NCBI RefSeq assembly: GCF_018861125.1 | Contig: NZ_JAHKQN010000015.1 | Span: 62,001-126,000, forward strand | Length of the DNA stretch: 64,000 nt | Source: Cellulophaga baltica | Lineage (GTDB): Bacteria > Bacteroidota > Bacteroidia > Flavobacteriales > Flavobacteriaceae | Direction: 5' to 3' | Shown here: in pieces, positions 1 through 64,000 of the stretch | Layout: every line of letters starts with the position of its first letter | Position numbering within the stretch: position 1 is the stretch's first letter | Notes under the pieces: generated by a model | Told to the model about the DNA's origin: nothing | Seen by the model: the letters and a program-made list of their open reading frames with translations, nothing else | Database searches by the model: none | Program-made: the position numbers and the translations under genes

Positions 1-766
1 CTTTTGCGTACAAATGTGTAACACCTATATTGTTTTCAATAATAATACGACTAAGGTCATTGTCACTAGATGTTTTTAAGTACGACTTTGCTTTAACAAA
101 ATATTCAACTGCTTTTTCGTGGTCACCTAATGAATGTGTAATGGACCCTAAGCTATTGTAGGCACGAGACAATCTAGTGCTGTCATTATCTTTTTTAAAT
201 ATTTCCATAGCCTTAATAACGCTTAATTCCGCGCCGCTATAATCTGATACTCTTCTTTGCGTTAGGCTTAGGCTCAAATATAAACTAGCTACTCTATCTT
301 CAAATTCAAGATTTGAGAAAATGTTTAAAGATTTGTTATAATAAAAAAAAGTACTGTCAATTTGTTTAGTGTTTTCCAAAAAAAGCCCTAAATCCCAATA
401 AGCATCTCCTAAAATACTTGAATCCTTTTGAATTTCAGCTAATTTGATAGCATCATGATTTACTTGTCTAAAAAATAGCGAATCAGTACTGTAAATTGAT
501 TTGTAAGATAAATTTGAAAGGTGCTTTAGTTTTACAGTATCAATTTTTAGTTGATTCACTTGAAGTAAAATCTGTTTGAATAATAGTTTTTGCTCCGTAC
601 TATCAATTTTTGAATTAAAGCTTTTATTTATTAATATGTCTAAGGAGTCTTGCGATACTTTGGGTGTAATTTTCTCAGTGGTTTTAGTTTCGTTTTTGCA
701 AGAAAAGCAAGCATACGAAAGCCATAAAAAAATTAAAAAGGAGATTGTTTTTTTTAATGCTTGCAT
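1..766 (-). CDS. TPR-repeat lipoprotein, C-terminus beyond window edge
   Basis: The frame is open from an ATG at 766 to the window edge, giving about 255 residues without a stop. The N-terminus is a lipoprotein-type signal (MQALKKT, hydrophobic stretch, then Cys20 and Cys23 as lipobox candidates). The rest is helical and reads as tetratricopeptide repeats, for example SRAYNSLGSITHSLGDHEKA. In Bacteroidota, exported TPR arrays like this often continue into a membrane helix and a histidine kinase or LuxR-type DNA-binding domain, but that part is outside the window, so the output function is unknown. It lies downstream of a 56-aa lipoprotein and a LytTR regulator on the same strand, which suggests a signalling role (inference). 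Confidence 0.75.
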   Translation of the reverse strand, partial: MQALKKTISFLIFLWLSYACFSCKNETKTTEKITPKVSQDSLDILINKSFNSKIDSTEQKLLFKQILLQVNQLKIDTVKLKHLSNLSYKSIYSTDSLFFRQVNHDAIKLAEIQKDSSILGDAYWDLGLFLENTKQIDSTFFYYNKSLNIFSNLEFEDRVASLYLSLSLTQRRVSDYSGAELSVIKAMEIFKKDNDSTRLSRAYNSLGSITHSLGDHEKAVEYFVKAKSYLKTSSDNDLSRIIIENNIGVTHLYAK

Positions 767-849
767 CTAAAATATTGAAAGTAGCAAGATATAAAAAAGC
801 CTTAAATATTCTAAATTTAAGGCTCTTGTAATATTTAAAAACTAAAGAT

Positions 850-1020
850 TTATCCTTTTGGGTCTCTAGGTGGTGTTTCAGTATGACAATCATTACACGA
901 AGCATTTTCTAAAGTTTGTAATTCGTATACGCTATCATCTTGCGTTGCGCTTTCTGAAGTACAAGAAAATAAACCTAAATTCATTACTACTACCGCTAAT
1001 ACTGTTGCTATTTTTCTCAT
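850..1020 (-). CDS. 56-aa lipoprotein with a CxxCH motif
   Basis: This short gene has an ATG at 1020 and a TAA at 850-852. The product has a clear lipoprotein signal (MRKIATVLAVVV then GLFSC, Cys20 as the acylation site). It then has a short acidic linker and ends with ASCNDCHTETPPRDPKG. CNDCH (42-46) fits the CxxCH haem c attachment motif, but the protein is too small for a classical cytochrome c fold and has no obvious distal ligand after the motif. Metal binding or a disulphide are alternatives. It sits between a LytTR regulator and a TPR lipoprotein on the same strand. I do not recognise the family. The signal peptide and clean stop support it as a real gene. Confidence 0.7.
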   Translation of the reverse strand: MRKIATVLAVVVMNLGLFSCTSESATQDDSVYELQTLENASCNDCHTETPPRDPKG

Positions 1021-1169
1021 GATTCACTTATTTTTTATTAATTAAATTGGTTCAATTAATTTGGTGATTCAAAAGTAGTACGCGGTAGTTGCGATATATC
1101 TATCGTAAATTTTTGCTTAGTATTTATAGAGCATCTATGAGTATTTCGTCGATTTTTGTAAGAATATAC

Positions 1170-1904
1170 TTAATTAAAAGCTTTAATTGTCGTTTTGGTT
1201 AATAACCTCTTTAATTCATCAATATTAGATTTGTATGATTTTGAAAAAGGTATTTGTGTTCCTGAAATTTTTAAAGAGCAGATTGATTTTCCGTAATTGA
1301 TTCTAAAAATATAATCAGTGTTTAAAATATAACTTTGATGTATTCTAATAAAATTTATAGGCAACCTACTTTCAAAGGCTTTTAAAGTTTTAAAGGCGCT
1401 TATTATGGTATTATCCTTCATTATAACATCAGTAGTGTTGTTGTCTGCTTTTAAATAAAGAATGTCATTTGTATTTAAATATCTATAATCTTTATATGAT
1501 TTTAAGCAGAGCGTTGTATTTGATAGTTGTTCTTTATTATTTAGTTTGTTTAATTTGAGCGTGGTTTTTCTAATATCAAATTCATTCAATGGTAATAACC
1601 AATAATCAAAAAAGCTGTTTTTAATAGCATCATAAGCGTGAGATTTGTTCTTTGAAATGCCAATAATTACAGGCATATGTTTAATGTATTGGTATAATTC
1701 TTGCACCATATTGAAAGTATCTTTTGCTTTTTTGTTTAAAAAGACAAAAATGATATCGGGCATTTGTTTTAAAATAGTATTTAAGCCTTCAGTGCAATTA
1801 CTAGTAACGCCTGTACATTTAAATTCTTTAAAATTAGATAATTGAGTTCTTAATTGGTAGCTAGATTTAGTATCGGCATTTACAATTGTGTATTCATACT
1901 CCAT
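1170..1904 (-). CDS. LytTR-family regulator with degenerate receiver domain
   Basis: The N-terminal ~120 residues resemble a CheY-like receiver, and the C-terminal ~100 residues are a LytTR DNA-binding domain (YLNTNDILYLKADNNTTDV, then INFIRIHQSYILNTDYI). Counting from the preferred Met at 1904, the phospho-acceptor position is Phe55 (DIIFVF in place of the usual DLVLID), and the N-terminal acidic pair is reduced to NAD. Phosphotransfer in the usual way is therefore unlikely. An upstream in-frame ATG at 1931 adds nine residues (MVFWHKIDA) that do not look like receiver sequence. The gene is upstream of the CxxCH lipoprotein and the TPR lipoprotein. The LytTR assignment is firm; the degenerate receiver is read directly from the sequence. 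Confidence 0.85.
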   Translation of the reverse strand: MEYEYTIVNADTKSSYQLRTQLSNFKEFKCTGVTSNCTEGLNTILKQMPDIIFVFLNKKAKDTFNMVQELYQYIKHMPVIIGISKNKSHAYDAIKNSFFDYWLLPLNEFDIRKTTLKLNKLNNKEQLSNTTLCLKSYKDYRYLNTNDILYLKADNNTTDVIMKDNTIISAFKTLKAFESRLPINFIRIHQSYILNTDYIFRINYGKSICSLKISGTQIPFSKSYKSNIDELKRLLTKTTIKAFN

Positions 1905-2006
1905 GGCATCTATTTTATGCCAAAATACCATTTGTAATTAAGAAAAGACTAAATAAAAACCACAGAATAACTAAGGTTTTTATTTTTTAATCAGTTGTAG
2001 ATGAGT

Positions 2007-3497
2007 TTATTCAATATAATGTTGGTATGCTCCAAGGTCAGGGTTTGTAGTTCTATTAAAACCTAGAATATCAACAGGAACAGTTGAGGCAGTTTCTTTG
2101 TCCGCTTTATCAATAGCAAAAGATGTCTCGCTTATTTTAAAGTTATTTAGACTAGTGTTAATATATGAGGCATTTTCATTTACATAAATAGTGTTGAAAT
2201 TTGATTCGTTATCAGTATTACTTGTAGTTTTTATCATGCAGAAACTAAAGCTGTAATTGAATGAGTCACTATTTTCGTTATCTAAAAGACTAAGCTCATT
2301 ATTGCTATTTCCATCAATTATACAGTTGGTGAAATTTGCGTTTTCTAATAAAATATTATTATTAATTTGAAGTGCTGTGCCAGATCTAAACGAAGAGGTC
2401 CAATAATTAGCGATGGTACAATGTCTAAACCTGTAATTTCCGCCATTAGTAATATGTAATGATGTACCACCAGCATTACCAATAACTACATTTGTGGCAG
2501 TTATATTAGAGCTTTTACAGAATAAATTAGTGTTGCTACTATTGTATATTTGAGTATTGTGAAGTGTAAGGTTGTTATCGGTATTTGATAATTCACCTTC
2601 GATATATAAACCAATAGTCGCATTTTTAACAGTTAAATTATTAATTTGATTGTTAATACTATTCTTATGTAGCCATATTGTTCCCCATTGTCCTGGAATA
2701 GTACTGTATTCGGGTTCCAAGCGGTCACCTTCAAAAATAACCTCATTTTCAAGTAGGTCATTATCATTACTAATAGTACCGTTAATTTGTAATGAACTGT
2801 TTGCTTGTGCATATAGTCCGGAGTTATCGTGAAAATAAACTCTTGCACCAGCATCAATATTTAAAATTTTGTTTTTAGGTATAGTGGCATACCCGTAAAT
2901 CACATAAGGTTTTTCGTTGGTAAAATTTAGTTCTTTATCATCCAATTCAAAACCATTTACAACGGTATCCTCACCATCAGAACTTTCTAGAGTTATTGTT
3001 TCAGAAATTCCTGTAGCATCTTTGTTTGGGTATAAGAAGATTGCATCTTGTATTAGTGTCACTAATGATACGCTCTGTTCATTCTCCCCAGTATCAAAAA
3101 TAATTGCATCAGTATATAAAAACTCATTTAATGAATTCTCAGAAATGGTAGCAGTTGTTTCGATAAAAATATAAAGACTGTCGTTTGCAAAAACGGGAGT
3201 GTTGATAAACGTTTCACCCGCTTGCCCGTCTACATTTATTCGGTACTGACTATTAAAACCATTTTGTAAGCTTATGGTGGGTATGCTAATATCATTATCA
3301 GTAGTGTTGTAAACTTTTAAGCTATAGGTACTACTACTAATATTTGCAAAAACAGTATCTAAAAAAACAGTGTCCTTTGAAAAAGATAAATTGCCATTAC
3401 TAGCTTCGTAATCAAAATCTTTACGACATGAACTCCAAAAAATAACCAAACACAATATGCTTAATGTAAGAGTGTATGATTTTATTCTTTGATTCAT
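2007..3497 (-). CDS. Beta-helix lipoprotein, probably surface exposed
   Basis: A 496-aa exported lipoprotein: the signal peptide ends at WSSC (Cys24), followed by RKDFDYE. An acidic stretch just after the Cys resembles the lipoprotein export signal that sends Bacteroidota lipoproteins to the cell surface. Residues ~30-200 look like a beta-sandwich. From ~200 to ~470 the chain has Asn-rich turns and short strands (GTISNDNDLLENEVIFEGD, NCIIDGNSNNELSLLDNEN) typical of a right-handed parallel beta-helix. The C-terminus ends DLGAYQ, common in such proteins. The function is unknown; polysaccharide binding is only a guess. It precedes nothing on the same strand within 70 bases and lies 12 bases after the thioesterase. 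Confidence 0.8.
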   Translation of the reverse strand: MNQRIKSYTLTLSILCLVIFWSSCRKDFDYEASNGNLSFSKDTVFLDTVFANISSSTYSLKVYNTTDNDISIPTISLQNGFNSQYRINVDGQAGETFINTPVFANDSLYIFIETTATISENSLNEFLYTDAIIFDTGENEQSVSLVTLIQDAIFLYPNKDATGISETITLESSDGEDTVVNGFELDDKELNFTNEKPYVIYGYATIPKNKILNIDAGARVYFHDNSGLYAQANSSLQINGTISNDNDLLENEVIFEGDRLEPEYSTIPGQWGTIWLHKNSINNQINNLTVKNATIGLYIEGELSNTDNNLTLHNTQIYNSSNTNLFCKSSNITATNVVIGNAGGTSLHITNGGNYRFRHCTIANYWTSSFRSGTALQINNNILLENANFTNCIIDGNSNNELSLLDNENSDSFNYSFSFCMIKTTSNTDNESNFNTIYVNENASYINTSLNNFKISETSFAIDKADKETASTVPVDILGFNRTTNPDLGAYQHYIE

Positions 3498-3509
3498 AAT
3501 TATATAGTT

Positions 3510-3902
3510 TTACCTAAAAACATCTTTTATTTCTTCTGATACACGAATAGGTCTTAGGCTTTTAGAATCTAATAAAACCCATTCGGTTTTTGAAGTTAAA
3601 ATTAGCTCACCAGTAGTTTCGTCATGCATTTCAACCATACGGATTGATAGCGCACCTTTTGATAATTTTATAAAAGTTTTTAAAGCAATTACGTCATTTA
3701 AAACGGCTGCTTTTTTGTATTCAATAAAATGACTTTTTACAACCCAAATACAATTTTCTAATAATTCTTTTGAAGCTTTTTCCTGCCAATGTTCTTTAGC
3801 AATATCTTGAATCCATTGTACATAAATAACATTATTTACGTGGTTAAGATCATCAATGGCGTCTTGTTCTACTTGTATTTTTTTAAAGTAAGGCTTGTAC
3901 AT
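3510..3902 (-). CDS. Acyl-CoA thioesterase, 4-hydroxybenzoyl-CoA/YbgC-type hotdog fold
   Basis: A 130-aa single hotdog domain. DAIDDLNHVNNVIYVQWIQDI matches the family pattern D-x-x-x-H-V-N-N-x-x-Y-x-x-W around the active site (the Asp before HVNN). This family hydrolyses acyl- or aroyl-CoA thioesters in the cytosol, and the substrate cannot be told from sequence. Its start codon overlaps the stop of the upstream glutamine cyclotransferase gene (TAATG on the minus strand at 3900-3904), so the two are translationally coupled, and the beta-helix lipoprotein follows 12 bases later. The three therefore form an operon, although their functions are not obviously related. Confidence 0.88.
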   Translation of the reverse strand: MYKPYFKKIQVEQDAIDDLNHVNNVIYVQWIQDIAKEHWQEKASKELLENCIWVVKSHFIEYKKAAVLNDVIALKTFIKLSKGALSIRMVEMHDETTGELILTSKTEWVLLDSKSLRPIRVSEEIKDVFR

Positions 3903-4945
3903 TATTTTTTTATGATTTTAACCTCAAAAAGTTTATCCCAGTTTTTACCGGTTACAAAAAAAGTAGCTCTTGTTGGGTTGTAAGCTACACCGTTTAATAC
4001 ATCTAAACCAGCATGCTTGGTAACCTTGTTTTTTAATCCACCAAAATTGATAACACCTTCAATAGCACCACTTTTAGCGTGAATAATCATCATACTTTCT
4101 TTCTGCCAAACGTTAGCGTAAATTTTACCATCTACGTACTCTAGCTCATTTGCTTTGTTGAAAATAGATTTATTAGTTACTGTTTCAATATGACCTTCTT
4201 CAGCTAAAGTTTCAGGGTTCAATAACCAAATTTTTTCACTACCATCACTCTTATAAAGTTCTTTTCCGTCGTTAGTAAATCCCCAACCTTCTTTACTAGA
4301 GCCATATTTAAAGCTGTCTAATTTATCAAAAGTATGAACATCATAAATAAAGCCAATTCCACTTTGCCAAGTTAGCATATAAACTTTGTCATTTAAAATA
4401 GTAATACCCTCTCCAAAATAAGTGTCCTCTAAATCTATTTGTTTTATAATTTTCCCTGTTCTAAAATCAATTTTTCTTAAAGTTGATTGTCCTTTTCTAC
4501 CGGTACTTTCATACAAAGTATCTTTGTAAAACTCTAAACCTTGCGTAAATGCTTGTTGGTCGTGCGGATACTCATTAATAATTTCATAAGAATAAACTTC
4601 AGGACTTTTGCTTGATAGTATTTTTATTTCTTTAGTAATAGCTTCTGTTTTACCATCATAAGTAATATTTGCTTTAAGAGTTTTGCTTCCTAAAACAGGC
4701 ATATCTAAATTAATTTTGTTGTCTGATAGACTTATTTCTTTATCGTCAATAGCATAAGACACAGCTTCAATTTCAATATTCTTTTTATTGGTTATGGAAA
4801 CAGTTACATTTTCATTTTGCTGAAATTGGGTTTTGTTACCTTCTAATTTTATTTCAAAAAGTTCAGAAGCAACTTTATTATTTGTTCCGCAAGCATTAAA
4901 AAATAGGCCTACAAAAGCTAAAGTGATAATAGTAAAAAGTCTCAT
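3902..4945 (-). CDS. Glutaminyl-peptide cyclotransferase lipoprotein (bacterial/plant type)
   Basis: A 347-aa lipoprotein: signal peptide and lipobox LFFNAC with Cys19. Residues ~25-105 are an Ig-like extension with beta strands (VSITNKKNIEIEAVSYAID). From ~110 to the end is the beta-propeller glutamine cyclotransferase domain: EYPHDQQAFTQGLEF, LYESTGRKGQSTLRKID, GWGFTNDGKELYKSDGS, ANVWQKE and GVAYNPTRATFFVTGKNWDKLFEV. All are characteristic of the family, which converts N-terminal Gln of peptides to pyroglutamate. It probably acts in the periplasm or on the outer membrane. It is the first gene of a minus-strand operon with the thioesterase and beta-helix lipoprotein. Confidence 0.92.
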   Translation of the reverse strand: MRLFTIITLAFVGLFFNACGTNNKVASELFEIKLEGNKTQFQQNENVTVSITNKKNIEIEAVSYAIDDKEISLSDNKINLDMPVLGSKTLKANITYDGKTEAITKEIKILSSKSPEVYSYEIINEYPHDQQAFTQGLEFYKDTLYESTGRKGQSTLRKIDFRTGKIIKQIDLEDTYFGEGITILNDKVYMLTWQSGIGFIYDVHTFDKLDSFKYGSSKEGWGFTNDGKELYKSDGSEKIWLLNPETLAEEGHIETVTNKSIFNKANELEYVDGKIYANVWQKESMMIIHAKSGAIEGVINFGGLKNKVTKHAGLDVLNGVAYNPTRATFFVTGKNWDKLFEVKIIKK

Positions 4946-5074
4946 TATTAATATTATTTATTATTTTATGAATATTTATGTTGTAATTTAATCTTCAAAA
5001 TTTTGGAAATCAAACAGATAGCATAATCTTTAAGGTTAAGCAAGTTATTTATTTAAATTAAGAATGTAAAATGA

Positions 5075-5104
5075 TTGTAAAAAAAATAAAACATTGTATA
5101 TTTG
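5075..5104 (+). promoter_or_regulatory. Promoter of the SRP RNA gene
   Basis: TTG at 5075-5077, a 19-nt spacer, then TATATTTG at 5097-5104. This is an exact match to the Bacteroidota vegetative promoter (TTG, ~19 nt, TAnnTTTG). The predicted start, about five bases after the final G, falls at 5109, which is where the terminal helix of the SRP RNA begins. It therefore serves as an internal calibration for other promoters in the window. Confidence 0.85.
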
Positions 5105-5108
5105 CAGC

Positions 5109-5205
5109 CGGCAAGTCCTACGCGACCAGCTCCTGTAGAATCCCCCAGGGTGGGAACGCAGCAAGGGTATATGGTTGTAGCGGTGCGACGTAGGTAGCTT
5201 GCCTT
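5109..5205 (+). ncRNA. ffs: Small SRP RNA (4.5S type)
   Basis: The sequence folds as a long hairpin with end helix GGCAAG (5110-5115) and CTTGCC (5198-5203). It contains the conserved apical region AGGGTGGGAACGCAGCAAGG, the SRP54 (Ffh) binding loop GGAA...GCAGCA typical of bacterial small SRP RNAs. It works with Ffh in co-translational targeting of membrane proteins. It is followed directly by a run of seven T residues (5204-5210), so the end helix also acts as the intrinsic terminator. It has its own near-consensus promoter. The ~97-nt length is right for the small bacterial SRP RNA. Confidence 0.95.
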
Positions 5206-5281
5206 TTTTTAGCTTTAATTTCTTCAAAGCATATTCAATTCCTCTTTTTTCTAGCTTTAATTATTTGTTTATTTGTACTTA

Positions 5282-5293
5282 TATTTTTGTGGT
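5282..5293 (+). promoter_or_regulatory. -7 box directly before the SDR start codon (leaderless promoter)
   Basis: TATTTTTG (5282-5289) matches TAnnTTTG and is separated from the ATG at 5294 by exactly four bases. By analogy with the SRP RNA promoter, transcription would start at the A of the ATG. A TTG at 5265-5267 is too close (14 nt) to be an ideal upstream element. Confidence 0.5.
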
Positions 5294-6103
5294 ATGAATG
5301 ATAAGGTTGTTTTAATTACTGGAGGATCTTCAGGTATAGGTAAATCTATTGGTGTTTTTTTAAAGACAAAAGGATTTAAAGTTTACGGAACTACGAGAAG
5401 TACTGCGAAATATCCCGATTTTAAAGAGTTTAATTTATTAGAATTAGATGTTAAAGTTGAAGAGACTATTTCAAGAGCTGTTGCAAAACTAATTGAATTA
5501 GAAGGTAAGATTGATATTTTAATTAATAACGCTGGTGTAGGAATCACAGGGCCAATAGAGGAAACTCCGAATTCGGAAATAGAAAAAGCATTTGATACTA
5601 ATTTCTACGGACCAATACGGATGGCAAAAGCTGTTTTACCACAAATGCGAAAACAAAATTCAGGATTAATTATAAATATTACTTCAATAGCAGGGTATAT
5701 GGGTTTACCTTACCGTGGTATATATTCGGCAACCAAAGGAGCTTTAGAATTAGTTACTGAGGCAATGCGTATGGAAGTGAAAGATTTTGGGGTGCAAATG
5801 ACGAATTTGGCGCCTGGTGATTTTGCTACAAATATAGCTTCAGGAAGGTATCATACTCCTGTTTTTGAAAATTCAGCATATGAAAAGCCTTACGGAGCAA
5901 CTTTAAAAGCTATTAATGATGGTGTTGATAGTGGTGGAGACCCTATACAAGTAGCGCATGAAGTATTTAAAATTATAAATACGGGGAAACCAAAAGTACA
6001 TTACAAAGTGGGCGATTTTATGCAGAAATTCTCTTTAAAACTAAAAAATATTCTTCCAGATAAAGTGTATGAGAAATTACTATTAAACCATTATAAATTG
6101 TAG
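5294..6103 (+). CDS. Short-chain dehydrogenase/reductase (SDR) family oxidoreductase
   Basis: A 269-aa classical SDR. The Rossmann glycine motif TGGSSGIG is at residues 9-16, NNAG at 78-81, the catalytic Ser at 131 (NITSIAG), Tyr144 and Lys148 (YSATK). It is an NAD(P)-dependent oxidoreductase of unknown substrate, with C-terminal features (KVHYKVGDFMQKFSLKLKNILPDKVYEKL) common in SDRs annotated as acting on lipids or retinol-like substrates. The start was placed at 5294 rather than the in-frame ATG at 5273. The glycine motif then begins near residue 9 as usual, and a TAnnTTTG box occupies 5282-5289, inside the longer reading. It is followed after 46 bases by the aldolase gene. Confidence 0.9.
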   Translation: MNDKVVLITGGSSGIGKSIGVFLKTKGFKVYGTTRSTAKYPDFKEFNLLELDVKVEETISRAVAKLIELEGKIDILINNAGVGITGPIEETPNSEIEKAFDTNFYGPIRMAKAVLPQMRKQNSGLIINITSIAGYMGLPYRGIYSATKGALELVTEAMRMEVKDFGVQMTNLAPGDFATNIASGRYHTPVFENSAYEKPYGATLKAINDGVDSGGDPIQVAHEVFKIINTGKPKVHYKVGDFMQKFSLKLKNILPDKVYEKLLLNHYKL

Positions 6104-6149
6104 CTTTGTATAGAACGTAATTTTTATTAATAATTATAATAAGTCGAAC

Positions 6150-6803
6150 ATGAAATTTTTTATAGATACTGCTAATTTAGCACAGATTAAAGAAGCCCAA
6201 GAATTAGGTGTTTTAGATGGTGTAACCACAAACCCTTCATTAATGGCTAAAGAAGGCATTACTGGAAAAGAAAATATATTAAAGCACTATGTAGATATCT
6301 GTAATATTGTTGATGGAGACGTTTCTGCAGAAGTAATTTCTACTGACTTTGACGAAATGGTTAAAGAGGGTGAAGAATTAGCAGCTCTTCATGAGCAGAT
6401 TGTGGTAAAATTACCAATGATTAAAGATGGAGTGAAAGCATGTAAGTATTTTAGTGATAAAGGTATTAGAACTAATGTAACTTTAGTATTCTCACCAGGC
6501 CAAGCTCTTTTAGCAGCTAAAGCAGGTGCAACATATGTATCTCCATTTATTGGTCGTTTAGATGATATTTCTACTGATGGCTTAAACCTTATTGCTGAAA
6601 TCCGTCATATTTATGATAACTACGCATTTGACACACAAATATTAGCAGCATCTGTAAGGCATACAATGCACGTTATTGATTGTGCTAAGCTTGGTGCAGA
6701 TGTAATGACTGGTGGTTTAGCTTCAATTGAAGGTTTGTTAAAACACCCATTAACTGATAGTGGTCTTGCTAAGTTTTTAGAAGATTACAAAAAAGGAAAT
6801 TAA
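6150..6803 (+). CDS. fsa: Fructose-6-phosphate aldolase / transaldolase-like protein
   Basis: A 217-aa protein of the small transaldolase (TalC/FSA) group. [14 protein letters not shown] (23-36) is the N-terminal phosphate/active-site segment, and Lys87 in VVKLPM is the Schiff-base lysine. [35 protein letters not shown] and [12 protein letters not shown] complete the family pattern. The length fits FSA/TalC rather than the ~320-aa classical transaldolase. Members either cleave fructose 6-phosphate or act as transaldolase in the pentose phosphate pathway, and sequence alone does not decide. A strong terminator follows the gene. Confidence 0.9.
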
Positions 6804-6829
6804 AACTGTAAAGTTTTATAATATAAAAA

Positions 6830-6861
6830 AACCGTTGAACATATTGTTCAACGGTTTTTTT
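6830..6861 (+). terminator. Intrinsic terminator after the aldolase gene
   Basis: A perfect 12-bp stem, AACCGTTGAACA (6830-6841) pairing with TGTTCAACGGTT (6845-6856), with a 3-nt loop and a T run. A-residues upstream of the stem also allow function for the converging minus-strand gene ending at 6895. Confidence 0.92.
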
Positions 6862-6894
6862 ATGTCTGTTATTTAAATTAAGTATTTATAAAGC

Positions 6895-8277
6895 TTAATT
6901 AATACGATATATATTTTTATAAGCATCTACAATTAACCCATCATTAACAACAATAGCCTTGTTTAAACCGTCAATTATAAGCGTATTTCTAAGTAATTTG
7001 ATATCATCAGCTTGATATTGATTTTCTAATGAAATATCACTTGCTTTAAGTATTTTTTTCCAATCATATTCTAATGTGCTAAGGCTAATGCCAATAAAAG
7101 TAGTATTTGGTTTTAACATTTTTAATTTAGCAACTCTTCTATGAATATTTTTAAAATGTCTTGAATTTTTACCTGTCCAAAAGTAGAATACAATATCTTT
7201 TTTAGTGTTTGAAATGTCTTTTAAAGAAACTTTATTACCTAGACTATCAATTACATCAATTTCAGGAATTGTATGTGAAGGCTGCATTTTAATCACACCT
7301 TCATATAAATCATGTATTTCAGCTATGTGTTTATTGTTGCTAGATAATTCATGAAAACTTTCTAAAAACACTTTATTGTTATCATTATTGTCATGCACCT
7401 TTAAAAAGTAACTCATGGCAACATTTCTAAATAAATTATCTCTTAATTTTTTACCATTTACTAAACTATCAATTAACTTGAGCTTATGAAGATTAAAATG
7501 AAGATGATCTTTTATGTACCTGTCACCTTCGTTTACACAAGCGGTGGCGCAATCATTATAAGCTAGATTGTCAAAATGACGTTTCATGTAATCATAATAA
7601 GGAGTAAAATAAGTTAGTTCCTTATTATCAAAGTCTAAACCTTTTCTAAAAGTGTAAAACTCTTCAGGAATTTCAGTAATAGTCCCTTCTTTTTTCCGCT
7701 TATTATGAACAAAAGGGTATTTTTCTTTATTTATATAACTACTATAGTTAATACTTGCATTGGCAAAAGCTGTTGCTTTTTCTGAAATTTCAACATCAAC
7801 TTTTAATTCAGATAGTAAATTAGTTTTCCTTTTTCTGAGAGAATCGATTTTTTGTGAAAAAGCTAATGGGTCTAATTTGTAGTAAGATTCTATCAGTGGT
7901 TCTTCTTCCTCATTATTTAGGAATACCTCAATTAAAAAGTTATTTATTTCTTCACCGTGACCAGAAAACACTAAAGATTCATCAAAAGACATGGTGTTTA
8001 ATCGAACCATTAAACTATCACCTTTAGATAAGTAAATGTACTGGTATTGAGGTGCGTGTCTAAAATTATATAAGCCTTCGTCTATATTATTTAGTGTGAT
8101 TGAAAACCTATTATGCATGTCCAACTGCGCAGAATCTACAACAATATCATCTTTGTATAGAATAACAGTTTCACTAGTAGGATTTACAATTTCACCGGCA
8201 AAAATAGTAGTTTTATTATCAGAAGAATTACATCCTATAAGACACAAAATTACAAGACAGAAAGAATATTTATACAT
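6895..8277 (-). CDS. Thioredoxin-fold lipoprotein lacking the redox CxxC
   Basis: A 460-aa lipoprotein with lipobox LIGC (Cys16). Residues ~25-110 resemble the N-terminal beta-domain of Bacteroidota TlpA-like proteins (GEIVNPTSETVILYKDDIVVDSAQLD). The middle is helical. From ~335 onward is a thioredoxin fold (IPEIDVIDSLGNKVSLKDIS, then DIVFYFWTGKNS at the active-site position, 361-372). The usual WCxxC is WTGKNS (W367 to S372), so disulphide exchange is not possible at this site. It is probably periplasmic, facing the outer membrane, with binding or scaffold function only (inference). No same-strand neighbour is close. Confidence 0.82.
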   Translation of the reverse strand: MYKYSFCLVILCLIGCNSSDNKTTIFAGEIVNPTSETVILYKDDIVVDSAQLDMHNRFSITLNNIDEGLYNFRHAPQYQYIYLSKGDSLMVRLNTMSFDESLVFSGHGEEINNFLIEVFLNNEEEEPLIESYYKLDPLAFSQKIDSLRKRKTNLLSELKVDVEISEKATAFANASINYSSYINKEKYPFVHNKRKKEGTITEIPEEFYTFRKGLDFDNKELTYFTPYYDYMKRHFDNLAYNDCATACVNEGDRYIKDHLHFNLHKLKLIDSLVNGKKLRDNLFRNVAMSYFLKVHDNNDNNKVFLESFHELSSNNKHIAEIHDLYEGVIKMQPSHTIPEIDVIDSLGNKVSLKDISNTKKDIVFYFWTGKNSRHFKNIHRRVAKLKMLKPNTTFIGISLSTLEYDWKKILKASDISLENQYQADDIKLLRNTLIIDGLNKAIVVNDGLIVDAYKNIYRIN

Positions 8278-8419
8278 ATAAGAAATAACATCTATTGTGG
8301 CGAATTTAATAAACAGGTCAGATTCAAGGTGTTAATGCGGAGTTAAAATATATATAAATGGTTGAAATACTGTATGTATATCAGTGTGTTTATTGTTAGT
8401 TTTAGGGGTAAATTTTGTT

Positions 8420-8427
8420 TATTTTTG
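8420..8427 (+). promoter_or_regulatory. Probable -7 box for the ABC-F gene
   Basis: TATTTTTG matches TAnnTTTG 23 bases before the ATG at 8451. The nearest TTG (8393-8395) is 24 nt upstream, slightly too far, so support is moderate. Confidence 0.45.
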
Positions 8428-8438
8428 CGCAAATTTAA

Positions 8439-10073
<1,635 letters not shown>

Positions 10074-10102
10074 TATTTAATACACCTTAAAATAGAATTT
10101 AT

Positions 10103-10129
10103 AAAGAGTGCAATTCGCACTCTTTTTTT
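10103..10129 (+). terminator. Intrinsic terminator after the ABC-F gene
   Basis: Stem AAAGAGTGC (10103-10111) with GCACTCTTT (10117-10125), a 5-nt loop, and a continuing T run. Confidence 0.88.
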
Positions 10130-10326
10130 ATGTCTATGTATTAGTAGGTAAGTCTATTCTTACCTACGTGAAAATCAACATTATTAAAATGTTAATTTCT
10201 TATAATTTTGAGCTTAATTTACGTTACTAAAGAAATAATAAGTGTATCTTGGCGTTAAATATGTGTATTTCATCGATTATATGTATTTGCCCAAATTTTA
10301 CAATGATAAATATTTCAAAATCCCCT

Positions 10327-10866
10327 ATGAAGTTTTTTTTAGTTCCCCTAGCATTCATTACACTCCTTTTTTCTACAACAAACGCACAAGCTCAATCTAC
10401 GAAGATGGATCCTCAAAAATCTATCATTAGTAATGCAGAAGCATCAGGTAATCACGATTTACTTTTAGCAGCAGTAAAGTTATCAGATTTAGAAACGACC
10501 TTAGATAATGAAGGTCCTTATACTGTTTTTGCGCCAAGCGATGTAAATTTTGATCAATCGACAAAAAAGAGGGTAACAGAACTTATTCGTCTTAAAAATA
10601 AGAAAGAACTACAAACTGTAATTGGTTATCATATTGTTCCGGGGAATATTACAGCTTCAAAAATATTAAAAGCACTTTGTAGAGGTAAAGGTGTTGCAAC
10701 TTTTACGACAATTACAGGTGATAAGTTAACTGCTACTATGAATGGCTTAGATATTGTTTTAACAGATAAAAACGGAAATCAATCTACAATTACAAAGGCT
10801 GATGCTAACCAGTGTAATGGCGTTATTCATGAAATTGATAACGTACACTCACCAATAAAAGCATAA
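10327..10866 (+). CDS. Secreted fasciclin-domain protein
   Basis: About 179 aa. A signal peptide (MKFFLVPLAFITLLFSTTNAQAQ) is followed by one fasciclin (FAS1) domain: SIISNAEASGNHDLLLAAVK, GPYTVFAPSDVNFDQ, LQTVIGYHIVPGNITASKIL and NGVIHEIDNV are the hallmark H1, YH and H2 regions. FAS1 domains mediate adhesion or binding in the periplasm or outside the cell. The longer frame starts at 10249, and another Met lies at 10303. Met10327 is preferred because it gives a compact standard signal peptide. The domain has two Cys (LCRGKG and NQCNG), which could form a disulphide. It stands alone between a terminator and the serine dehydratase gene. Confidence 0.85.
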   Translation: MKFFLVPLAFITLLFSTTNAQAQSTKMDPQKSIISNAEASGNHDLLLAAVKLSDLETTLDNEGPYTVFAPSDVNFDQSTKKRVTELIRLKNKKELQTVIGYHIVPGNITASKILKALCRGKGVATFTTITGDKLTATMNGLDIVLTDKNGNQSTITKADANQCNGVIHEIDNVHSPIKA

Positions 10867-11006
10867 TATTTCAACTTTTTTTAGGACATATGCTCATAAA
10901 TAATTGCATATAAATTCTAGTAAGCGTTATATTGCAACCAAAAATTTGTTACATTAAACTTATATTTGATTAACAAATGTTTTATTTACAACAGTAAGTA
11001 GTTTGT

Positions 11007-12431
11007 ATGGAAGCAATTAGCACTTTTGACATGTTAAAGATTGGTATTGGTCCGTCAAGTTCACACACTTTAGGGCCTTGGAGAGCAGCAGAAAAGTGGT
11101 TGGTGGAATTGCAAAAAAAAGTTGCTTTTGTTGATGTTATTGAAGTTAATGTTTACATCTATGGTTCTTTATCTCTAACAGGTAAAGGGCATGCTACAGA
11201 TTACGCCTTAATGCTTGGCCTTTCTGGCCAAGATCCTGAATATATTCCTATAGAGAATATTCACACTATTATAAATAGAATAAATGAAGAAAAATTTATT
11301 GAATTAGACGGCAAATTTACTATTTCCTTTAATCCTGAAAAAAACATAATATTTAAAAAAGAGTTTCTTCCATTTCATGCAAATGGGATGACTTTTGAGG
11401 CAATTTTATTTGATGGCCAAAAATTGAAAACTACTTATTATTCTATTGGGGGAGGTTTTGTTGTTAAAAAAGAGCAAAAAAGAGCAAAAAAAAATATAGA
11501 AATTTTCAATAGCTTCCCGTTTCCTATTGCAAATGGTGTACAGCTTTTAAACTATTGTAAGGATCAAGATAAATCAATTTCAGAAATTGTTTTAGAAAAT
11601 GAACGCTCTTTACGAACAGATAAAGAAATTGACACAGAGTTAAACCGAATTTGGGATACAATGTTAGATTGTATGTATACAGGTTGCCATACCGAAGGTT
11701 TTTTGCCAGGAGGTTTAAATGTTCGTAGGCGTGCCTTTGAAATACATCAAAAACTAAAAGAAAATAATCCTTATGAATCTTCAAAAGAATGGTTGTTTTC
11801 GATAAGAAATACTACTGTAAAATTTAGACAAATTTTACAATGGGTAAGTTGTTTTGCTTTGGCTGTTAATGAAGTTAATGCCTCTTTAGGTCGTGTGGTT
11901 ACTGCACCAACCAATGGTAGTGCAGGGGTGATCCCCGCGGTTTTAATGTACTATATGGTTATTGAAAATCATGAAGCAGATTTTACTCAAATTAAAAAAT
12001 TCTTGCTGGTAGCAGGTGAAATTGGTAGTATTTTTAAAAAAGGAGCTACTATTTCTGCTGCAATGGGTGGCTGTCAAGCAGAAATTGGAGTTTCTTCAGC
12101 AATGGCCGCAGGTGCACTAACCGAAGTATTAGGGGGTACGCCTGAGCAGGTTTTAATGGCGGCAGAAATAGCAATGGAACATCATTTAGGTTTAACATGT
12201 GATCCTATAAATGGATTGGTGCAAATACCTTGTATTGAACGAAATTCAATGGGAGCTATCAAAGCTATCAATGCGGCTGAATTGGCCTTAAATTCTAATC
12301 CCGAAGAAGCTAAAGTTCCTTTAGATAAAGTGGTGAATACTATGTGGGAAACCGCTAAGGATATGAACTCAAAATATAAAGAAACATCTAAAGGTGGTTT
12401 AGCAGTAGATGTTTCTTTCACTGATTGCTAA
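11007..12431 (+). CDS. sdaA: L-serine ammonia-lyase, iron-sulphur type, single chain
   Basis: A 474-aa fusion of the beta (N-terminal) and alpha (C-terminal) serine dehydratase domains. [20 protein letters not shown] is the N-terminal hallmark. The alpha domain shows [39 protein letters not shown] and [19 protein letters not shown], which carry the Cys ligands of the 4Fe-4S cluster. The enzyme deaminates L-serine to pyruvate and ammonia in the cytosol. Length and domain order match the E. coli SdaA/SdaB type. The gene is apparently monocistronic, with 140 bases upstream and 104 bases before the DUF3050 gene. Confidence 0.95.
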
Positions 12432-12535
12432 AAAGGATTACAACCTTAATTTGATGCTATTTTAAAACGAAAAAAAGATAATAATATTAGTAATTTTTGT
12501 TCATTTTCTTGTTATTTCGCATCAAAAATTTAAAA

Positions 12536-13303
12536 ATGGAAAAACTAGAGCATATTGAAAATGAATTATCTGGTTTAAGAACACAATTAAAAGAGCACAA
12601 ACTTTATAAAAACCTTAAAAATATTGATGACATAAAAACATTTATGGAATATCATGTTTATGCGGTTTGGGATTTTATGTCTCTTTTAAAGGCAATACAA
12701 ATACAGCTTACTAATACTACAACACCTTGGATTCCTAAAAAAAATGCTACACTTGCACGTTTTATTAACGAGATTGTTCATGGTGAAGAGAGTGATATAA
12801 ATGAATTAGGAGAACCTAGAAGTCATTTTGAAATGTATTTAGAGGCTATGAAACAAGTTGGTGCTAGTACACAAAAAATTGATCAATTTATTCAAGTTAT
12901 AGAGGAAGGTAAAAGTGTTACATGTGCTTTTGAAGCTATAAATGTTTCAAACTCAATAACTGATTTTGTGAACTTTTCTTTTGAAGCTATTGATACACAA
13001 CAAGCACATGTAATAGCTTCTGCGTTTACATTTGGGCGTGAAGATTTAATACCTGATATGTTTTTTGAAATTCTTAAAAGTGCAGATGCAGAAAACAAAC
13101 AATATAACAAGCTAAAGTATTATTTAGAAAGACATATTGAACTTGATGGGGATGAGCATGGTCCACTTTCATTGCAAATGATATCAGAGTTATGTGGTAG
13201 TGATGATCAAAAATGGAATGAAACCCTTGAAGTTGCAAAACAAGCTTTAATACAGCGAATTAAATTGTGGGATGGTATTAATAATGCAATAAATACGAAG
13301 TAA
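12536..13303 (+). CDS. DUF3050 family protein
   Basis: About 255 aa, soluble and helical. [36 protein letters not shown], and [20 protein letters not shown] with a later [15 protein letters not shown] are typical of DUF3050, an all-helical family resembling haem-oxygenase/TenA-like folds. Conserved His and Glu residues ([20 protein letters not shown]) could bind a metal or cofactor, but no reaction is established to my knowledge. Met12536 is preferred over the frame start at 12497 because alignment-like features begin there. The next gene starts immediately after the stop (TAA then ATG), so the two are co-expressed. Confidence 0.85.
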
Positions 13304-13771
13304 ATGGAACCTGAGATTGAAATACTTTTGTCTAAAAAGCTAGTAGGTAAAAGTATTGAAATGAGTTTTGTAGAAAATAAGACTCATGAATTGTGGAAGA
13401 GTTTTATGCCTTTAAAAAAGCTAATTAAAAATACGGTAGGAACAGATTTGTATTCGATACAAAAATATCCTGTTAATTTTAACCCTCAGATGAATTTTAC
13501 AAAGTGGGCGACAATTGAAGTTGCAGATTTTGACAATGTGCCAGATAATTTAGAGAAGTATACTCTTGTTGGTGGATTATATGCAGTATTTATTCACAAA
13601 GGTCTGGCGTCTGATTTTCAAAAAACATTTCAATATATATTTAATGAATGGTTACCAAATTCTGAATACAAAATAGATGATAGAGAGCATTTTGAGGTTT
13701 TAGGTGCTAAATACAGTACTGATGATCCAAATTCAGAGGAAGAAGTGTGGATTCCTGTTCAGTTAAAATAA
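13304..13771 (+). CDS. GyrI-like / AraC effector-binding domain protein
   Basis: A 155-aa single domain of the GyrI-like small-molecule-binding superfamily. Signs are the N-terminal KLVGKSIEMSFVENKTHELWKSF, the central FTKWATIEVADF and KYTLVGGLYAVFIHKG, and the C-terminal FNEWLPNSEYKIDDREHFEVL followed by a short acidic segment and EEVWIPVQ. These proteins bind hydrophobic or cationic ligands, and some hydrolyse cyclopropanoid toxins. The start codon follows the DUF3050 stop directly with no spacer, which suggests translational coupling and a shared role. Confidence 0.85.
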   Translation: MEPEIEILLSKKLVGKSIEMSFVENKTHELWKSFMPLKKLIKNTVGTDLYSIQKYPVNFNPQMNFTKWATIEVADFDNVPDNLEKYTLVGGLYAVFIHKGLASDFQKTFQYIFNEWLPNSEYKIDDREHFEVLGAKYSTDDPNSEEEVWIPVQLK

Positions 13772-13857
13772 AGAAAAGTCTAGTGTTGTTTACTTTTATT
13801 TCATACCAAAATAACTAAACAATTTTCTTACTTTTAACCCACCAAATAAACAAACAA

Positions 13858-14676
13858 ATGTCTGTAGCAAAAAAAGAATACAAGAGAGTCACTGTAAAAT
13901 CTCTAATTGAGATGAAAAAGGGTGGTGAAAAAATATCTATGCTTACTGCCTATGATTATTCTATGGCTAAAATTGTAGATGCAGCTAATGTTGATGTAAT
14001 TTTAGTGGGTGATTCTGCAAGTAATGTAATGGCCGGACATGAAACAACGTTGCCTATTACGTTAGATCAAATGATATATCACGCATCATCGGTAATCAGA
14101 GCGGTTAACAGAGCTTTAGTTGTTGTTGATATACCTTTTGGTAGCTACCAAAGTGATTCTAAAGAGGCGTTGCGCTCAGCTATTCGTATTATGAAAGAAA
14201 GCGGTGGTCATGCGGTGAAAGTTGAAGGAGGATTAGAGATAAAAGACTCTATTGAGCGTATTTTAAATGCAGGGATACCTGTAATGGGGCATTTGGGTTT
14301 AACACCACAATCTATTTACAAATTTGGTACTTATACTGTAAGAGCAAAAGAAGAAGAAGAAGCTGAAAAGTTGATTGAAGATGCATTAATGCTTGAGCAA
14401 ACGGGATGTTTTGCTATTGTTTTAGAAAAAATACCCGCAACTTTAGCGAAAAGAGTTGCAGAAAGTGTAACGATACCGGTAATTGGTATTGGAGCAGGTA
14501 ATGGTGTTGATGGTCAAGTATTAGTAGTTCATGATTTAGTTGGTTTAACACAAGAATTTAACCCGAGATTTTTACGCAGATACATGAACTTATATGAGGA
14601 AATGGGTAATGCAATTTCTGATTATGTAAATGATGTAAAAAGTAAAGACTTTCCTAACGATGAGGAGCAATATTAA
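13858..14676 (+). CDS. panB: 3-methyl-2-oxobutanoate hydroxymethyltransferase
   Basis: A 272-aa enzyme of pantothenate (coenzyme A) synthesis that transfers a hydroxymethyl group from 5,10-methylene-THF to ketoisovalerate. Motifs: [36 protein letters not shown] (metal-binding Asp), [39 protein letters not shown] and [20 protein letters not shown]. Its length equals the family norm. It is first in an operon-like run with the lspA-like gene (14 bases later) and the pseudouridine synthase. Confidence 0.97.
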
Positions 14677-14690
14677 TTAAATAATTCTTT

Positions 14691-15170
14691 TTGAAAAAAA
14701 TAGCCATACTTGTTCTTGTTTTTTTTAATATTGGCTGTGACCAGTTAAGTAAAAATATGGTTCGTAATAGTGTAGAACCAAACGCTTATATTCAATTGAT
14801 AAAAGATAATTTTATTTTAACGAATGTTGAGAATACAGGTGCTATGCTTGGTTTTGGACAAAGTTTTTCGCCAGTTCTAAAAATTATTTTACTACAAGTT
14901 TTACCTGTTTTAGTTTTAATAGGTCTGTTAATAAATGTGTTGCGAAAAGCACATTTAAACAAATGGCTTATGATCGCTTTTGCTTTTGTAATAGGAGGTG
15001 GAATAGGTAATTTGATTGACCGGATAGCACATGGTAAAGTAACGGATTTCTTTATCTTAAAAATAGGCTTTTTTAAAACGGGAGTCTTTAATATGGCTGA
15101 TGTGTCTGTTTCTTTAGGAATTATATTGATTTTCATTTTGAGTATTAGATATAAAAAATTAGACTTTTAA
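14691..15170 (+). CDS. Signal peptidase II (LspA) family protein
   Basis: A 159-aa membrane aspartyl peptidase family member with four predicted membrane helices. Conserved features: CDQLSKN (DQ at 17-18), VENTGAMLGF (47-55), GNLIDR with catalytic Asp110, and FNMADVSVSLG with catalytic Asp137. LspA cleaves prolipoprotein signal peptides after diacylglyceryl transfer. The N-terminus is unusual: MKKIAILVLVFFNIGCDQ itself looks like a lipoprotein signal. NTGAMLGF also differs from the common NxGAAF. The start codon is TTG, and its stop overlaps the next start (TAATG at 15168-15172). It may be a paralogue of the housekeeping lspA, which cannot be checked here. Confidence 0.85.
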   Translation: MKKIAILVLVFFNIGCDQLSKNMVRNSVEPNAYIQLIKDNFILTNVENTGAMLGFGQSFSPVLKIILLQVLPVLVLIGLLINVLRKAHLNKWLMIAFAFVIGGGIGNLIDRIAHGKVTDFFILKIGFFKTGVFNMADVSVSLGIILIFILSIRYKKLDF

Positions 15171-15868
15171 TGGAAAAAAAAGTAATTTCAACAGCTAAGA
15201 ATCTTCAGGTTTTGCATGAGGACAATCATTTGATAGCTGTAAATAAACGTCCGGGTGATATTGTTCAGGGAGATAAAACTGGAGATATACCGTTAAGTGA
15301 GGTTGTAAAGAATTACATAAAAATAAAATACAATAAACCTGGCAATGTGTATTTAGGTGTGGCACATAGGTTAGATAGGCCAACATCGGGGATTATAGTT
15401 TTTGCAAAAACTTCAAAGGCATTACCAAGGTTAAATAAATTATTTGCAGAGAAAGATGCTAAAAAAACATATTGGGCAGTAGTTAAAAATCAACCATCAA
15501 AACAGCAAGATACGCTTACGCATTATTTAAAAAGAAATACTAAGCAAAATAAATCTTATGCAAATAAAAAAGAAGTTCCTGATAGTAAAAAAGCAATTTT
15601 AAGCTACAAATTGATTAAAAAATTAGATAATTATTATCTCTTAGAGGTTGATTTGCATACAGGTAGACACCATCAAATACGCGCACAATTAGCAGCAATT
15701 GGTTGTACTATAAAAGGTGATTTAAAATACGGAGCAGATAGAAGTAATAAGGATGGGAGTATTCATTTACATGCCCGAAAATTATCGTTTATCCACCCTG
15801 TAAAAAAAGAAGAAATAATAATTTTGGCTCCACCACCAAATGAGGCTATTTGGAACGCTTGTTCTTGA
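15170..15868 (+). CDS. RluA-family RNA pseudouridine synthase
   Basis: A 232-aa enzyme whose catalytic motif HRLDRPTSG is at 66-74 with the nucleophile Asp69. Other family signatures are LIAVNKRPGD near the N-terminus, KTYWAVV, YYLLEVDLHTGRHHQIRAQLA, and the C-terminal IHLHARKLSFIHPV. It lacks an S4 domain, like TruC or RluA rather than RluC/D. It isomerises a uridine in tRNA or rRNA; the target is not evident. It is translationally coupled to the upstream lspA-like gene by a one-base overlap. Confidence 0.93.
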   Translation: MEKKVISTAKNLQVLHEDNHLIAVNKRPGDIVQGDKTGDIPLSEVVKNYIKIKYNKPGNVYLGVAHRLDRPTSGIIVFAKTSKALPRLNKLFAEKDAKKTYWAVVKNQPSKQQDTLTHYLKRNTKQNKSYANKKEVPDSKKAILSYKLIKKLDNYYLLEVDLHTGRHHQIRAQLAAIGCTIKGDLKYGADRSNKDGSIHLHARKLSFIHPVKKEEIIILAPPPNEAIWNACS

Positions 15869-16136
15869 TTCTTATAAAATATAACAGCATATTTAAATTC
15901 TAATATTGCATAAATAAAGAAGGAAATACTATAAAGTTTCCATTTATTTACTTGGTTAACATGTGCTTAGCTCAAGTAATATATGTGCTATCTACGGTCC
16001 GTAATTTTTTTATAATTATGTCAACATTTAATAATTAGTCAAAGTTTTTTTGTAATGACAATATAAAAAAACGACTAGTGTATTAAATAATTAGTTTTTA
16101 ATAGGACTATTTCTATTAGAACAACCTCACTAAAAA
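15869..16136. other. Intergenic region upstream of the membrane/ASPIC operon
   Basis: 268 bases, very AT-rich, with no open frame or RNA that I can support. It contains a short dyad TACGGTCCGTA (15993-16003) followed by Ts, too weak for a terminator but possibly a protein-binding site. The promoter of the 16137-18831 operon should lie here, but I see no good TAnnTTTG box. Confidence 0.3.
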
Positions 16137-16796
16137 ATGAAAAAAAACCATTTAATTTTAATTACCGGACTACTGGGTTTATTCGCAAGTATTACGGTTG
16201 GGTTAGGTGAATTTCTACTACACTATAGTGACAAATTGGTAGGTAATTCAGAGAATTATAATTTTTTCTATTTTGTGCCTGAAAGAAATCTTACTTGGGG
16301 GCATTTTCTAACGGTTGTTGGCACTCCTTTTTATTTTGTTGGTTACTACCATATTTATAAAATGTTGAAAGGCAAAGAGAATAAATGGGCATTTGCAGTT
16401 TTTGCATTAGGTATTATTGCTTTTACAGTAGGTGGTTTTTGGATTACTTCTAGAGCTTTTTTAGGAACAATAGTTCATCTTCAAGAAGAAATAGATACTG
16501 GAATTTACACACAAATTTTAGATAATTATACCCTTTTTAGTGAGTCCCTTGTTCAAGTTTTAAGAATCGTGATTTTTCTTTTATCTGTTTTTTTTATCAT
16601 TTCAATTTTAAAATTTAAAACATATTATGATAAGTTGATGGTTTTAGCTAATCCTATTTTGTTATTAATTCTAGTGTTTGCTGTTTATTTTATAACACCT
16701 GGTGTAGGTAAATATATAGCTCCTATTGCAATGAATGTTGTGCATTTTATTCTATTCAGTTTATCGTTATACCAATTCAATAAAAATTATAAATAA
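16137..16796 (+). CDS. Unknown integral membrane protein (about six helices)
   Basis: 219 aa, strongly hydrophobic, with about six membrane segments (for example LILITGLLGLFASITVGLGEFLL, FAVFALGIIAFTVGGFW, ILLLILVFAVYFITPG). I cannot name a family with certainty; it resembles uncharacterised membrane proteins such as those of DUF6796. No catalytic motif stands out. It is first in a tight operon: six bases before the ASPIC/FG-GAP gene, which in turn overlaps another small membrane protein. Confidence 0.75.
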   Translation: MKKNHLILITGLLGLFASITVGLGEFLLHYSDKLVGNSENYNFFYFVPERNLTWGHFLTVVGTPFYFVGYYHIYKMLKGKENKWAFAVFALGIIAFTVGGFWITSRAFLGTIVHLQEEIDTGIYTQILDNYTLFSESLVQVLRIVIFLLSVFFIISILKFKTYYDKLMVLANPILLLILVFAVYFITPGVGKYIAPIAMNVVHFILFSLSLYQFNKNYK

Positions 16797-16802
16797 TCCA
16801 TT

Positions 16803-18446
16803 ATGAAGTTTTTAAAATATATTTTATTCGCTCTTTTTACAATTGTACTTGCATTGATACTATTTGTGTCAATTAAATTCGGAACAAATCGTAACAATCC
16901 TTATGATAATGAAAATGAGCTTGTTGAAAATGAAATACCTGTATTTAAAGAGGTGGTTTTAAATTTTGAACAACAGAATAATAGTGAGAAATCTTTACCT
17001 GTAATAGCATCAGCTTTAATAGATGTTAATAATGATGGTGTTGATGAAGTATTTTTCGGAGGTGGTTTTGATCAGCAAGATGAATTGTTTGCTTACAATG
17101 AAAAAACTTTCGTGTCAATTTCAAAAAATGTAAACATTCCTCAAAAAAACAATTTAACAACATTAGCTGCCGCTTCTGCAGATTTTGATAATAATGGTTT
17201 TTCAGATTTAATATTATCCCGTGAGGATGGTATAACAATTTATTATAATACTGATGGGGTTTTTGTTGCACAAAAAATAGATTATCCGTTAGCATCAAAT
17301 GCAACTCCGCTTGGTTTTGCTTTAGGTGATATTGACAGAGATGGTGACATAGATATTTTTGTTTCTAATTACATTAGAAAAAATCAAATGGAGGGTCAAA
17401 ATAATTTTACAGAAGGGTATGGTCCAATTAGTCAGCTACTAATTAATAATGGAGACAATACATTTACAGATAAGACTGATGAATCAGGTTTAATATACAA
17501 CCATAATACCTTTATGGGAATATTTGTAGATATGGATAATGATGGCTGGTTAGATTTAATTGTAGCTCACGACACAGGTGAAGTTAGAACTTATAAAAAC
17601 AAAACAGACGGTTCTTTTGAAATGAAGCCAAATCCGACAACTAATAAATTCGGTTATCCAATGGGTATTGCTGTTGGAGATTATAATAATGATGGAAAAG
17701 TGGACTTTATGTTCTCAAATACAGGATCTACAGTACCGCATTTTATGGCAAGTGGAAACATAGAAAACAAAACCTTATTTAATTCAGATTGGATTTTTTT
17801 TAAAAACAAAGGGAACTTTGATTTTGAAGATGTAGCAAAAGAAGTAAAAGTATCTGATTTTGAATTTTCATGGGGAGCAGTTATGGCAGATATGAATAAT
17901 GATGGATTACAAGAATTAATTGTAGCGGAGAATTATGTTGAATTTCCTCCTCATAAAGTATTTAAGCTTCCAGGAAGGTTTTTGACTCAAAATAAGAATC
18001 ATGAATATGTGGCAACGGAAGGTAGAAGCGGAGTTGTTAATAAAAATTTTGGAATAACACCTTTGGTTTCTGATTTCAACCAAGATGGTTATCAAGATTT
18101 AATTTGGGTGAACATTGCTGGGCCTGCAAAGGCTTATATTAATAATGGGGGTGATAATAATTATATTCAATTAGTTTTTGCGGAAAATTCAGAAAATATA
18201 GGAGCTAAAGTTGAAGTGGTAACTACATCGGGTAAAACTATTACAGAAGATTATATAATAGGAGAGGGTTTAGTTTCTGATCAAAGTGCAACGGTGCATA
18301 TTGGTTTAGGTAAAGATGAAGTTGATTCTGTAAAGATTATCTATGCTGATGGAACCATACAGATATTAGATGATGTGATTTTAAATACAAGAAGAGCTGT
18401 AGCTAAGGAGAAAATAGAAACGCTAGAAATTAAAAATGAAGACTAA
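16803..18446 (+). CDS. FG-GAP/VCBS repeat protein with ASPIC/UnbV domain (CRTAC1 family)
   Basis: A 547-aa protein with an N-terminal hydrophobic anchor or signal (residues ~3-25). It then has repeated calcium-binding-like FG-GAP motifs: LIDVNNDGVDEVFFGG, SADFDNNGFSDLILS, LGDIDRDGDIDIFVSNY, FVDMDNDGWLDLIVAHD, VGDYNNDGKVDFMFSN, MADMNNDGLQELIVAEN and VSDFNQDGYQDLIWV. They form an extracytoplasmic beta-propeller. The C-terminal ~90 residues (ENIGAKVEVVTTSGKTITED, HIGLGKDEVDSVKIIYADG) are the ASPIC/UnbV domain. Such proteins mediate binding at the cell envelope. It sits between two membrane-protein genes, six bases after the first and overlapping the next by 11 bases. Confidence 0.92.
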   Translation: MKFLKYILFALFTIVLALILFVSIKFGTNRNNPYDNENELVENEIPVFKEVVLNFEQQNNSEKSLPVIASALIDVNNDGVDEVFFGGGFDQQDELFAYNEKTFVSISKNVNIPQKNNLTTLAAASADFDNNGFSDLILSREDGITIYYNTDGVFVAQKIDYPLASNATPLGFALGDIDRDGDIDIFVSNYIRKNQMEGQNNFTEGYGPISQLLINNGDNTFTDKTDESGLIYNHNTFMGIFVDMDNDGWLDLIVAHDTGEVRTYKNKTDGSFEMKPNPTTNKFGYPMGIAVGDYNNDGKVDFMFSNTGSTVPHFMASGNIENKTLFNSDWIFFKNKGNFDFEDVAKEVKVSDFEFSWGAVMADMNNDGLQELIVAENYVEFPPHKVFKLPGRFLTQNKNHEYVATEGRSGVVNKNFGITPLVSDFNQDGYQDLIWVNIAGPAKAYINNGGDNNYIQLVFAENSENIGAKVEVVTTSGKTITEDYIIGEGLVSDQSATVHIGLGKDEVDSVKIIYADGTIQILDDVILNTRRAVAKEKIETLEIKNED

Positions 18447-18831
18447 AATATTCAGATTTTTACTTTATTTAATATTTCTATTTGGAATATATGGTACGGG
18501 AGCATTGGTAATAAAAGAATTTTCTAAAGGAGCTATATGTCCTAAAATATTTAACATACCAGCATGTTTTATAATTATTATTTGTTTAGTAGTACCTTTT
18601 ATTTATCATTTATTAAGAAGAGGTAACATAGTTTATTTTGTGCTTACAGGTTTAGCTTGCAGTATTGCAGTGTATGGTTCTGTATTTCAATTATTAGGAA
18701 ATGTAGAATGTCCAAAAACAAATGAAGGGGTGCCAATGTGTTACATTTCGTTAACTATTTTTACATTTTTAATATTGTTAAAAATATTAGAGTTGAAAAT
18801 TATAGAAAAACAAAAAAGGGTTGACATTTAA
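18436..18831 (+). CDS. Four-helix membrane protein with paired CPK...PxC motifs
   Basis: 131 aa with four predicted helices arranged as two similar halves. The first half has a helix, then ICPKIFNIPAC (Cys35 and Cys44), then a helix. The second half has a helix, then ECPKTNEGVPMC (Cys92 and Cys102), then a helix. The paired cysteines at helix boundaries suggest disulphide formation or metal/cofactor binding on one face of the membrane. I do not recognise a named family. The start overlaps the ASPIC gene by 11 bases, so it is translationally coupled. The TAA lies in the loop of the terminator hairpin. Confidence 0.8.
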   Translation: MKTKIFRFLLYLIFLFGIYGTGALVIKEFSKGAICPKIFNIPACFIIIICLVVPFIYHLLRRGNIVYFVLTGLACSIAVYGSVFQLLGNVECPKTNEGVPMCYISLTIFTFLILLKILELKIIEKQKRVDI

Positions 18832-18847
18832 GTCAACCCTTTTTTTT
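18812..18847. terminator. Bidirectional terminator containing the stop codon of the upstream gene
   Basis: Stem GGGTTGAC (18818-18825) with GTCAACCC (18832-18839), flanked by A and T runs so it serves both converging genes. The 6-nt loop (18826-18831) holds the TAA of the membrane-protein gene. Confidence 0.9.
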
Positions 18848-18860
18848 AACGTACTTAAAA

Positions 18861-19460
18861 TTAATGTAATTGTTTTTTCTTTTTGAATTTTATAGCTAAA
18901 AATGCCAATGCGATTATCGTAGTTGCAACTACAAGGCCTATCAATAAATAAGGGTTGCTATTGTTTTCTTCGTAATCAACTATTGCTTCAAAATTATTGT
19001 CACTATTTAAAATAAATTTTTCACTCGAACCATCTTTTTTTCTCAAATAGAATACGGTTTGGTGGTATTCGTTGTCTTTAAAAGAAGTTATTTTTAAATC
19101 GATGTTTTTAATTATTTCAGGTAATGTTGATGTAATAAACGTTAAATCAGTTTCGTGATCACCGTATCTAATACCACCTTTTTCTAGTCTGATTTTATCA
19201 TCATTAATTGTAATACTGATATTTTCTTTAATATAATTTACAATTAATTCTTTAAACTCTTTTTCGCTTAGCGTTTTAATATAATCAACTCCGTGAATAT
19301 CTTTTAATGCTTTATTTACGCCCGCTTGTGTTAGGTAAATTTTTAAAATACCACCATCATTTTGAGGGTCTAAGCGGTAAACTGCAGATAAAGGGTTGTG
19401 TGCTAACAGAAAAATAGGACTGATTAAAATAATCAGTCCTAATAGTATCTTTTTATTCAT
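18861..19460 (-). CDS. DUF6702-like exported protein with C-terminal membrane anchor
   Basis: 199 aa: an N-terminal signal peptide (KKILLGLIILISPIFLLAHNPLS), an extracytoplasmic beta-rich domain, and a C-terminal helix (LLIGLVVATTIIALAFLAIKF) followed by lysines. The body (YRLDPQNDGGILKIYLTQAGVNKAL, SITINDDKIRLEKGGIRYGDHETDLTF) resembles the DUF6702 family of Bacteroidota. No enzyme motif is visible. It lies six bases downstream of the YHYH lipoprotein gene, so the two form an operon, and may act together in the envelope. Confidence 0.75.
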   Translation of the reverse strand: MNKKILLGLIILISPIFLLAHNPLSAVYRLDPQNDGGILKIYLTQAGVNKALKDIHGVDYIKTLSEKEFKELIVNYIKENISITINDDKIRLEKGGIRYGDHETDLTFITSTLPEIIKNIDLKITSFKDNEYHQTVFYLRKKDGSSEKFILNSDNNFEAIVDYEENNSNPYLLIGLVVATTIIALAFLAIKFKKKKQLH

Positions 19461-19465
19461 GAATT

Positions 19466-20488
19466 TTAATTTGCAACGTAAGAGTTTCTAGCAGCTACCC
19501 CAACTAAACAAGGAGGTGTGTTAGGTGCTACTGTTGTACTTGCAATATAATGATAAATTCCATCTGGGTATTCATCAGTTACTGCTGTTGTGCCACCACA
19601 ATCATCTAAATCATCTGGTTCTACAGCATACGCATAGATAGGGTATCCATCTTTAGCAAAGCCAGAAAGTACTTTATCAGTTGTTTGTGTCACATTTGTA
19701 CATTCAATTTGATCAATATCATTTGCATTTAATACTTGATTTACAACTTCAGGAATCATATGCCAGTGGTAATAACCCGCAGGATCATTATGACCACCAC
19801 ATGGGTCTAATGATGGTATGTTCACTACAGTAATTGTACCTGTATTTCCTGTACTAAACATTTCAGGACCATTAATTGCAGAAGGAGGATCACCATTAAT
19901 AGGAATTCCGTCAACTGAAAGACCAACTAGTTCTATTTCTCCAATTTCATTAACTTCATCAGCAACAATTGGAGTAACAGGTATTAGATAGGTGATTTCA
20001 ATACTATCATCATCCAAACCATCTAGACAGTAAGAATATGTATCAGGATCACTGCTTGTTGAGCCACTAAAGTCATCAATATGTACAGTTCCGTCATCAT
20101 CAACAATGTCATAACCATCATTTTCAATATCATCTAATAGCGCTTTTTCCCATACTCTAAGGCCAGGATTAGTTTCGCCGTCATAAAAGCTCATTCCTGC
20201 GGTATCTTCATCTGTCTCTGGGCAAAAAGGTCCTTTTTCAATATTATCAGGATTGCTTGAAAAAACTATTTGATAGCAATCTGCTGTAGTTCCATTTTCT
20301 AATTCTGCAGATACAATTTCAAAAGAAATTAAAGAGTCTGAATTCAATAAGGAAGAATCAATTATGTAATCAGTTAAATCGTCAGATTCAGTAGTACTTT
20401 CATCATCTGTATTTTCAGAATCATTAGAACTGCATGAAGTAAAAAAACTCAAGCATAACATTGGAATTAAAAACATTTTTTTTAACAT
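19466..20488 (-). CDS. YHYH-domain lipoprotein, likely surface exposed
   Basis: A 340-aa lipoprotein with lipobox FTSC (Cys19), then a long acidic low-complexity region (SSNDSENTDDESTTESDD) resembling a surface-export signal. The YHYH domain follows: LVGLSVDGIPINGD, DPCGGHNDPAGYYHWHMIP (CGGH at 230-233, YYHWH at 239-243), SGFAKDGYPIYAY and DGIYHYI. The His-rich motif suggests metal binding; the biochemical role of the family is not established. Several Cys residues may form disulphides. It is transcribed ahead of the DUF6702-like gene. Confidence 0.9.
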   Translation of the reverse strand: MLKKMFLIPMLCLSFFTSCSSNDSENTDDESTTESDDLTDYIIDSSLLNSDSLISFEIVSAELENGTTADCYQIVFSSNPDNIEKGPFCPETDEDTAGMSFYDGETNPGLRVWEKALLDDIENDGYDIVDDDGTVHIDDFSGSTSSDPDTYSYCLDGLDDDSIEITYLIPVTPIVADEVNEIGEIELVGLSVDGIPINGDPPSAINGPEMFSTGNTGTITVVNIPSLDPCGGHNDPAGYYHWHMIPEVVNQVLNANDIDQIECTNVTQTTDKVLSGFAKDGYPIYAYAVEPDDLDDCGGTTAVTDEYPDGIYHYIASTTVAPNTPPCLVGVAARNSYVAN

Positions 20489-20610
20489 AAACTCGTGTTT
20501 AATTATTAGTGATTTGGGTTTGTTAGAGCAAATTTAAGTTAAATTAATCTTAAAATAATCACTTTTAAGTGAATAGGGGAATATTATAAGTGAAAACTAA
20601 TTTTAAATTT

Positions 20611-21489
20611 TTATTTCGTGTTATTGCTCTCTTGTTTAGATGATCTAATACTTTCTATAACTACAGAACTTAATATTAAAACTCCACCAATAACCGTGTT
20701 TTTATTAGGTATCTCATTTAAGAGAAGGAAAGCGATGATAATACCAAATACGGGTTGTACGCTGCTTAAAATGCTTACTGTGGTAATTGAGAAGTTTTTA
20801 AAACTATTTAAAAACAATGTGTGCCCTATAGCAGTAGTTAAAAGAGCTAAAGCTATAAGTCCTTTCCATTGACTAATAAGACTTGCGGTTTCTACTGTAA
20901 ATAAAAATGGAAGCAAAGCAATAGTTACAACAGCTAATTGGTAGCACATTAGCATAGAGCCATTATAAGAAGCAACCTTTGTTTTCAATAAAATATTCCG
21001 AAGTGAATATACTACAGCTGATGATACTCCAAAAATAACAGCAATAGTATAATTGTTCTCAAAACTAAAACTCGGAACTAAAAAATAGATACCTAGTAAT
21101 ACCAATAAAGCTAGTAATAAGTGAATTTTTTGAAATTTTGTTTTTAATAAAATGGGTTCCAAAAATGCAGTTATAATAGGGTAAGTGAAAATAGAAATCA
21201 TACCGATAGCTACATTTGATAATTTTAATGCATAGAAATAGGTAATCCAATGGGCACCAATTAAAACGCCACTAATAAGAACAGGAAATAAATGTTTTTT
21301 ATCTACTTTTAAAGCAATTCCTTTCCATTTACAATAAAGTAATAAAAATAGTAAAGCCAATAATGATCTGGTGCCAATAATTACAGGAACTGGTAATTCT
21401 ACATACCTGCCTAAAGCACCAGAGGTGCTAATGAAAAGCATGGCAATGTTTAACTCTAAAAGGTGTTTTAAATGGGTGTTATTTTTCAA
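20611..21489 (-). CDS. EamA (DMT) family transporter
   Basis: A 292-aa membrane protein with ten predicted helices in two EamA halves, typical of drug/metabolite exporters. Examples of segments are LNIAMLFISTSGALGRYVELP, GVLIGAHWITYFYALKLSNVAIG, FGVSSAVVYSLRNILLKTK, and AIGHTLFLNSFKNFSITTVS with the following segment. The substrate is unknown. The start codon is TTG at 21487-21489. It lies 10 bases after the 514-aa helical-repeat gene on the same strand, so the two are co-transcribed. Confidence 0.92.
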   Translation of the reverse strand: MKNNTHLKHLLELNIAMLFISTSGALGRYVELPVPVIIGTRSLLALLFLLLYCKWKGIALKVDKKHLFPVLISGVLIGAHWITYFYALKLSNVAIGMISIFTYPIITAFLEPILLKTKFQKIHLLLALLVLLGIYFLVPSFSFENNYTIAVIFGVSSAVVYSLRNILLKTKVASYNGSMLMCYQLAVVTIALLPFLFTVETASLISQWKGLIALALLTTAIGHTLFLNSFKNFSITTVSILSSVQPVFGIIIAFLLLNEIPNKNTVIGGVLILSSVVIESIRSSKQESNNTK

Positions 21490-21499
21490 AAAGGAGGTA

Positions 21500-23044
21500 T
21501 TATCTAGTCAATAATTTTGCTTTTTCTTGTATGATTTGAGCAACTGGTTTGTTTTGTAAGTGACTCTCTAGCCATGATAGAATATCTAAATATAAAAAAG
21601 CTCTTTTTTCATACGGATGATCTTCATACTTTTTAAGTTCATTGTATAATTTTTGAAATTCATTTTTAAGCTCATTAGGGTAAATATCACCTAAACCACG
21701 TAAAAATTTGATCATTTCTTTTTGAACTGCATGCAAATCGTTCATTTTTAATAAAAACTTGTAGGTACTTTTTAGTTGAATTTCTAAATGGTAATCCATA
21801 CCAGCTTCGTAATGTGCTACCAAGCTCAAAACTCGGGCAAAACACATTAGATCTTCACGCATTTTAAGGTTCTTATTGTTAATAATTTTTTTTAGATATA
21901 AGATGCAGGTTTTATTATCGCCCATCCCAAAATACAGACATGCAATTTTATAATAGCATAACATAATATGATGTTCATCAATACGGTCTTTATGTTTTGT
22001 TATTCCGTATTCAATAATTTTCACTAAATAGGTCCCTTTTTCAAAAGTGCCGTTTAAGAAATGAAGGTTTAATTTGTTGCTATTAATATATAAAAAAGCA
22101 AGTGATGCAACATTATCGTTACTCGGGAAACTTTTATCGCTCACCGTTTGCTCTAACTTTTCTAAGACTTCTTTAAATTGAGAGCTATATCTTACTAAAA
22201 ATAGCGATTCTAATAAATAATTATTTCCCTTTAAATAAAAAACAGGGTTTAAATAGATCATTTCTCTATGCTCATAAAATAAATCAGACCATTTGCTGGC
22301 GTATTTATAGCTCGATAAAAAATCTTGTGTTAAAAAACTGTACCATAAATACGATTTATATAGCCATAATTTTTCACGAAAACCAAGATCTTCAATTCTA
22401 TATTTAGGAACATGTCTCTCAAAATATTTTGTAATAAACTGGTAATCTTCATCACTTCGTACATGGCCTAATTTTAGCATTTGGCCGTATAATTGTAGTG
22501 ATAAATTTGATAGTTTACTAGTCATAACATTCTGAGCAGAAAGCTCTTTTGCTTGTATGGCTAACTCGTCAGCTCTATCAGGTATGCTTCGCGTAATATA
22601 TTGTGTTTCAATTAGTTTTTCTAATTCAACAATTTCGTAAGCAATGTTTTTTTCTTCATTTTCAATTGCTGTAGTTTTAGCTTTATCTAGTATTTTAAGG
22701 CTCTGTTTGTACAAACCTTTTTGGTATAAAATGGTAGCAAAATCTAACTGTTCACGAATTTGCACACGTATATTTTGGTTTACGGGGTTTAATCGTAAAC
22801 TAACTAAAATTTGTTTGTATAAGTGCGCTTTTAAATTTGAAAGTTGCGCTTTTTTAACAATTCCTGTTGCGAGTATTATTTTCTCATCATAATCCTTAAC
22901 TTTATCTAATAAATTAAAAAGGGCTAAAAATTTAGCATCAGAATTTACCCCTAAGCGACCAACATAAAGTTTGAACTGACGTTTTTCAGACTTTGATAGT
23001 GATTTTATAAGAACAAATAATGAATCTTTATGAGCATTTGTCAT
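21500..23044 (-). CDS. Unknown helical-repeat (TPR-like) cytosolic protein
   Basis: 514 aa, no signal peptide, almost entirely helical with TPR-like pairs (YQKGLYKQSLKILDKAKTTA, KIACLYFGMGDNKTCILYLKK). The N-terminus (FVLIKSLSKSEKRQFKLYVG) is characteristic of a conserved but uncharacterised Bacteroidota protein. It probably forms a solenoid for protein binding (inference). It is transcribed divergently from leuA with 147 bases between, and with the EamA transporter gene behind it. Confidence 0.78.
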   Translation of the reverse strand: MTNAHKDSLFVLIKSLSKSEKRQFKLYVGRLGVNSDAKFLALFNLLDKVKDYDEKIILATGIVKKAQLSNLKAHLYKQILVSLRLNPVNQNIRVQIREQLDFATILYQKGLYKQSLKILDKAKTTAIENEEKNIAYEIVELEKLIETQYITRSIPDRADELAIQAKELSAQNVMTSKLSNLSLQLYGQMLKLGHVRSDEDYQFITKYFERHVPKYRIEDLGFREKLWLYKSYLWYSFLTQDFLSSYKYASKWSDLFYEHREMIYLNPVFYLKGNNYLLESLFLVRYSSQFKEVLEKLEQTVSDKSFPSNDNVASLAFLYINSNKLNLHFLNGTFEKGTYLVKIIEYGITKHKDRIDEHHIMLCYYKIACLYFGMGDNKTCILYLKKIINNKNLKMREDLMCFARVLSLVAHYEAGMDYHLEIQLKSTYKFLLKMNDLHAVQKEMIKFLRGLGDIYPNELKNEFQKLYNELKKYEDHPYEKRAFLYLDILSWLESHLQNKPVAQIIQEKAKLLTR

Positions 23045-23191
23045 CGTAAAAAATATTGTTTAACTATTTGTTTATCAATCAATTGAACACCCTTAAAACT
23101 AACTTAACGTTGTAAATGTTTTTTTACACCTAAACTTAGTTAATAGAGTTAAGTATATATTCGTAATGACTAGTAAAACTACGCAAATATA

Positions 23192-24364
23192 ATGAGCAAA
23201 GATAAAGTACAAATTTTTGATACGACACTTAGAGACGGAGAACAGGTACCAGGCTGTAAATTAGACACAACGCAAAAATTAGTTATCGCTGAACGTTTAG
23301 AACTTTTAGGAGTTGATGTTATAGAAGCGGGTTTTCCTATTTCTAGTCCTGGAGATTTTAAATCTGTAGAAGAAATAGCAAAATTAATTAAGAATGTAAC
23401 AGTTTGTGGTTTAACCAGGGCTGTTAAAAAAGATATTGAAGTTGCAGCAGAGGCATTAAAATATGCCAAAAGGCCAAGAATTCATACGGGAATTGGTACT
23501 TCAGAATCACATATAAAGTTTAAATTCAATTCTAATAAAGATGCTATTATAGAAAGAGCTGTTGAGGCTGTTTCTTATGCGAAATCTTTTGTTGAAGATG
23601 TTGAGTTTTACGCAGAAGATGCAGGTAGGACTGATAATGAGTTTTTAGCAAGAGTTTGTGAAGCTGTTATAAAAGCTGGTGCAACAGTGCTTAATATACC
23701 TGATACAACAGGGTATTGTTTGCCAGAAGAATACGGAGCAAAAATTAAATATTTACGTGAAAACGTAACAGGTATAGATAAAGCAATTTTATCTTGTCAC
23801 TGTCATAATGATTTAGGTTTGGCAACAGCAAACTCTATTGCAGGTGTAACAAATGGTGCGCGCCAAATAGAATGTACTATTAACGGTATTGGTGAGCGTG
23901 CAGGTAATACTGCTTTAGAAGAAGTTGTCATGATTTTAAGACAACACCCAACTTTAGGGCTTGATACAAATATTAATAGCACATTATTAAACGATACAAG
24001 TCGTATGGTCTCTCAAAAAATGGGAATGATTGTACAGCCTAATAAAGCAATTGTTGGTGCAAATGCATTTGCACACAGTTCAGGTATTCACCAAGATGGT
24101 GTGATTAAAAACAGAGAAACTTACGAAATTATTGATCCGGCTGATGTTGGTGTAGATGAATCTTCAATAGTTTTAACTGCTCGTAGTGGTAGGGCAGCTT
24201 TAGCATATAGAGCTAAAATTGTAGGTTATGAACTTACAAAAGTGCAATTAGATGCTGTATATCAAGAGTTTTTGAAGTTTGCAGATTTAAAAAAAGAGAT
24301 TTTAGATGAAGATATCCATAAAATTATAGAACTTAGCAGTGTTGAAAAAGAAAACATTGCATAA
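23192..24364 (+). CDS. leuA: 2-isopropylmalate synthase, short form
   Basis: A 390-aa DRE-TIM metallolyase catalysing the first committed step of leucine synthesis, acetyl-CoA plus 2-oxoisovalerate. Motifs: [16 protein letters not shown] (9-24), [19 protein letters not shown] (metal His pair), [14 protein letters not shown], and [18 protein letters not shown]. It is ~130 residues shorter than E. coli LeuA and lacks the C-terminal leucine-binding regulatory domain, so feedback inhibition of the usual kind is unlikely. Homocitrate or citramalate synthase are alternatives on sequence, but coupling to leuB (one-base overlap, TAATG) supports leucine synthesis. Confidence 0.92.
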
Positions 24365-25482
24365 TGAATATAAAGATTGCTCTATTACCTGGTGATGGAA
24401 TTGGACCTGAAGTTGTTGCGCAAGCTGTAAAATGTTTGCAGGCAGTTGAAGAAACTTTTGCTCATCAATTTACTTATACAACAGAATTAATTGGCGCTAC
24501 AGCTATTTATCAAAGCGGTGTAGCATTACCAAAAGAGACAATAGAATTGTGCAATAATTCTGATGCTGTAATATTTGGAGCAATAGGTTTACCGGAATTT
24601 GATGATAATCCTGATGCTAAAATAAGACCCGAAGATGCTTTGTTTCAGTTACGAAAAGAGTTAGGCGTTTTTGCAAATATTAGACCCGTTGCAGTGTTCC
24701 CAACACTATTAGATAAGTCACCTTTAAAAGAATCTGTTCTTAGAGGTACAGATTTTGTTATTTATAGAGAATTAACTGGTGGTGTTTATAATGGAGAACA
24801 TACTTTAGTGGAAGACGGTTCTGAGGCTAGTGATATTGCTACATATTCTGAATCTCAAATTACAAGAGTTGCGCATTTAGCATTTAAAGCGGCTAAAAAA
24901 AGACGTAAAAAAGTAACTTTAGTCGATAAGTCTAATGTTTTGGAAACTTCAAGACTTTGGCGTAGAGTAGTAAAACGTATTAGCGAAAGTTATCCTGATG
25001 TTGAATTAGAGTGTATTTATTTGCACAATTCAATTATGCAAATGATATTAAAACCAAGTAGGTTTGATGTTATTTTAGCGCCTAATTTATTTGGAGATAT
25101 TATATCTGACGAAGCAAGTGTTATTGGTGGGTCAATAGGTTTGTTGCCGTCAGCGTCAATAGGTGATGGTATTGCTATGTTTGAGCCTATTCATGGTTCG
25201 TATCCTCAGGCACAAGGTAAAGATATTGCTAACCCTATAGCAACAATACTTTCAGCGGCAATGTTACTACAGCATTTTGGTTTAGAAGAAGAGTCAAGAG
25301 CAGTAGTGTCAGCAGTAAATAAATCGTTAAAAAGTAATATAGTAACACCAGATATTAACCCGAAAAGTAAATACGGAACTAATGATGTTGGTGATTTTAT
25401 AGCGAGTAATATTGTTGATACAGATGAAAGCTTAAATATGAATTATGAAAATATTGGTTTAGGAAAATCAACCATTATTTAA
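24364..25482 (+). CDS. leuB: 3-isopropylmalate dehydrogenase
   Basis: A 372-aa NAD-dependent decarboxylating dehydrogenase of leucine synthesis. Motifs: ALLPGDGIGPEVVAQA at the N-terminus, FGAIGLPEFDD, YRELTGGVYNGEHT (substrate Arg/Tyr region), TLVDKSNVLETSRLWRRVV (catalytic Lys), and FGDIISDEASVIGGSIGLLPSAS with metal-binding Asp residues. FEPIHGSYPQAQGKDIANPIAT is the NAD-binding region. Its start overlaps the leuA stop. leuC and leuD do not follow; a terminator does. Confidence 0.96.
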   Translation: MNIKIALLPGDGIGPEVVAQAVKCLQAVEETFAHQFTYTTELIGATAIYQSGVALPKETIELCNNSDAVIFGAIGLPEFDDNPDAKIRPEDALFQLRKELGVFANIRPVAVFPTLLDKSPLKESVLRGTDFVIYRELTGGVYNGEHTLVEDGSEASDIATYSESQITRVAHLAFKAAKKRRKKVTLVDKSNVLETSRLWRRVVKRISESYPDVELECIYLHNSIMQMILKPSRFDVILAPNLFGDIISDEASVIGGSIGLLPSASIGDGIAMFEPIHGSYPQAQGKDIANPIATILSAAMLLQHFGLEEESRAVVSAVNKSLKSNIVTPDINPKSKYGTNDVGDFIASNIVDTDESLNMNYENIGLGKSTII

Positions 25483-25506
25483 AAATAGACGATTTAAAAT
25501 TTTATA

Positions 25507-25537
25507 AAATGCTTTTAGAAATAAAAGCATTTTTTTG
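25507..25537 (+). terminator. Intrinsic terminator after leuB
   Basis: Stem AAATGCTTTTA (25507-25517) with TAAAAGCATTT (25522-25532), a GAAA tetraloop, and a T run. Confidence 0.9.
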
Positions 25538-25590
25538 TTTCTAATGCTTTCTGTTAGTGAAAAAATAAATTTAAATCAACAAAATACCTG

Positions 25591-25621
25591 TTGAATGTCT
25601 TAGCGCATTGTTTTATATTTG
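25591..25621 (+). promoter_or_regulatory. Promoter of pheT
   Basis: TTG (25591-25593), a 20-nt spacer, then TATATTTG (25614-25621), near-perfect Bacteroidota promoter. Predicted start about 25626, leaving a leader of ~83 nt before the ATG at 25709. The leader has a small hairpin AACCCATAAAAGGGTT but no recognisable T-box or attenuator. Confidence 0.75.
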
Positions 25622-25708
25622 TCGGTTATTACAGGCTTGTAAATAAGCGGTAATGTTTTATTGATAAAATTAATACGAAACCCATAAAAGGGTTGTAAAC
25701 ACACTTTA

Positions 25709-28135
25709 ATGAAAATCTCATACAACTGGTTAAAACAATTTTTACAAATTGGCTGGGAAGCTGAACAAACTGCAGATTTATTAACAGATCTTGGTTTAGA
25801 AGTTGAAGGTATAGAATCATTTGAATCTGTAAAAGGAGGATTAAAAGGAATTGTTGTAGGTCATGTTTTAACTTGCGAAAAGCATTCAAATGCTGATAAG
25901 TTAAAAGTTACTACCGTTGATATAGGTGCAGGAGCTCCTGTACAAATCGTATGTGGTGCTCCAAATGTAGCTGCAGGTCAAAAAGTTCCGGTAGCAACAA
26001 TAGGTACAGTTTTGTATACTGAAGAAGGGGAAGCTTGGAAAATCAAAAAAGGTAAAATTCGTGGGGAAGAAAGCCACGGGATGATATGTGCTGAAGATGA
26101 ATTAGGGCTTGGTAAAGGGCATGACGGGATAATGGTATTGTCAGAAGATTTAGAACCAGGAACCGAAGCGTCAACAATTTTTGATATAGAGAATGATATC
26201 GTCTTTGAAATAGGTTTAACGCCTAACAGGGCTGATGCAATGAGTCATTTAGGTGTAGCAAGAGACTTAAAAGCTGGTCTTAAACAAAAAGAAATTCAAT
26301 TAGAATTAATTACACCGTCATTAAGTAACTTTAATGTAGCAAATAGATCATTAAAAATAGATGTTGATGTTGTTGATAATAAATTAGCGCCTAGGTATTG
26401 TGGTGTTACTATTAGCAATTTAACTGTAGAAGAATCACCAACTTGGTTAAAGAATAGATTAAAAGCGATAGGTTTAAATCCTATAAATAATATTGTTGAT
26501 GCTACAAATTATGTACTGCATGAGCTTGGGCAACCTTTACATGCTTTTGATGCAAATAAAATAAAAGATCACAAAGTTATTGTTAAAACTTTACCGCCAG
26601 GTACAAAGTTTAGAACACTTGATGATACAGAAATTGAATTGCATGAAGATGATTTAATGATTTGTGATTCAGAAAAACCATTGTGTATTGCAGGTGTTTA
26701 CGGTGGGTTAAATTCTGGTGTAACAGATAGTACAACGGCAATATTTTTAGAAAGTGCTTATTTTGATCCTATTTCGGTTCGTAAAACATCAAAAAGGCAC
26801 GGGTTTAATACAGATGCTTCTTTCCGTTTTGAACGTGGTATCGATATTAATAATGTGGAGTTTAGTTTAAAAAGAGCAGCAATACTAATTCAGCAAATAG
26901 CTGGTGGTGATATTACTTCTGATATTATGGATTTCTATCCGCATAAAGAAGATGATTACCAAGTATTCTTAACTTTTAAGAAGATTAACAAGTTAATAGG
27001 TCAAGAGATTCCTAAAGATACTATCAAATCTATATTAGCATCTTTAGATATTAAATTGAATAATGTTACTGAAACAGGTTTAGGACTTACAATTCCTTTT
27101 TATAGAGTTGATGTTCGTAGAGAAGTTGATGTTATTGAAGAACTTTTAAGAGTTTATGGGTACAACAACATTGCTTTTAAAGAAAAGTTAAATGCATCTG
27201 TAGCTACAACATCTCCTTTTGAAGATTATAAAGTACAAGCAGTTGTAGGTGACTTTTTAGCAGCTAAGGGTTTTAATGAAATAATGACCAATAGTTTATC
27301 TACGCCAGCAAATAATGAGGTTGTAGAGCGCTTTAAAGAGGAGCAAACCGTGAAAATTATAAATCCGCTAAGTAATGACTTGTCTATTATGAGAAGGTCA
27401 TTATTATTTTCAGGATTAGAAGCTGCTCTATATAACATCAATAGAAAAAAACAGAATTTAAAACTTTTTGAATTTGGGAAAAGTTACCATGTATATAATG
27501 AAAAGCAGATAGAACATAAGCATTTAGCTTTGTTTGTGACAGGCAATAAAAATGATGATAATTGGATTGCTTCATCGGAAAAAGTTAGTTTTTTTACTTT
27601 AAAATCAAGTGTAGAAAGTATTTTACAGCGTTTAGGTATTTCTAATTTTAATACTGTAGCTTCAAAAAGTGAAGAGTTTGCGGAAGGTTTAACATTCAAA
27701 TCTAAAAAAATAGATTTAGTTGATTTCGGAGTTGTTAAGAGTTCAATTCTTAAAAAATTCGATATTAAAACAGAGGTGTTGTATGCTGATTTTAAATGGG
27801 ATGCTATTTTAGAGCTAATTGCAGACAATACAATAAAGTATACTGAAATTTCTAAATTTCCAGAAGTAAAAAGAGATTTTGCCTTATTACTTGATGATAA
27901 AGTAAGTTTTAAAGAAATACATGATATCGCTTTTGAAACAGAAAAAGCATTGTTAAAAGAAGTTAGTTTGTTTGATGTGTATACTGGTGATAAGTTGCCA
28001 GCAGGTAAAAAATCTTATGCAGTTAGTTTTACTTTAAAGTCAGAAAAAGCTACGCTTACAGATAAGCAAATTGAAAAAATAATGAGTAAGTTTCAAAATA
28101 AGTTTGAAACAAAATTAGGAGCGGAATTAAGGTAA
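25709..28135 (+). CDS. pheT: Phenylalanyl-tRNA synthetase beta subunit
   Basis: 808 aa. Domain order is standard: N-terminal B1 segment, EMAP-type tRNA-binding fold (GIVVGHVLTCEKHSNADKLKV, residues ~45-70, with IVCGAPNVAAGQKVPVA), B3/B4 (TPNRADAMSHLGVARDL; NIVDATNYVLHELGQPLHAFD), B5 (LTFKKINKLIGQEIPKDTIK), the core (RVDVRREVDVIEELLRVYGYNNI), and the C-terminal ferredoxin-fold anticodon-binding domain (FPEVKRDFALLLDDKVSFKEI). It forms an alpha2-beta2 enzyme charging tRNA-Phe. pheS is not in the window. It has its own promoter. Confidence 0.97.
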   Translation: MKISYNWLKQFLQIGWEAEQTADLLTDLGLEVEGIESFESVKGGLKGIVVGHVLTCEKHSNADKLKVTTVDIGAGAPVQIVCGAPNVAAGQKVPVATIGTVLYTEEGEAWKIKKGKIRGEESHGMICAEDELGLGKGHDGIMVLSEDLEPGTEASTIFDIENDIVFEIGLTPNRADAMSHLGVARDLKAGLKQKEIQLELITPSLSNFNVANRSLKIDVDVVDNKLAPRYCGVTISNLTVEESPTWLKNRLKAIGLNPINNIVDATNYVLHELGQPLHAFDANKIKDHKVIVKTLPPGTKFRTLDDTEIELHEDDLMICDSEKPLCIAGVYGGLNSGVTDSTTAIFLESAYFDPISVRKTSKRHGFNTDASFRFERGIDINNVEFSLKRAAILIQQIAGGDITSDIMDFYPHKEDDYQVFLTFKKINKLIGQEIPKDTIKSILASLDIKLNNVTETGLGLTIPFYRVDVRREVDVIEELLRVYGYNNIAFKEKLNASVATTSPFEDYKVQAVVGDFLAAKGFNEIMTNSLSTPANNEVVERFKEEQTVKIINPLSNDLSIMRRSLLFSGLEAALYNINRKKQNLKLFEFGKSYHVYNEKQIEHKHLALFVTGNKNDDNWIASSEKVSFFTLKSSVESILQRLGISNFNTVASKSEEFAEGLTFKSKKIDLVDFGVVKSSILKKFDIKTEVLYADFKWDAILELIADNTIKYTEISKFPEVKRDFALLLDDKVSFKEIHDIAFETEKALLKEVSLFDVYTGDKLPAGKKSYAVSFTLKSEKATLTDKQIEKIMSKFQNKFETKLGAELR

Positions 28136-28203
28136 TGCCTCTAATTAAATTTAGCTGTTAATAAGTCTTAAAATATTTAACTTGTAATAATTCCATTAAA
28201 TAG

Positions 28204-28238
28204 GAATATATCCATACTTTTGTAATATGGATATATTC
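28204..28238 (+). promoter_or_regulatory. Operator-like 13-bp inverted repeat over umuD promoter and start codon
   Basis: GAATATATCCATA (28204-28216) is the exact reverse complement of TATGGATATATTC (28226-28238), with a 9-nt spacer. The -7 box TACTTTTG (28215-28222) spans the spacer, and the umuD ATG (28227-28229) is inside the right arm. No TTG lies at a proper distance upstream. The arrangement is what a repressor (or activator) site controlling an SOS-like operon would look like. The binding protein is unknown. Confidence 0.7.
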
Positions 28239-28595
28239 TCACATGGTAAATTAAAGAGGGTAGAGAAAAAACACGCTTTTGAAGTGTCAAAGCAAGTGGG
28301 TTTTCCTAGTCCTGCTACACATTATTTAGAACCCAGTATTAGCTTAGACCAAGAACTTATTGGTAATAGTGATGCTACATTTTATGTGCGTATTGAGGGT
28401 GATGCACTATCAGAATTTAATATTTTAGAAAACGATGTTTTAATTATAGATCGTTCTCTTGCAGTAAAAGAGAATGATTTGGCTATGGTTGTAACTGATG
28501 GTGAATTCAAAGTTATTAGAGTAGCATCAAAAGAACACCAAAACGAATTTGCCTTATGGGGAGTTATTAAATATATAATTCATGCCTGTAAATGA
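28227..28595 (+). CDS. umuD: UmuD-like protein lacking the self-cleavage dyad
   Basis: A 122-aa UmuD homologue, collinear with E. coli Umu[12 protein letters not shown] at 23-33, FYVRIEGD at 52-59, and DGEFKVIRV at 91-99. In active UmuD, RecA-stimulated autocleavage between residues 24 and 25 uses Ser60 and Lys97. Here position 60 is Ala (EGDALSE), position 97 is Ile (EFKVIRV), and the cleavage pair is Val24-Gly25 rather than Cys-Gly. The fold seems intact but self-cleavage should be impossible. It overlaps umuC by 4 bases (ATGA) and so is its likely partner. The -7 box ends four bases before the ATG, implying a leaderless mRNA. Confidence 0.88.
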
Positions 28596-29860
28596 TAGCG
28601 TTAATAGATTGTAATAGCTTTTATGCTTCGTGTGAGTTAGTTTTTCGCCCTGATTTGGCAGGAAGGCCTGTCGTGGTATTGAGTAATAATGACGGTTGTA
28701 TTATTGCAGCAAATAAAGAGGCAAAGGCATTAACTCATATTCCTATGTTTGAGCCTGTTTTTAAAATTAAAAAGCAACTTTTAGAGCATAATGTAGTTTT
28801 CTTCTCGTCAAATTATACATTGTATGGTGAAATGTCTAAAAGGGTGATTAACATATTAAAAACCTTTTCTCCTCGGGTGGAAATTTATAGTATAGATGAA
28901 TCTTTTTTAGATTTAAGTACTATTCCTGAAGAATCTTTAGAAGCGTACTCACACTTAATTAAAGACACCATTTTTAAACATACAGGTTTGCCAGTAGGTG
29001 TAGGGGTTGCAAAAACAAAAGTATTATCTAAACTAGCAAATAGAATAGCTAAAAAAGTAGAAACAAATAATCATGTGTGCATTATTAATACCGAAAAACA
29101 AAGAATAGAAGCCTTGAAATGGTGTGCTATTAAAGATGTTTGGGGTGTTGGTAGAAAACATAGTGAACGTATATTAAAGATAGGAGCAGCTAGTGCTTAT
29201 GATTTTACAAAAGTGCCATTGGCTTGGGTGCGCAAAGAAATGACTGTAGTAGGTGAGCGTACTTGGCGAGAACTCCGTGGAGAACCTGCGATGGAGTTTG
29301 TTGTGAATGTAAAAAAGAAAAAAGCCATTGGCACGGCAAAATCTTTTGGTAAAAAATTAAAAAACTTAGATATAATTGAAGAAGCTTGCTCGTATTATGT
29401 GGGTGAGGTTACTGAAGTTTTGCGAGCGCAACAATCTTGCGCAAGTGCAATTAATGTTTCAATCACAACAAATTATCACAGCAACAGAGATAAGCAGTAC
29501 TCTAATAGTATAACGGTTCAGTTAAATACACCTACAAACGATACTTTTTTGTTAATTAAAGAAGCAAAAAAAGCATTGCATCTTATATATAGGTCTGGTT
29601 ATGTATATAAAAAGGTAGGAGTAAACTTATTAGGTATCATTCCTGAGGACTATGTGCAAGCCAATTTATTTGAAGCGCCATCAGCATCAAAAAGCAAATT
29701 GACTAAAGTGGTAGATAGTTTAAATATAAAATATGGAAAGTCAAAAGTGTCATCAGCCTTAGTAGGTACACGTATAAAAGAGTGGGAACTTATTAAGGAA
29801 GAACGAAGTCCGAGATATACCACACAGTGGAAGGAACTACTTATTTTAAAAAGTAAGTAA
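28592..29860 (+). CDS. umuC: Y-family translesion DNA polymerase (Pol V catalytic subunit type)
   Basis: A 422-aa Y-family polymerase. Catalytic motifs [11 protein letters not shown] (Asp6) and [11 protein letters not shown] (Asp102, Glu103) are intact. [13 protein letters not shown] and the little-finger region follow. The beta-clamp binding motif QANLF is at 356-360, and the C-terminal ~50 residues ([20 protein letters not shown]...) are the DUF4113 tail of UmuC proteins. It bypasses DNA damage at stalled replication forks. It is translationally coupled to the UmuD homologue and shares its promoter. Its length equals that of E. coli UmuC (422). Confidence 0.95.
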
Positions 29861-29964
29861 GTTGTCATCTGTCATAAATGTGTTGGTGGTTGCTATTTTT
29901 ATATTGGTTTTGTGCCAGCAATGGCAATAAAATATTTGTGAATTGATATGTTGCGGTCTATAAA

Positions 29965-30005
29965 TGACATCCTGTCAGTTTTTTTCTCTTGGCATATTGT
30001 TTGTC
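29965..30005 (+). promoter_or_regulatory. Unusual dnaK upstream element: palindrome plus -24/-12-like sequence
   Basis: The site has an inverted repeat TGACA-TCC-TGTCA (29965-29977), a T-rich stretch, then TTGGCATATTGTTTGTC (29989-30005). The last resembles a sigma-54 site (GG at 29991-29992, ten bases, then GT instead of GC). No TAnnTTTG promoter is placed properly for dnaK. Either a sigma-54-type or another heat-shock-specific promoter is possible. Confidence 0.45.
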
Positions 30006-30054
30006 TAATTGAAGGTGTAGAAAACAAATAGACTAATAATTAAACAAATATAAA

Positions 30055-31962
30055 ATGAGTAAAATTATAGGAATTGATTTAGGAACTACAAACTCTTGCG
30101 TTTCTGTAATGGAAGGTAACGAAGCTGTAGTGATCCCTAATGCAGAAGGAAAAAGAACAACACCATCTGTTATCGCTTTCGTAGAAGGTGGAGAGATTAA
30201 AGTTGGTGATCCAGCAAAAAGACAAGCTGTTACTAACCCAAATAAAACGATATATTCTATCAAACGTTTTATGGGTAACAAGTTTTCAGAATCTAGCACA
30301 GAAGCACAAAGAGTACCATATAACGTAGTAAAAGGAGATAACGATACACCAAGAGTAGATATTGATGGTCGTTTATATTCTCCACAAGAATTATCTGCAA
30401 TGATTCTTCAGAAAATGAAGAAAACAGCAGAAGATTATTTAGGTCAAGATGTATCTAGAGCGGTAATTACTGTTCCTGCATATTTTAACGATGCACAAAG
30501 ACAAGCAACTAAAGAGGCTGGTGAAATCGCTGGTTTAACAGTTGAGCGTATCATTAACGAACCAACAGCTGCATCTTTGGCTTATGGTATGGATAAGAAA
30601 GATACAGATCAAAAAATAGTTGTTTTTGATTTTGGTGGAGGTACGCATGATGTTTCTATCCTAGAATTAGGAGACGGTGTTTTTGAAGTACTAGCTACAG
30701 ATGGTGATACTCACTTAGGTGGTGATGATGTAGATCAAAAAATTATCGATTGGTTAGCTGAAGAGTTCAAGGCTGATGAGAATATGGATTTACGTGAAGA
30801 TGCTATGGCATTACAACGTTTACGTGAAGCTGCTGAAAAAGCGAAGATTGAATTATCTTCTTCTGCTTCAACAGAAATTAACTTGCCGTATGTAACAGCA
30901 ACTGCTAGCGGACCTAAGCACTTAGTACGTACATTAACTTTAGCTAAATTCAACCAATTAATTGATGATTTAGTAAAAAGAACAATAGACCCTTGTGCAA
31001 CAGCATTAAAAAATGCAGGTTTATCTAAGAGTGATATTGATGAAATTATCTTAGTGGGTGGTTCTACAAGAATCCCTGCGGTTGTTGAAGCTGTTGAAAA
31101 ATTCTTCGGTAAAAAACCATCAAAAGGTGTTAATCCTGATGAAGTTGTAGCGGTAGGTGCAGCAATTCAAGGTGGTGTATTGACTGGTGATGTTAAAGAT
31201 GTATTATTATTAGACGTTACTCCATTATCTTTAGGTATTGAAACTATGGGTGGTGTAATGACTAAGTTAATTGAAGCAAACACGACTATCCCAACTAAAA
31301 AATCACAAGTATTCTCTACAGCTGCAGATAATCAGCCATCAGTAGAAATACATGTTTTACAAGGGGAAAGACCAATGGCTGCAGATAACAAAAATATCGG
31401 ACGTTTCCATTTAGATGGTATTCCACCAGCACAAAGAGGAGTTCCTCAAATTGAAGTAACTTTTGATATTGATGCTAACGGTATTATCAAGGTTTCTGCA
31501 ACAGATAAAGCAACAGGTAAGTCTCAAGATATTAGAATTGAAGCTTCTTCTGGTTTAACTGAAGAAGAAATCAAGAAAATGAAAGCTGAGGCTGAAGCTA
31601 ACGCAGAGTCAGATAAAAAAGCAAAAGAAACTGCTGATAAATTGAATGAAGCTGATGGAATGATCTTCCAAACAGAAAAACAATTGTCTGAATTCGGAGA
31701 TAAAATTTCTGAAAACAATAAAAAGCCAGTTGAAGAAGCTTTAGAAGAATTGAAAAAAGCTTATGAAACTAAAGATTTAGCAGTTATTGCTCCAGCTTTA
31801 GATAAGATTAATGAAGCTTGGAAAGGTGCTTCTGAAGAAATGTACAAAGCACAAGCTGAAGCACAAGGTGGAGCAGCTCCTGGTCCTGATGCAGCAGCAG
31901 GTGCTGATACAGCAACTGAAGGAGATAACGTTGAAGACGTTGATTTTGAAGAAGTAAAATAA
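30055..31962 (+). CDS. dnaK: Molecular chaperone DnaK (Hsp70)
   Basis: 635 aa. ATPase domain: [57 protein letters not shown] and [16 protein letters not shown]. The linker is [15 protein letters not shown], followed by the substrate-binding domain and a helical lid with Ala/Gly-rich tail ending [11 protein letters not shown]. It folds and protects proteins with DnaJ and GrpE, which are not nearby. Slight TDVSILE[10 protein letters not shown] wording (GGTHD where many have GGTFD) is the only oddity. It has a distinctive upstream element and a strong terminator. Confidence 0.98.
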
Positions 31963-31989
31963 GTTGCATAACTTATCTTAATATGGTAG

Positions 31990-32020
31990 AAAAAGGCATC
32001 CTAAAAAGGATGCCTTTTTT
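31990..32020 (+). terminator. Intrinsic terminator after dnaK
   Basis: Stem AAAAAGGCATCC (31990-32001) with GGATGCCTTTTT (32008-32019), a 6-nt loop and trailing T. Confidence 0.93.
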
Positions 32021-32060
32021 ATTTGCTTTCGGTTTTATTTTTATTTGCTAGAATAACTAT

Positions 32061-32072
32061 TAAATTTGTTAC
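32061..32072 (+). promoter_or_regulatory. -7 box directly before the 32073 start codon (leaderless promoter)
   Basis: TAAATTTG (32061-32068) matches TAnnTTTG and is followed by exactly four bases and the ATG at 32073. The nearest TTG (32045-32047) is only 13 nt upstream of the box. Confidence 0.45.
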
Positions 32073-33032
32073 ATGGTTAAAAATTACTTTTTCAATAGGT
32101 TACGTGTTTTAGTAGTGCCAGTATTGTTATGTTTTACCATTACTTTACAGGCTCAAAGCGCCAAAATATTTACACTTTCAGATTTTGATTTGACAGGCCC
32201 AGTAAAATCTTGCATGGTGACTACAACCTATGGTAAAGAAGAATTTAATTTTAACAAAGAAGGTTTGTTAACTAAACATATTACTCGTTTTAGTGAAAGT
32301 GATTATGACATTACGTATTACAAGTTTTCAAACGGAGAGATCAGTGAGAAGAGAGTTGAAAATTACCGAGATGGAGTTTTTGATAGGCAGACTTCTATCG
32401 CTAATATTTATGTAGTAGATACTACAGGTAATAGGAGAAAAGTAACAGAAAAAATTGTTTCTTATTCAAAAGAGTTTTTAGATCAATACGAGTATTTTTA
32501 TAATGAAGATGGTGTTTTAGAAGCTATAAAACGAAACAACAATAATGGTATTGAAAATACGACTGTTAGTTATAAAGATGTTGATGGTGAATACACAACT
32601 AGTTATATTTTAAATGATGAAATTCAGAAATCTCTTAGAATATCACAACGAAAAACAAAAGCTAGTGGAATGCACTTTATAGCATTAGAAAAAGAATATT
32701 TTGAAGGGAAACCTTTTAAAGCTGTTGAAAAAATACATGACAATAAAGATAGGCTTATATCTGAGCAACAATTTAATTACGATATAGTAGCCAAGACTTT
32801 TAAATCAACACTAAAAATTAACTTTTTTTATAACGATTTAGGTATGTTGATAAAAAAGCAAATGAAAGAAGGTAGTAATATATCAGTAAAGGAATATATT
32901 TATCAATACGATAATGGAGAAAAAGGCAATTGGATAAAACAGATAATTACTCCTGATAATACCTATATAACTCGTAAGATTAAATATTATACGCCTATTG
33001 TAGAAGAGGTGAAAGCTGAGGAGCCTAAGTAA
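32073..33032 (+). CDS. Secreted protein of unknown function with YD-like repeats
   Basis: 319 aa with a signal peptide (cleavage likely after LQA, before QS at ~29). The mature part is built of short strand-turn-strand units such as YGKEEFNFNKEGLLTKHI, YEYFYNEDGVLEAIKRN, and INFFYNDLGMLIKKQ. They resemble the YD/RHS-like or antibiotic toxin-barrel strands often seen in Bacteroidota secreted proteins, and the start GPVKSCMVTTTYG is typical for that group. No enzyme motif is visible. It follows the dnaK terminator and has its own probable leaderless promoter. Confidence 0.75.
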   Translation: MVKNYFFNRLRVLVVPVLLCFTITLQAQSAKIFTLSDFDLTGPVKSCMVTTTYGKEEFNFNKEGLLTKHITRFSESDYDITYYKFSNGEISEKRVENYRDGVFDRQTSIANIYVVDTTGNRRKVTEKIVSYSKEFLDQYEYFYNEDGVLEAIKRNNNNGIENTTVSYKDVDGEYTTSYILNDEIQKSLRISQRKTKASGMHFIALEKEYFEGKPFKAVEKIHDNKDRLISEQQFNYDIVAKTFKSTLKINFFYNDLGMLIKKQMKEGSNISVKEYIYQYDNGEKGNWIKQIITPDNTYITRKIKYYTPIVEEVKAEEPK

Positions 33033-33071
33033 ATTACAAGTATAGTATAAAAAGATATCAATATTACATTT

Positions 33072-33431
33072 TTGAGTAACCTAGAAGGAACATACCGAAT
33101 TATTGGTTTTAACCAAGATAAAGAACAGACTGGCTACACTGGTGTTTTAAAATTAATTAAAACAGCAAACCACCGTGTAAATGCTTTATGGACAGTAGTT
33201 GATGGGCAAACCCAAACGGGTAAAGGTTTTTTTAAAGATGATATTTTAGTTATCAATTTCGCTTATATAGGTGAGTTAGATTATAAAACTAAAATATTTA
33301 AAGGTGTTGTGGTTTATAAAATAATAAATGATAATACATTAGAAGGTTTTTGGTCTGAAAAATATGGAGATAATGACTATTTGGGTTATGAAGAATGCCA
33401 ACGAATTACAGAACCAGAGGTAAAGTCTTAA
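33072..33431 (+). CDS. Small cytosolic protein of unknown function
   Basis: 119 aa starting at a TTG (33072-33074). It is predicted all-beta with lipocalin-like strand pattern: LEGTYRIIGFNQ, TGVLKLIKTANHRVNALWTV, TGKGFFKDDILVINFAY, FKGVVVYKIINDNTLEGFW. No signal peptide is present. No function can be assigned. It lies 39 bases after the secreted protein gene and may be co-transcribed. Confidence 0.65.
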   Translation: MSNLEGTYRIIGFNQDKEQTGYTGVLKLIKTANHRVNALWTVVDGQTQTGKGFFKDDILVINFAYIGELDYKTKIFKGVVVYKIINDNTLEGFWSEKYGDNDYLGYEECQRITEPEVKS

Positions 33432-33444
33432 AAATAAATTCCAA

Positions 33445-34005
33445 CTATTTATTATTAACCCATTCTTCTTTTAAAATTCCATAACAACAAGTGTTTCTTT
33501 TAAAACCATCTAAGAGATAAACATTTTTACGAAGTACACCTTCTAGAGAGCACCCTAATTTTTCAACTGCTTTTCTAGATTTTATATTGCGCTCATCAAT
33601 ATTAAATTCTATTTTTTCAAAATTTAATTCATTAAAAGCGTAGTCTATCATCAAATGCTTCATTTGCGTGTTCAATCCTGTTCCATGATATTCTATTCCA
33701 ATCCAAGTCGCACCAATATGCAATACTTTGTTTTTCCAATTGATATTCATAAAACGTGTAGAACCTGCATATTTTTGTGTTTTCTTGTTAAAAATGATAA
33801 AAGGTATGCTGGTTTTAGCTTCGTGTTGTTTTAAAGCTGTTTGGACATATTTTTTTAAAGTGTCTGGTGTCTCAATATCAGAAGGAGAATATTGAACAAG
33901 TTTTTCTTGCTTAGCAATTGGGATTAGGTGAGTGTAGTTATCAAGAGTTAAGGCTTCTAACCTTACATGTTCATTTTCTAAGATAGGAATAGTTGTATTG
34001 ATCAT
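33445..34005 (-). CDS. GNAT family N-acetyltransferase (RimJ/RimL-like)
   Basis: 186 aa. NEHVRLEALTLDNYTHLIPIA at the N-terminus, GSTRFMNINWKNKVLHIGATWI in the middle, and NFEKIEFNIDERNIKSRKAVEKLGCSLEGVLRKN at the C-terminal CoA/substrate region are typical of GNAT enzymes of the ribosomal-protein-alanine acetyltransferase type. The acceptor is unknown. It overlaps the upstream hydrolase gene by 4 bases, so both are co-translated. Confidence 0.88.
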   Translation of the reverse strand: MINTTIPILENEHVRLEALTLDNYTHLIPIAKQEKLVQYSPSDIETPDTLKKYVQTALKQHEAKTSIPFIIFNKKTQKYAGSTRFMNINWKNKVLHIGATWIGIEYHGTGLNTQMKHLMIDYAFNELNFEKIEFNIDERNIKSRKAVEKLGCSLEGVLRKNVYLLDGFKRNTCCYGILKEEWVNNK

Positions 34006-34649
34006 TGCACTAACGCATTTATAATATTTTTTTTGACTTCATGTCCACCCTCAAAAGTAATAAGAATAGCTTTTTCATTAAATAAAGTTTTAGCTTTTTC
34101 TATTTCATTTGATAATCGTTCTTTAGTGATATATTCATCTTCAGTGCCAACTATCATTTTTACTTTGGTTTTGTTTTCAGTTATAAAATCAAAATCACCT
34201 TTGGTTAACTCATTCGGAATTGATCCGGCATATAAAATAAGCGAGTCACATTTTAGTTGCTTGTGCTTTAAATATCGTGTTGCGATAGACACTCCTTGTG
34301 AAAATCCAAAGAGAATTAAATTGCTATCTGCTGAAATATTTTCATTCGCTAATACACTGTCAATATAGTTGTATATATTTTTGGTTTCTAAATCAGTATT
34401 TTCTTTGGTTAGCCAACTCGCACCAACGTGTTTATAGGCGTTGTTTAAATAGTATTTAGACGGAGCTTGTGGTGAAATAATGTAGTTCTTTTCAGAGTTT
34501 AAATCTTTAAAATATTTTAGAAAATAACGACTTAAAAAACCTATACCATGAAAAACTAACCAAACGTTTTCTGTTTTTGGTGTGTATATGTTTAAAGTTT
34601 CATAAGTATTTGTAGTTGTGTAAGAAACCGTTTTTTCGGTAGAATTCAT
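34002..34649 (-). CDS. Alpha/beta hydrolase (phospholipase/carboxylesterase-like)
   Basis: About 215 aa. VWLVFHGIGFLSRYFLKYF contains the oxyanion-loop HG. LILFGFSQGVSIATRYL has the nucleophile elbow GFSQG, and VGTEDEYITKE and FEGGHEVKK give the Asp and His of the triad. YNIISPQAPSKYYLN and GASWLTKEN resemble the small esterase family. The frame could start at 34697, but the Met at 34649 (MNSTEKTVSYTTTN) is a better fit to the domain start. It is divergent from the MenI-like gene and overlaps the GNAT gene. Confidence 0.85.
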   Translation of the reverse strand: MNSTEKTVSYTTTNTYETLNIYTPKTENVWLVFHGIGFLSRYFLKYFKDLNSEKNYIISPQAPSKYYLNNAYKHVGASWLTKENTDLETKNIYNYIDSVLANENISADSNLILFGFSQGVSIATRYLKHKQLKCDSLILYAGSIPNELTKGDFDFITENKTKVKMIVGTEDEYITKERLSNEIEKAKTLFNEKAILITFEGGHEVKKNIINALVQ

Positions 34650-34750
34650 AAGAAAAGCATCAAGTAATATCTTCCGAAATTTAAGAAGAATATTCAATTT
34701 CTAAGCTATAATATGCCTTTAGTTGTAATAGGATTGTTTAATTTTACGGT

Positions 34751-35173
34751 ATGGATGATTTTAGAGAAAAAATACTAAAAATATGTAATGAAACTTGTAA
34801 AGGAACCTTAATGGAGACTTTAGATATTACATATACAGATGTAGGTGAGAATTTTTTAACTGCTAAAATGCCTGTAAACTCTAAAGTATTTCAGCCGGAT
34901 GGTGTTTTACATGGTGGAGCAACAGTTGCGCTTGCTGAAAGTGTGGGTAGTGCTGCATCGTATATATTTTTAAACGGACAGGAAGTTACGGTTCGTGGCT
35001 TAGAAATTTCAGCAAATCATGTAAAGAGCGTAAGTGAAGGTTTTGTATATGCCCGAGCAGTAATAGTTCATAAGGGTAGAACCACTCAGTTATGGGAAAT
35101 AAAGGTTACTGATTCAAATGACAACCTTATTTCTCTTTGTAAACTTACTACGATAGCTTTACTTAAAAAGTAA
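34751..35173 (+). CDS. Hotdog thioesterase, probable DHNA-CoA hydrolase (MenI-like)
   Basis: A 140-aa PaaI/YdiI-type hotdog thioesterase: MPVNSKVFQPDGVLHGGATVALAESVGS carries the HGG and active-site Glu region. RGLEISANHVKSVSEGFVYARA and KGRTTQLWEIKVTD complete the fold. YdiI/MenI members hydrolyse 1,4-dihydroxy-2-naphthoyl-CoA in menaquinone synthesis. The adjacent menF and menD genes (two bases to menF) strongly favour this role. TAATTTTA plus four bases precedes the ATG, a one-mismatch version of the leaderless arrangement. Confidence 0.88.
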   Translation: MDDFREKILKICNETCKGTLMETLDITYTDVGENFLTAKMPVNSKVFQPDGVLHGGATVALAESVGSAASYIFLNGQEVTVRGLEISANHVKSVSEGFVYARAVIVHKGRTTQLWEIKVTDSNDNLISLCKLTTIALLKK

Positions 35174-35174
35174 T

Positions 35175-36284
35175 ATGTTGTATAGTGATTTGATTAATAA
35201 AGCTGAAAGTCATTTCAGTGTAGAAAAACCCTTTGTAATCTATAGGAAACCAAAGGAAAATATTGTCATTGGTGTATTTCAAAATAATAATATTTTACAC
35301 TATGTAAACGATTTTACAAAAAAAGGTTTTGTGTTTGCTCCTTTTAATGATGAAAAACAAACAGTTCTTATACAAGTTGATGAAAAATTAGTAGCAGATT
35401 TTGATGCTGATAATGAGGGTGTAAAAGCAACCAAAGAGCAAAAAATCAATACAATTCAAAAACAATTTCATGTAGACTTAGTAGAAAAGGGAATTAAAGA
35501 GATTCAAAAAGGAAGCTTTAAAAAAGTAGTGCTTTCAAGAAGGTTAGAAGTTGCAACAGAAAAATCATCATTTGAATTATTTGAAGCTTTATTGAATACC
35601 TATTCAAATGCATTTTGTTATTTATGGTATCATCCAAAAGTAGGGCTTTGGTTAGGTGCTACACCTGAAATATTGTTGCGTAGTGAGAATACGCAGTTAA
35701 AAACCATGTCTCTAGCAGGTACTAAAAAGTACATTGAAAATAAAGAGCCAGTTTGGGGTTTAAAAGAAATTGAAGAACAAGAATTAGTGACACAGTATAT
35801 AGCTAATGCTTTAGAAGAAGAGGTTAATCGACTTAAAATCTCAGAAACAGTATCAGTTCGTGCAGGTAATGTTTGGCATTTAAGAACATCGGTTTCTGGT
35901 ATTATGCAGACTAAAAACTTGAATAGTATTATAAAGGCTTTACACCCAACGCCAGCAGTTTGTGGTTTGCCAAAGTTAGTAGCTAAAGATTTTATTTTAG
36001 AAAATGAAAACTACGATAGAGAGTATTATACTGGTTTTTTAGGTGAACTTAACTTTAAAGAAGAAAACTTTAGAGACTCTAATAGAAAAAATAGAGAAAA
36101 TCAGGTTTATAAAAGTATTAAAAATACATCATCATTATATGTGAATTTAAGGTGTATGCAACTTAAAGAAGACAAAGCATGCATTTATGTAGGTGGTGGA
36201 ATTACAAGCGAATCTGTCCCAGAAAAAGAATGGGAAGAAACGGTTGTAAAAAGTAATACAATGCTTAATGTTGTATTAAGTTAA
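35175..36284 (+). CDS. menF: Isochorismate synthase
   Basis: A 369-aa chorismate-binding enzyme. FKKVVLSRRLEVATEKS, WLGATPEILLRSENTQLKTMSLAGTKKY, LKEIEEQELVTQYI, ALHPTPAVCGLPKLVA and EYYTGFLGELNF are the diagnostic blocks (Mg and catalytic residues). It isomerises chorismate to isochorismate, the first menaquinone-specific step. Salicylate or enterobactin-type isochorismate synthases look similar, but menD follows 31 bases later. It is shorter than E. coli MenF at the variable N-terminus, as usual in this group. Confidence 0.93.
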   Translation: MLYSDLINKAESHFSVEKPFVIYRKPKENIVIGVFQNNNILHYVNDFTKKGFVFAPFNDEKQTVLIQVDEKLVADFDADNEGVKATKEQKINTIQKQFHVDLVEKGIKEIQKGSFKKVVLSRRLEVATEKSSFELFEALLNTYSNAFCYLWYHPKVGLWLGATPEILLRSENTQLKTMSLAGTKKYIENKEPVWGLKEIEEQELVTQYIANALEEEVNRLKISETVSVRAGNVWHLRTSVSGIMQTKNLNSIIKALHPTPAVCGLPKLVAKDFILENENYDREYYTGFLGELNFKEENFRDSNRKNRENQVYKSIKNTSSLYVNLRCMQLKEDKACIYVGGGITSESVPEKEWEETVVKSNTMLNVVLS

Positions 36285-36315
36285 TATAATTAGAAATTAT
36301 AGATAGTATTGTAAA

Positions 36316-38067
36316 ATGAAATACTCAACAATACCAACAGCACAAACAGTTGCTTATTATTGTAAAAAATACGGAGTAAAAGATATTGTTATTTCTCCGG
36401 GATCAAGAAATGCCCCTTTGACAATTAGTTTTACTGAAGATAGTTTTTTTACGTGTCATAGTATTGTAGATGAACGCTGTGCTGCATTTTTTGCATTGGG
36501 TATGGCTCAGAATCAACAAAAACCTGTAGCTATAGTTTGTACATCGGGTAGTGCATTGTTAAATTATTATCCTGCAATTGCTGAAGCTTTTTATAGCGAT
36601 ATTCCAGTAATTGTTATTTCGGCAGATAGACCTAGTTATAAAGTTGATATTGGTGACGGGCAAACTATTCGCCAAGAATATCTATTAGAAAAGCATATTG
36701 GATATTCGTCAAATTTAAAACTTGATGTTTCACATGCTACTCAAACCATTAAAAATCAATCAGATTTAATTGATGAAACGATTGCTATTGAGAAACAGCA
36801 AGAGTTTGTGCAACAGTTTAATGCTTCAGAATTGAACAAGGCATTTCAGACAACCTTAAAAAGAAAAGCTCCAGTACATATTAACGTGCCATTTGAAGAA
36901 CCTTTGTATAATACGGTTGCAGTTGCTGATAAACAATTAAAGTTAGTTGAATCAATTATAGAGGAAAATGAAATTGAACAATTAAGCGATTATATTGAAG
37001 TATGGAATTGTGCTAAAAGAAAATTAGTTTTAGTGGGAGTGAACACTCCTAATGCTGTAGAACAAAAATATTTAAATGTTTTAGCTAATGACCCTTCAGT
37101 AATTGTATTGACAGAGACAACATCAAATTTACACCATAATAATTTCTTTGCAAGTATTGATAGTCTAATTGCTCCGATAGAAAAATCAGAAAATAAAGAA
37201 AAACTTTTTAATCAGTTACAACCAGACATTTTATTGACGTTTGGAGGTTTAATTGTATCAAAAAAAATTAAGAACTTTTTACGTACTTATAAGCCAAAAC
37301 AACACTGGCATGTAGATGATAAAAAGGGATATGATACGTTCTTCTCGTTATCTCATCATTTTAAAACTCCTGTTAATCAATTTTTCAAACTCTTTTTAAA
37401 CGATGAGAAATCTGTTGAGAGTACTTATTTTTTATTTTGGAATAAAGTCCGTAATCATTATGAAAATAGGAGAAAGGCTTACTTAAACACAATTCCTTTT
37501 TCTGATATGTTGGCTTTTTCGAGAGTTGCAACATCAATACCTGAAAATTATCAATTGCATTTAGCAAACAGTTCAACGGTTAGGTATGCACAGTTGTTTG
37601 ATATTCATGAAAGTTTAGAAGTATATTGTAATAGAGGTACAAGTGGTATAGACGGGAGTACTTCAACAGCAGTTGGTGCATCAATATACAATGAAACACC
37701 AACATTATTAATCACGGGAGATTTAAGTTTTTTATATGACAGTAATGGCCTGTGGAATACAGCTATTCGATCAGATTTTAGAATTATTGTGATGAATAAT
37801 GATGGGGGTGGAATTTTTAGAATATTACCAGGCCAAGAAGATACTCATAATTTTGAAACCTATTTTGAAACCCGACATAGTGTGTCTATTAAAGCATTGA
37901 GTGAAACCTATAATTTTGAGCATAAGCTTGTTAGTAACGAAACTGAGTTAGAAAACGCATTGAATAATTTTTATAAACAAAGTTTAAAGCCTAAGATATT
38001 AGAAATTAAAACGCCTAGAATTATCAATAATAAAATTTTGCTTAGTTATTTTGATTTTATATCTTAG
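36316..38067 (+). CDS. menD: 2-succinyl-5-enolpyruvyl-6-hydroxy-3-cyclohexene-1-carboxylate synthase
   Basis: A 583-aa thiamine-diphosphate enzyme of menaquinone synthesis joining isochorismate and 2-oxoglutarate. IVISPGSRNAPLTISF, HSIVDERCAAFFALGMAQ (ThDP glutamate), VCTSGSALLNYYPAIAEA, VISADRP and DIGDGQTIRQ mark the PYR domain. NRGTSGIDGSTSTAVGAS, LLITGDLSFLYDSNGLW and MNNDGGGIFRILP are the PP domain with metal-binding GD...NN. Length and order are standard. Confidence 0.97.
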   Translation: MKYSTIPTAQTVAYYCKKYGVKDIVISPGSRNAPLTISFTEDSFFTCHSIVDERCAAFFALGMAQNQQKPVAIVCTSGSALLNYYPAIAEAFYSDIPVIVISADRPSYKVDIGDGQTIRQEYLLEKHIGYSSNLKLDVSHATQTIKNQSDLIDETIAIEKQQEFVQQFNASELNKAFQTTLKRKAPVHINVPFEEPLYNTVAVADKQLKLVESIIEENEIEQLSDYIEVWNCAKRKLVLVGVNTPNAVEQKYLNVLANDPSVIVLTETTSNLHHNNFFASIDSLIAPIEKSENKEKLFNQLQPDILLTFGGLIVSKKIKNFLRTYKPKQHWHVDDKKGYDTFFSLSHHFKTPVNQFFKLFLNDEKSVESTYFLFWNKVRNHYENRRKAYLNTIPFSDMLAFSRVATSIPENYQLHLANSSTVRYAQLFDIHESLEVYCNRGTSGIDGSTSTAVGASIYNETPTLLITGDLSFLYDSNGLWNTAIRSDFRIIVMNNDGGGIFRILPGQEDTHNFETYFETRHSVSIKALSETYNFEHKLVSNETELENALNNFYKQSLKPKILEIKTPRIINNKILLSYFDFIS

Positions 38068-38108
38068 GCAAACATTAATTAATTATTTAAAATTGAACAC
38101 TAACTATT

Positions 38109-38453
38109 ATGAGTAAAAGAGATGATTTAATCGTAAAGTACGCGGCTGACATTAAAGAAAAATTAGGAGAAACTCCAGATATGGATTTTTTAACTAAAGT
38201 AGCGATAGGTTTAGGACCTGCTATTTATAATGTAGATGCATCTAAGGTTTCAGGTAGCGATGAAAAAGAGCTAGAAACTGTAAAGAAAAACTTCTTAATG
38301 AAAAAATTAGGAATGCCAGAAAGCGACGATATGATGCCTGCAATCAAAAGTGTTTTAGAAAAGTATGGTTCTTCTAACAGAAACAAGCACAGAGCTGTTG
38401 TTTATTACATGCTAGCTAAGCACTACAAGAAAGAGTCTGTTTACGATAAATAG
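38109..38453 (+). CDS. DUF2853 family protein
   Basis: 114 aa, small, soluble, helical: KRDDLIVKYAADIKEKLGE, LTKVAIGLGPAIYNVDASKVSG, VKKNFLMKKLGM and NKHRAVVYYMLAKHY match DUF2853, a family of unknown function frequent near menaquinone genes in flavobacteria. No catalytic residues can be proposed. It is 41 bases downstream of menD and ends with a terminator. Confidence 0.9.
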   Translation: MSKRDDLIVKYAADIKEKLGETPDMDFLTKVAIGLGPAIYNVDASKVSGSDEKELETVKKNFLMKKLGMPESDDMMPAIKSVLEKYGSSNRNKHRAVVYYMLAKHYKKESVYDK

Positions 38454-38472
38454 ATTGTAATATAAATTTTTT

Positions 38473-38505
38473 AAAAACCGTTTCATTTTATGAAGCGGTT
38501 TTTTT
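38473..38505 (+). terminator. Intrinsic terminator after DUF2853 gene
   Basis: Stem AAAAACCGTTTCA (38473-38485) with TGAAGCGGTTTTT (38491-38503), one G-T wobble, a 5-nt loop and T run. Confidence 0.9.
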
Positions 38506-38536
38506 GTTTTAATAAAACGCTACTTCCTCTTTAGTT

Positions 38537-38573
38537 TTGATAGAAATAAGCTTATAAAATGTATTTTTGCAAT
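38537..38573 (+). promoter_or_regulatory. Leaderless promoter of the CvfB-like gene
   Basis: TTG (38537-38539), a 22-nt spacer, TATTTTTG (38562-38569), then CAAT and the ATG at 38574. The four-base distance equals that of the SDR, umuD and 32073 genes and places the transcription start at the ATG. Confidence 0.65.
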
Positions 38574-39404
38574 ATGATAGAATTAGGAAATTATAATACA
38601 CTAGAAATTTTAAGAGACACTAGCGTAGGTTTGTTTTTAGGTGACGATGAAGGTAATGATGTTTTGTTGCCAAATAAGTATGTTCCTGAAATGTATGAAA
38701 TAGGTGATAAACTAAATGTATTTTGTTATTTAGATTTTGAAGAAAGACCTATTGTAACCACTTTAACTCCTCATATCATTAGAAATACTTTCAAACTGCT
38801 AAAAGTAGTAGAAGTGAATAATATTGGTGCTTTTTTAGATTGGGGACTTGAGAAGCATTTGCTTGTTCCTTTTCGTGAGCAACGTATACGTATGCAAGAA
38901 GGACAATGGTATGTTGTGTATTGTTACCTCGATGAAAAATCATTCAGATTAGTAGGTTCAAATAAATTAGACAAATTTTTAGATAACGAAGAGTTAACTG
39001 TTGAGGTTAACGAAGAGGTTGATTTGGTGGTAACTAGGCAGGGTGATTTAGGTTGGGATGTAATTATAAATAACCAACATAAAGGTTTGGTGTATACGGA
39101 TCAGGTGTTTAAAAAAATAGCAGTAGGAGATACTTTAAAAGGCTATATAAAAAATATAAGACCTGATAATAAAATCGATGTTAGCTTAAAAGCTATTGGT
39201 TATGAAAGTGTAGAGCCTGCGGCAAATATTGTCTATCAAAGATTGCAAAAAGAGGGTGGTTACCTAAATCTTCATGATAAATCTTCACCAGAAGAAATTA
39301 GTGCTAAACTACAAATGAGTAAGAAGATATTTAAGAAAAGTATAGGTACTTTATACAAAGACAGAAAGATACAGATTAAACCTGATGGTATATATTTAAG
39401 TTAA
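38574..39404 (+). CDS. CvfB-like S1-type RNA-binding protein
   Basis: About 276 aa with several S1-like OB folds: LLPNKYVPEMYEIGDKLNVFCYLDFEERPIVTT, VNNIGAFLDWGLEKHLLVPFREQ and GLVYTDQVFKKIAVGDTLKGYIKNI. A C-terminal winged helix (SSPEEISAKLQMSKKIFKKSIGTLYKDRKI) follows, as in CvfB/YitL proteins that bind RNA and influence gene expression. Met38574 is chosen over 38559 because a perfect TAnnTTTG box covers the longer reading and places the RNA start at 38574. Confidence 0.9.
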   Translation: MIELGNYNTLEILRDTSVGLFLGDDEGNDVLLPNKYVPEMYEIGDKLNVFCYLDFEERPIVTTLTPHIIRNTFKLLKVVEVNNIGAFLDWGLEKHLLVPFREQRIRMQEGQWYVVYCYLDEKSFRLVGSNKLDKFLDNEELTVEVNEEVDLVVTRQGDLGWDVIINNQHKGLVYTDQVFKKIAVGDTLKGYIKNIRPDNKIDVSLKAIGYESVEPAANIVYQRLQKEGGYLNLHDKSSPEEISAKLQMSKKIFKKSIGTLYKDRKIQIKPDGIYLS

Positions 39405-39553
39405 TATCGTGATTATTTAACACTTCGTCTATAATAATATGATTTACAGCTAAATAAATAACACCATATATTGATTGTTTATGAATTAATATATATTTTT
39501 ATATTAATATAATTAAATAGATTAGAAACCTCCAGCTTAAAACAGAGATCTAT

Positions 39554-40147
39554 ATGCCGTTTATTGAAGAAAGTGATTTATTTGAGTTACATAAAGATAT
39601 TGACAAATCTCAAATATTGAATGAAAGATTGTTAGATCAAATCAAGTATAAAAATAAAGAGTTAAAAAGAAATAGACTTCAGAGAAATATACTGGCAGGT
39701 TTTACAGGAATATTTCTTTTGGGTACCTTGGCTTTATATTCTTTTTCTGCAGGTATGCGAAGTAAAAATAATCCTGAAACAAACTTATTAGTCTCAATTG
39801 ATAGTTTAGAAGTTATTAAAAACCGAATTGATAATTTAAAAGAGAAAAACGAAGAGCTGAGTAATGTTAAAGAATTTTATTTAGCAAAAGAATTTTTAGA
39901 TAAAGAAAAAATATATTCAGTGCAGGTAAAGTCATTTGTTGATAATAATATGACATTAGCTTCTGAATCACTTACAAACACTTTATTTGTAAAAGCAAAT
40001 TCATTCTACACTTATTCTCTAGGTAATTTTGAAACTATTGAAGAAGCAAGAGATTTTAGGTTTCAATTAGTAAAAATGGGTTTTCCGGATGCATTTGTAG
40101 CATCGTATCAAAATGGAAAGCGTTTAAAAATAGAAGACCCGTATTAG
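39554..40147 (+). CDS. Single-pass membrane protein with SPOR-like C-terminal domain
   Basis: 197 aa. A cytoplasmic N-terminus with charged coil (HKDIDKSQILNERLLDQIKYKNKELKRNR), one membrane helix (ILAGFTGIFLLGTLALYSF), a coiled-coil stretch, and a C-terminal domain (YSVQVKSFVDNNM, FYTYSLGNFETIEEARDFRFQLVKMGFPDAFVASY) that resembles SPOR domains binding peptidoglycan. The function is inferred only. The menA gene starts two bases after its stop. Confidence 0.75.
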   Translation: MPFIEESDLFELHKDIDKSQILNERLLDQIKYKNKELKRNRLQRNILAGFTGIFLLGTLALYSFSAGMRSKNNPETNLLVSIDSLEVIKNRIDNLKEKNEELSNVKEFYLAKEFLDKEKIYSVQVKSFVDNNMTLASESLTNTLFVKANSFYTYSLGNFETIEEARDFRFQLVKMGFPDAFVASYQNGKRLKIEDPY

Positions 40148-40148
40148 T

Positions 40149-41057
40149 TTGATTAAATTAAAAGCTTGGGTTAATGCCGCTAGATTGCGTACATTACCCT
40201 TATCTATCTCTGGGATTATTGTAGGTGTTGCTCTTGCACATTTTTACGGTTTTCAAAATTGGCTAGTTTTTACATTAGCTATTCTTACAACAATTAGTTT
40301 TCAAGTAACATCTAATTTTGCCAATGATTATGGTGACGGTGTAAAAGGGACGGATAATGATGATAGAGTAGGGCCTAAAAGAGCATTGCAGAGTGGTATT
40401 TTGACACAGGGTGAGCTGAAAAAAGGAATTTTAATATCAGTTATAATTGATATTATTTTAGCTATTGTACTTTTATATACTGCATTTGGTATAGAAAAAT
40501 TAAAGTTTATAATCCTATTTTTAGGTTTAGCGCTTTTAAGCATATGGGCAGCTATAAAATACACCGTGGGTGATTCAGCCTATGGTTACAAAGGTTTAGG
40601 CGATATTTTCGTTTTCTTGTTCTTTGGACTTTTGGCTGTTTTAGGTTCAATGTTTTTGTTTACAAACTATATAACATTAATAGCTTTTTTGCCCGCAATA
40701 ACGGTTGGTTTATTAAGTGCAGGAGTTTTAAATTTAAATAATTTAAGAGATGTGTATTCAGATACTAAAGCAGGTAAAAATACTATAGTTGTAAAAATGG
40801 GTTACGAGAATGGTAAGATATATCATTATACGTTACTAGGTATTTCTTTTCTTTGCATGCTATTATTTAGCCTCTTAACATTTACAATGTGGTTTAACTT
40901 TTTGCACTTACTGGTATTTATCCCTATAGGTTTACATGCGCTAAGAGTTAAAAAAACAAAAGATTCAAAGTTGTTAGATCCTGAGCTAAAGAAGTTAGCG
41001 TTAAGTACCTTTTTTCTTGCGCTTACCTTTTATATAAGTTATAATATTTTTTCGTAG
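40149..41057 (+). CDS. menA: 1,4-dihydroxy-2-naphthoate polyprenyltransferase
   Basis: A 302-aa UbiA-family membrane prenyltransferase with about eight helices. Motifs SNFANDYGDGVKGTDNDDR (first Asp-rich site) and NNLRDVYSDTKAGKNTIVVKMG (second) bind the prenyl diphosphate with Mg. RLRTLPLSISGIIVG at the N-terminus is typical of MenA. It attaches the isoprenoid tail to DHNA to form demethylmenaquinone. The start codon is TTG, and the gene is coupled to the SPOR-like gene (two bases). Confidence 0.95.
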   Translation: MIKLKAWVNAARLRTLPLSISGIIVGVALAHFYGFQNWLVFTLAILTTISFQVTSNFANDYGDGVKGTDNDDRVGPKRALQSGILTQGELKKGILISVIIDIILAIVLLYTAFGIEKLKFIILFLGLALLSIWAAIKYTVGDSAYGYKGLGDIFVFLFFGLLAVLGSMFLFTNYITLIAFLPAITVGLLSAGVLNLNNLRDVYSDTKAGKNTIVVKMGYENGKIYHYTLLGISFLCMLLFSLLTFTMWFNFLHLLVFIPIGLHALRVKKTKDSKLLDPELKKLALSTFFLALTFYISYNIFS

Positions 41058-41095
41058 CTTTGATTTAATAATCACACTATAAACATAAAGTTAAT

Positions 41096-41863
41096 TTGGA
41101 ACAGCCTATTAAAATTCTTATTGTAGAAGATAATGTCATTATTGCGGATGATATGCAATCAATGTTAGAAGAGATCGGCTATGAGATTGTTGATAATGTT
41201 ATTGTTTATGAGCAAGCGGTTGAGGTTTTAAAAACCCAGCAGGTAGATCTAGTTCTAATTGATATTATTCTTGCATCTGATAAAACAGGAATAGACTTAG
41301 GAAAGCATATACGTGCAAATTATAATATTCCTTTCATTTTTGTGACCTCAAACTCAGATCGTGCAACTGTAGAAAATGCAAAAACAGTAAAACCAAATGG
41401 TTATTTAGTGAAACCTTTTGAGCAACAAGATTTGTATACCTCAATTGAAATTGCACTTTCTAGTTTTAACTATAATGAAAAAGGTAATTCAGGAAATACA
41501 AAAAATGATGCGCCTGTTAATGAGGAAGACAAGCTAATGTCTAATTCAGTTTTAAAAGATTCTATATTCGTTAAAAAACAACATTTATATTATAGAATTC
41601 AATTTGGTGATATTCAATTTATAAAAGCGGATAACGTTTATTTAGAAGTTAATACTGCTGATAAAAAATTCTTAGTACGATCACCTTTAAAAGATTACTT
41701 AGAAAAATTACCTTCTAATAAATTTTATAGAGCACACAAATCATATATAGTAAACGTTGACCATATTGAGGCAATCAACTCAAAAGATATCATGATTAAC
41801 AATAATCTTATTCCAATATCAAAAGAATTTAAAGAGTTCATAATCTCTGCAATGAATTCATAA
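41096..41863 (+). CDS. LytTR-family response regulator
   Basis: 255 aa. An intact receiver (LIVEDN at 8-13, phospho-acceptor Asp56 in DLVLID, conserved Lys in YLVKPF) is followed by a linker (~125-155) and a LytTR DNA-binding domain (YRIQFGDIQFIKADNVYLEV, FYRAHKSYIVNVDHIEAINS). It contrasts with the degenerate regulator at 1170. The likely partner is the HisKA_2 kinase 456 bases downstream. The start codon is TTG. Regulated genes are unknown. A terminator follows. Confidence 0.9.
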   Translation: MEQPIKILIVEDNVIIADDMQSMLEEIGYEIVDNVIVYEQAVEVLKTQQVDLVLIDIILASDKTGIDLGKHIRANYNIPFIFVTSNSDRATVENAKTVKPNGYLVKPFEQQDLYTSIEIALSSFNYNEKGNSGNTKNDAPVNEEDKLMSNSVLKDSIFVKKQHLYYRIQFGDIQFIKADNVYLEVNTADKKFLVRSPLKDYLEKLPSNKFYRAHKSYIVNVDHIEAINSKDIMINNNLIPISKEFKEFIISAMNS

Positions 41864-41893
41864 AACATATCAATTACACATTGAAGTTATTTT

Positions 41894-41925
41894 AAAAGGC
41901 TGATTATTCATAATCAGCTTTTTTT
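41894..41925 (+). terminator. Intrinsic terminator after the response regulator gene
   Basis: Stem GGCTGATTA (41898-41906) with TAATCAGCT (41911-41919; one G-T pair at the base), loop TTCA, then a T run. Confidence 0.88.
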
Positions 41926-42041
41926 ATGGTAAAAAATCGATGAATTACACAAATCAAAACTAATTTGAAACTTCACCACAATTTTTGGCTTTTACACAAC
42001 AATAAAAATTAAAATTCAAATCATACCACTACATTTGAAGT

Positions 42042-42130
42042 GTAAAATAATAAAGATCCCAAATCTTATCATTTTCATATATAGTGTTCGTTTATAAAGG
42101 CCAGGCAATTAATTTGTTTGGCCTTTTTTA
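42042..42130 (+). ncRNA. Candidate small RNA between tandem terminators
   Basis: TACATTTG at 42030-42037 matches the -7 promoter consensus, although no TTG is spaced properly. A second terminator hairpin at 42096-42130 lies 170 bases after the first. No open frame connects them. A transcript of ~85-90 nt starting near 42042 is suggested. Alternatively, the second hairpin may be a back-up terminator. Confidence 0.3.
42096..42130 (+). terminator. Second intrinsic terminator in the response regulator-kinase gap
   Basis: Stem AAAGGCCA (42096-42103) with TGGCCTTT (42119-42126), extendable by weaker pairs, followed by Ts. The rest of the 456-base gap (41864-42319) is AT-rich with no gene that I can support. 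Confidence 0.8.
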
Positions 42131-42319
42131 ATTTCAATTAAGTTGTAAGATGGTTTAGGGTATAAATATTAGCAATATTCCACATTAAAACTCACTATAT
42201 GTTATGTTTACTTTTTTTATGTTGTGAATTCATATTATTGGATTAATTTTACAGTAAATAAAAATTTAACTCTTAAAGCTCTTTGATTTACAAGGTCTTT
42301 TATATAAAATCAATTTAAT

Positions 42320-44278
42320 TTGTTTAATAAAAAAACATACTTACTTCTGTTTTTTCTCTTGTTGGTGTCAAACATTTTTGCCCAAAACTCCTTAGATGAG
42401 CCAGATAACCCTTTTGTAGATTTTCAAATTATCTCAAATTCTTCTGACAGATTTGCCCTTTTTTACAGTGCAGAAAATAGGTACAGTCAAAATTCAGCTT
42501 TTGATTGGAAAAAAGCTTTAGAAGAGTATATAGATAACGCTGCATATAAGAGAGACACATCAAGTTTATTTGTTTATAAAACAATGCAAAGTCAGGTTTT
42601 ATATGATTTAGGTGAATACTCAAAAAGTGTTGCACTAGCCAATGAATTATATAAAGATGGATCTGAAAAAGAAATTAAGTATAAAAAAATATTATTAGAA
42701 CTTTTAGATAAAAATTACGAGAAATTAAAGTTGTATGTAAAGCAATCAGAAGTTCGTAAAGAAAAAAAAGAATTAGGAATTACGGATAACATATCATTTT
42801 ACGATATCTATTCAAATTTAGGCTTACCAGGTAGAGCGAGGAATGATTATATTCAAGAAAAAAGTAAGTCTTTAGATCCAGCTGATTATTACGGTAACGC
42901 AGTTTATAACAATAATATTGGTAATTATTTAAGGTTAGACAAGTCACAGCCTGTTGCCTTAATTCATTACAGAAAAGCAGAATCGTTTATTGATCTTTAT
43001 TTAAAAGATGTTATTGATGTAAAAACAGAAAATCAAATTATTAAAGCAACCTTACTGAAGGGTAAAATATATGGAAATATAGGTAAATGTTTTGCTGATA
43101 TAAAAGAGTTTGATAAAGCCATACCTGCTTTAAAAGAGAGCGTGAAAATTATCGGTGAATATAGAATGGGCGTTCATTCTTCAGAATTATTAGAAAATAC
43201 TCTTTACCTAGCTGATTGTTATTTACAGACTAATGAAGAAAAAAAGGCGAAGGAATTATTAGATAAAGATTTTCGTTTTTTACAGTCAGATTATATTTTG
43301 AAAAGAAATAGACTTTTAGCTGCATATTATGATAAGATAGGAGCATATGAAAAAGCTTCATTTTATTACAAAAAGAATATAAGAGTAAGAGATTCAATAG
43401 CATCAAGTGAACAAACTATAAACTCACAGCAGTTAGAGGCTATTGTGCAATCAGAACTTGAAAATTCAAAAGCATTATATTTAGAATCTAAACAGAATTT
43501 GGAGCTGAAAAGTATTGAAATGGAAAAAATAAACAGTACTATTAGTACTGTTTACATTTCATTAGTATTTGTTCTTTTAGGTTTTGCAGGCCTTGTTTAT
43601 GCATATTTGCGTAGTATTAAGGTGCAACGAATAATCGTAAAGCAAAAACATATAATTGAAGCTTCATTAGTAGAAAAAGATTCACTTTTAAAAGAAATAC
43701 ACCATAGAGTTAAAAATAATCTACAAATGGTATCAAGTCTTTTAAGTTTACAAACTAAGAATACCAAAAGTAAAGCAGCTATTCAAGCATTAGAAGAAGG
43801 TAAGAGTAGGGTTAAAGCTATGGCATTAATTCATCAAAAATTATATCAAAATGATGATTTGTCGGTAATTGAAATGCAAGGGTATATTGAAAGTTTGGTA
43901 AACAGTATTCAATCAGTTTACAAAAAAGGTGGACATAAAATTAATATTAATATTGATGCCGATGATGTTGAGTTAGATATTGACAGAGCGATACCTTTCG
44001 GATTGATATTAAATGAATTAGTGTCAAACTCATTCAAATACGGTTTTCCTGATGATGAACAGGTTGGAAGTATAAATATTCATTTAAGAAAAGAAGAGGG
44101 GGTAGATGGCTTTTTTGAATATACAGATACGGGTGTTGGTATGCCTGAAGATGTTGAAGAACGCTCTGAATCTTCAATGGGAATTAGATTAATGAAACGT
44201 TTAGTAAACCAATTACAATCAAACTTAAATATTGATAAGAAAGATGAAGGCGTACGTTTTTGGTTCAATTTTAAATAA
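42320..44278 (+). CDS. TPR-containing HisKA_2-type sensor histidine kinase
   Basis: 652 aa. A signal peptide (LLLFFLLLVSNIFAQ) is followed by a periplasmic TPR array (~25-400; GKCFADIKEFDKAIPALKES), a membrane helix (STVYISLVFVLLGFAGLVYAY, ~405-428), and a short coil. The dimerisation/phosphoacceptor domain follows (EIHHRVKNN at 459-467, His461/462), then the HATPase (LILNELVSNSFKYGF N box, YTDTGVGMP G1 box, SSMGIRLMKRLV). It autophosphorylates and probably signals to the LytTR regulator upstream. Start TTG. This kinase pair interrupts the menaquinone gene order. Confidence 0.92.
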   Translation: MFNKKTYLLLFFLLLVSNIFAQNSLDEPDNPFVDFQIISNSSDRFALFYSAENRYSQNSAFDWKKALEEYIDNAAYKRDTSSLFVYKTMQSQVLYDLGEYSKSVALANELYKDGSEKEIKYKKILLELLDKNYEKLKLYVKQSEVRKEKKELGITDNISFYDIYSNLGLPGRARNDYIQEKSKSLDPADYYGNAVYNNNIGNYLRLDKSQPVALIHYRKAESFIDLYLKDVIDVKTENQIIKATLLKGKIYGNIGKCFADIKEFDKAIPALKESVKIIGEYRMGVHSSELLENTLYLADCYLQTNEEKKAKELLDKDFRFLQSDYILKRNRLLAAYYDKIGAYEKASFYYKKNIRVRDSIASSEQTINSQQLEAIVQSELENSKALYLESKQNLELKSIEMEKINSTISTVYISLVFVLLGFAGLVYAYLRSIKVQRIIVKQKHIIEASLVEKDSLLKEIHHRVKNNLQMVSSLLSLQTKNTKSKAAIQALEEGKSRVKAMALIHQKLYQNDDLSVIEMQGYIESLVNSIQSVYKKGGHKININIDADDVELDIDRAIPFGLILNELVSNSFKYGFPDDEQVGSINIHLRKEEGVDGFFEYTDTGVGMPEDVEERSESSMGIRLMKRLVNQLQSNLNIDKKDEGVRFWFNFK

Positions 44279-44298
44279 CATATAATAATTATTTAGCG

Positions 44299-44979
44299 AT
44301 GAAAATTGTTTTTCTTGGTCATGCAAGTTTATTTATACAAACAAAATTAGCAACTATATTAGTTGATCCTTTTATCTCAGGTAATGAGTTAGCAAAAGAT
44401 TTAATTAATATTGATGAATTGAAACCAGATTATATACTTGTTACACATGCGCATCAAGATCATGTTTTAGATGTTGAGCAAATAGCGAGACAATCTAACG
44501 CAACTATCGTTAGTAACTATGAAATTGCGGGTTATTATGAGAAAATGGGTTTTAAGACGCACCCAATGAATCATGGTGGTAGTTGGAATTTTGATTTTGG
44601 AAAATTAAAATACGTAAATGCTATTCATACATCTTCTTTTGCAGATGGTACTTATGGTGGTGAGCCAGGTGGTTTTATATTAACAGCAGACGAAAAAAAT
44701 ATTTATATAGCTGGTGATACAGCTTTAACAATGGATATGAAATTAATACCATATTCGTATACTTTGGATTTAGCGGTGTTGCCAATAGGTGACAACTTTA
44801 CAATGGGTGTTGATGATGCTGTAATAGCTTCGGATTTTATTGATTGTGATACCGTTTTGGGTTATCATTATGACACTTTTGGTTATATAAAAATAGATAA
44901 AGAAGAGGCAAAGAAAAAGTTTGCGTTTGAAGATAAAAAACTACATCTTCTTGAGATAGGAAAATCAATTTTAATATAA
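44299..44979 (+). CDS. UPF0173-type metal-dependent hydrolase (MBL fold)
   Basis: A 226-aa metallo-beta-lactamase fold protein. VFLGHASLFIQT, the metal motif THAHQDHVLD, MNHGGSW, GEPGGFIL, YIAGDTAL and LGYHYDTF give the full set of metal ligands of the UPF0173 family. Substrate unknown. It lies between the kinase (20 bases) and menC, and is common beside menC/menE in flavobacteria, but no menaquinone step is assigned to it. Confidence 0.92.
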   Translation: MKIVFLGHASLFIQTKLATILVDPFISGNELAKDLINIDELKPDYILVTHAHQDHVLDVEQIARQSNATIVSNYEIAGYYEKMGFKTHPMNHGGSWNFDFGKLKYVNAIHTSSFADGTYGGEPGGFILTADEKNIYIAGDTALTMDMKLIPYSYTLDLAVLPIGDNFTMGVDDAVIASDFIDCDTVLGYHYDTFGYIKIDKEEAKKKFAFEDKKLHLLEIGKSILI

Positions 44980-44985
44980 TTTAGC

Positions 44986-45018
44986 TTGCTTAAAACATTT
45001 AAATTATGGTTAAATTTG
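44986..45018 (+). promoter_or_regulatory. Possible promoter of menC
   Basis: TTG (44986-44988), a 22-nt spacer, then TAAATTTG (45011-45018). Predicted start ~45023, six bases before the ATG at 45029. Confidence 0.55.
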
Positions 45019-45028
45019 ACCATAAGTT

Positions 45029-46081
45029 ATGCAAGCATTTTACAAAAAATACATTTTAGATTTCAAAAGACCAAGCGGTACTTCGCGTGGTATTCTCAAT
45101 CAAAAAGAAACCTGGTTTATTATTTTAAAAGATGAGAATAAGCAAGGTATTGGTGAATGCGGTATTCTCAGAGGTTTAAGTATTGATGATATTCCTAATT
45201 ATGAAGAAAAGCTTAAATGGACTTGTGAAAATATTCATTTAGGTAAAGATTTGTTATGTAGCGCATTAAAGGCTTATCCAAGCATACAATTTGGTGTAGA
45301 GCAAGCTTTTTTATCTTTAAAAGCTGAGAATCCATATATTTTATTTCCTTCAAATTTTACAACAGATAAGAAGCCAATAGTTATAAATGGCTTAATTTGG
45401 ATGGGAGATGAATCTTTCATGCTTGAGCAAATTCAACAAAAATTAGAAGAAGGTTTTAGTTGTATAAAAATGAAAATAGGGGCTATTAATTTTGAAACAG
45501 AAATTAAACTTTTAGCTTCCATTAGAAAAAAATATACAAAAAATCAAATAGAACTACGTGTTGATGCTAATGGAGCTTTTCCAATAAATGAAGCATTAGA
45601 TAAACTTCAAATTCTATCGGAATATAATTTGCATTCTATTGAGCAACCTATAAAACAAGGTAATGCTATTGAAATGGAGAGATTATGTGAAAAAACACCT
45701 TTGCCAATTGCTTTAGATGAAGAGTTAATTGGAGTATTCGGTGTAACAAAAAAGCAAGAGTTACTACAAACAATACAACCACAATATATAATTTTAAAAC
45801 CAAGTCTGGTAGGTGGTTTTAAAGGTAGTGAAGAGTGGATTTCAATTGCGAATAGTATGAATATAAAATGGTGGATTACAAGTGCGCTTGAAAGCAATGT
45901 TGGTTTAAATGCTATAGCGCAATGGACTTACACATTAAATAGTAAACTGCCACAAGGTTTAGGTACAGGTAGTTTATATACTAATAATTTTGAAAGTCCA
46001 TTAACGGTATCTAATGGAAAGCTTTTATACGATAACGCTAAAGATTGGGAAAATAATTTAATTAAAGATTTATGTATATAG
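45029..46081 (+). CDS. menC: o-succinylbenzoate synthase
   Basis: A 350-aa enolase-superfamily enzyme. CIKMKIGAINFETEI (catalytic Lys), ELRVDANGAF (metal Asp), SIEQPIKQ (Glu), LDEELIG (Asp/Glu) and ILKPSLVGGF (second Lys), plus TSALESNVGLNAIAQW, fit MenC. It dehydrates SHCHC to o-succinylbenzoate. Dipeptide epimerases look similar, but the menE neighbour supports MenC. It overlaps the CPBP gene by 10 bases. Confidence 0.93.
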   Translation: MQAFYKKYILDFKRPSGTSRGILNQKETWFIILKDENKQGIGECGILRGLSIDDIPNYEEKLKWTCENIHLGKDLLCSALKAYPSIQFGVEQAFLSLKAENPYILFPSNFTTDKKPIVINGLIWMGDESFMLEQIQQKLEEGFSCIKMKIGAINFETEIKLLASIRKKYTKNQIELRVDANGAFPINEALDKLQILSEYNLHSIEQPIKQGNAIEMERLCEKTPLPIALDEELIGVFGVTKKQELLQTIQPQYIILKPSLVGGFKGSEEWISIANSMNIKWWITSALESNVGLNAIAQWTYTLNSKLPQGLGTGSLYTNNFESPLTVSNGKLLYDNAKDWENNLIKDLCI

Positions 46082-47013
46082 AACAAGGGTACAAAAGTAA
46101 ATATGATATTATTAAATATATTGTAGGTTGTATTATAATTATTTTTGGATGGCAGATATTAGGTGGAATTCCAATAGTACTTGCGATACTTTCAGAAACC
46201 CTTCAAGGTAATGAGGCTCCATTGACAATTTCTCAAATGGCAACTACTTTTGGTTCTAATTTGTTTTTAGTGTTAATGCTTCTATCTTTTGTAATTGGTT
46301 TGGTAAGTATTTTTTTAGTTGTAAAACTGTATCATAAACAAACAATTACAGCTTTGACCACTTCCCGAAAAAAAATAGATTGGAAGCGTGTTTTTTTTGC
46401 TTTTACAGTTTGGGCTGTAGTTTCTATTGCGATGACTTTGGTTGATGTTTACTTGTCTCCTGAAAATTATATTCTAAGTTTTGAATGGAATAAATTTTTA
46501 ATACTTCTATTGATTGGTGTGATTTTAATTCCATTGCAAACAAGTTTCGAAGAGTATTTTTTTAGAGGTTATCTAATGCAGGGAATTGGTCTTATGTCAA
46601 AGAAAAAGTTTGTGCCATTATTAATCACTTCCACAATTTTTGGTTTGATGCATATTTTTAATCCTGAGGTTAGTAAATTGGGTTATGGAATTATGGTCTA
46701 TTACATAGGAACGGGTTTTTTTCTAGGAATCTTAGCTTTAATGGACGAGGGAATAGAATTATCATTAGGATTTCATGCTTCTAATAATTTAATTACTGCT
46801 CTTTTGGTAACAGCAGATTGGACAGCTTTTCAAACAAACTCTATTTATACTGATGTTTCAGAACCAGTTTTGGGTTGGGACGTTTTTATTCCTGTTCTAG
46901 TCATTTACCCTATTTTACTATTTATTTTTTCTAAAAAATATGGATGGACTAATTGGGAAGAAAAATTAGCTGGTGATGTACTTTCTGAAGAAGAATTTTT
47001 GAAAATTGAATAA
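46072..47013 (+). CDS. CPBP family intramembrane metalloprotease
   Basis: A 313-aa protein with about eight helices and the CAAX-protease/bacteriocin-processing motifs: FEEYFFRGYLMQG (EExxxR), FGLMHIFNPE (FxxxH) and FHASNNLI (HxxxN). These residues form the metal site of the Rce1-like proteases. Substrate unknown. It is wedged between menC and menE with overlaps on both sides (10 bases and 1 base), so it is co-expressed with menaquinone synthesis. Confidence 0.92.
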   Translation: MYIEQGYKSKYDIIKYIVGCIIIIFGWQILGGIPIVLAILSETLQGNEAPLTISQMATTFGSNLFLVLMLLSFVIGLVSIFLVVKLYHKQTITALTTSRKKIDWKRVFFAFTVWAVVSIAMTLVDVYLSPENYILSFEWNKFLILLLIGVILIPLQTSFEEYFFRGYLMQGIGLMSKKKFVPLLITSTIFGLMHIFNPEVSKLGYGIMVYYIGTGFFLGILALMDEGIELSLGFHASNNLITALLVTADWTAFQTNSIYTDVSEPVLGWDVFIPVLVIYPILLFIFSKKYGWTNWEEKLAGDVLSEEEFLKIE

Positions 47014-48083
47014 TGCAAGTTTCTTATAAAAATATTCACCCAGAATTTAGATTAAACGGTCTCAAATTTTCTAAAGAAGATTTGAGTGAGGTTGGTTATA
47101 GTTTAATTAAAGAGGGGGAAACTTTTGAAATTGCAATTGGTAACTTTCTGTTATCGTGGTCTAATGATTCTCCAGTTTTAGAAGTAAACACCTCTGGGTC
47201 AACAGGAGTGCCAAAGACAATTATTTTAGAAAAGCAATACATGGTAAATTCCGCTATTGCAACAGGTGAATTTTTCAATTTAAAACCTACAGATACGGCT
47301 TTACTATGTTTACCATGTAACTTTATTGCAGGTAAAATGATGCTAGTTAGAGCTATGATTTTGGGTTTGCAATTAGATTATGTGCCATCCAGTTCAGAGC
47401 CTTTAAAAGACGTGGTAAAGGCTTACGATTTTGGAGCAATGATTCCTTTGCAACTAGAAAACTCATTAGTCGAAATAAATCAAATTAAAAAATTAATCGT
47501 TGGTGGAGCTAAAATGTCTGACAATTTAATAAGTCAAATTCAAGGTTTAAAAACAATGGTTTACGAGACTTATGGGATGACAGAGACAATTACACATATA
47601 GCCATAAAAAAAGCAAACCATAAAACCTACAAAATTGAAAACTTTAGAGCTTTGCCAAATGTGCGTTTTTCTGTAGATGGCAGAGGTTGTTTAGTTATTG
47701 ATGCAGAAAATATTTCAGATGAAAAGGTAGTTACAAATGATTTGGTGAACTTATTATCTGATAAAGAGTTTGAATGGTTAGGTAGGTTTGATTCTGTTAT
47801 AAATTCTGGAGGTATAAAACTTTTTCCAGAAAAAATCGAGTCCAAACTTTCATCTCTAATTCACGAGAATTTTTTTGTTGCAGGAATTCCTGATGCTAAA
47901 TTAGGACAAAAATTAGTTTTATTAGTTGAAGGGAATATTGATGCAGTTAAAACTTTAGAATCAATAAAACTATTGAAGTCTCTTGGCAAATTTGAAATAC
48001 CTAAAGAGATTTTTACTTTAGACTCTTTTGTTTGGACGGATAACGGAAAAATTCAAAGGAGTAAAACTATAGCTAAGCTTTAA
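47013..48083 (+). CDS. menE: o-succinylbenzoate-CoA ligase
   Basis: A 356-aa AMP-forming acyl-CoA synthetase. The P-loop is VNTSGSTGVPKTIILEK, then LIVGGAKMSD, YETYGMTETITHIAIKK, and DKEFEWLGRFDSVINSGGIKLFPEKIE with the C-terminal FFVAGIPDAKLGQKLV. It is shorter than the ~450-490 aa enzymes of enterobacteria, a known trait of Bacteroidota MenE. It activates o-succinylbenzoate with CoA. It overlaps the CPBP gene by one base. Next, MenB and MenH would be needed; they are elsewhere. Confidence 0.93.
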   Translation: MQVSYKNIHPEFRLNGLKFSKEDLSEVGYSLIKEGETFEIAIGNFLLSWSNDSPVLEVNTSGSTGVPKTIILEKQYMVNSAIATGEFFNLKPTDTALLCLPCNFIAGKMMLVRAMILGLQLDYVPSSSEPLKDVVKAYDFGAMIPLQLENSLVEINQIKKLIVGGAKMSDNLISQIQGLKTMVYETYGMTETITHIAIKKANHKTYKIENFRALPNVRFSVDGRGCLVIDAENISDEKVVTNDLVNLLSDKEFEWLGRFDSVINSGGIKLFPEKIESKLSSLIHENFFVAGIPDAKLGQKLVLLVEGNIDAVKTLESIKLLKSLGKFEIPKEIFTLDSFVWTDNGKIQRSKTIAKL

Positions 48084-48137
48084 TTTTACTTAGCATTAAA
48101 TATATTTTGTATTTTCAGGTTTAAAAACCAACCTATT

Positions 48138-49484
48138 ATGAGAATACCTATTCTTTCTTTTTGTTTATTGTTTTGCATTTATAATTTTGGACAACAAATT
48201 CTTCCTGAAAATGAAAGAGCAGTTGTAGTTGACGAAATTCTTGAAGAACGCTTTAATGTGTTACTTCCTGAACTTATGGATGCCGCCGGGTTAGATATGT
48301 GGTTAGTTATTTCTAGAGAGTATAATGAAGACCCTGTAATTAAAACTATGTTACCTGCAACTTGGTTAAATGCTCGTAGAAGAACAATTCTTTTATTTTA
48401 TAGAAATAAGAATAATAATACTATTGATAAATTAGCTGTTGCACGTTATAATGTTGGTGAAAGTATAGTTTCTGCTTGGGATAAAGAGAAGGAACCAGAC
48501 CAATGGAAAAGATTAATAGAGTTAATTGAAGAAAGAGACCCGAATAAAATTGGGCTTAACTTTTCAAAAGATCATAATATAGCGGATGGTTTAGATAAGA
48601 CGGATTATGATGAGTTTATGAGCTATCTGCCTAAAAAAATGCATTCTAAAGTTGTTTCAGCGGAACAGTTGGCTGTAAGGTGGATAGAAACACGTACGCC
48701 TCGTGAAATGATTATTTACAATCAATTAGTAGATATTACACATGATATTATTTCAGAAGCATTCTCAGAAAAAATAATTACACCAGGTGTAACTACAACG
48801 ACAGAAATAGAGTGGTGGTTACGCCAAAAAGTAACAGATTTAGGTTTGAAAACTTGGTTTCATCCAACGGTAGATGTACAACGTAGTAGTGAAGAGTTGG
48901 TTGATCATTTATATTCTTTTTCTGGAAGGCCAGATGATTTAACTATTTTACCAGGAGATTTGTTGCATTGTGATTTTGGTATTACTTATTTAAGACTGAA
49001 TACTGATTGTCAAGAATTGGCTTATGTTTTAAAGCCAGAAGAAAAATCTGCCCCTAATTTTTTAATAGATGGTTTAAAAGAAGGAAATAGAGTTCAAGAC
49101 TTTTTAACTAAAAATATGATTGAAGGTCAAACTGGAAATGAGATTTTATCAAAATCTTTAAAAGAAGCAAGAGATTCAGGTTTGCGACCTGCAATTTATA
49201 CGCATCCTTTGGGTAATTATGGCCATTCTGCTGGCACAACTATTGGGATGTGGGATTCTCAAGGAGGTGTTATGAAAGATGATGGTGAGAATTATCCTCT
49301 AAATAAAAACACCGTTTACGCTATAGAATTAAATACAACCATCACAATTCCTGAATGGAATAGGGATATTCGTATTATGCTTGAAGAAGCTGGTTTCTAC
49401 GGTGAAAACGGATTTAGATATGTTAATGGTCGTCAAACCGAATTATTGCTAATCCCAAGGGTTAAAAAGCATTTAGGCAATTAA
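48138..49484 (+). CDS. Secreted M24-family metallopeptidase (Xaa-Pro aminopeptidase-like)
   Basis: 448 aa with a signal peptide (PILSFCLLFCIYNFGQ). The N-terminal creatinase-like domain (LMDAAGLDMWLVISREYNEDP) precedes the pita-bread domain with metal ligands in LLHCDFGITYLRLNTDCQ, THPLGNYGHSAGTTIGMWD and VYAIELNTTI, plus a final IMLEEAGFYGENG. It should cleave N-terminal residues next to proline in the periplasm, but metal ligand details differ slightly from cytosolic PepP. It converges on, and overlaps by 4 bases, the carboxylase gene on the other strand. Confidence 0.9.
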   Translation: MRIPILSFCLLFCIYNFGQQILPENERAVVVDEILEERFNVLLPELMDAAGLDMWLVISREYNEDPVIKTMLPATWLNARRRTILLFYRNKNNNTIDKLAVARYNVGESIVSAWDKEKEPDQWKRLIELIEERDPNKIGLNFSKDHNIADGLDKTDYDEFMSYLPKKMHSKVVSAEQLAVRWIETRTPREMIIYNQLVDITHDIISEAFSEKIITPGVTTTTEIEWWLRQKVTDLGLKTWFHPTVDVQRSSEELVDHLYSFSGRPDDLTILPGDLLHCDFGITYLRLNTDCQELAYVLKPEEKSAPNFLIDGLKEGNRVQDFLTKNMIEGQTGNEILSKSLKEARDSGLRPAIYTHPLGNYGHSAGTTIGMWDSQGGVMKDDGENYPLNKNTVYAIELNTTITIPEWNRDIRIMLEEAGFYGENGFRYVNGRQTELLLIPRVKKHLGN

Positions 49485-51109
49485 ACTTGAATAACTCCTA
49501 AATTAAAACGAGTTTCTATAGGTGCATGGTTTGCAGCATCAATTCCTGTTGAAATCCATTTTCGGGTATCTAAAGGGTCTATTATTGCATCTGTCCATAA
49601 ACGAGAAGCAGCATAATATGGAGACACTTGATTGTCATATCTGTTTTTAATTTTATCATATAATTCAGCTTCTTTTTCAGGGGTAATTTCTTCACCTTTC
49701 TTTTTTAATGAAGCTTTTTCAATTTGGAGTAAAACTTTAGCGGCTGAATTACCACTCATTACAGCAAGTTCTGCACTTGGCCAAGCAACAATAAGTCTTG
49801 GGTCATAAGCTTTACCACACATTGCGTAATTCCCTGCTCCGTAGCTGTTGCCAATAATAATGGTAAATTTTGGTACAACAGAATTACTAACGGCATTTAC
49901 CATTTTAGCACCGTCTTTAATAATGCCACCGTGTTCACTTTTGCTACCCACCATAAAACCAGTAACATCTTGTAAAAATACCAGTGGAATTTTCTTTTGG
50001 TTGCAATTTGCTATAAAACGAGTAGCTTTATCGGCACTATCAGAATAAATTACACCACCAAATTGCATTTCACCTTTGGTTGTTTTAACAACTTTCCGGT
50101 GGTTTGCAACAATACCTACAGCCCAACCATCAATACGAGCATAGCCTGTTAAAATTGTTTTTCCGTAACCTTCTTTATATTGTTCAAAATCTGAATTATC
50201 AACCAAACGCTTGATAATTTCAAGCATATCATACTGGTCAGTTCTTGATTTTGGTAATATTCCGTAAATGTCTTTAGGGTCTTTTTTTGGTTTTTTTGGA
50301 GTAACTCGGTTGTAACCAGCCTTTTCAAAATCTCCAATTTTACTCATTATATTTTTAATAGTATCAAGAGCATCAGCATCATCTTTAGACTTATAATCCG
50401 TTACACCACTAATTTCGCAATGCGTTGTAGCACCACCCAATGTCTCATTATCAATACTTTCTCCAATTGCAGCTTTTACCAAGTAACTACCTGCTAGAAA
50501 TATACTAGCTGTTTTATCTACAATTAATGCTTCGTCACTCATAATTGGTAAATATGCGCCACCAGCAACACAACTGCCCATTACAGCAGAAATTTGAGTA
50601 ATACCCATGCTACTCATTTTTGCATTGTTTCTAAAAATGCGTCCAAAATGTTCTTTGTCTGGGAAAATTTCATCTTGTAAAGGCAAGTAAACACCAGCGC
50701 TATCTACTAAATATATAATAGGAATTTTGTTCTCTATAGCGATTTCTTGTGCTCTTAAATTCTTTTTTGCGGTAATCGGGAACCAAGCACCAGCTTTTAC
50801 AGTAGCATCATTAGCAACAACAATACATTGTTTGCCTTTTATATAGCCAATTTTTACAATTACACCGCCAGATGGACATCCACCATGTTCTTCATACATT
50901 CCATCACCAACAAATGCTCCAATTTCAACTGTATTTGCCTTATCATCTAATAAGAAGTCAATACGCTCGTGGGCAGTCATCTTGCCTTGAGCATGTTGTT
51001 TTTCTATTCTACTTTTTCCGCCGCCTAGCTTTACTTTTGCTAATCTTTTTTTCAATTCAGAAAGAAGTAATTTATTATGATCTTCGTTTTTATTGAAGTT
51101 GATATCCAT
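49481..51109 (-). CDS. Acyl-CoA carboxylase beta subunit (methylcrotonyl/propionyl-CoA type)
   Basis: A 542-aa carboxyltransferase. The N-terminal KLGGGKSRIEKQHAQGKMTAHERIDFLLD is followed by crotonase-fold halves with oxyanion Gly pairs (AGVYLPLQDEIFPD, GSCVAGGAYLPIMSDE; FLQDVTGFMVG, IGNSYGAGNYAMCGKAYDPR). The sequence is closest in style to methylcrotonyl-CoA carboxylase beta (leucine degradation), but propionyl- or geranyl-CoA cannot be excluded. The biotin-carrying alpha subunit is not adjacent. It transfers CO2 from biotin to the acyl-CoA. Confidence 0.92.
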   Translation of the reverse strand: MDINFNKNEDHNKLLLSELKKRLAKVKLGGGKSRIEKQHAQGKMTAHERIDFLLDDKANTVEIGAFVGDGMYEEHGGCPSGGVIVKIGYIKGKQCIVVANDATVKAGAWFPITAKKNLRAQEIAIENKIPIIYLVDSAGVYLPLQDEIFPDKEHFGRIFRNNAKMSSMGITQISAVMGSCVAGGAYLPIMSDEALIVDKTASIFLAGSYLVKAAIGESIDNETLGGATTHCEISGVTDYKSKDDADALDTIKNIMSKIGDFEKAGYNRVTPKKPKKDPKDIYGILPKSRTDQYDMLEIIKRLVDNSDFEQYKEGYGKTILTGYARIDGWAVGIVANHRKVVKTTKGEMQFGGVIYSDSADKATRFIANCNQKKIPLVFLQDVTGFMVGSKSEHGGIIKDGAKMVNAVSNSVVPKFTIIIGNSYGAGNYAMCGKAYDPRLIVAWPSAELAVMSGNSAAKVLLQIEKASLKKKGEEITPEKEAELYDKIKNRYDNQVSPYYAASRLWTDAIIDPLDTRKWISTGIDAANHAPIETRFNLGVIQV

Positions 51110-51192
51110 TGGTAATTTAATTTCTTTATAGGGGGTATAAAGATAAAGATAAGGACTAATATTTGTTAACTTTGAAAAACTAATTTAAGATA

Positions 51193-52176
51193 ATGAAACA
51201 AAATATTCGTTGGGGTGTAATTGGGTTGGGTAATATTGCGCATAAGTTTGTGAAAGATTTACAATTGGTGGAAGGTGCTAATTTAACCGCTGTAGCATCT
51301 AGAAGTATTGAAAAGGCAAAAGAATTTGCTTCAATATATAATGCGAAAAAGGCTTATGGTGGTTATCAAGAACTTTATGAAAGTGAAGAAGTTGATGTAA
51401 TTTATATAGCAACACCACATTCTTTTCATGCAAATATTGCTATTGAAGCAATGAAAAATGGAAAACATATTTTATGTGAAAAACCATTGGGTGTAAATTC
51501 AATTGAAGTGCATAAAATGATTGCCACAGCTCAAAAACATAAGGTGTTTTTAATGGAAGCATTGTGGACACGTTTTAATCCGTCAATAGTTAAAATTAAA
51601 GAACTAATTGCACAAAATGTTATTGGCGATATTAAATATATTCATGCTGATTTTGCGTTCCAAGCTTTAGATAGATCAGAAGATGGCAGATTGTTAAATC
51701 CAAATTTAGCCGGAGGCTCTCTTTTAGATATAGGTATTTATCCCATATTTTTATCTTATTTATTATTAGGTAAACCTAATGAAATACAGGCATTTTCTAA
51801 AATGTATAAAACAGGGATAGAAGTGCAAACATCAATGATTTTTGATTTTGAAAGTGCTCAAGCCACATTATATAGTGGTTTAAACTCGAAATCAGATATG
51901 AAAGCTACTATTTCAGGTACAAAAGGCAGTATATTTATACAACCACGGTGGCATGAAACTCAAGGGTTTTCTGTTGAAATTGATAGTGAGCTTATGGAGT
52001 ATGATTTATCAACAACAGGAATGGGCTTTTATTACGAAATACTTGAAGTTCAAAACTGTATAAGCAGAAATAAGATTGAAAGTGAATTATGGAGCCATCA
52101 AAACAGTAAAGATTTAATAGGTTTAATTGACTCAGTACGAGCTAAAACAGGGGTTGTATTTCCTTTTGAGAACTAA
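51193..52176 (+). CDS. Gfo/Idh/MocA family oxidoreductase
   Basis: 327 aa. N-terminal NAD(P)-binding Rossmann fold (WGVIGLGNIAHKFVKDL), VIYIATPHSFHANIAIEAMKNGKHILCEKPLGVN (the conserved EKP with catalytic Lys), then the C-terminal alpha/beta domain (GGSLLDIGIYPIFLSYLLLGKP, substrate His replaced context). It oxidises a sugar or trans-dihydrodiol-like substrate; exact substrate unknown. A TAACTTTG box lies at 51167-51174, 18 bases before the ATG. Confidence 0.92.
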   Translation: MKQNIRWGVIGLGNIAHKFVKDLQLVEGANLTAVASRSIEKAKEFASIYNAKKAYGGYQELYESEEVDVIYIATPHSFHANIAIEAMKNGKHILCEKPLGVNSIEVHKMIATAQKHKVFLMEALWTRFNPSIVKIKELIAQNVIGDIKYIHADFAFQALDRSEDGRLLNPNLAGGSLLDIGIYPIFLSYLLLGKPNEIQAFSKMYKTGIEVQTSMIFDFESAQATLYSGLNSKSDMKATISGTKGSIFIQPRWHETQGFSVEIDSELMEYDLSTTGMGFYYEILEVQNCISRNKIESELWSHQNSKDLIGLIDSVRAKTGVVFPFEN

Positions 52177-52256
52177 TTTTTAGTTTTTTCTATCTTGAAA
52201 ATTACTTTAAAATAACGATATTTGATGCTACCAACTAACAAAATGTAAATGATATT

Positions 52257-52439
52257 ATGGGAATGAATAAAAATACTGTGCTTTCATGGGCAACTTTTAT
52301 AATGATTTTTGTAGGTCTATCTTTAATCGCTCTTGGGGCTTTTCGCTATAATGAAGTAGCAGGATATGGTTTTGCGGCAGTCGGCATAGGTTTCTTAGCA
52401 ATAGCATGGGTTTTTAATGCGCTTAAGGGAAGGGTTTAA
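52257..52439 (+). CDS. Small membrane protein, CAL67264-family-like
   Basis: 60 aa with two predicted helices (VLSWATFIMIFVGLSLIALGAF and GYGFAAVGIGFLAIAWVF) joined by RYNEVA. It resembles the small CAL67264 family of flavobacterial membrane proteins, whose function is unknown. Start may also be the Met two codons later (52263). It lies between the oxidoreductase and ettA, 73 bases before the latter. Confidence 0.85.
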   Translation: MGMNKNTVLSWATFIMIFVGLSLIALGAFRYNEVAGYGFAAVGIGFLAIAWVFNALKGRV

Positions 52440-52512
52440 TTTTTTAAACGCAACTTAAATATTACCACTATTAATTAGTTTTTTTTATTTCATCTAAAAA
52501 CATTTTATAATT

Positions 52513-54204
52513 ATGTCTGACGATAAGAAAGTAATTTTCTCAATGTCTGGGGTTACTAAAACCTTTAAAACAGCGAATACTCCTGTTCTTAAAAATATAT
52601 ACTTAAGCTTCTTCTATGGCGCTAAAATTGGTATTTTAGGTCTGAATGGTTCGGGTAAATCAACACTTTTAAAAATTATAGCAGGAGTTGATAAAAACTT
52701 CCAAGGAGATGTTGTTTTCTCGCCAGGTTATAATGTTGGTTATCTAGAACAAGAGCCAAAATTAGACGAAGAAAAAACAGTTTTAGAAGTAGTAAAAGAA
52801 GGTGTTGCAGAAACGGTAGCTATTCTTGATGAATACAACAAAATCAACGATATGTTTGGTTTAGAAGAGGTGTATTCTGATGCTGATAAAATGGACAAGC
52901 TTATGGCTCGCCAAGCAGAATTACAAGATCAAATTGACGCTTCTAATGCTTGGGAGTTAGATACGAAGTTAGAAATAGCAATGGATGCTTTACGTACACC
53001 AGATTCTGATAAAAAAATTGGGGTACTTTCTGGTGGTGAACGCAGACGTGTTGCTTTATGTCGTTTATTATTACAAGAACCTGAAATTTTACTTTTAGAT
53101 GAGCCAACCAACCATTTAGATGCAGAATCTGTACATTGGTTAGAACATCATTTAGCAGCTTATAAAGGAACTGTAATAGCAGTAACGCACGATAGATATT
53201 TTTTAGATAATGTTGCTGGTTGGATTTTAGAATTAGATAGAGGAGAAGGTATTCCTTGGAAAGGAAACTACTCAAGCTGGTTAGATCAAAAATCTAAGCG
53301 TATGGCAGATGAAAGTAAAACAGCATCAAAACGCCAAAAAACATTAGAACGAGAGTTAGAATGGGTACGTCAGGGAGCAAAGGGTCGTCAAACAAAGCAA
53401 AAAGCTCGTTTGAAGAATTATGATAAATTAATGAGTCAAGATCAAAAACAACTTGATGAGAATTTAGAAATATACATACCTAACGGTCCACGTTTAGGTA
53501 CAAATGTTATTGAAGCTAAAGGTGTAAGTAAAGCTTTTGGTGATAAATTGCTGTACGAAGATTTGAATTTTAATTTACCCCAAGCTGGTATTGTAGGTGT
53601 TATTGGCCCGAATGGTGCTGGTAAAACAACAATATTTAGAATGGTAATGGGTGAAGAAACACCTGATAAAGGAGAATTTGTAGTAGGTGAGACTGCGAAA
53701 ATAGCTTACGTAGATCAAGCGCATTCAAATATAGATCCTGAAAAAACAATTTGGCAAAACTTTAGTGATGAGCAAGAACTAGTAATGATGGGTGGCCGTC
53801 AAGTAAATTCTAGAGCTTATTTAAGTAGGTTTAACTTTTCGGGTAGTGAGCAGAATAAAAAAGTAAATATGCTTTCTGGTGGTGAACGTAACCGTTTGCA
53901 TTTAGCTATGACTTTGAAAGAAGAAGGAAACGTATTACTTTTAGATGAGCCAACCAATGATCTTGATGTAAATACTTTACGAGCTTTAGAAGAGGGTTTA
54001 GAAAATTTTGCTGGTTGTGCAGTAGTTATTTCTCACGACCGTTGGTTCTTAGATCGTATTTGTACACACATATTAGCTTTTGAAGGAGATTCTCAAGTAT
54101 ATTTCTTTGAAGGATCATTCTCAGATTATGAAGAAAATAAGAAAAAGCGTTTGGGTGGTGATTTAATGCCAAAACGTATTAAGTATAAGAAGTTGATTCG
54201 ATAA
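52513..54204 (+). CDS. ettA: Energy-dependent translational throttle protein EttA (ABC-F)
   Basis: A 563-aa ABC-F ATPase with two complete sites: GLNGSGKSTLL / LSGGERRRVALCRLL / [15 protein letters not shown], and GPNGAGKTTIF / LSGGERNRLHLAMTL / [15 protein letters not shown]. The linker (RELEWVRQGAKGRQTKQKARLKNYDKL) is the P-site tRNA interaction motif of EttA, and the arm insertion lies in the first domain. It gates entry of ribosomes into elongation according to ATP/ADP. It contrasts with the degenerate ABC-F at 8451. A strong terminator follows. Confidence 0.95.
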   Translation: MSDDKKVIFSMSGVTKTFKTANTPVLKNIYLSFFYGAKIGILGLNGSGKSTLLKIIAGVDKNFQGDVVFSPGYNVGYLEQEPKLDEEKTVLEVVKEGVAETVAILDEYNKINDMFGLEEVYSDADKMDKLMARQAELQDQIDASNAWELDTKLEIAMDALRTPDSDKKIGVLSGGERRRVALCRLLLQEPEILLLDEPTNHLDAESVHWLEHHLAAYKGTVIAVTHDRYFLDNVAGWILELDRGEGIPWKGNYSSWLDQKSKRMADESKTASKRQKTLERELEWVRQGAKGRQTKQKARLKNYDKLMSQDQKQLDENLEIYIPNGPRLGTNVIEAKGVSKAFGDKLLYEDLNFNLPQAGIVGVIGPNGAGKTTIFRMVMGEETPDKGEFVVGETAKIAYVDQAHSNIDPEKTIWQNFSDEQELVMMGGRQVNSRAYLSRFNFSGSEQNKKVNMLSGGERNRLHLAMTLKEEGNVLLLDEPTNDLDVNTLRALEEGLENFAGCAVVISHDRWFLDRICTHILAFEGDSQVYFFEGSFSDYEENKKKRLGGDLMPKRIKYKKLIR

Positions 54205-54230
54205 CTAAAATTAATCGACCGTTTAAAACT

Positions 54231-54265
54231 AAAAAGCTCCTAAGAAATTTCTTAGGAGCTTTTTT
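54231..54265. terminator. Bidirectional terminator after ettA
   Basis: A perfect 17-bp palindrome: AAAAAGCTCCTAAGAAA (54231-54247) and its complement (54248-54264). It serves ettA and the converging MBL gene. Confidence 0.92.
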
Positions 54266-54281
54266 ATATAGTATGTTTTGT

Positions 54282-55082
54282 TTAGTATTCCTCATTCGGG
54301 TACCAATCTAATTGAATAACTTCAATTTCTGGGTCACCTTCATTTACTAATTTTTTAAATTTAGCTACATCACTTACATCAGGTTTTCCTCTGTAGTGGT
54401 ATGGGTATACTTTTTTGGGTTTAAATTCAATTACAGCACTAGCTGCATTTTCTTCAGTCATTGTATAAGGTAAGTTCATACAAATAAAAGCGATATCAAT
54501 ATTTTTTAAAGCACGCATTTCTGGTATGTCTTCGGTATCACCTGAGATGTAAACTCTTTGTTCATCTTTTTCTAGAATATATCCATTACCACGGCCTTTT
54601 GTATGAAATTTTAATGCTTCTTCACGCAAATTGTACATTGGCTTAGCTGTAATAGTTAAACCATGAATAACTTTTATATCGTCATTGTTTAAAATAGACA
54701 ATTTAGAGGCATAAGATTCTGGTAATTTTTCAGCAACCGCTTGCGGAACAATAAATGTAGCGTTAGAAGTATCTAAACTATCAAGTGTTTCTACATTTAA
54801 ATGATCACCATGAATATCAGTAATCAAAATTAAATCTGGTTTTTTTTGAGCTTTGTAAGCCTCAGCACCACCAACAGGGTCTAAATAAATTGTAGTTTCT
54901 CCCCATTGAAACACAGCAGAAGCATGTTCAATTGGTGTAATTTGAAATTCAGCCTCTTCTTCCGGCATTTCTTCAGCAGTTTTAACCACTTCTTCTTTCA
55001 TTGTTTCAGCTTTCTTTTTTTTGCCTTCTTTACATCCTATTAATAAGACGCCAAAAGCAATAAATGGTATTAGCTTTTTCAT
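54282..55082 (-). CDS. MBL-fold metallo-hydrolase lipoprotein
   Basis: 266 aa with lipobox LLIGC (Cys17) and a charged Lys/Glu linker (~18-45). The MBL domain has FQITPIEHASAVFQWGETTIYLDPVGG, ITDIHGDHLN (Asp at the place of the first His of HxHxDH), YISGDTEDIPEM and VYPYHYRGKP. The Asp-for-His exchange is common in this UPF0173-like periplasmic group, so activity may be kept. Substrate unknown. It lies 10 bases downstream of a GNAT gene on the same strand. Confidence 0.88.
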   Translation of the reverse strand: MKKLIPFIAFGVLLIGCKEGKKKKAETMKEEVVKTAEEMPEEEAEFQITPIEHASAVFQWGETTIYLDPVGGAEAYKAQKKPDLILITDIHGDHLNVETLDSLDTSNATFIVPQAVAEKLPESYASKLSILNNDDIKVIHGLTITAKPMYNLREEALKFHTKGRGNGYILEKDEQRVYISGDTEDIPEMRALKNIDIAFICMNLPYTMTEENAASAVIEFKPKKVYPYHYRGKPDVSDVAKFKKLVNEGDPEIEVIQLDWYPNEEY

Positions 55083-55092
55083 AATAAATAAT

Positions 55093-55560
55093 TTATATAT
55101 TTAATTTTAGTTCCATTTTAATATCACTTCTTATATAAGGTAAATCTTTTTCAAGTTCAACTTCAATAAAACCGTATTTCTTGTAAAGGTATAATGCATG
55201 CGTTAATTTGGTGCTTGAATAGAGTATTATTTTATCCCATTTGCTTTTTTGAGCATATGTAATAGAAAACTGTATTAATTGCTGTCCAATATTTTTGCCT
55301 TGATAGTTTTCATCAACTGCCATTTTTCCTAATTCATAGGTAAAATCATTAATTTTTAAAAATGAAAAACAGCCAACGATAATATTATTATATTTAGCTA
55401 AAAAAATTACACCTCCTTTTTTTATAATGCTCTCTTCGTAATTTTCTAAAATCTCAACGTCCTTATTTTCAACATGAAAATACTTTTTTATCCAAGCAAT
55501 ATTTAAATCTTTAAAATTACTGGCATATTTATTTTCAAACGGAATAATATGTAGTGACAT
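55093..55560 (-). CDS. GNAT family N-acetyltransferase
   Basis: 155 aa. AWIKKYFHVENKDVEILENYEES, then YELGKMAVDENYQGKNIGQQLIQFSITYAQ contains the acetyl-CoA loop (Q-x-x-G-x-G-Q-like: YQGKNIGQQL). ALYLYKKYGFIEVEL closes the fold. Acceptor unknown. It is co-directional with the MBL lipoprotein gene (10 bases), which it precedes. Confidence 0.9.
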   Translation of the reverse strand: MSLHIIPFENKYASNFKDLNIAWIKKYFHVENKDVEILENYEESIIKKGGVIFLAKYNNIIVGCFSFLKINDFTYELGKMAVDENYQGKNIGQQLIQFSITYAQKSKWDKIILYSSTKLTHALYLYKKYGFIEVELEKDLPYIRSDIKMELKLNI

Positions 55561-55715
55561 TATATTTTTATCATTTTATCGATAAAGTTAATAAATTGAT
55601 GAACTTTTTTTAGTCAAAAAATCTAAAAATTGAAATTTATCGTATATATTTCCGATACAAACAAACAGCTTCATTTTTGGAGCATAACTAAAATAAAATT
55701 TTAATTTTTAAAATT

Positions 55716-56603
55716 ATGGCAGAAACTAAAAGCAATAATGGACTAAAAGTGATTGCTGGTCTTTTACTTTTATTATTAGTAGGTTTAGTGTTTTACACAG
55801 TAAGCTTGTACAAAGACAAACAAGATAATACAGCAAAACTAACAAATGAAAAAGATGCGGTAGTACAAGATTTAACAAGCTTAAGATCAGAATATGATAA
55901 GGCAATTTTAGAAAGCAACGCTACTAACGAAGAGTTGGTAACAGCTAGAGATAATATTGCAAAATATATTGACTCTGTAAAAACAATGAAGTTAGATATT
56001 TCTGCTTTAGGAAAGTATAGAAGACAAGTTACTGTACTTACAAGAGACAGAGATCGTTTAATTAGAAAGGTTGATTCGTTAACTCGTTCTAATGCTATGA
56101 TAGCAATGGAAAGAGATAGTACATATGTTGAATTAGAGAAACAAACTGTTTTTAATGATTCATTAGTAGTGCAAAATACACAATTAGCTGATGTAGTAGA
56201 AAGAGGTTCTGCTTTAAATATTTCTAAATTAGCTGTTGATGCAGTTAAAGAACGTAATAGCGGTAAATTAGTTTCTACTTCAAGAGCAGGAGCAACAGAT
56301 AAATTTAAAGTTTGTTTTACATTAACAAACAATAGTATTGCTCAAGCAGGTGATAAAGAATTTTATATTGAGGTTTTAGATCCTCAAGGTAATGTTTTAG
56401 GTGAAAGCTACTCAAGAACTGCTGAATCAGGAGCTTCAGTAACATACAGTAAAGCTACAGCTTTCTATTATGAGAATGCAGCATTAGATGTATGTGATTA
56501 TATTAACAAGCCTTCTGGTGATTTCCAAAAAGGTAATTACATGGTAAATGTTTATGATAACAAACTTAAATTACTAGGTACTAGTAAATTTACTTTAAAA
56601 TAA
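55716..56603 (+). CDS. Membrane-anchored coiled-coil protein of unknown function
   Basis: 295 aa: N-terminal membrane helix (VIAGLLLLLLVGLVFYTVSLY), a long coiled coil (~35-155; LRSEYDKAILESNATNEEL, LTRDRDRLIRKVDSLT), and a C-terminal Ig-like or beta-sandwich domain (KFKVCFTLTNNSIAQAGDKEFYIEVLDPQG, VTYSKATAFYYENAALDVCDYI) containing two Cys that could bond. It is well known as a conserved flavobacterial protein without assigned role; a periplasmic envelope function is inferred. A terminator follows. Confidence 0.8.
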   Translation: MAETKSNNGLKVIAGLLLLLLVGLVFYTVSLYKDKQDNTAKLTNEKDAVVQDLTSLRSEYDKAILESNATNEELVTARDNIAKYIDSVKTMKLDISALGKYRRQVTVLTRDRDRLIRKVDSLTRSNAMIAMERDSTYVELEKQTVFNDSLVVQNTQLADVVERGSALNISKLAVDAVKERNSGKLVSTSRAGATDKFKVCFTLTNNSIAQAGDKEFYIEVLDPQGNVLGESYSRTAESGASVTYSKATAFYYENAALDVCDYINKPSGDFQKGNYMVNVYDNKLKLLGTSKFTLK

Positions 56604-56620
56604 GAACACTATCCATTAGC

Positions 56621-56661
56621 AAAAAAGGGGTAATCTTTAATTAGATTACCCCTTTATTTTT
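56621..56661. terminator. Terminator between the coiled-coil gene and fumC
   Basis: Stem AAAGGGGTAATCT (56624-56636) with AGATTACCCCTTT (56643-56655) and a 6-nt loop. The T tract (TTTATTTTT) is slightly broken. It may serve both converging genes. Confidence 0.88.
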
Positions 56662-56680
56662 GTATTAAATTATGTTCGGT

Positions 56681-58078
56681 TTAGTCAAGACTACCAACCA
56701 TATTTTCTGGTTTTACCCATTCGTCATAATCTTCAGCAGAAACATATCCAAGGTTAACAGCTTCTTCTTTTAATGTTGTACCGTTCTTATGAGCTGTGTT
56801 TGCTATTTCTGCAGCTTTATAATAACCAATTTTGGTGTTTAAAGCAGTAACCAGCATTAATGAGTTATTTAGTAATTGTTTTATAACTTCATTATTTGGC
56901 TCAATACCTGCAGCACAATTAACTTCAAAACTTATGCAAGCATCACCAATTAACTCTGCTGATTGCAATATGTTAGCAGCCATCATTGGCTTAAATACGT
57001 TTAATTCATAATGACCTTGTGTGCCACCAACACTAACGGCAACATCATTACCCATAACTTGAGCACAAACCATTGTCATGGCTTCACATTGTGTAGGGTT
57101 AACTTTTCCTGGCATAATAGAACTACCTGGTTCATTTGCAGGAATAATGATTTCACCAATTCCTGAACGAGGACCAGAAGCCATCATTCTAATGTCATTA
57201 GCAATTTTGTTTAGTGAAACAGCTAATTGCTTTAAAGCTCCGTGACTTTCAACAATTGCATCATGCGCAGCTAAAGCTTCAAATTTATTTTCAGCAGTTA
57301 CAAAAGGTAATTCCGTAAATTCTGCAATATATTTTGCAACTAAAACATCATATCCTTTTGGAGTATTTAACCCTGTCCCAACTGCAGTGCCACCCAAGGC
57401 AAGTTCTGCTAAGTGAGCTAAAGTATTATCTAAGGCTTTTAAACCGTGATCTAATTGCGAAACGTAACCAGAAAACTCTTGTCCTAAAGTTAGGGGAGTA
57501 GCATCCATTAAATGCGTACGACCAATTTTTACAACATTTTTAAATTCTACTGATTTTTTATGAAGAGTATCTCTTAATTTTGTTACTCCAGGAATAGTTA
57601 CTTCAACTATTTTCTTGTAAGCAGCAATATGCATCCCAGTTGGGAATGTATCGTTTGATGATTGAGATTTGTTTACATCATCATTTGGTTGAATTGTTTT
57701 TTCACCTTCACCAATTACTTTACCAGCAATTTCATGAGCACGGTTTGCAATAACTTCATTAACGTTCATATTACTCTGTGTACCTGAACCAGTTTGCCAA
57801 ATTACTAAAGGGAATTGATCGTTATGTTTACCAGCTAAAATTTCATCGCAAACTGCTGCAATTAGATCTCTTTTTTCTGTACTTAAAACACCTAACTCTT
57901 CATTAGTATACGCTGCAGCTTTTTTCAAATAAGCAAAACCATAAACGATATCTAATGGCATTGATGCTACAGGTCCAATTTTAAAATTATTTCTAGAGCG
58001 TTGTGTCTGTGCTCCCCAGTACTTGTCTGATGGGACTTCAACATTGCCCATGGTATCTTTTTCTATTCTGAAACTCAT
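56681..58078 (-). CDS. fumC: Fumarate hydratase, class II
   Basis: A 465-aa TCA cycle enzyme interconverting fumarate and malate. [85 protein letters not shown], and the signature [17 protein letters not shown] (catalytic Ser loop) are all intact. Iron-free tetrameric type. A minus-strand TATCTTTG box at 58101-58108 is 22 bases upstream. Aspartate ammonia-lyase is similar but the motifs fit fumarase. Confidence 0.97.
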
Positions 58079-58168
58079 AAGTATTATATTTTAAGTTACA
58101 CAAAGATATTGCATTATGCATTTTTTTTTGTTGTCTTTTAATATTTTATAGATTTTTTTTTGTTTTCA

Positions 58169-58201
58169 TTTGTACTATTCATCTTTTTCAAAGTATCTTT
58201 G
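58169..58201 (+). promoter_or_regulatory. Promoter of the 57-aa membrane protein gene
   Basis: TTTG (58169-58172), a 21-nt spacer, then TATCTTTG (58194-58201), close to the full consensus. The ATG at 58222 is 20 bases downstream of the box. Confidence 0.7.
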
Positions 58202-58221
58202 TAATAACAAAATTTATTATC

Positions 58222-58395
58222 ATGTTTGACTTTGACCAATATTTAGGTTTTCTTGCTTTTGGAACTATATTATTAATCGGATTCTGGTTAATGATTTTCT
58301 TATTAACTTTTGTAATCCCTTACTGGGTAGGAGGTTCTATTTTAGAGGTTTTAAAAGAAAAACGTGACGCTAAAAAAGCAAAATTAAAAGAGTAA
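58222..58395 (+). CDS. 57-aa membrane protein of unknown function
   Basis: A short gene with its own consensus-like promoter and its own terminator (58419-58446), so it is an independent transcription unit. The product (MFDFDQYLGFLAF...) has one long hydrophobic region at ~8-38 (LAFGTILLIGFWLMIFLLTF) and ends with charged ILEVLKEKRDAKKAKLKE. It could be a single-pass or hairpin membrane peptide. No family is recognised. It lies between divergent fumC and the converging TonB-type receptor gene. Confidence 0.72.
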   Translation: MFDFDQYLGFLAFGTILLIGFWLMIFLLTFVIPYWVGGSILEVLKEKRDAKKAKLKE

Positions 58396-58418
58396 TCTTT
58401 TTAAATATATAGTAAAAC

Positions 58419-58446
58419 AAAAAAGAAGCCAATTGGCTTCTTTTTT
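58419..58446. terminator. Bidirectional terminator after the 57-aa gene
   Basis: Perfect palindrome AAAAAAGAAGCCAA (58419-58432) with its complement (58433-58446), flanked by T. It also serves the receptor gene ending at 58467. Confidence 0.92.
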
Positions 58447-58466
58447 GTTTTATAGACTTTCATATT

Positions 58467-60938
58467 TTAAAAATCTCCTTCATCATCGTCTCCACCACCT
58501 TGTTGTCTTTCTTTAGATTTGCCTTTTGGTTGGTTAAATCTATACATGAAACCTAATGTAATTTGTCTTTCTCTGTATTGTAATTCAGAATCAGAAGTAA
58601 AAGTGTCTGATTGAGTAAAAGATCTTCTTACAGCAGAATTGAAAACATCTCTAACATTAAAACTAAGTGTACCATTATCTTTAAATACATCTTTACTAAA
58701 AGCTAGTGTTAAGAAGAACATACCCTCACTTTTTGTTTGTGAAGTTTCACTAGGCCCTCTATAAAAAGCATTAGTTTGCCATTCAACTTTTGCAGGTAAA
58801 GTTACTTTAGAACTTAATCTTGAAAACCAACTAACATTTTCAGTACCGTAATCAACATCATTGAAAACTCCTTCAGTTTTAAATTGGTAAATATTTACAC
58901 TACCGTTTAAACGCAACCATTTTGCTGGGCTATATAAAAGACCTGCTTCGGCACCAATACGCTCGTTTGATGATAAGTTTATTGGTATGGTTCTTATTAT
59001 ATCAATACCATCATTAGTTTGTTCTCCAGTTTCTTCTTGTATACGCTCAAATGAGTTAGTTTCTTTTTGATAATATACAGATGATGTGAATGTAATTTTT
59101 TTCCATCTTTTTAAATAACCAACATCAAATGCATTTGCATAGGCAGGGTCTAAATCTGGGTTTCCTTGGAAAACGTTTGTCGTACTTGTTCTAGACGGGA
59201 AAGGGTTAATGTAACGACCTCTTGGTCTATTAATTCTTCTGTTATAACCTACAGATACACTTTCCATATCATCTAGTTCGTAAATGAAGTTTACTGTAGG
59301 GAAAAGTCCTAGGTAATTTTTGTCAAAGTTTAAATCAATGTCATCTCCAAAAGTTTCGGCTAAAGCATCTTCATCATATTCAGATTCTACTTTACCTTTT
59401 AATTGAGTATTTTCAAGTCTTGCACCTAGTAAAAATGAAAAATCTCCAAATTTATTTCCGTATTGAGTGTATAAAGCATTGATGTTTTCGTCGTAAGTAA
59501 ACTTATTAGTTAGTTCTAAGTTAGTTTGAAACTCACCAGTATTTATATTTATAGTGTCTAATTGATAGTCTGATATGCTTTGTTCAAAATTACCACGGTA
59601 ACCCGCTTCAAATTGAGCATCTCCCATTGGTAAAACATAATCTACTTGAAATAAATATTCGTTTTGAGTTTCGTCTTCATAAATATTTTCTTGGGCTATA
59701 ATCTCTGTAGTAGGGAAAGTATTGTTTTCGCTAATTCGTGTTAAGATGTCTTCATAATCATAAGAATATTGAAAATCACCAGTAAGTTTATGACCATCAT
59801 CATCAAAATTGTTTACGTAGTTTAATGAAACTTGAAGGCTTTTGTCATCTTCCTTTTCATCTTGTATACGGAATGTTTCTTTTTCTAATACACCATCATT
59901 AAACATATCACTATCTGTTTCTGTAATATCAGATTCATCTGATAAACGACCAAAGACACTACCTGTAATAGACGATTTTTCAGTAATAAAATACTCCATA
60001 CCTAAATTGGCGTTAAAAGCTTTATCTTCTCTTTCAATATCTCTGTCTTCCGTTACACGATCAAAATCACTTGAAGTATAGGTGTTGTCATAAAAAGCAT
60101 TTCCTGGTGGTTGTCGGAATGTATATCCAAACGTAGTAAAAACATTAAATTTATTAGTTCTAACATTTAAATTAGTACTTACTTGGCTAGAATTAGGGTA
60201 ACCAATAGTAGTATTAACAGAACCGTTAAAACCAAGTGTTTTTTCTTTTTTAAGAACGATGTTAAGAATACCAGCGGTACCTTCGGCATCATAACGGGCA
60301 GAAGGACTTGTAATTACCTCAACTTTTTCAATAGCATCGGCAGGTAATTGGCTTAGTGCATCTGTAGAACCGAAACCTGACATGGCTGATGGTTTACCGT
60401 TTATAAGAATTCTAACATTTTCATTACCTCTTAAGCTAATAGCTCCTTCAACATCAACAGTGACAGATGGAACATTGTTTAATGCGTCACTTATATTAGC
60501 GCCACTATTAGTTAAATCTTTACCAATATTATATATCTTTTTATCTAAACGAACTTCAACAGTAGTTTTCTCTCCAACAAGTTCAATTTCATCTAATTGA
60601 GATACATCAGGAGAAAGTTTTATTGTTCCTAAATTGATAGATTTTGTTAAGTTTTGATTTGCAACTAGGTATGATTTATACCCAATATATTCAATTCTAA
60701 TATTGTATTTACCGGGTTGTGCTTCAACAGCATACTTACCATATTGATCAGTAATGCCTCCGGTTACTTTATTAAGGTTGTCTACACGTTGTAAAACTAA
60801 TGTAGCATATTCTAAAGGTAGGTTAGTCCCTTCTTCTAAAACTGTACCAGAAACTTTTATTTGGCTTGAGTTAGTTGCTTTTTGAGCAAAAATGGTTGTG
60901 GTTGTTAATAATAATAGAATTGGCAGCAGTTTTCTCAT
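58467..60938 (-). CDS. TonB-dependent receptor-type outer membrane beta-barrel protein
   Basis: 823 aa. A signal peptide (LLPILLLLTTTTIFAQ) is followed by a CarboxypepD_reg-like domain (~28-110; VSGTVLEEGTNLPLEYATLVL, GKYNIRIEYIGYKSY), a plug (~125-225; NISDALNNVPSVTVDVEGAISLRGNENVRILINGKP), and a C-terminal beta-barrel of the outer-membrane family 3 type (SVGYNRRINRPRGRYINPFPS). The tail is Gln/Gly/Asp-rich (KERQQGGGDDDEGDF). It probably imports or exports a ligand across the outer membrane with TonB, although no TonB box is obvious; no SusD partner is adjacent. A small exported protein precedes it by 3 bases. Confidence 0.9.
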   Translation of the reverse strand: MRKLLPILLLLTTTTIFAQKATNSSQIKVSGTVLEEGTNLPLEYATLVLQRVDNLNKVTGGITDQYGKYAVEAQPGKYNIRIEYIGYKSYLVANQNLTKSINLGTIKLSPDVSQLDEIELVGEKTTVEVRLDKKIYNIGKDLTNSGANISDALNNVPSVTVDVEGAISLRGNENVRILINGKPSAMSGFGSTDALSQLPADAIEKVEVITSPSARYDAEGTAGILNIVLKKEKTLGFNGSVNTTIGYPNSSQVSTNLNVRTNKFNVFTTFGYTFRQPPGNAFYDNTYTSSDFDRVTEDRDIEREDKAFNANLGMEYFITEKSSITGSVFGRLSDESDITETDSDMFNDGVLEKETFRIQDEKEDDKSLQVSLNYVNNFDDDGHKLTGDFQYSYDYEDILTRISENNTFPTTEIIAQENIYEDETQNEYLFQVDYVLPMGDAQFEAGYRGNFEQSISDYQLDTININTGEFQTNLELTNKFTYDENINALYTQYGNKFGDFSFLLGARLENTQLKGKVESEYDEDALAETFGDDIDLNFDKNYLGLFPTVNFIYELDDMESVSVGYNRRINRPRGRYINPFPSRTSTTNVFQGNPDLDPAYANAFDVGYLKRWKKITFTSSVYYQKETNSFERIQEETGEQTNDGIDIIRTIPINLSSNERIGAEAGLLYSPAKWLRLNGSVNIYQFKTEGVFNDVDYGTENVSWFSRLSSKVTLPAKVEWQTNAFYRGPSETSQTKSEGMFFLTLAFSKDVFKDNGTLSFNVRDVFNSAVRRSFTQSDTFTSDSELQYRERQITLGFMYRFNQPKGKSKERQQGGGDDDEGDF

Positions 60939-60941
60939 AAT

Positions 60942-61412
60942 TTAGTCTTCCTTTTTGTCTTTTTTCTTTTTCTTCTTTTTGGTTTTGAAGCGATCTTTTT
61001 GAAGCTTTTTAAAAGCATCATATTTTTCTTCTGGTAAACTAGTCTTTAACTCCTCATCTTGTTCTTTTTGAATTTTTTCAATTGCTTCTCTAGTTTTCTC
61101 TGGTTCAAGCTTTAAAATTTGTAGTTCAATACGTGCTTGTACACTTTTGATTAATGAAGTTCTAACAATTGCCTCTTCAAAAGGGTTTAAGCCTAAAGAT
61201 TCTGTGATGTTTGGCATCTCTAAGTCAACAATTTGATCAGCCGTAAGAGGGTCTGGTTCTTCAGGTTGAGATGTAGCTTGAGGGATAGAATTTCTTTGAC
61301 TTCCGTATCCTCTGTTACCGTAGCCATTCCCGTAACCGTATTGAGCTTGCAGTTCAGTATAAGTCCCGAACATGATTAAAATCGCAATTAAAAGTTTTGA
61401 GTATGTTTTCAT
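60942..61412 (-). CDS. Small exported protein with Gly/Tyr-rich start and Lys-rich tail
   Basis: 156 aa. A signal peptide (KLLIAILIMFGTYTELQAQ), then a Gly/Tyr/Asn-rich segment (YGYGNGYGNRGYGSQRNS), a helical part (LTADQIVDLEMPNITESLGL, ARIELQILKLEPEKTREAIEKIQKEQ) and a Lys-rich end (KTKKKKKKKDKKED). The helical part resembles short periplasmic chaperone-like sequences, but no family is certain. It is first in an operon with the receptor (3 bases), so a shared envelope role is likely (inference). Confidence 0.78.
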   Translation of the reverse strand: MKTYSKLLIAILIMFGTYTELQAQYGYGNGYGNRGYGSQRNSIPQATSQPEEPDPLTADQIVDLEMPNITESLGLNPFEEAIVRTSLIKSVQARIELQILKLEPEKTREAIEKIQKEQDEELKTSLPEEKYDAFKKLQKDRFKTKKKKKKKDKKED

Positions 61413-61529
61413 AGTTTAGTTAGTTTATAAGATGATTAAAAAAGCCAAAGGTTTAATTAACTAAGGTTAAAGCTTTGTTAAAATAGTTAAGCAATAATTA
61501 ATCCAAAATTAATTTTGTTTTTATAATTG

Positions 61530-61871
61530 CTATAAGATAGTACTAATATCGCTAGGCGGTCTGCCAATTACAGCCTTAGAATTATTAATTACAATAGGTC
61601 TTTCAATTAATTTTGGATGTTCAGTTAATGCTTTTATTACCTCGTTTTCAGATAGTTCTTTTCCTTTAAATTTCTCCTTCCAGATAGGTTCATTTTTACG
61701 AACTAAATCTATTGCCGGAATATTTAAAAGTTTTAAAATAGCTTTCAACTCTTCTTCTGTAGGAACATTATCAAGGTATTTTATAACTTCAAACTCCTTA
61801 CCAGAATCTTCTACAATAGCTAAACCTTGTCGAGATTTTGAACATCTTGGATTATGGTATATTTTAATCAT
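61530..61871 (-). CDS. ArsC/Spx-family arsenate reductase-like protein
   Basis: 113 aa from the chosen Met at 61871 (the frame also has a Met at 61898). IKIYHNPRCSKSRQGLAIVEDSG has the catalytic Cys of the glutaredoxin-coupled arsenate reductase type. KYLDNVPTEEELKAILKLLNIPAIDLVRKNEP and HPKLIERPIVINNSKAVIGRP carry the Arg residues of the family. Whether it reduces arsenate or is a YffB-like homologue is open: no other ars genes are nearby. Confidence 0.88.
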   Translation of the reverse strand: MIKIYHNPRCSKSRQGLAIVEDSGKEFEVIKYLDNVPTEEELKAILKLLNIPAIDLVRKNEPIWKEKFKGKELSENEVIKALTEHPKLIERPIVINNSKAVIGRPPSDISTIL

Positions 61872-61904
61872 AGGTGTATATATTTTATAAAAAAGCAAAA
61901 AGAA

Positions 61905-63003
61905 TTATTCTTCTTCTTTTTGCCCCATCATCATTAAATATGCTTTTAAAAATTTGTTTATATCGCCATCCATAACAGCATCAACATTACCCGTTTCAGT
62001 TGCTGTACGAACATCTTTTACCAGTTTATAAGGGTGCATAACATAATTTCGAATTTGTGATCCCCATTCAATTTTCATTTTAGAAGATTCAATTTCTTGT
62101 CGTGCTTCCATTTTTTTACGCAACTCAATTTCGTATAATTGAGATTTCAACATTTTTAATGCCGTAGCTCTGTTATCATGTTGAGAACGAGAGTCTGAAC
62201 AAGAAATTTGAATACCCGATGGTTTGTGCGTTAATTGAACTTTAGTCTCTACTTTATTCACATTTTGCCCACCAGCACCAGAAGATCTAGCGGTAGTAAT
62301 TTCTATGTCAGCAGGGTTTACATCAATTTCAATACTGTCATCAACCAAAGGGTATACGTATACAGATGCAAATGAGGTATGACGTTTAGCATTACTATCA
62401 AAAGGAGAAATACGTACCAAACGGTGCACGCCATTTTCGCCTTTTAGCCAACCAAAAGAAAATTCACCATCTATTTCTAAGGTTACAGTTTTAATACCTG
62501 CAACATCACCTTCTTGGTAATTAAGTTCTTTTACTTTGTAACCGTTTTTTTCGCTCCACATCATATACATACGCATAAGCATTGCGGCCCAATCACAGCT
62601 CTCAGTACCACCAGCGCCAGCAGTAATTTGAAGTACAGCAGGTAATTCGTCACCTTCTTCAGAAAGCATGTTTTTAAACTCTAGATTTTCAATAACATCT
62701 AAAGCTTTGTTATATTGATTTTCAACTTCTGATTCTGAAACTTCACCTTCTTTTAAAAACTCAATCAATACTTCTAAATCATTTACAAGAGTTTCAGAAG
62801 AATTATAATCATCAACCCACTTTTTTTTAGATTGAATAAATTTCATGTGTTCTTGAGCCTTCTGGGCGTCATCCCAAAAGTCTGGAGCTAAAGTTTTTTC
62901 TTGCTCGTTTTCTATTTCAATAAGTTTCGCATCAACGTCAAAGATACCTCCTTAACGCACCAAGGCGATCTAAAAGACCTTTGTAGTGGTCTGTAGTAAT
63001 CAT
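61905..63003 (-). CDS. prfB: Peptide chain release factor 2, with programmed +1 frameshift
   Basis: The main frame (to 61905) lacks its own start. It is joined to a short upstream frame beginning at the ATG 63003 ([21 protein letters not shown]). The site AGGAGG-TAT-CTT-TGA-C (62937-62952) is the classical RF2 autoregulatory site: the ribosome slips +1 on CTT past the in-frame TGA and continues with Asp. The full product is ~365 aa. [12 protein letters not shown] (stop-codon recognition SPF) and [16 protein letters not shown] (GGQ hydrolysis motif) identify RF2, which terminates at UAA/UGA. A second ATG lies one codon upstream (63006). Confidence 0.95.
62937..62952 (-). promoter_or_regulatory. 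prfB +1 programmed frameshift site
   Basis: Read on the minus strand: AGGAGG (62952-62947), TAT, CTT (62943-62941), TGA (62940-62938), C. A Shine-Dalgarno-like AGGAGG, the CTT slip codon and the UGA followed by C are all present and correctly spaced, as in E. coli prfB. Low RF2 leads to more frameshifting, thus autoregulation. Confidence 0.95.
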
Positions 63004-63069
63004 CATTCTAATATATTTTCAACAAAAATAAGCTTCTTTTTATGGTAAGTTAGTTAATGATAGAAAATT

Positions 63070-63924
63070 TTATTGTTGTTGACTAAGAACTTGAACTGTA
63101 TGGCTAGTTTTATTTTTTCCTAAAGCAAAAACCACACCTTTTAAAGGTGCACAATCTTTATAATCTTTACCGTGGCAAACTTTAATATGGTTGCTATTTG
63201 TAAAAAGATTATTTGTAGGGTCAAAACCTACCCAACCTTTACTGGGTACGTAAGTTTCTGCCCAAGCATGCATTTGTGAATCTCCAAAATATCCGTTGCC
63301 TTGGTGTAAATAGCCAGAAACGTAGCGAGCTGGAATTTTGTTTAACCTTGCTATTGCACAAAATAGATGGGTGAAATCTTGGCAAACACCATGTTTAATT
63401 GTAATAACTTCATCTAAAGTAGAATTTACAGTAGTAGTGTTGGCTTTAAATTTGATATAATTAAAGACCCAACTATTTAAATTTTGTAAATTTTTTAAAA
63501 CGGATAATGACCAATCAAATAAATACAAATTGCGGTCATTATTTTGTAACTGAGTGTAACTTGTAGTTTTTAAAAAAGATTCAAAATCTACTTTAAAATA
63601 CAAACTATTTAAAATATTCATTTCTCGCTCAATCGTTAGTTTTGATTCAATTAGGTCAAGAGCTATTTCTTTTTTTTTAAGGGTAAAGCTTGCATAAAAA
63701 TGAATTTCTTTAAATGCTTTTTTGGGAGTTACACGTATTGAGTTAAAACCATAGCCATTTATAGAAAATTCGTGCGGTATGTTTAACGAATTTTTAAATT
63801 CAACGGCTATTAATTCTTGTGTTTCATTTGTTTCAGGTTGTATTAAGAACTGCCAAAAAGCACTTTTGACCAAACTTTCGTAAGTATTGTTAGTGCAGTA
63901 ATTTATGGTGTATTCTAAATACAT
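63070..63924 (-). CDS. Transglutaminase-like cysteine protease family protein
   Basis: 284 aa, no signal peptide. The N-terminal ~140 residues form the beta-rich bacterial transglutaminase N domain (LEYTINYCTNNTYESLVKSAFW). The C-terminal core has the triad: Cys in HGVCQDFTHLFCAIARLNKIPARYVSGYLH, His in SQMHAWAETYVPSKGWVGFDPTN, and Asp in that FDPTN. Often encoded next to alpha-E and circularly permuted ATP-grasp proteins; the partial frame just upstream may be one. Substrate unknown. Confidence 0.92.
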   Translation of the reverse strand: MYLEYTINYCTNNTYESLVKSAFWQFLIQPETNETQELIAVEFKNSLNIPHEFSINGYGFNSIRVTPKKAFKEIHFYASFTLKKKEIALDLIESKLTIEREMNILNSLYFKVDFESFLKTTSYTQLQNNDRNLYLFDWSLSVLKNLQNLNSWVFNYIKFKANTTTVNSTLDEVITIKHGVCQDFTHLFCAIARLNKIPARYVSGYLHQGNGYFGDSQMHAWAETYVPSKGWVGFDPTNNLFTNSNHIKVCHGKDYKDCAPLKGVVFALGKNKTSHTVQVLSQQQ

Positions 63925-63945
63925 ATTTTGTAAATGATTTCACTT

Positions 63946-64000
63946 TTAATAATTAAAAAATTCCTTTTCCATTTTTAAGCTTATTTGCGACAAATCATCT
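63946..64000 (-). CDS. C-terminal end of an upstream gene (partial)
   Basis: From the window edge an open frame ends ...DDLSQISLKMEKEFFNY with TAA at 63946-63948, 21 bases before the transglutaminase start. The composition is protein-like. It could be the alpha-E domain (DUF403) protein often found there, but 17 residues are too few to tell. Confidence 0.45.
   Translation of the reverse strand, partial: DDLSQISLKMEKEFFNY

Follow-up and report, generated by a model that had tools for sequence, protein, structure and literature searches.

An umuDC-type operon lies on the forward strand of the 64-kb window (the whole stretch of DNA that was analysed) and is composed of two genes that overlap by 4 nt: umuD* (28227..28595, + strand), encoding a UmuD homologue of 122 amino acids, and umuC (28592..29860, + strand), encoding a Y-family polymerase of 422 amino acids that matches the IMS, IMS_C and DUF4113 profiles. 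The polymerase gene is intact, as a sequence-only reading of this DNA had stated, and residues D6 and D102-E103 of its product are present. Upstream of the operon, an SOS box of the form GGA-N5-TCC, GGAATATATCC (28203..28213, + strand), is positioned 13 nt 5′ of the umuD* start codon and is followed by a TAnnTTTG promoter-like element, TACTTTTG (28215..28222, + strand), the end of which is 4 nt 5′ of the umuD* ATG.

The umuD* product aligns without gaps over residues 18–99 with E. coli UmuD (phmmer, E 9.8e-15 against 8gmt, a reference entry that carries an altered Lys97), and is also matched to UmuD′ (1umu, E 2.2e-13). The alignment bears out both the collinearity with E. coli UmuD and the three substitutions that the sequence-only reading had pointed to: Ser60 is replaced by Ala and Lys97 by Ile, and the cleavage junction reads Val24-Gly25. 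The S24 family profile PF00717 (Peptidase_S24) is matched with 38.9 bits, above the cut-off of 23.3, and the scores against two NCBIfam models, NF007621 (autoproteolytic UmuD; 87.3 bits) and NF051876 (HumD; 59.4 bits), are below the respective cut-offs of 110 and 120 bits.

In an AF2 model of the protein, determined with middling confidence (mean pLDDT 72.3; residues 1–40 averaging 44–55), a strand formed by residues 93–98 is followed by a strand at residues 109–118, and the C-terminal hairpin is absent. In the control model, built for an ordinary UmuD (mean pLDDT 69.0), strands are formed by residues 98–107, 110–114 and 131–141. Because both models are of middling confidence, the modelled arms were set aside as evidence. 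A Foldseek comparison of the UmuD* model with the PDB gave the UmuD′ folds 1ay9 and 1umu as best matches, with TM-scores near 0.5 and an rmsd near 9.

The UmuD* subfamily and its diagnostic residues

The window protein is a member of a conserved UmuD subfamily, here named UmuD*, which is larger than first noted. Profile searches of 100 related genomes and 397 sampled genomes of Flavobacteriaceae, the family of the window's genome, yielded 44 distinct UmuD* proteins, 119–126 amino acids long, from 44 carrier genomes belonging to 28 genera of this family. These were derived from 52 locus matches scoring above 130 bits, the 8 matches left out being the same gene refetched or the protein that is identical in G005 and G017. 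Scores in the 397-genome sample split cleanly: 39 genomes contain 40 nearly full-length matches of at least 141.7 bits, and the match ranked below these has 90 bits. A 45th short member (L087), which begins with GTG and by eye contains Ser60 and Asn97 and no dyad, came to light later and is kept outside the set of 44.

The comparison set is a non-random sample of 60 ordinary UmuDs from the same order. It is made up of 21 proteins from the best-scoring loci of related genomes plus L078, including three from other families of the order (L020, L027 and L036), and of 39 further proteins, which were taken from 40 places in the upper part of the 397-genome listing and the carriers' second matches after leaving out L110. 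The latter, from a genome (G420) that also carries UmuD*, is a 340-residue S24 protein in which Ser and Lys are intact and whose long N-terminal extension resembles a helix-turn-helix repressor.

Comparison of columns 60 and 97 across flavobacterial UmuD-like proteins, a check that the sequence-only reading had proposed, showed that the Ser60–Lys97 dyad is present in 0/44 UmuD* proteins and in 60/60 ordinary UmuDs. Column 60 of UmuD* is occupied by Gly (11), Glu (9), Ala (9), Ser (9), Asn (2), Thr (2), Asp (1) or Lys (1), and column 97 by Ile (20), Leu (5), Lys (4), Gln (4), Val (3), Ala (2), Met (2), Glu (2), Arg (1) or His (1); wherever one residue of the dyad survives, its partner is lost. 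Sequencing error, which the same reading had named as a possible refutation, is excluded for practical purposes, because an 86%-identical copy in an uncultured Cellulophaga record is likewise without the dyad and none of the 44 relatives combines Ser60 with Lys97.

The search for a shifted dyad, the other refutation considered at the outset, identified no column with Lys in at least 80% of the 44 UmuD* proteins. Lys95, located two residues ahead of column 97, could face the same side of the strand; it is present in 22/44 proteins, only 3 of which contain Ser60.

The cleavage junction (residues 24–25) is Thr-Gly in 41 of the 44 UmuD* proteins, Val-Gly in 2 and Ser-Gly in 1, so the Val-Gly of the window protein is a minority form; in the ordinary UmuDs it is Ala-Gly in 59 and Cys-Gly in 1. 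Gly25 itself is found in 44/44 UmuD* proteins and Phe26 in 43/44. Judged by these residues and by the missing dyad, it is near certain that UmuD* cannot cleave itself.

The arm that precedes the junction is retained, running from the likely start codon to Gly25 in 44/44 UmuD* proteins, so that the N-terminus is not at residue 25 as in UmuD′. Its composition is altered: columns 17, 18 and 22 are jointly hydrophobic in 0/44 UmuD* proteins compared with 60/60 ordinary UmuDs, and taken singly are hydrophobic in 16, 19 and 1 of the 44, respectively. The window protein retains Ala17 and Phe18, its sole departure in these columns being Lys at position 22. From the junction onward, residues G25, S28, A30, T31, H32, Y33 and E35 are invariant across the 44 proteins, with Thr-His-Tyr at residues 31–33 (44/44) taking the place of the Asp/Glu-Asp-Phe/Tyr of ordinary UmuDs. 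At the other end of the protein, UmuD* is without approximately 18 residues of the hairpin present in ordinary UmuDs, the gap lying shortly past column 97. The earlier statement that the rest of the fold is well kept is corrected accordingly, with respect to both the C-terminal hairpin and the arm.

Partner polymerase, operon layout and SOS control

The umuD* gene is the cistron immediately 5′ of umuC in 44/44 loci, the umuC start codon being positioned −10 to +1 nt from the umuD* stop codon (−4 in 37 loci), and the same gene order is found in L087. Among the 18 ordinary loci with umuC in the flank, umuC comes first in 15 and umuD first in 3, the latter being the loci from other families of the order (L020, L027 and L036). 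In L087 (genome G1037), two short open reading frames (L087:1877-2430), which resemble a YefM–YoeB toxin–antitoxin pair, separate umuD* from umuC, placing umuC approximately 590 nt downstream. In L038 (2708-2980) and L073, an open reading frame of approximately 90 codons is inserted between tandem SOS boxes and umuD*; it may constitute a third operon gene, and that of L038 gave no Pfam match. A further locus, L040 (G000:C10:20000-24000), contains a second Y-family polymerase (Pfam IMS) directly followed by an open reading frame that is DnaE-like by eye, the same layout as that of the PolY2–DnaE2 pair of Cellulophaga algicola described in the available text of PMC6511836.

The UmuC tree was calculated without the UmuD* partner of L050, which is truncated by a contig end, and without three ordinary loci lacking a whole umuC in the flank. 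Partner UmuCs of UmuD* occupy one side of a branch (43 versus 18 rows) with a support of 99/100. Residues D6, D102 and E103 are kept in 43/43 partner UmuCs. Nearly fixed differences at other positions distinguish the two groups, among them A40 in 41, N41 in 43 and F53 in 41 of the 43 partners, as opposed to R40 in 18/18, S41 in 18/18 and G53 in 17/18 UmuCs of ordinary operons. Residues 31–33 of UmuD* and residues 40, 41 and 53 of UmuC possibly form a co-adapted contact, as suggested by these paired differences.

SOS genes of Flavobacteriaceae are governed via GGA-N5-TCC by a family of S24–HTH repressors, according to the accessible part of PMC8565304. The motif GGAWWWWWTCC occurs once in the window, at 28203–28213, immediately 5′ of umuD*. 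Since 44/100 shuffled windows contain at least one such motif, its count alone means little, and its weight derives from placement and conservation. An exact GGA-N5-TCC is located within 120 nt 5′ of umuD* in 34/44 members, 26 of which have tandem boxes (spacing of 19 in 19 members, 22 in 6 and 18 in 1), against a background of 0.4% in shuffled upstream DNA and of 62 among 1266 stretches of 120 nt from these loci, the umuD* sites counted in. Among the ten members without a box at this distance, four have one at −164 to −328. No box was found within 120 nt of umuC in the 13 readable ordinary umuC–umuD operons (14 tried). The gene for an XRE-S24 repressor in the window's genome (L001) is preceded by three GGA-N5-TCC boxes, and its product matches HTH_3 and S24 and contains, by eye, GDSM and the following Lys. 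Control of the umuD*C operon by the SOS system is suggested by the box upstream.

The TAnnTTTG element, presumably a promoter consensus, ends 3–5 nt before the umuD* ATG in 31/44 members (exactly 4 nt in 28), compared with a shuffle rate of 2%, and the SOS box lies 0–1 nt ahead of it in 27 members. Owing to this position just before the ATG, the umuD*C transcript may be leaderless or nearly so.

Selection, distribution and other UmuDs in carrier genomes

Codon comparisons indicate that umuD* is under purifying selection and is not a relic, in line with the earlier view that the pair is not simply decaying. Of 13 umuD* pairs compared, one was saturated and 12 were usable, 3 of them with dS above 1.5, making the ratios rough; dN/dS was 0 to 0.15 in 11 pairs, and 0.40 in the twelfth, in which dS was just 0.05. 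The partner umuC genes gave dN/dS values of 0.03–0.13. Loss of umuD*C does occur, as shown by a congener (G010, L039:2070-2640) in which the operon is reduced to a broken remnant, flanked by a serine dehydratase-like gene and dnaK. The 18 genomes of the window's genus comprise 7 with the short form, 6 with the ordinary form, 1 with the remnant, 4 with neither and 0 with both.

Searches at E ≤ 1e-30 matched 3/395 genomes of a phylum sample and 8/395 genomes of an order sample, the window's own being among them, and all of the matching genomes are within the window's family. The absence of UmuD* outside the family is only suggested by these samples, the family make-up of which is partly visible. 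Viral contigs searched with two short peptide patterns gave 11 pattern matches, none of which was confirmed as a relative. All matches listed from plasmid records (the best 15 of 88) and from phage records (the best 15 of 46) have less than 60% identity.

A second, active umuD was sought in the window's genome (99.48% complete, 36 contigs) by profile search, and none was found. PF00717 has three matches there, namely umuD*, as the single UmuD match, the XRE-S24 repressor L001 and L003. The last was rejected as a second UmuD, its match of 12.8 bits being weak and below the cut-off; the product of this open reading frame resembles an AraC-type regulator.

Within the 397-genome sample, 33/39 carriers are without canonical UmuD and 31 had a single match, which speaks against the earlier proposal that the protein needs another UmuD copy. 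The remaining 6/39 carriers also hold an ordinary UmuD (confirmed by sequence in five, and in G147 judged from score and length), and other second matches in carriers are the 340-residue S24 protein of G420 and a second short copy in G017. A UmuD match (E ≤ 1e-4, mostly uninspected) was obtained in 185/358 non-carriers compared with the 6/39 carriers, so that the short and ordinary forms avoid each other (Fisher p 1.3e-5, relatedness not corrected).

Proposed action of the uncut subunit

In the textbook scheme, Pol V mutagenesis is delayed until late in the SOS response by the RecA-driven cleavage of UmuD. Because the parts for self-cutting have been lost, the E. coli-style activating cut is probably unused in UmuD* carriers. 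We favour, with a probability of roughly 0.6, the interpretation that these operons encode a Pol V lineage without the self-cleavage timer and dependent on SOS transcription, in which uncut UmuD* would serve as a UmuD′-like subunit. Of the three roles that the sequence-only reading had offered, activation of UmuC without cleavage is thereby the best supported; the activation itself, like the UmuD′-like action of UmuD*, is what we infer from the sequences.

The operon would be silent until the XRE-S24-type SOS repressor, whose own dyad is intact, is removed upon DNA damage, and UmuD* would then be produced together with UmuC, binding it directly as the small subunit. The uncut GF-x-S-x-ATHY-x-E stretch would fill the UmuC cleft that is taken by the N-terminus of UmuD′ in the published Pol V model, being free without cutting because the arm would have stopped docking on its own globular domain. 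Timing of the polymerase would be set at the level of transcription, with a possible contribution from the binding of RecA to UmuC, rather than by RecA-induced cleavage of UmuD.

A precedent is provided by the engineered E. coli variant UmuD3A (T14A L17A F18A), which, as described in the accessible portion of PMC5342242, is uncleaved yet UmuD′-like because its arm hardly docks. UmuD3A resembles UmuD* in its uncleaved, full-length arm with weakened docking, and columns 17 and 18, altered in the UmuD* family, are two of its three positions; it is a laboratory mutant altered at three arm residues only, whereas UmuD* occurs naturally, with the dyad, the junction residue and the hairpin lost in addition. 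AlphaFold models reported in the available text of PMC12926913 and PMC11791011 show the arms of UmuD′ and of the UmuD analogue YqjX entering the polymerase. YqjX/YolD, the partner of the Gram-positive YqjW/UvrX, is comparable to UmuD* as a small protein encoded with an SOS-induced Y-family polymerase (PMC6511836, PMC12926913, both in part), and the modelled position of its arm within the polymerase (PMC12926913) corresponds to that proposed for UmuD*. According to the part of PMC6511836 available, YqjX/YolD is unrelated to UmuD by sequence search, whereas UmuD* derives from a real UmuD.

A more specific version, put forward tentatively, is that of a Flavobacteriaceae branch of Pol V without a cleavage timer, in which the uncut, longer arm would be threaded into a co-adapted UmuC and the mutasome would therefore become active directly upon translation from an SOS operon that is under tight repression and probably leaderless. 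The elements of the longer arm are the nearly invariant Q-T-G-F followed by S-x-ATHY-x-E; the co-adapted UmuC would contribute A40-N41 and F53, where the UmuC of a cleavable partner has R40-S41 and G53.

Several observations weigh against this interpretation. Approximately 24 residues precede the stretch that corresponds to the UmuD′ N-terminus, and a free N-terminus may be required there. Ten of the 44 members have no exact box within 120 nt, and the window protein itself departs from the hydrophobic arm set at column 22 alone. Non-cleavable S60A forms are poorly mutagenic in E. coli (PMC5342242, in the text available), so loss of cleavage alone does not yield UmuD′, and on this ground a locked complex is conceivable, in which UmuD* would hold UmuC in an uncut UmuD2C-like state acting in a damage-induced checkpoint or in accurate bypass instead of as a mutagenic polymerase. 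Such a state would be consistent with the retention of the arm ahead of Gly25 in 44/44 proteins and with the checkpoint role of intact E. coli UmuD and UmuC described in the accessible part of PMC3901139. We nevertheless consider it unlikely, as the hydrophobic arm set of cleavable relatives is kept in none of the 44 proteins, so that UmuD* is not expected to adopt the arms-down conformation of uncut UmuD, and UmuC retains its catalytic acids and evolves under constraint.

Less likely still is that another protein cuts UmuD* in trans and so turns it into an ordinary UmuD′, the candidates being the XRE-S24 repressor, canonical UmuD and a housekeeping protease. The preserved Gly25 (44/44) and Phe26 (43/44), the intact dyad seen by eye in the S24 repressor of the window's genome and the presence of canonical UmuD in 6/39 carriers would allow for it, but the residue on the N-terminal side of the junction is Thr in 41/44 UmuD* proteins as against Ala or Cys in 60/60 ordinary UmuDs, 33/39 carriers lack a canonical UmuD, and short and ordinary forms tend to exclude each other (6/39 versus 185/358, p 1.3e-5, kinship uncorrected).

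Loss of catalysis is common among proteins that have turned into regulators, and UmuD* could by analogy be a regulator or antagonist, as the sequence-only reading had also offered, for example one that sequesters UmuC or RecA and is not a working subunit. This is very unlikely, because umuD* directly precedes umuC in 44/44 loci, and in 33/39 genomes no second UmuD for it to oppose was found. That the gene is in decay, or that self-cleavage persists through a displaced Ser/Lys pair, is largely refuted: the broken operon of G010 and Lys95 (22/44, 3 with Ser60) are outweighed by dN/dS values of 0–0.15 in 11/12 usable pairs, by the lack of a family Lys column at 80% and by the junction, which is altered too.

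The closest known systems include UmuD/UmuD′ of DNA polymerase V (NF007621; PF00717, S24), with which UmuD* shares the gapless alignment over residues 18–99, the UmuD′ fold as best structural match and the linkage to umuC, and from which it differs in the missing Ser–Lys dyad, the Thr/Val-Gly junction, the lost hairpin and the altered arm. The UmuD′-like HumD (NF051876), the profile of which matches 44/44 UmuD* proteins at E ≤ 0.001 with the window protein below its cut-off (59.4 versus 120 bits), presumably corresponds to a ready-cut UmuD′ and retains the dyad. UmuDAb of Acinetobacter, which resembles UmuD* as a UmuD homologue put to other use, is cleaved. It represses genes via an N-terminal domain, as stated in the available portion of PMC4807011, whereas UmuD* has just approximately 24 residues before Gly25. 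No description of the UmuD* subfamily was found in one open-access library, supplements lying outside the search.

With UmuD* and UmuC kept under selection without the cleavage machinery, the family would allow one to ask directly whether the polymerase requires the cut or whether cutting is only one option for its timing, and UmuD*–UmuC would offer a natural uncut mutasome for structural studies.
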